A DNA stretch of 14,451 bases from Candidatus Zhuqueibacterota bacterium (GTDB lineage Bacteria > BS750m-G25): positions 1 to 14,451 of the forward strand of contig JADHWK010000054.1 of the NCBI GenBank assembly GCA_016783505.1. Reading direction: 5' to 3'. This document shows, piece after piece, positions 1 through 14,451 of this stretch; position 1 is the stretch's first letter; each line of letters opens with the position of its first letter. A program made the translations under genes and the position numbers. Under the pieces are notes generated by a model. That model did not search any database and was not told the DNA's origin. It saw only the letters and a list, made by a program, of their open reading frames with translations.

Positions 1-626
1 CGGTTGAAGTGCCACTGTATTTGAGCAATGGGAGCAATATTCTTTCCTTTGAAGGATTGTTTACTTTCAATCCAGAGCATTTGGTTTTTGATGATTTAAC
101 CTGGTCAGAATTGTTAGATGGTTTTACCATTGAGACAAATGCTGAGACAGGCGAAATAAAAGTTGCCGGGGCAGGATCTCTTTCCGATGGTCAGGAAGGG
201 GTTTTTGCCACATTGCAGTTTACAGTGAATGAGAACTTCAACGATAACGAGACAACCGTAATCCTTCAGAGACTTCGCTGGAATGAGGAGCCTGTGATGG
301 AAGATGTTGCCACGGCAACGTTAGGGGTTTTAGGGATTAATGACAACCTTGCAGATATTCCAACCGAATTTGCGTTGTATCAGAACTACCCAAATCCCTT
401 CAATCCGATAACCACCATAAAATACGGACTTCCAAAGGGGTCAAAGGTAACCCTGAAGGTATTTGACATCCTCGGGCGGGAAGTGGCCACCTTGGTTAAT
501 GAGCATCAAGCTGCCGGTTACCAGCAGGTAAGCTGGGATGCCACCGGCCATTCGTCAGGGATCTATTTTTATCAAATTCAAGCGGGTGATTTTCAAAAGA
601 TTCGGAAGATGATCTTGCTGAAATAA
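1..626 (+). CDS. C-terminal part of a T9SS-exported protein with a cohesin-like domain (5' end outside window)
   Basis: The reading frame is open from the first complete codon (position 3), and the GTG at 9 lies inside a beta-strand-like stretch, so the real start is upstream and the gene is partial. The first ~110 residues (LYLSNGSNILSFEGLFTF onward, then VFATLQFTV) look like a cohesin/Ig-like beta-sandwich; this is a pattern judgement. After a short linker (IPTEFALYQ) comes a typical Por secretion-system sorting domain: NYPNPFNP, then KVTLKVFDILGREVATLV, QAAGYQQVSWDA, SGIYFYQIQAG, ending RKMILLK. In the family this domain directs a protein through the type IX secretion system and is removed or anchored at the surface. 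The cargo function is not visible because the N-terminal part is missing. The sorting domain is secure; the cohesin-like call is moderate. A close DNA relative of the tail lies at 8489-8662 on the other strand. Confidence 0.9.
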   Translation, partial: VEVPLYLSNGSNILSFEGLFTFNPEHLVFDDLTWSELLDGFTIETNAETGEIKVAGAGSLSDGQEGVFATLQFTVNENFNDNETTVILQRLRWNEEPVMEDVATATLGVLGINDNLADIPTEFALYQNYPNPFNPITTIKYGLPKGSKVTLKVFDILGREVATLVNEHQAAGYQQVSWDATGHSSGIYFYQIQAGDFQKIRKMILLK

Positions 627-682
627 TGTGAATAGTCATCTTGGGCAATGATATGGATGCTTGAAATCCTCGATACAAACTT

Positions 683-714
683 AAAAAATGGGCGATATTC
701 TCGCCCATTTTTTT
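683..714 (+). terminator. Rho-independent terminator after the T9SS protein gene
   Basis: The stem AATGGGCGA pairs with TCGCCCATT around a TATTC loop. It is flanked by an A-run on the left and a T-run on the right (708-714). It lies 57 bases after the stop codon. The A-run also makes it usable in the other orientation, but no gene faces it from the right. Confidence 0.9.
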
Positions 715-723
715 AATTTATCC

Positions 724-752
724 TTGACATTTTTTAAAGGTTTCTTTATATT
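724..752 (+). promoter_or_regulatory. Sigma-70-type promoter for the membrane-protein operon
   Basis: A perfect -35 box TTGACA (724-729) is followed after 17 bases by TATATT (747-752), five of six matches to the -10 consensus. It sits directly after the upstream terminator and in front of the two-gene operon. Transcription would begin near 759, giving a leader of about 65 bases to the ATG at 825. This is read from sequence only; some FCB bacteria prefer other promoter forms. Confidence 0.7.
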
Positions 753-775
753 GAAGGTGGTGACGAAGGCCGAAG

Positions 776-847
776 ATGATGATTTGTATTGTTACTCGCT
801 GTTTTCCGATTGGTTCAAACGAGTATGGGATTAAAAAAAAGTCTTGA
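776..847 (+). other. 23-codon leader ORF resembling a glycosyltransferase N-terminus
   Basis: The frame starts at tandem ATG codons (776, 779) with a GAAGG-like site a few bases upstream, and it encodes MMICIVTRCFPIGSNEYGIK before stopping at 845-847. A basic-hydrophobic first strand followed by FP is how many GT-B glycosyltransferases begin. It overlaps the start of the next gene in another frame, across a run of eight A residues. It could be a chance ORF, a translated leader, or the broken head of a lost glycosyltransferase. Only the ORF itself is certain. Confidence 0.3.
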
Positions 848-1721
848 GAAAATATTGCAGTTTTTGATTATTGGCCTTATCTTTTTTTTTCTGGTACGGA
901 ATGTGTATCAGAACTGGGGACAGGTACGCCAACATGAATGGGATTTTAATTATCTCCCATTGGTAGTTTCTTTTATTGCTTTGTTCTTCGGGCTTTTTTT
1001 AATGGTCGTAATCTGGAGGCATATCTTAAAGAAATTGGGCAGTCCACTTCAGTTTAAAAAATCCTGGAGAATCTGGTGGTATTCCAACATGGGGAGATAT
1101 CTGCCTGGTAAAGTTTGGCAGGTCTTAGGTATGGTCTATTTGTGCGGACAGGAGAACATTCCTAAGGCCAAGTCTGCCACGAGCATAGTTATAGCCCAGG
1201 CGGTTTCAATACTCTCCGCCTTTTTTTTGATGGGTTTTTATGCCCTGTTCGCCAGCGTAGAAAATTTTCCCCAGGTCACCTATCTCCTTTTTTTGTTTAT
1301 CCCTTTAGGATTGGTAGCCATCCACCCCTCTGTTCTTCAATGGGTGATAAACAAGTCTTTGAAAAAATTGAGAAGGGAGCCTATCGTACTAAATATCAAG
1401 TTTAGCGACATGGTTTCACTTTTCGTTTTTTACCTTGTAGGCTGGGGGGTCTACGGGACGGCCTTTTATTTTTTTATCAATTCAGTTCACGACCTCTCTG
1501 CGGCTTTGATTCCGGCGATAATCTGCATTTTTGCAACGGCTTACACCCTGGGTCTGCTCTTTTTTTTAATTCCAGGGGGATTGGGTATTAGAGAAGGTCT
1601 TTTAGCCACCCTTTTAAGCACATATATACCCCTGCCCATAGCTACTGTGATTGCGCTTTTGTCTCGAATTTGGTTCACTGCGGCTGAATTGGTCTGCCTC
1701 GGTTTTGCACTGAAAAGATAA
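825..1721 (+). CDS. Lysylphosphatidylglycerol-synthase-type (UPF0104/AglD) integral membrane protein
   Basis: This is a very hydrophobic protein of 298 residues counted from the ATG at 825. It shows about seven or eight membrane-spanning stretches and the two hallmark motifs of the LPG_synthase_TM family: RYLPGKVWQVLGMV (residues 91-104) and PGGLGIREG (250-258). The family includes the membrane half of MprF and AglD-like proteins, linked to flipping or transferring lipid-linked substrates in envelope glycolipid or glycan pathways. The soluble aminoacyl-transferase domain of MprF is absent, so lysyl-PG synthesis should not be inferred. I prefer the ATG at 825; a TTG at 789 would add 12 residues, and neither has a strong ribosome-binding site. 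The stop is one base before the next start, so the pair is almost certainly co-transcribed and perhaps works together. The exact substrate is unknown. Confidence 0.85.
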   Translation: MGLKKSLEKILQFLIIGLIFFFLVRNVYQNWGQVRQHEWDFNYLPLVVSFIALFFGLFLMVVIWRHILKKLGSPLQFKKSWRIWWYSNMGRYLPGKVWQVLGMVYLCGQENIPKAKSATSIVIAQAVSILSAFFLMGFYALFASVENFPQVTYLLFLFIPLGLVAIHPSVLQWVINKSLKKLRREPIVLNIKFSDMVSLFVFYLVGWGVYGTAFYFFINSVHDLSAALIPAIICIFATAYTLGLLFFLIPGGLGIREGLLATLLSTYIPLPIATVIALLSRIWFTAAELVCLGFALKR

Positions 1722-1722
1722 A

Positions 1723-4161
1723 ATGGCGAAAAAGAAGAGAAAAGCGGCTAAAACTGAAGAGAAAAGGGTTACCCGTCATGTAAAACCATCGATTTTTAAC
1801 CAGAAATCTCGCACTTTTGATCTGTTAGCTATCGGTGGCTTTTTAGTTTTAGTGGTGGTTCTGTTCAGGGAGTTTCTGTTTTCTGACGGTATGCTCTTTG
1901 GAACCGATACCATCGCTGCCGGGGTAATGTTCAGAACCTTTTATGCTAATTTTGTGCGGCAATTTCACCAAATGCCTTTATGGCAGCCTTATCTGCTTGG
2001 TGGTATGCCCTTTGTTGATGCCATGCACGGGGATACCTTCTATCCCTTGGCCTTTTTGAAGTTTTTCATTCCCATCCACAGGGCTTTGGGGCTTAAGCTG
2101 GTGCTGAGCATCCTTCTTGCTGGTGTTGGTATGTATTACTATATCAAGTCTCTGGGTATTGACAGAAAGGTGGCTTTTTTGGGGGGGGTGGTTTATCTAT
2201 TGGCCGCTGATCTTGTGACTTTAGTTTATGCGGGGCATGATAGCAAGATATACATTATGTCCCTTCTTCCCTTTGTTTTTATGGTTCTGGAAAAGGCACT
2301 TGGAACGGGTAGGTTTATCAATTTCACCTTATTGGGTGGTTTAATTGGGCTAATGATTTTATCCTCCCATATGCAACTTGCCTACTATAGTATGTGGGCA
2401 GTGGGCCTGTATTTTCTTTATCGCATTATTTGGAGTATAAAGAAGAAAGAGGAGAAAAAGTTAATATTTAAGATAAGCATATTCTTTATTCTGGCCTTAA
2501 TTATTGGTGTTGGATTTGGCCTGGTGCAGTTTTTATCCCCTTATCCCTATCTGGGGAACTTCTCCAAGAGGGCCGGTCCGGAGAGAAGCACTTATGAATG
2601 GGCGACCTCGTGGTCCATCCATCCCGAAGAGGTAGCCTCTCTGGTGGTTCCAGGATTTGTCAACTTTCTTGATGATTACTGGGGGAAGAACCCTTTCCGC
2701 CTCAACTGTAGCTACCTGGGAATCCTCCCCCTCTTTTTCTCTATTTTGGCCATATTCTACTTCAGGGACAGAAGGGCCATAGTATTCTCGTGTTTGGGCC
2801 TTCTGATGTTGATCAATGCCCTGGGGGCTACAACCCCTTTTTACAGGATCTTTTACCATCTGGTCCCTGGGGTGAAGAAATTCAGGGCCTGTGGGATGAG
2901 TATGTTTGTTTTCTCTTTTTTGATGGTTGTGGTAGGTGGAATAGGATTGAATAAGGTTATCCACCTTAATTTGGATAAAGTAAAGCGGGAGAAGCTTATC
3001 AAGGGCTTAGGAATTGCCCTTGGTGTCTTTTTGGGATTGATGTTGCTAACCTTGATTGCCGGGAGTTCCCTCCTTTCTATCTGGAAGTCGGTCTTCTATT
3101 CGCAAATCTTGCCTGATAAGGCCCAGATAATGCGGGAAAATCTACCCAACTTCAAGCGTGGTTTCTTTATCTCATCCCTCTTTTTGAGTGGGGGCATTTG
3201 GCTGACTATTTCCAAGTTAAAGGGTAAATTCTCCAATCAGGTTTTTCTCTTTACCCTGGTTCCCATAGTGATCATAGACCTCTGGAGGATTGATACCAAA
3301 TTCGTCAAAGTTGTTGACTTCCAGGGGTATTTCAGGAAGGATTCGGCCATCGAGTTTCTGCAGAAAGAAAGGGAGCCTTTCCGCTGTTTCCCCCTACCAG
3401 GAACATATCCCTATAATCATCTGGCGCTCTTTGGAATTGAAGAGGTTGCTGGTCATCATGGGAATGAATTGAGATGGTATGATGAATTCGTTGGGGGGAA
3501 CTATTTGACCAATTTAACCTATAGATTACAAAAAAACGATATAGGCGGTAACCCATTTTTAAACTTGCTGAATGTCAGATATCTGCTTTATCGTCCCGAG
3601 AAGAATGAACCGGTGAAGCTAATCAAAAACAGAGGTTATCTCCCCCGAGCCTTTACCGTCTCCAGGTATGAGGTTCTTCAAGGGAAGGAAGGGGTGTTAA
3701 GTCGGATCAAGGATCCAAATTTTGATTACCGGAATACGATCATTTTGGAGGAGGATCCACAAGTCAATATTGATCCACAGGATACAACGGGTTCACCTGG
3801 GAAAGTGGAAATCTTTGATAACAGGATAAACAGTTTTAAGGTTAAGGCAGATATGAAGAGGCCTGGTTTTCTCTTCCTGAGCGAGAACTACTACCCGGCC
3901 TGGAGGGCTTGGGTTGATGGCAAAGAGACAAAAATCTACCGGGCAGACTATACTTTCCGGGCCGTCTATCTGGATGAGGGTAAACATATAGTCAGATTTG
4001 TCTTCGACTCTAAACCATATATGATTGGGAAATGGGTGAGCATTTTGACACTCATTTTTATCATCGGCTGTATAGCTTGGGAGCTTAAAAGGTCCCGTAA
4101 ACTAGCTAAGCTCCGCCTCCCTGACAGGGCAGGCAAACCGAGGAGGGGGGGAACAACATAA
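1723..4161 (+). CDS. YfhO-family large integral membrane protein
   Basis: This 812-residue protein has a short basic cytoplasmic head (MAKKKRKAAK), then a dozen or so membrane segments. Its first external loop carries PLWQPYLLGGMPFVD, typical of YfhO-family proteins. A soluble region follows (about residues 520-760), ending in the characteristic SENYYPAWRAWVDGKE...RADYTFRAVYL segment, then one last membrane helix. In Bacillus, YfhO is implicated in glycosylating lipoteichoic acid at the outer face of the membrane using a lipid-linked sugar. In a diderm, a role in decorating envelope polysaccharide or lipid is an inference. It begins one base after the preceding LPG-synthase-type gene and shares its promoter. 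The last ~16 residues (rich in R, P and G) are encoded by a palindromic repeat and look like a recent addition to the C-terminus. Confidence 0.88.
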   Translation: MAKKKRKAAKTEEKRVTRHVKPSIFNQKSRTFDLLAIGGFLVLVVVLFREFLFSDGMLFGTDTIAAGVMFRTFYANFVRQFHQMPLWQPYLLGGMPFVDAMHGDTFYPLAFLKFFIPIHRALGLKLVLSILLAGVGMYYYIKSLGIDRKVAFLGGVVYLLAADLVTLVYAGHDSKIYIMSLLPFVFMVLEKALGTGRFINFTLLGGLIGLMILSSHMQLAYYSMWAVGLYFLYRIIWSIKKKEEKKLIFKISIFFILALIIGVGFGLVQFLSPYPYLGNFSKRAGPERSTYEWATSWSIHPEEVASLVVPGFVNFLDDYWGKNPFRLNCSYLGILPLFFSILAIFYFRDRRAIVFSCLGLLMLINALGATTPFYRIFYHLVPGVKKFRACGMSMFVFSFLMVVVGGIGLNKVIHLNLDKVKREKLIKGLGIALGVFLGLMLLTLIAGSSLLSIWKSVFYSQILPDKAQIMRENLPNFKRGFFISSLFLSGGIWLTISKLKGKFSNQVFLFTLVPIVIIDLWRIDTKFVKVVDFQGYFRKDSAIEFLQKEREPFRCFPLPGTYPYNHLALFGIEEVAGHHGNELRWYDEFVGGNYLTNLTYRLQKNDIGGNPFLNLLNVRYLLYRPEKNEPVKLIKNRGYLPRAFTVSRYEVLQGKEGVLSRIKDPNFDYRNTIILEEDPQVNIDPQDTTGSPGKVEIFDNRINSFKVKADMKRPGFLFLSENYYPAWRAWVDGKETKIYRADYTFRAVYLDEGKHIVRFVFDSKPYMIGKWVSILTLIFIIGCIAWELKRSRKLAKLRLPDRAGKPRRGGTT
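4111..4155 (+). repeat. Palindromic repeat forming the 3' end of the YfhO gene
   Basis: CTCCGCCTCC...GAGGAGGGG can fold on itself: CCTCC at 4116-4120 pairs with GGAGG at 4142-4146, with an inner CCCT/AGGG hairpin. It shares CCTGACA and GCAGG(C/T)AA with the palindromic stretch just after the patatin gene (5461-5500). It is translated as the odd basic tail of the YfhO protein. Likely a dispersed repeat family, but two diverged copies in one window are thin evidence. Confidence 0.4.
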
Positions 4162-4520
4162 ATTGGGCAAAGCTCTAATATGCCCTATTTTGCCATTTTA
4201 GCTCTGTGAATGCCTTTTCACCCTTTAATATAGTCGTCAACAGATGTAATGGACTTCAAGGGTCAGTATCTCTACTGACTGTATCTTGGATGGAAAGGCA
4301 GGCCCTTATTCTGAAAGCGATTCCCCTTCTCCCTGTAATTTTTATGGGGACACGACGTAAAAATTCTTTCATTCATCAGACAATTTCCTGCGTTAAGGAT
4401 GAAGAATTAATTACGCATTTGGGGCTGGAATATTATGATTGATTTTAAAGCTAGCAAGAAACCGAGGGTATTGGTTATTGGTGGTGATAAATGTCCCCAT
4501 TACTTTCCCCCCGGAAACCA

Positions 4521-4549
4521 TTGTCATGCCTGACTGATAGGAATAAATT
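4521..4549 (+). promoter_or_regulatory. Candidate promoter of the patatin gene
   Basis: TTGTCA (4521-4526, five of six to the -35 consensus) lies 17 bases from TAAATT (4544-4549, four of six to the -10 consensus). The -10 falls inside a perfect palindrome, which would fit repression by a bound dimer. This is a weak promoter prediction whose value is its position. Confidence 0.4.
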
Positions 4550-4554
4550 CCTAT
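4537..4554. promoter_or_regulatory. Palindrome overlapping the candidate -10 (possible operator)
   Basis: ATAGGAAT-AA-ATTCCTAT is a perfect inverted repeat with 8-base arms and a 2-base centre. The centre is too tight to be a good RNA hairpin at full length, which favours a protein-binding site in DNA. No regulator gene is adjacent. Confidence 0.4.
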
Positions 4555-4569
4555 GCTAAATCTGAGAAA

Positions 4570-4585
4570 GTATGTTGAAACATAC
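4570..4585. promoter_or_regulatory. Second palindrome upstream of the patatin gene (possible operator)
   Basis: GTATGTT-GA-AACATAC is a perfect inverted repeat with 7-base arms and a 2-base centre. It is centred 32 bases (about three helical turns) from the palindrome at 4537-4554 and 33 bases before the patatin ATG. Its arms differ in sequence from those of the first palindrome, so they need not bind the same protein. Confidence 0.4.
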
Positions 4586-4617
4586 TGTTATTAGTCCAGA
4601 AGCTTCGGAATACAAAA

Positions 4618-5460
4618 ATGCAACCTCAGAAGAAAGTTGGCCTTGCCTTGAGCGGGGGGGCGGTGCTGGGGATCGCCCACCTGGGAGTGATCAAGGTGCT
4701 GGAGGAAAACGAAATCCCCATCCACTGTGTGGCCGGGACCAGCGCCGGGTCGCTGGCCGGGGCTTTTCTGGCCGCCGGGTATACCTCTTCCCATCTTTGG
4801 GATCTGGTCAAAGACCTCTCCTGGGGGAAAATCGGACGGGTGACCGTGCCCAGAATGGGGCTTTTGAACTCTAAACTTTTGCAACGATATGTGGAAAGGA
4901 AGTTGGGGAAGATTTCGTTTTCGGGGCTGAAGATGCCCTTTGCCGCGGTGGCGGTGGACATTACCACAGGGGAAGAGATGGTCTTCACCGAAGGGTCGGT
5001 GGCCGAGGCGGTGAGGGCTAGTTGCATTATTCCCGGCATCCTCACCCCCCTGGAAAAAGACGGAAGGATCTACGTGGATGGGGGACTGCGGAACTTTCTG
5101 CCAGTGGACGTCGCCCGGCAGTTAGGGGCCGATTATGTCATCGCCGTAAAATTGGTCCCTTCCATCCGGAAAAGAAAGAGGCCTGAAAATGTCATTCAGA
5201 TCATGATTAACTCCTTCGACCTGGTGGTGCGGCGGCTTGGGGAGGGTTCCCCCGGCGGCGACACCAACATTCAGCCCAACCTGGAAGGGCTTAACGCCTA
5301 TGATTTTGATCAGGCCGAGGAGCTACTCAACCGGGGTGAGGCCGCCGCCCGAAAGGTAATTCCCCAGATAAAACAGGATCTCGAAGGGGTTCCGCTGATC
5401 AAGGGGATATGGAAAAGGGTTAAAGAAACATTTACTGTGGGGGACAGGTACCAGGGATGA
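4618..5460 (+). CDS. Patatin-like phospholipase (RssA/YlbK-type serine acylhydrolase)
   Basis: The 280-residue protein carries the full patatin signature. LALSGGAVLGIAHLGVI (residues 9-25) forms the oxyanion-hole loop, GTSAG (40-44) holds the nucleophile Ser42, and YVDGGLRNF (about 152-160) holds the catalytic Asp154. The Ser-Asp dyad and the small size match bacterial single-domain patatins such as RssA, which hydrolyse acyl esters of phospholipids or other lipids. There is no signal peptide, so it should act in the cytoplasm or at the inner membrane face. The C-terminal ~90 residues contain a helix-rich tail with a basic patch (IRKRKRPENV). The ATG at 4618 starts directly before the conserved core; GGAA at 4607-4610 is a modest ribosome-binding site. 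It stands alone as a single gene. Codons are much more GC-rich than in the following convergent lipoprotein gene. The physiological substrate cannot be told. Confidence 0.93.
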   Translation: MQPQKKVGLALSGGAVLGIAHLGVIKVLEENEIPIHCVAGTSAGSLAGAFLAAGYTSSHLWDLVKDLSWGKIGRVTVPRMGLLNSKLLQRYVERKLGKISFSGLKMPFAAVAVDITTGEEMVFTEGSVAEAVRASCIIPGILTPLEKDGRIYVDGGLRNFLPVDVARQLGADYVIAVKLVPSIRKRKRPENVIQIMINSFDLVVRRLGEGSPGGDTNIQPNLEGLNAYDFDQAEELLNRGEAAARKVIPQIKQDLEGVPLIKGIWKRVKETFTVGDRYQG

Positions 5461-5508
5461 CCCGCCTGACAAGATTGGCGGGCAGGTAACATCCTCGGCG
5501 AGCACAGG
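5461..5508 (+). repeat. Palindromic repeat directly after the patatin stop
   Basis: CCCGCC (5461-5466) pairs with GGCGGG (5477-5482). The following GCAGGTAAC...CTCGGCGAG resembles the 3' side of the repeat at 4111-4155. It begins immediately after the TGA, so it lies in the transcript's 3' untranslated part. There is no T-run directly after it, so it is not the terminator itself. Confidence 0.4.
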
Positions 5509-5535
5509 TGAAAATACTGATGAAGTTTATATACT

Positions 5536-5572
5536 AAAAAACCAGCAACATTTCGGTGCTGGTTTTTGTTTT
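5536..5572. terminator. Bidirectional terminator between convergent transcripts
   Basis: ACCAGCA (5541-5547) pairs with TGCTGGT (5557-5563) around a 9-base loop. There is an A-run on the left and a T-run on the right, so it reads as a hairpin plus U-tract on both strands. It ends the patatin transcript (+) and the minus-strand operon that starts at 8331. Confidence 0.9.
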
Positions 5573-5623
5573 TCTATTTTTCTTCTGAAAGTGTTCGTTT
5601 GCGTATTTCTTTGTTACAATAGA

Positions 5624-6367
5624 TCAATTAATTACCTCAATTATATAGCCTGATCCCAACTGGTTCACTGGATAAAACTTTGAATGCAGTAGAATCTTTT
5701 CACCAATTCCTTTACCAAAAGAAATGTCAAAATATTTATAAATTGGGTAAACAATTGAACCAAACAATGCACCAGTTAAGGCAGTAGGTAGAATATCACC
5801 TGCTTTTAAATCCGAAATGCCAAAGTTCTCCTTTTCATCAATAGCATTTTCAATTGTTATACTAGCAAATATTGCTGCACCAATGCCTGCACCGATGAAA
5901 ATAAACTTCGGTGTTTTGAAAAGATCATCTTTTGTGAATTTTCTATTATATAGGTAAATGGCTTCTACATTTGCTATTGGTATTATTATGGTTGGCTTTT
6001 TATTGCTAATAATACGAACATCGTTATTGGGATCTCTATAATTCTCTGGTAAGTTATTAAATTTTTTCCAAGCGTGCGATCTCAAACGAATAAAATCATT
6101 ATTTATTTCAACAATATTTGCAGTAACAGGGGTTTCAACATACCTACAAATCCCACCTTTACATTCTTGAATCAAAGCATTAGTAGAATAATTCCGATCA
6201 TTATCTTTCCATTTAATGAAAAGCTGATGCTTCTTTGATATTTCGACTTTTTCATATTTATTTGAAAGGACCAATATGCCTGTATTATATAAAATTATCT
6301 GTTGGTGAGAACACCCAATAAATAGGACGGCAAATATTAAAATATTCAAAATGGCGTTTTTTTTCAT
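5624..6367 (-). CDS. Hypothetical lipoprotein, third gene of the EEP operon
   Basis: The 247-residue product begins MKKNAILNILIFAVLFIGC: a basic head, a hydrophobic core and a Cys at residue 19 in a lipobox-like setting, so it should be lipid-anchored. I recognise no family. Residues ~40-75 include charged beta-like sequence, and two cysteines (QECKGGICRY, about residues 68-75) could form a disulfide. A glycine/alanine-rich hydrophobic stretch (FIFIGAGIGAAIFASITIENA, near 155-175) and a second (PTALTGALFGSIVYPIYKYF, near 194-213) could be helices inserted in or lying on a membrane. The gene is clearly more AT-rich than its neighbours. It follows the barrel gene after 45 bases on the same strand and probably shares its transcript, though the composition shift could mean a separate origin. 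Confidence 0.75.
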   Translation of the reverse strand: MKKNAILNILIFAVLFIGCSHQQIILYNTGILVLSNKYEKVEISKKHQLFIKWKDNDRNYSTNALIQECKGGICRYVETPVTANIVEINNDFIRLRSHAWKKFNNLPENYRDPNNDVRIISNKKPTIIIPIANVEAIYLYNRKFTKDDLFKTPKFIFIGAGIGAAIFASITIENAIDEKENFGISDLKAGDILPTALTGALFGSIVYPIYKYFDISFGKGIGEKILLHSKFYPVNQLGSGYIIEVIN

Positions 6368-6412
6368 ATTAGTTCTAAATGATCATTTTTACTATAGGAG
6401 CCATAATCATTG

Positions 6413-7243
6413 TCACTTCCCCCGTTCTCTGGCCCACTGGAGATCGAACAGTGGTAGAAGATGCCATTGGGTACCAAAGGGATATTCACCGAATACCAGC
6501 TTATATCCGAAGGCCAAACGAAATCTGAGACTCTTGTTCCAGACAATGAGCCCCTTGTGCTCAAAAGCAAAGTCCTCATCTAAGCCTGGTAAGAGAAATA
6601 CATCGGCATCAATGAGAAAATCTACACGTTTTGTCACATCCCTGAGAACATCAGCTCCAGCATTTACGCCATATCCGTTGTAATACACACCAAGCCGGGA
6701 AAAGACGATAGGAAGGTCGATAGTAGTTCGACTATCGAGTTCTCCTGTTTTAATGGCCAAAACAAGCCCTACTTTCACCGTAACCAATGTAGAGCGTCCG
6801 AATGACCGACTCAAAATCACCTCGTTCCGTGAAGAAACCATGTGAGGAATTTGAGGTATGTCTGGATCACCAGAAATGATCCCACCCACATCCATATCAG
6901 CCAGTGCCTGTATGCCAAACCCCTTTATTCTGAGTTTTCGCAATAAAGGCGTTGGATACACTAAACTATGTCGGGTAGCCATGTACCATTCGTGAAATTG
7001 TGAGTGGGAGATCTTGATGGTCACATTGGGAATCAAGAAATCGAGGATGGGGTGGGTAGACCACTCCAGGGATTCGGTTTGGCCGTAGCGCAGCGGTTGG
7101 AACATACCGACTTCGAACCGACCCTTGGGGAGGGTATGGGCGGTTCCCGCTGACCAGGGGGCGTTAGTTGGAGCGGCAGTAGCAGCGACACTCACTAGGG
7201 ATAGAACGTAGACAACACCGGTCAACCTTTTTGTTCTTTTCAT
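6413..7243 (-). CDS. Probable outer-membrane beta-barrel protein of unknown function
   Basis: The 276-residue product has a Sec signal peptide (MKRTKRLTGVVYVLSLVSVAATAA; cleavage plausible after ATA or TAA). The mature part is made of short alternating amphipathic strands with many aromatic residues at the ends (LPKGRFEVGMFQPLRYG, GLVLAIKTGELD, FRLAFGYKLVFGE, WHLLPLFDLQWA), typical of a small outer-membrane barrel. I recognise no named family. Its ATG overlaps the stop of the EEP-fold gene in an ATGA arrangement, so the two proteins are translationally coupled. A surface or export partner for that lipoprotein is the natural guess, not shown. The barrel call rests on pattern and signal peptide; a periplasmic beta-protein is the alternative. 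Confidence 0.7.
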   Translation of the reverse strand: MKRTKRLTGVVYVLSLVSVAATAAPTNAPWSAGTAHTLPKGRFEVGMFQPLRYGQTESLEWSTHPILDFLIPNVTIKISHSQFHEWYMATRHSLVYPTPLLRKLRIKGFGIQALADMDVGGIISGDPDIPQIPHMVSSRNEVILSRSFGRSTLVTVKVGLVLAIKTGELDSRTTIDLPIVFSRLGVYYNGYGVNAGADVLRDVTKRVDFLIDADVFLLPGLDEDFAFEHKGLIVWNKSLRFRLAFGYKLVFGEYPFGTQWHLLPLFDLQWARERGK

Positions 7244-8331
7244 GGTGACACCACCAGCCTAGCACTCACCGGTGCATGGTCCGACTGAAAAGCAGCCTGA
7301 TGTGTAGAATCAGAGCCAGCCACCCAGGTGCCGTTTGTGAACAGGTAATCCAACTTCCGATTCCATGTTGTATTCGTATTGACGACGTTGTGGGTAAAAT
7401 ACCGAGAATTATCCAATAAGTAATCACTTAACGGGACGGCAGGTTGATAACTATCATATAGGTCATTCAGCCATTCTGTTTCATTGCTGAAGTCGCTGCC
7501 GTCACGGCAAGAGCCAGGATCGTCTTCAGGGCAACGATCCTCGTCACAATAGTTGGTAGAATCAGAACCCGGGGGAATCTCATTCAAATCCCCTCCTGCT
7601 ACAAATAAAGCACCGAGTCCCACATTGACATTGTCTAACTCATCTTTGAAGCGGTCAATCTGCTTTTTCTTGGTATCATCTATGGCAAAAGCTGTGGTGT
7701 GGGTATTTAGCACATAAAAGTTGTCATGGTTAGGCAGGCCTATTCTGACCTTCAATATATTCCATCTCAGATAAAAGTAGCTAGTCAAGGCGTCCTGATC
7801 GGATCTTCTCGGTAAGGCGATACGTTCCGCATCTATAATCTGCCACCGAGATAATATTGCTGATCCCTCGTTCATCCTCCCCAGTCCATCGCTGGGAATG
7901 AATTGTACCTTCCATACGGAAGCGAAAGCGCCGTAATTCAAGTCTGTACGATCAAGCAGCCACTGCATCTGATCAACATACGCGCTGCGCTTGGAATCCA
8001 CATCTACTTCTTGCAGGAGGACGATGTCAGGATCAACTTGGTTAAGGTAATCCGCCAGATCTTCCAGATGACTGATCACCTCATCTTCGGTCATCAGCAC
8101 CCGGTCACCACAAGCATCAACAAACCAAGGGATACGTGCAGCAGCAAACCTGATATTCCACGTCATAACGAGCAATGTATCCGGTCTTGTTGGCGGTGCA
8201 GTCATATCCGCTGCCTTGTATAATACCGCATCTTCAAGATCTTCAAACCGGGTAGCAATAGGCTCGCAAGACCAAAAGAGTAAACTGGGCAAGAGCAGCA
8301 AGAATGATATTTTGAATAGGCTAAATTTCAT
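7240..8331 (-). CDS. Lipoprotein of the endonuclease/exonuclease/phosphatase (EEP) superfamily
   Basis: This 363-residue protein has a lipoprotein signal peptide ending LLFWSC (lipidated Cys22), then a complete EEP (DNase I-like) domain. The motifs are TWNIRF with Asn59, LLQEVD with Glu108 (metal ligand), NEGSAILSR (155-162), NTHTTAF with His211, GGDLNEIP with Asp248/Asn250, RKLDYLFTN with Asp328, and SDHAPVSARL with Asp351/His352 (catalytic pair). Family members cleave phosphodiester bonds in DNA, sphingomyelin, inositol lipids or similar, using a divalent metal. Unusual is an acidic insert after GGDLN (residues ~255-281) with three cysteines, NYCDEDRCPEDDPGSC, which may bind calcium or be disulfide-linked. 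Another Cys, Cys74, lies near the N-terminus. The protein should sit on the periplasmic or outer surface. It leads the minus-strand operon, and its stop overlaps the barrel gene's start. The substrate (extracellular DNA versus lipid headgroup) cannot be decided here. Confidence 0.9.
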   Translation of the reverse strand: MKFSLFKISFLLLLPSLLFWSCEPIATRFEDLEDAVLYKAADMTAPPTRPDTLLVMTWNIRFAAARIPWFVDACGDRVLMTEDEVISHLEDLADYLNQVDPDIVLLQEVDVDSKRSAYVDQMQWLLDRTDLNYGAFASVWKVQFIPSDGLGRMNEGSAILSRWQIIDAERIALPRRSDQDALTSYFYLRWNILKVRIGLPNHDNFYVLNTHTTAFAIDDTKKKQIDRFKDELDNVNVGLGALFVAGGDLNEIPPGSDSTNYCDEDRCPEDDPGSCRDGSDFSNETEWLNDLYDSYQPAVPLSDYLLDNSRYFTHNVVNTNTTWNRKLDYLFTNGTWVAGSDSTHQAAFQSDHAPVSARLVVSP

Positions 8332-8488
8332 ACGGCATTTGTAAAATTGTCGGCAAAATTGGATGATATTGAAATGTTAAGGGAGTTAAAATGGACAATT
8401 TTTGGCCAATTGACCCTGTTTTTATAGCTAAAATCACTTGATCAAGAGTCAGTTACTCTGCCCAATTGATTTAAGCAGGGATAAAATC
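8332..8488. other. Spacer upstream of the EEP operon
   Basis: The stretch holds small inverted repeats: CTTGATCAAG at 8437-8446 and AGAGT-CAGTT-ACTCT at 8445-8459. The leader of the EEP operon should lie here on the minus strand. I see no convincing -35/-10 pair (TTGATC and TATAAA are only 13 bases apart) and no clear ribosome-binding site before the ATG at 8331. Confidence 0.35.
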
Positions 8489-8662
8489 TCACTTCAACAA
8501 AACCATCTTCCTCACCTTCTGAAACTTCCCTGCTTGAATTTGATAAAAATAGATTCCAGACGAGTGACTGGTAGCAACCCAGTTGATCTGATGGTAACCG
8601 GCAGCCTGAAGTTCATCAATCAATTCCAATGTTAAATTTCTATAACCTCTCATACTATTCAT
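8489..8662 (-). pseudogene. Orphan T9SS C-terminal sorting domain (decapitated gene remnant)
   Basis: A 57-codon frame starts at ATG 8662-8660, overlapping the radical SAM stop codon (ATGA), and ends at TGA 8491-8489. From about residue 11 it is plainly the last ~45 residues of a Por/T9SS sorting domain: LELIDELQAAGYHQINW, then SHSSGIYFYQIQAGKFQK and RKMVLLK. It lacks the usual NYPNPFNP start, all cargo and any signal peptide, so it cannot be an exported T9SS substrate. A 23-base run (8532-8554, complement) is identical to 561-583 in the first gene. The best reading is the surviving 3' end of a deleted gene joined to the radical SAM gene by a rearrangement. The neat ATGA start is probably accidental. 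Confidence 0.8.
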
Positions 8663-10038
8663 TCTAGATATAGAAGGCGCCTTTTGAAGGACTCTTCCAA
8701 AACGCCAATAAAAAAGACAATAAAGACTTTGATTATAATGGGATTGATTAGGATATTACTTCTGATGAATTTTTTTATAATACTAATAAATTGAGCCGGA
8801 CTATAAAAATCTTTTACAATTCGTTTTGTAATGGACCAGAGCCGTGATGGAGGGTATTGATCAGAAAATACTCTCCCTCTCCCACCTATATAATACCCAG
8901 GTGTATTCTCTACAATCTTCCTAAGGGGCGAGTATTTAAGAGCACGTAATCTACTGTGACTTAAGAAATCTAGCCCTAGAGATTTAGCAAAAGAAGATAT
9001 TGCAAGCATATCTTCCTCTTCTTCTCCAATATAGCCGATGATAAAATAACCAACATGTATAAAATTAAAATTTCTCAAAACCTTAAAAGCTTCTTTTACT
9101 CCCTGGATGTTAAAACCTTTTCCAATACGTTGAAGTGTCTTATCTTGTGCCGACTCTATACCATAGGATAGTACACGAAAACCTGCCTTCCACATCTTTT
9201 CCAGAATTTCTGGATGATGAGCTACATCAATCCTTAATTCTACCATAAATATTTTCTTGACTTGCTGAGCAATCAAGAGGTCGCAGATTTTCTCTATCCT
9301 CTTGATATCAACATCAAAACTATCGTCGGAAAAGATAATTATATCAGCAGGAATAATCTTTATCTCTTCTACCACTGACGCCGCAGAACGGCCAGACCAT
9401 TCTCTTAATTCTCCTAAAGGATTTAATCTATGAGTACAGAATTCGCACTTAAAAGGACAACCCCTTGAGCTCATTACAGTATCGATACCAAAACTCAAAC
9501 CTAATGGAGTTCTATGTTGGTAGCTATATCTTCTCAGGGAGCGGTCAGGATAAAGTTCTAACACCTGTGAAAGAGCTCCTGAAGGATTGTGAATAACCTT
9601 CCCTGATCGATGATAAGAGATTCCATCAATTTCTGATAAAGGTTTTCCTGAAAAGATATCTCCTATAATCTCTTCCCCATCCCCTCTAACAATAATATCT
9701 ATGCGAGGGTTAGTTTCTAAGTACTTTTGCACATTCTCTGTAACATGGATTCCTCCTAAAATCACAGTCACGGCTTGTGGGATTTGGTCCAGAAGACTTA
9801 TAGCAATCTTTCTTTGATGAGGCCAGTTAATGCTTATCCCTATTACATCCGCATCTTGAAGAAATTCAGAGATTGTTTCTTTTTCATACCTCATATCAAT
9901 TACTGTAATTTTTTCTACTAGGTTCTTAACTGCAGTGGCAATATACTCTAATCCTAAAGGAGGAAAGAGATCGTTATAATGTAATCTCTTAAGTTTTTCA
10001 TATGGATAAATAAAGAGTGCTCTTCTCCATCTTCTCAC
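8659..10038 (-). CDS. Radical SAM protein with N-terminal cobalamin-binding-like domain
   Basis: The 459-residue protein has the two-domain plan of B12-type radical SAM enzymes. Residues ~1-150 look like a Rossmann-type cobalamin-binding domain (PPLGLEYIATAVK at 26-38, DVIGISI at 64-70, VILGGIHVT at 92-100, IIVRGDGEEI at 115-124). The radical SAM core follows with SSRGCPFKCEFC (Cys194, Cys198 and Cys201 binding the 4Fe-4S cluster), then a barrel with MVELRIDV and YGIESAQDKTLQRIGKG. No DxHxxG cobalamin-ligand motif is visible, so B12 may be bound without it or not at all. The C-terminus has an unusual hydrophobic stretch (NPIIIKVFIVFFIGVLEE, ~432-449) that may touch the membrane. Relatives include methyltransferases and ring-forming enzymes such as HpnP and BchE; no substrate is suggested by neighbours. 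The start is GTG at 10038, with AAAGGAA placed well upstream. The gene is AT-rich. Confidence 0.88.
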   Translation of the reverse strand: MRRWRRALFIYPYEKLKRLHYNDLFPPLGLEYIATAVKNLVEKITVIDMRYEKETISEFLQDADVIGISINWPHQRKIAISLLDQIPQAVTVILGGIHVTENVQKYLETNPRIDIIVRGDGEEIIGDIFSGKPLSEIDGISYHRSGKVIHNPSGALSQVLELYPDRSLRRYSYQHRTPLGLSFGIDTVMSSRGCPFKCEFCTHRLNPLGELREWSGRSAASVVEEIKIIPADIIIFSDDSFDVDIKRIEKICDLLIAQQVKKIFMVELRIDVAHHPEILEKMWKAGFRVLSYGIESAQDKTLQRIGKGFNIQGVKEAFKVLRNFNFIHVGYFIIGYIGEEEEDMLAISSFAKSLGLDFLSHSRLRALKYSPLRKIVENTPGYYIGGRGRVFSDQYPPSRLWSITKRIVKDFYSPAQFISIIKKFIRSNILINPIIIKVFIVFFIGVLEESFKRRLLYLE

Positions 10039-10608
10039 AACAATTCCTTTCCTCTTTTACACCTCACCAACATTTACTATTACCATTGGCGAGGTAGGTA
10101 GTTCAAAGCGATTCAAAAGAGAACAAATTTTGAGATATTTTTAAAGATGCAAAAGTTTTTTCACTTTTTTACCCCGAGTTGAAACTGGTTAGGCACAAAA
10201 CCTTTTGAAAGTCAGGGGACAACAAGGTCCATGATTTTTTCGTTGATAATATATCAACAAAAAACCCCATCCAGTCTTTCCGAACCATCAGGGGTCAAGA
10301 ATTTGTAGTTGGCATTTCATGGGAAAAAAAAGCTCCCTGAAAGCTTTAGCTGGGGAAACTATTTCGGTTGGCAAACCAAGAATAGCCCTATAACAAGTAA
10401 CAGCTTAACAGAGGTAGTCTTTAAGAGGCTAACCAGTTCAGAATCAAGTTCCGTTGAATCTGGTTTACCATCAATAGTTTAATGAATTAATTTTTAATAG
10501 TCAAGAAAATAATTCATAAAATTGGATTTTTGGTTATTTTTTTCTATTGCTTAATTGTTTCTTTTTCTTTATATTTTTTCAATTATTTTAACTAATTCCA
10601 GAGGAGAG
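10039..10608. other. 570-base non-coding region with repeats and an AT-rich palindrome
   Basis: No gene is supported on either strand. It separates divergent genes, so both promoters should lie here. It contains an interrupted palindrome at 10235-10264 (TTTTTT-C-GTTGATA, loop ATA, TATCAAC-AAAAAA). It also holds three versions of a GTTGAANCTGGTT-like motif: direct near 10179, inverted near 10429-10443 and direct near 10453. AACTGGTTAG (10183-10192) is matched exactly by its inverse at 10429-10438. A 24-codon frame at 10319-10393 (containing SLKALAGETISVG) recalls the start of polysaccharide flippases but is too short to call. The right end is very AT-rich. Confidence 0.4.
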
Positions 10609-11865
10609 ATGGTAGCCTTACGACATCGCTTCCTTAAATGGTACCTGTTGTTGACCTTGCTGGTTATGATGGGCGGTTGCCTGTATGCGGATTATCAATT
10701 CCTGGGCAACGTCCAATCATATAAGCGGGTCAAGTATGGGATTCTCCTTGAGTGCGATGGGGCAAGGGTCTTAATATCGGTTTTGGCCCCGGATCTGATC
10801 CGGGTTCGACTGGCCCCGGAGGGGACATTTCTTGGGGGATGTTCTTATGCAATGGCTAAACAGGATTGGCCCCCCACCGATTCTTCAGTTAAGGAAGAAG
10901 AACAGGAAATTATCATTACGACTACAGAACTTTCTTTACGGATTGCCAAATCCCCCTGCAGGCTGGGATTTTTTGATCGGGACGGTGACTTGATCAATAA
11001 AGACCATGATGCCTTTGGCATGGGCTGGGACGGCCAGAGAGTCATCTGTTACAAGAGAAGACTAAAGGATGATGTCGGGGATGAAAAGTATTACGGGCTG
11101 AGTGAGAAGACCCGAGGGTTTGAGAAGTAGGGAAACCTCTACACTATGTGTAACTCGGACATTCCGGGCTATGATTACCGTACCGACCCCCTCTATCAGT
11201 CTATCCCCTTTCGGGAAAAGGAGATCCCCTGCGACGTCCTCTACTTAGACATCCACAACATGGACGGGTATCGGGTGTTCACCTGGGACCCGGTTCGCTT
11301 TCCTAAACCGAAGAGGATGCTCTCCGATCTGGAGAAGATGGGCTTTAATGTGGTGGTGATCATTGATCCCGGGATTAAGGTTGATCCCGATTATTGGGTC
11401 TATCAAGAGGGTATAGGGGGGGACTACTTCTGCAGCTATCCCGATGGAAAACCGTTCTCGGGGGAGGTCTGGCCGGGGGAATGCCACTTTCCCGATTTTT
11501 CTTCCCCCGCGGTCAGGGAGTGGTGGGGTGGGCTATACAAGGGGCTCATCGCCCAGGGGGTGGACGGCTTCTGGAATGACATGAACGAGCCATCCGTGTG
11601 GGAGGGAACGTTTCTGGAAGTGGTCTTGCACGATGATGGGGGCCGTGAATCGAGCCATGCCAGGGTTCACAATGTCTACGGGAAGCTGATGGCCCGGGGG
11701 ACGTATGAGGGTATGCGTAAGCTTAGCCCCGATCACCGGCCTTTCGTGCTGACGCGGGCCGGCTTTGCCCGCACCATTGACGCCCGGATCAAGACCACCT
11801 GCCTGGTCTGTCCCCCCGATGACCATCCGGAGGACGTGTGGTGTGCGTGGGAATTTATGATTTAG
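10609..11865 (+). pseudogene. Degraded GH31 alpha-glucosidase-family lipoprotein gene
   Basis: The start is ATG 10609, placed by a strong GAGGAG site at 10601-10606. The head is a lipoprotein-like signal (LLLTLLVMMGGC, Cys24), then the GH31 N-terminal beta-domain to KYYGLSEKTRGFEK. There the frame meets TAG (11128-11130) and continues in the same frame with GNLYTMCNSDIPGYDYRTDPLYQSIPF. At about 11209 it jumps straight to REKEIPCDVLYLD. By comparison with the family as I know it, some 90 residues are missing there. The barrel then continues through VIIDPGIKVD and GFWNDMNEPS, whose Asp (codon 11578-11580) is the GH31 nucleophile, to FVLTRAGFA. The last ~30 residues are unrelated to the family and a stop follows at 11863. 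The acid/base region and all C-terminal domains are gone, so the enzyme must be inactive. Three independent lesions make a pseudogene far more likely than amber readthrough. Confidence 0.85.
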
Positions 11866-11884
11866 TCTAAGTTGCAAATTATTC

Positions 11885-11913
11885 TTGATTCTTTTAAAAT
11901 GATTCATTATATT
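11885..11913 (+). promoter_or_regulatory. Promoter of the AbiE-type toxin-antitoxin pair
   Basis: TTGATT (11885-11890) and TATATT (11908-11913, five of six to consensus) are separated by exactly 17 bases, about 38 bases before the ATG at 11952. It starts just after the GH31 remnant, so the module carries its own promoter. No clear operator palindrome is visible next to it. Confidence 0.6.
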
Positions 11914-11951
11914 TCTGTTAAAGGACAAATTCGTCTAAAGTCGGAAACAGG

Positions 11952-12782
11952 ATGTTCTGGGATCAACTCATAGAGGTAGCTCGCCAACAACAGTTACCCC
12001 TCGCTACCGTAATAACCGAACTTCTCCATACGATTATTCTAAATGTTCTTTATTCCCAGGAGGAAAGCCTGAATCTGGTCTTTCAAGGGGGAACGAGTAT
12101 CCACCTTTTGCACGGGGGGTACCGATACTCCCAAGATTTGGATTTTGCCGGAGGGGAAATGTCAGGGGAGAAAATCGAAAAGCTGATGCAGAAATCCAGA
12201 TCCCAGATCGAAAAGTGGATCATTCAATGCCTGGGAATGGGAAAATGTGAATGGAAGCTCCCCAAAAAGGGGAATAAACAACGTATGTTTTCCTGGTGGC
12301 TTTTCTATCGAAAGAATGGTGAGAGGCGTCCATATAGGATTAAAATGGAATTCACGACCTGTCCCGTCTATCAGATTCAAATAATGCCCATTCGTACCGA
12401 ATATGGGTTACCCTTCCCTTTACCCCTAATCAATGGATTGGGTCCCGTGGAGCTGTTGGCGGAAAAGATCAGCGCCATTGCCGGACGCCCTTTTATTAAA
12501 GGGAGGGATTTTTTTGATTTGTGGTTTCTTAGTGAAATAAAAAAGGCCGCACTCAATTTTAATTTGGTACAAAAGAAATTCAATGATTATCAGACGCCCG
12601 ATCCCATCGGTCGCCTGCAAAATCGGATGACACAATGCGGGGTCGAGAATATTTGGATAGAAATGAGTCAATCTTTACCGGTGCGATACCGCCGCCAATT
12701 TGAAAAAAACCAATATCAAGACATTCTGAAAACTTCAAGGAAAATTATTAAGAGTGTCCTACGGACATTGGGTACAAATTAA
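11952..12782 (+). CDS. abiEii: AbiEii/AbiGii-type nucleotidyltransferase toxin (type IV toxin-antitoxin system)
   Basis: The 276-residue protein shows the motifs of AbiEii toxins, members of the DNA polymerase beta-like nucleotidyltransferase fold. QGGTSIHLLHGGYRYSQDLDF (residues 45-65) combines the GG(T/S) loop with the metal-binding Asp62/Asp64. RIKMEF (129-134) has a conserved Lys and Glu, and ELLAEKISA (167-175) and GRDFFDLWFL (184-193) complete the pattern. Family toxins are thought to transfer nucleotides to RNA or other acceptors (tRNA for some relatives) and halt growth, giving abortive phage defence or plasmid maintenance. GGAAACAGG just upstream is the ribosome-binding site. The partner antitoxin gene follows after 37 bases. 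This order, toxin before antitoxin, is the reverse of classical abiEi-abiEii. All catalytic motifs are intact, so it is probably functional. Confidence 0.9.
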   Translation: MFWDQLIEVARQQQLPLATVITELLHTIILNVLYSQEESLNLVFQGGTSIHLLHGGYRYSQDLDFAGGEMSGEKIEKLMQKSRSQIEKWIIQCLGMGKCEWKLPKKGNKQRMFSWWLFYRKNGERRPYRIKMEFTTCPVYQIQIMPIRTEYGLPFPLPLINGLGPVELLAEKISAIAGRPFIKGRDFFDLWFLSEIKKAALNFNLVQKKFNDYQTPDPIGRLQNRMTQCGVENIWIEMSQSLPVRYRRQFEKNQYQDILKTSRKIIKSVLRTLGTN

Positions 12783-12819
12783 ACCATTTTTATTGATCTT
12801 TCCAAATCTAGGATAGAAT

Positions 12820-13407
12820 ATGGGTGGCAAAATTTTTACCCAAACCAAATGGATTGAGGAATTACGGAAAGGTAGGCCCGTTTTTTCGCTACCCGAGTTG
12901 GTTCGCATTACGGGACTACCCCCTGCTTCGGCCCGGCGAGCGGTTTCCAGATTGGTAAAAAGGAGATTTCTGATCAAGTTATCCAAGGGACTATACGGCA
13001 ATGCCTTTGCCCATCTAAGCCTGGAACAGGTGGCGGGGATGCTTTATCCCCCAGCCTATATTTCTGTGGAAAGTGCCCTTTTCACGCACGGTGTGATAGA
13101 TCAGACGCCCCACATAGTCACCTGTATAACTCTCAACAAAACAAAAACCTTCCGTACGGCTTTGGGGGAAATTTTGTATTATCATATCAAGTCCGGACTC
13201 TTCTTCGGGTTTCACCCCCAGGATGGGCTTGTCCTGGCAGGACCAGAAAAAGCGGCCGCGGATTATGTATACATCAAGCGCCAGAACGGCTTGTTCCCCG
13301 ACCTAGATGAATGGAACTGGGGGAATTTGGATCTATTAAATTTAAGGGAAATCCTGAAATCCTATCCAAAATCGGTCGAAAAACATATCATGGAATTTGC
13401 TCATTGA
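12820..13407 (+). CDS. abiEi: AbiEi-type antitoxin/transcriptional regulator
   Basis: The 195-residue protein has a winged helix-turn-helix at residues ~20-60 (FSLPELVRITGLPPASARRAVSRLV, then a basic wing KLSKGLYG). It continues with the AbiEi-typical PPAYISVESALFTHGVI (77-93) and a C-terminal domain of mixed strands and helices. In the family the N-terminal domain binds the operon promoter and represses it, while the C-terminal domain neutralises the toxin without a stable toxin-antitoxin complex (type IV). The start ATG 12820 has only a modest AGGATA site and lies 37 bases after the toxin stop, so both genes share the promoter near 11885. Being downstream of its toxin is unusual. A MITE-like element begins two bases after its stop codon. 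Confidence 0.85.
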   Translation: MGGKIFTQTKWIEELRKGRPVFSLPELVRITGLPPASARRAVSRLVKRRFLIKLSKGLYGNAFAHLSLEQVAGMLYPPAYISVESALFTHGVIDQTPHIVTCITLNKTKTFRTALGEILYYHIKSGLFFGFHPQDGLVLAGPEKAAADYVYIKRQNGLFPDLDEWNWGNLDLLNLREILKSYPKSVEKHIMEFAH

Positions 13408-13408
13408 G

Positions 13409-13552
13409 TCGAAAGGTAACAGTTCAGCCACAGAGACACCAAGACACTAAGGAGTAATTTGTTACTGCATAGTTGCAGAATCAGAAAAAAAACTGATTGC
13501 TGAACGCTCGTTTAGTTCCATGATATTCTGTGGTAAACTGTTACATCGAAAG
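13409..13552. mobile_element. MITE-like element with terminal inverted repeats and 7-base flanking direct repeats
   Basis: GTAACAGTTCAGCCACAGA at 13417-13434 is matched in inverse by 13527-13544 (TCTGTGGTAAACTGTTAC, one small gap). The ends are flanked on both sides by TCGAAAG (13409-13415 and 13546-13552), as expected for a target-site duplication. The element proper is about 130 bases and encodes no protein. It has a small inner hairpin (ATCAG, A-run, CTGAT, near 13480-13497). The CCACAGAGACACCAAGACAC stretch is of a kind I recall as dispersed in other environmental genomes, though I could not search. It needs a transposase in trans. It fills the space between abiEi and galT. Confidence 0.7.
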
Positions 13553-13574
13553 AATCGCTAATTGGAGATAGGTC

Positions 13575-14451
13575 ATGCCAGAATTTCGTCAGAATTTAGC
13601 TACTAAGGAGTGGGTTATAGTGGCTACCGAACGGGCCAAGAGGCCCCAGGATTTTCAGAAAAAGGGGGAGGCCCCCCCCTTTTTGCCCCCCCACAAGCCC
13701 AACTGTCCTTTCTGTATTGGCAACGAAGAACAAACCCCGCCGGCCGTTTTCACAATTACCAGAGACGGCCGCTGGGGGGTGAGGGTGGTGCCCAACAAGT
13801 TCGCCGCCCTCAAGCCCGACCTGGCCACCACCCGGACTAACGTCGGTAAATTTCTTCAGGCCAAGGGGTTCGGGGTGGCCGAGGTGATCATTGAAACTCC
13901 GGAACACCATAAGACCATTGCCACCCTGTCGGAAGGAAAAGTGGAGGACGTGCTCCAAGCCTATCAACATCGCTATCTTGAAATTTCGAAGGTTGATAAG
14001 GTGAACCTGATTACCATCTTCAGAAATTTCGGGGTTCGGGCCGGGACATCACTGGAGCATCCTCATTCCCAACTCATCGCTACCCCCATCGTCCCCCCCC
14101 ACGTGCGCGACCCCTTCCGGCAGGCGATGCTGCATTATGACGAGCATGGCTCCTGCGTCTACTGTGATATGGTTGCCGAAGAATTGCGACAGGGGGAGCG
14201 GATCGTTTTGGAATCAGAGCATTTTGTGGCCCTCTGCCCCTTTGCCGCCCGGACGCCTTTTGAAACTCGGGTGTACCCCAAGGCCCATAAGGCTAGTTAT
14301 GGTTCCATCAGTGAAGATGAGAGGGGCGATCTGGCCGGGCTGTTGAGGGCGGTGATGGGGAAACTGCGCACCGGATTGGGAAATCCAGACTACAACTATA
14401 TTATCCGTTCTTCCCCCATCGGTGATGAAAACGTGCACTACTTACACTGGT
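13575..14451 (+). CDS. galT: Galactose-1-phosphate uridylyltransferase (3' end outside window)
   Basis: The frame is open from ATG 13575 to the window edge (292 complete codons) without a stop. GGAGATAGG (13564-13572) is a good ribosome-binding site. The product starts MPEFRQNLATKEWVIVATER. It has a zinc-type Cys pair CPFC (Cys44, Cys47), VVPNKFAAL (71-79) and the active-site NFGVRAGTSLEHPHSQ, where His162-Pro-His164 carries the nucleophilic His that becomes uridylylated. A second Cys pair CVYC (194-197) and YPKAHKA follow. This is the GalT branch of the HIT superfamily: it exchanges UMP between UDP-glucose and galactose-1-phosphate in the Leloir pathway. Some relatives use ADP-glucose instead. 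Length so far fits a ~330-350 residue enzyme lacking only its last part. It may share a sugar-use theme with the dead GH31 gene upstream. Confidence 0.93.
   Translation, partial: MPEFRQNLATKEWVIVATERAKRPQDFQKKGEAPPFLPPHKPNCPFCIGNEEQTPPAVFTITRDGRWGVRVVPNKFAALKPDLATTRTNVGKFLQAKGFGVAEVIIETPEHHKTIATLSEGKVEDVLQAYQHRYLEISKVDKVNLITIFRNFGVRAGTSLEHPHSQLIATPIVPPHVRDPFRQAMLHYDEHGSCVYCDMVAEELRQGERIVLESEHFVALCPFAARTPFETRVYPKAHKASYGSISEDERGDLAGLLRAVMGKLRTGLGNPDYNYIIRSSPIGDENVHYLHW

Follow-up and report, generated by a model that had tools for sequence, protein, structure and literature searches.

A 129-base stretch between galT and an abiEi-like antitoxin gene is a genuine small non-autonomous transposable element (MITE), one of many in its genome. 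It lies in the window (the whole 14,451-nucleotide stretch analysed here, contig JADHWK010000054.1 of a Candidatus Zhuqueibacterota bacterium) and is probably a transposon (13416–13544, forward strand) that was inserted between the two genes after mobilisation in trans by a DDE transposase of the IS66 family. The element is delimited by its ends, its flanking duplication, and its fold, and the list of open reading frames in the window contains none of 80 or more codons within it. The left terminal inverted repeat, GTAACAGTTCAGCCACAGA (13416–13434, forward strand), was recognised by inverted-repeat alignment; the right one, TTCTGTGGTAAACTGTTAC (13526–13544), reads GTAACAGTTTACCACAGAA on the reverse strand. 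Both ends start with GTAA (GTAACAGTTCA on the left, GTAACAGTTTA on the right), and the first 11 bases of the left repeat, GTAACNGTTCA, constitute the family signature. Aligned with the reverse complement of TTCTGTGGTAAACTGTTAC, GTAACAGTTCAGCCACAGA matches in 17 of 19 columns, the other two being a mismatch and a gap, confirming the repeats of 18–19 bases with a single gap described in an earlier sequence-only reading.

That reading also reported identical 7-base flanking repeats, TCGAAAG, and both copies are present (13409–13415 and 13546–13552), but the duplication is really 8 bp long with one mismatch. The left copy, GTCGAAAG (13408–13415), and the right copy, ATCGAAAG (13545–13552), differ by one substitution (7/8 identical), and both abut the ends of the MITE directly with no spare base. 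The span first proposed, 13409–13552, thus captured the right locus, but the element proper is the 129 bp at 13416–13544. Its placement directly behind the antitoxin stop codon (TGA at 13405–13407, with the duplication beginning at 13408) and 22 bases ahead of galT (ATG at 13575) was correct.

The evidence from this one site within the window is modest. An equally good inverted match between the two halves of the abiEi-galT gap arose in 2 of 2,000 dinucleotide-preserving shuffles, and 660 further 167-bp stretches from elsewhere in the window contained no comparable match. The decisive evidence is a family-wide test for 8-bp duplications in the genome to which the window belongs (as contig C70), an assembly of 2.51 Mb in 89 contigs that is 59.9% complete. 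The analysis covered this genome through searches and through individual stretches surrounding the repeats. A BLAST search of this genome with the MITE returned 12 matches at E ≤ 0.001, and a search with the left-arm consensus returned 31 at E ≤ 10. The end GTAACNGTTCANNC, with at most one mismatch, occurs at 75 places, compared to 31 for a reversed-pattern control, and many such ends are convergent and 90–510 bp apart. For the duplication test we took 40 stretches around these ends and picked convergent pairs by their match to GTAACNGTTCA alone, ignoring the flanks; in the 27 pairs obtained, we compared the k bases immediately before the left end with the k bases immediately after the right end, for k from 3 to 14. 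Direct-repeat identity at k = 8 was 0.657; permuted pairs gave 0.349 ± 0.033, none of the 2,000 permutations reaching the observed value, and k = 8 was the only peak, with a weak shoulder at k = 9. The flanks agree at seven or more of eight positions in 15 of the 27 pairs; for the 12 that lack such a duplication we offer decay, wrong pairing, or deletion as explanations.

A second pass, in which slightly weaker ends were allowed but a duplication of at least 7/8 was required, gave 17 elements of 92–514 bp, the window copy among them, with duplications that include CAAAAATT, ATAGATTC, GATTGAAT, AAATCGAA, GATATAAG, and AAGAAGAG. In the 15 strong pairs, the target sequences that were duplicated are 76% A+T, compared to 56% for the whole window. 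The peak at k = 8 and the 8-bp duplications across the family indicate transposition with an 8-bp stagger. The MITE identity originally proposed is thereby supported, and the genome search suggested along with it recovered dispersed copies rather than a lone sequence conserved at this locus in distant relatives. Two larger candidates were rejected: a 2.1-kb region with two convergent arms (L261), considered as an autonomous copy, has no standout transposase open reading frame and no duplication, and two of its reading frames resemble ordinary cellular genes; and at the convergent ends 1.4 kb apart (C28:8325 and C28:9713), the flanks compared by eye share only some 5 of their 8 bases.

An IS66-type transposase is the likely driver because ends beginning with GTAA and 8-bp duplications characterise IS66; for this genome, the assignment is inferred. 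IS66 elements generate 8-bp repeats and have 20–30-bp ends beginning GTAAGCG (PMC11946415), and IS66 ends GTAACCGTCCGGGCA are also recorded (PMC12888890). IS66 elements in other genomes carry ends that match those of the MITE family (GTAAC[CT]ATTCAGC, and GTAACCGTTCACCC), and the complete ones are flanked by perfect 8-bp duplications. One genome (G046) has several IS66 copies with ends GTAACCATTCAGGGGG and GTAACTATTCAGGGGG (the left end also being given as GTAACCATTCAGGGGGG, paired with GTAACTATTCAGGGGG) and perfect duplications such as CATGATTC. The Desulfobacteraceae MAG CSMAG_1163 contains a complete single-gene IS66 element (L348) with ends GTAACCATTCAGC and GTAACTATTCAGC and duplication GGATTTTT, its gene lying on the reverse strand of the stretch as identified with Pfam, and it also holds MITEs of the GTAAC-ended family; a copy from the window's own genome that we compared with these ends (C3:54325) starts GTAACTATTCAGCC. 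In the Nitrospinae MAG RIFCSPLOWO2_12_FULL_45_22, GTAACCGTTCACCC precedes an IS66 gene and also begins the MITEs, so that a single genome holds both an IS66 element and MITEs sharing its first 14 bases; GTAACCGTTCACCCGGC is found at one MITE end, and two of the three copies read have perfect 8-bp duplications (AATTAATT and AAGAAAGA).

The window MITE therefore resembles IS66 elements, including the single-gene, ISBst12-like ones, in its GTAA ends and 8-bp duplication, and its outer 11–14 bases are nearly identical to those of three of them (L080, L091, and L348). It differs in being 129 bp long and gene-less, whereas IS66 elements are about 1.5–3 kb and carry a gene, and the end shared by the MITE family (11–16 bp family-wide, a gapped 19 bp at the window, and about 11–14 bp with the IS66 elements of other genomes) is shorter than the 20–30 bp usual for IS66. 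The transposase with matching ends that the sequence-only reading had suggested looking for was found only in part: IS66 elements with near-identical ends are present in other genomes, but the IS66 transposase domain (PF03050) has no match in the window's own assembly, which is about 60% complete. Assemblies this incomplete often miss multi-copy elements.

We consider it unlikely that another, undescribed transposase family drives this 8-bp-duplicating MITE and that its GTAAC ends are coincidental. This alternative would account for the missing IS66 gene, absent both from the window's assembly and from 27 of 36 carrier genomes (the remaining nine have an IS66 match), and for the shortness of the match to any single IS66 element, about 11–14 bp. 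However, ends of the type GTAAC.[AG]TTCA together with exactly 8-bp duplications occur on bona fide IS66 elements, and one genome has IS66 and MITEs sharing their first 14 bases. Under the IS66 model, the MITE would hold only what the transposase requires, ends beginning GTAACAGTTCA, and its interior would be passive. An IS66-family DDE transposase acting in trans, now or in the past, would pair the two ends, mobilise the DNA between them, and insert it at cuts staggered by 8 bp, with repair giving the duplication; a single such insertion into a 30-bp abiEi-galT gap would have duplicated 8 bp of target to give GTCGAAAG and ATCGAAAG.

The interiors of the family are unusually varied. Of the 136 pairings among the 17 elements, only 12 show similar interiors (E ≤ 0.001), and the window copy shares its interior with none of the other 16. 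Its nearest siblings by BLAST (C83:10802–10867, 80% identical over 66 bp, and C79:3577–3601, 96% over 25 bp) look decayed; both share the inner stretch around ACTGATTGCTGAACGCTCGTTTAGTT (13488–13518, forward strand). The inner arm of the window copy (13428–13451, forward strand) consists of iterons of about 8 bases, CCACAGAGACACCAAGACACTAAG, a word of the CACNNAG type, and its agreement with the pattern CCACNRAGRCACNRAGRCACNRAG is complete over the 21 positions scored. Words recurring in the interiors include CACNNAG iterons, GCTGATTGCTGAACGCT, TTGGATAATTGGATAG, CCCGAAATATCGGG, and CCCCGTCATTC/GAATGACGGGG, and the CACNNAG-type word occurs at about 20 further places in the same genome and also in other phyla. 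Five GTAAC-ended loci in this genome (L192, L199, L204, L206, and L221) have palindromic CCCGAAATATCGGGA interiors, some with CCCCCTTTATTAAAGGGGGG, and three others (L194, L212, and L226) have palindromic CCCCGTCATTC...GAATGACGGGG interiors. GTAAC-type ends apparently accept nearly any short interior, in most cases a palindromic one, and the varied interiors suggest that mobility needs little beyond the outermost bases.

The inner-arm word, of the CACNNAG (CACAGAG) type, is also found in unrelated genomes around GxxExxY genes (TIGR04256), which have inverted arms on both sides, each of about three iterons of 8–10 bases. In the window's own genome, a GxxExxY gene at C51:25404–25724 (within C51:25354–25900) has arms CCACGGAGGCACAGAGACACGGAG, and the arm words differ between genomes, with CCGCAGATTACGCAGATTACGCAGATT, CCACGGGGAACACGGGGAGTCACGGGG, and AACAGGGATATACAGGATGAACAGGAT seen elsewhere (L133–L161). 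Complementarity between upstream and downstream flanks is significant at 23 of 27 GxxExxY loci, compared to none of 28 galT control loci, and among the first 98 genomes, GxxExxY is present in 6 of the 7 that have CACNNAG arms versus 21 of 98 overall. These cassettes have no GTAAC ends and no consistent target duplication, which led us to reject the GxxExxY protein as the mobiliser of the window MITE. Gene-less, arm-only hairpins of about 70 bp, arranged as TTAACCACCAAGGCACCAAGACACCAAG, a loop, and the reverse complement, occur in many genomes (L105–L108, L110, L121, L123, L124, and L130, near position 1500). In the literature searched, no paper described inverted iteron arms around GxxExxY genes. 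GxxExxY with its arms has the appearance of a mobile cassette not yet described, or of a nuclease that brings along arms for its own recognition; possibly it is another type of mobile unit, from which the IS66-ended MITEs captured their arms. The iteron arms are a lead on the role of this widespread, unexplained gene family.

That the inner arm is of the iteron type flanking GxxExxY genes, and that arm-only hairpins occur elsewhere, could suggest that the window element is a REP/BIME-type or GxxExxY-associated palindrome that spread without target duplication and acquired its GTAAC ends secondarily. We regard this as improbable, since GTAAC-type ends occur together with an 8-bp duplication in the window copy and in 16 further elements, whereas GxxExxY cassettes do not consistently duplicate their targets. 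The inner arm may instead be a captured module, with the GTAAC-ended unit being the one that moved here. REP/BIME palindromes and RAYT-linked repeats are palindromic, present in many copies, and located between genes, and the window MITE is likewise palindromic, multicopy, and intergenic; unlike it, REPs lack fixed-length target duplications and DDE-type ends.

The window MITE is also comparable to MITEPsy1, which is derived from ISPsy2 and makes 4-bp target duplications (PMC3189936), and to MITECca01, derived from ISCca4 (PMC9769881). All are short, gene-less, and multicopy, with terminal inverted repeats, and are thought to be moved in trans, but the window MITE has 8-bp duplications and GTAAC ends in contrast to the 4-bp duplications of MITEPsy1, and its family shares almost only the ends, the interiors differing greatly.

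The family extends well beyond this genome. The combination of GTTCAGCCAC followed by CACNNAG iterons was seen in named genomes at no fewer than 115 stretches. Most of these belong to Desulfobacterota, with further carriers among MAGs labelled Nitrospinae, Cloacimonadota, Calditrichaceae, Latescibacterota, Spirochaetaceae, Aerophobetes, Bacteroidetes, Scalindua, and Nitrospira; GTAA precedes most of the examined GTTCAGCCAC stretches. In named genomes of other phyla, flank identity again peaks at k = 8, with 10 of 26 pairs agreeing at seven or more positions. Distant BLAST against a plasmid collection gave no match. A class of short repeats that recurs in environmental genomes of several phyla is explained by the GTAAC-ended MITE family, and GTAAC.GTTCA ends with 8-bp duplications provide a search rule for such MITEs. 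More tentatively, and with the balance of probability against it, these elements could belong to one system spanning several phyla, with IS66-type ends of only about 11–16 bp around palindromic interiors that can be exchanged. The CACNNAG class would be a second, undescribed mobile hairpin, usually found beside GxxExxY nuclease-like genes, and the MITEs would then combine two mobile systems unrelated to each other.

The abiEi-galT gap spans 167 bp (13408–13574) and would be 30 bp without the MITE and one 8-mer, so the insertion lengthened it from 30 to 167 bp. It broke no coding sequence: the stop codon of the upstream gene (12820–13407, forward strand) directly abuts the left duplication, and the putative ribosome site of galT, GGAG at 13565–13568, lies outside the MITE and is intact. 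The galT gene itself, coding for galactose-1-phosphate uridylyltransferase (13575–14451, forward strand), extends past the end of the window. The whole MITE folds as a single long imperfect hairpin (z of −5.2 on the forward strand and −6.2 on the reverse), and a transcript across abiEi and galT would be predicted to gain a stable long hairpin. This strong fold just upstream of galT is what might be expected of a functional RNA or DNA hairpin (an attenuator, a terminator, or a galT regulatory leader) that mimics a transposon, but we find this very improbable. A covariance-model search of the MITE against Rfam gave no match at E ≤ 1, scans at the MITE found no promoter or terminator pattern and so lent no support to the effect on galT suggested in the sequence-only reading, and copies reside at many unrelated sites, with interiors that are not conserved and with 8-bp duplications across the family. 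Nor was the MITE found beside galT in other genomes, where the compared loci are distant (mostly 30–55% protein identity, the relatives belonging to the same domain only) and lack the arms apart from weak matches at two of them. A chance inverted repeat beside a chance 7-mer, for which the modest shuffle statistic alone would leave room, has a negligible probability and is refuted by the genome copies and the family-wide duplications.

The upstream gene codes for a 195-aa protein that is abiEi-like by position; a profile search matched an HTH profile only, with no AbiEi match. No named relatives of this antitoxin were found. It is preceded by a gene for an AbiEii-type nucleotidyltransferase (PF08843), the two occupying 11952–13407 in what we take to be the reverse of the usual AbiE gene order. 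Directly upstream of the AbiEii-like gene, a GH31 glycosidase gene (10555–11865) appears broken, with an N-terminal domain (191 aa) and a TIM-barrel part (239 aa) in two open reading frames that end before the barrel is complete.
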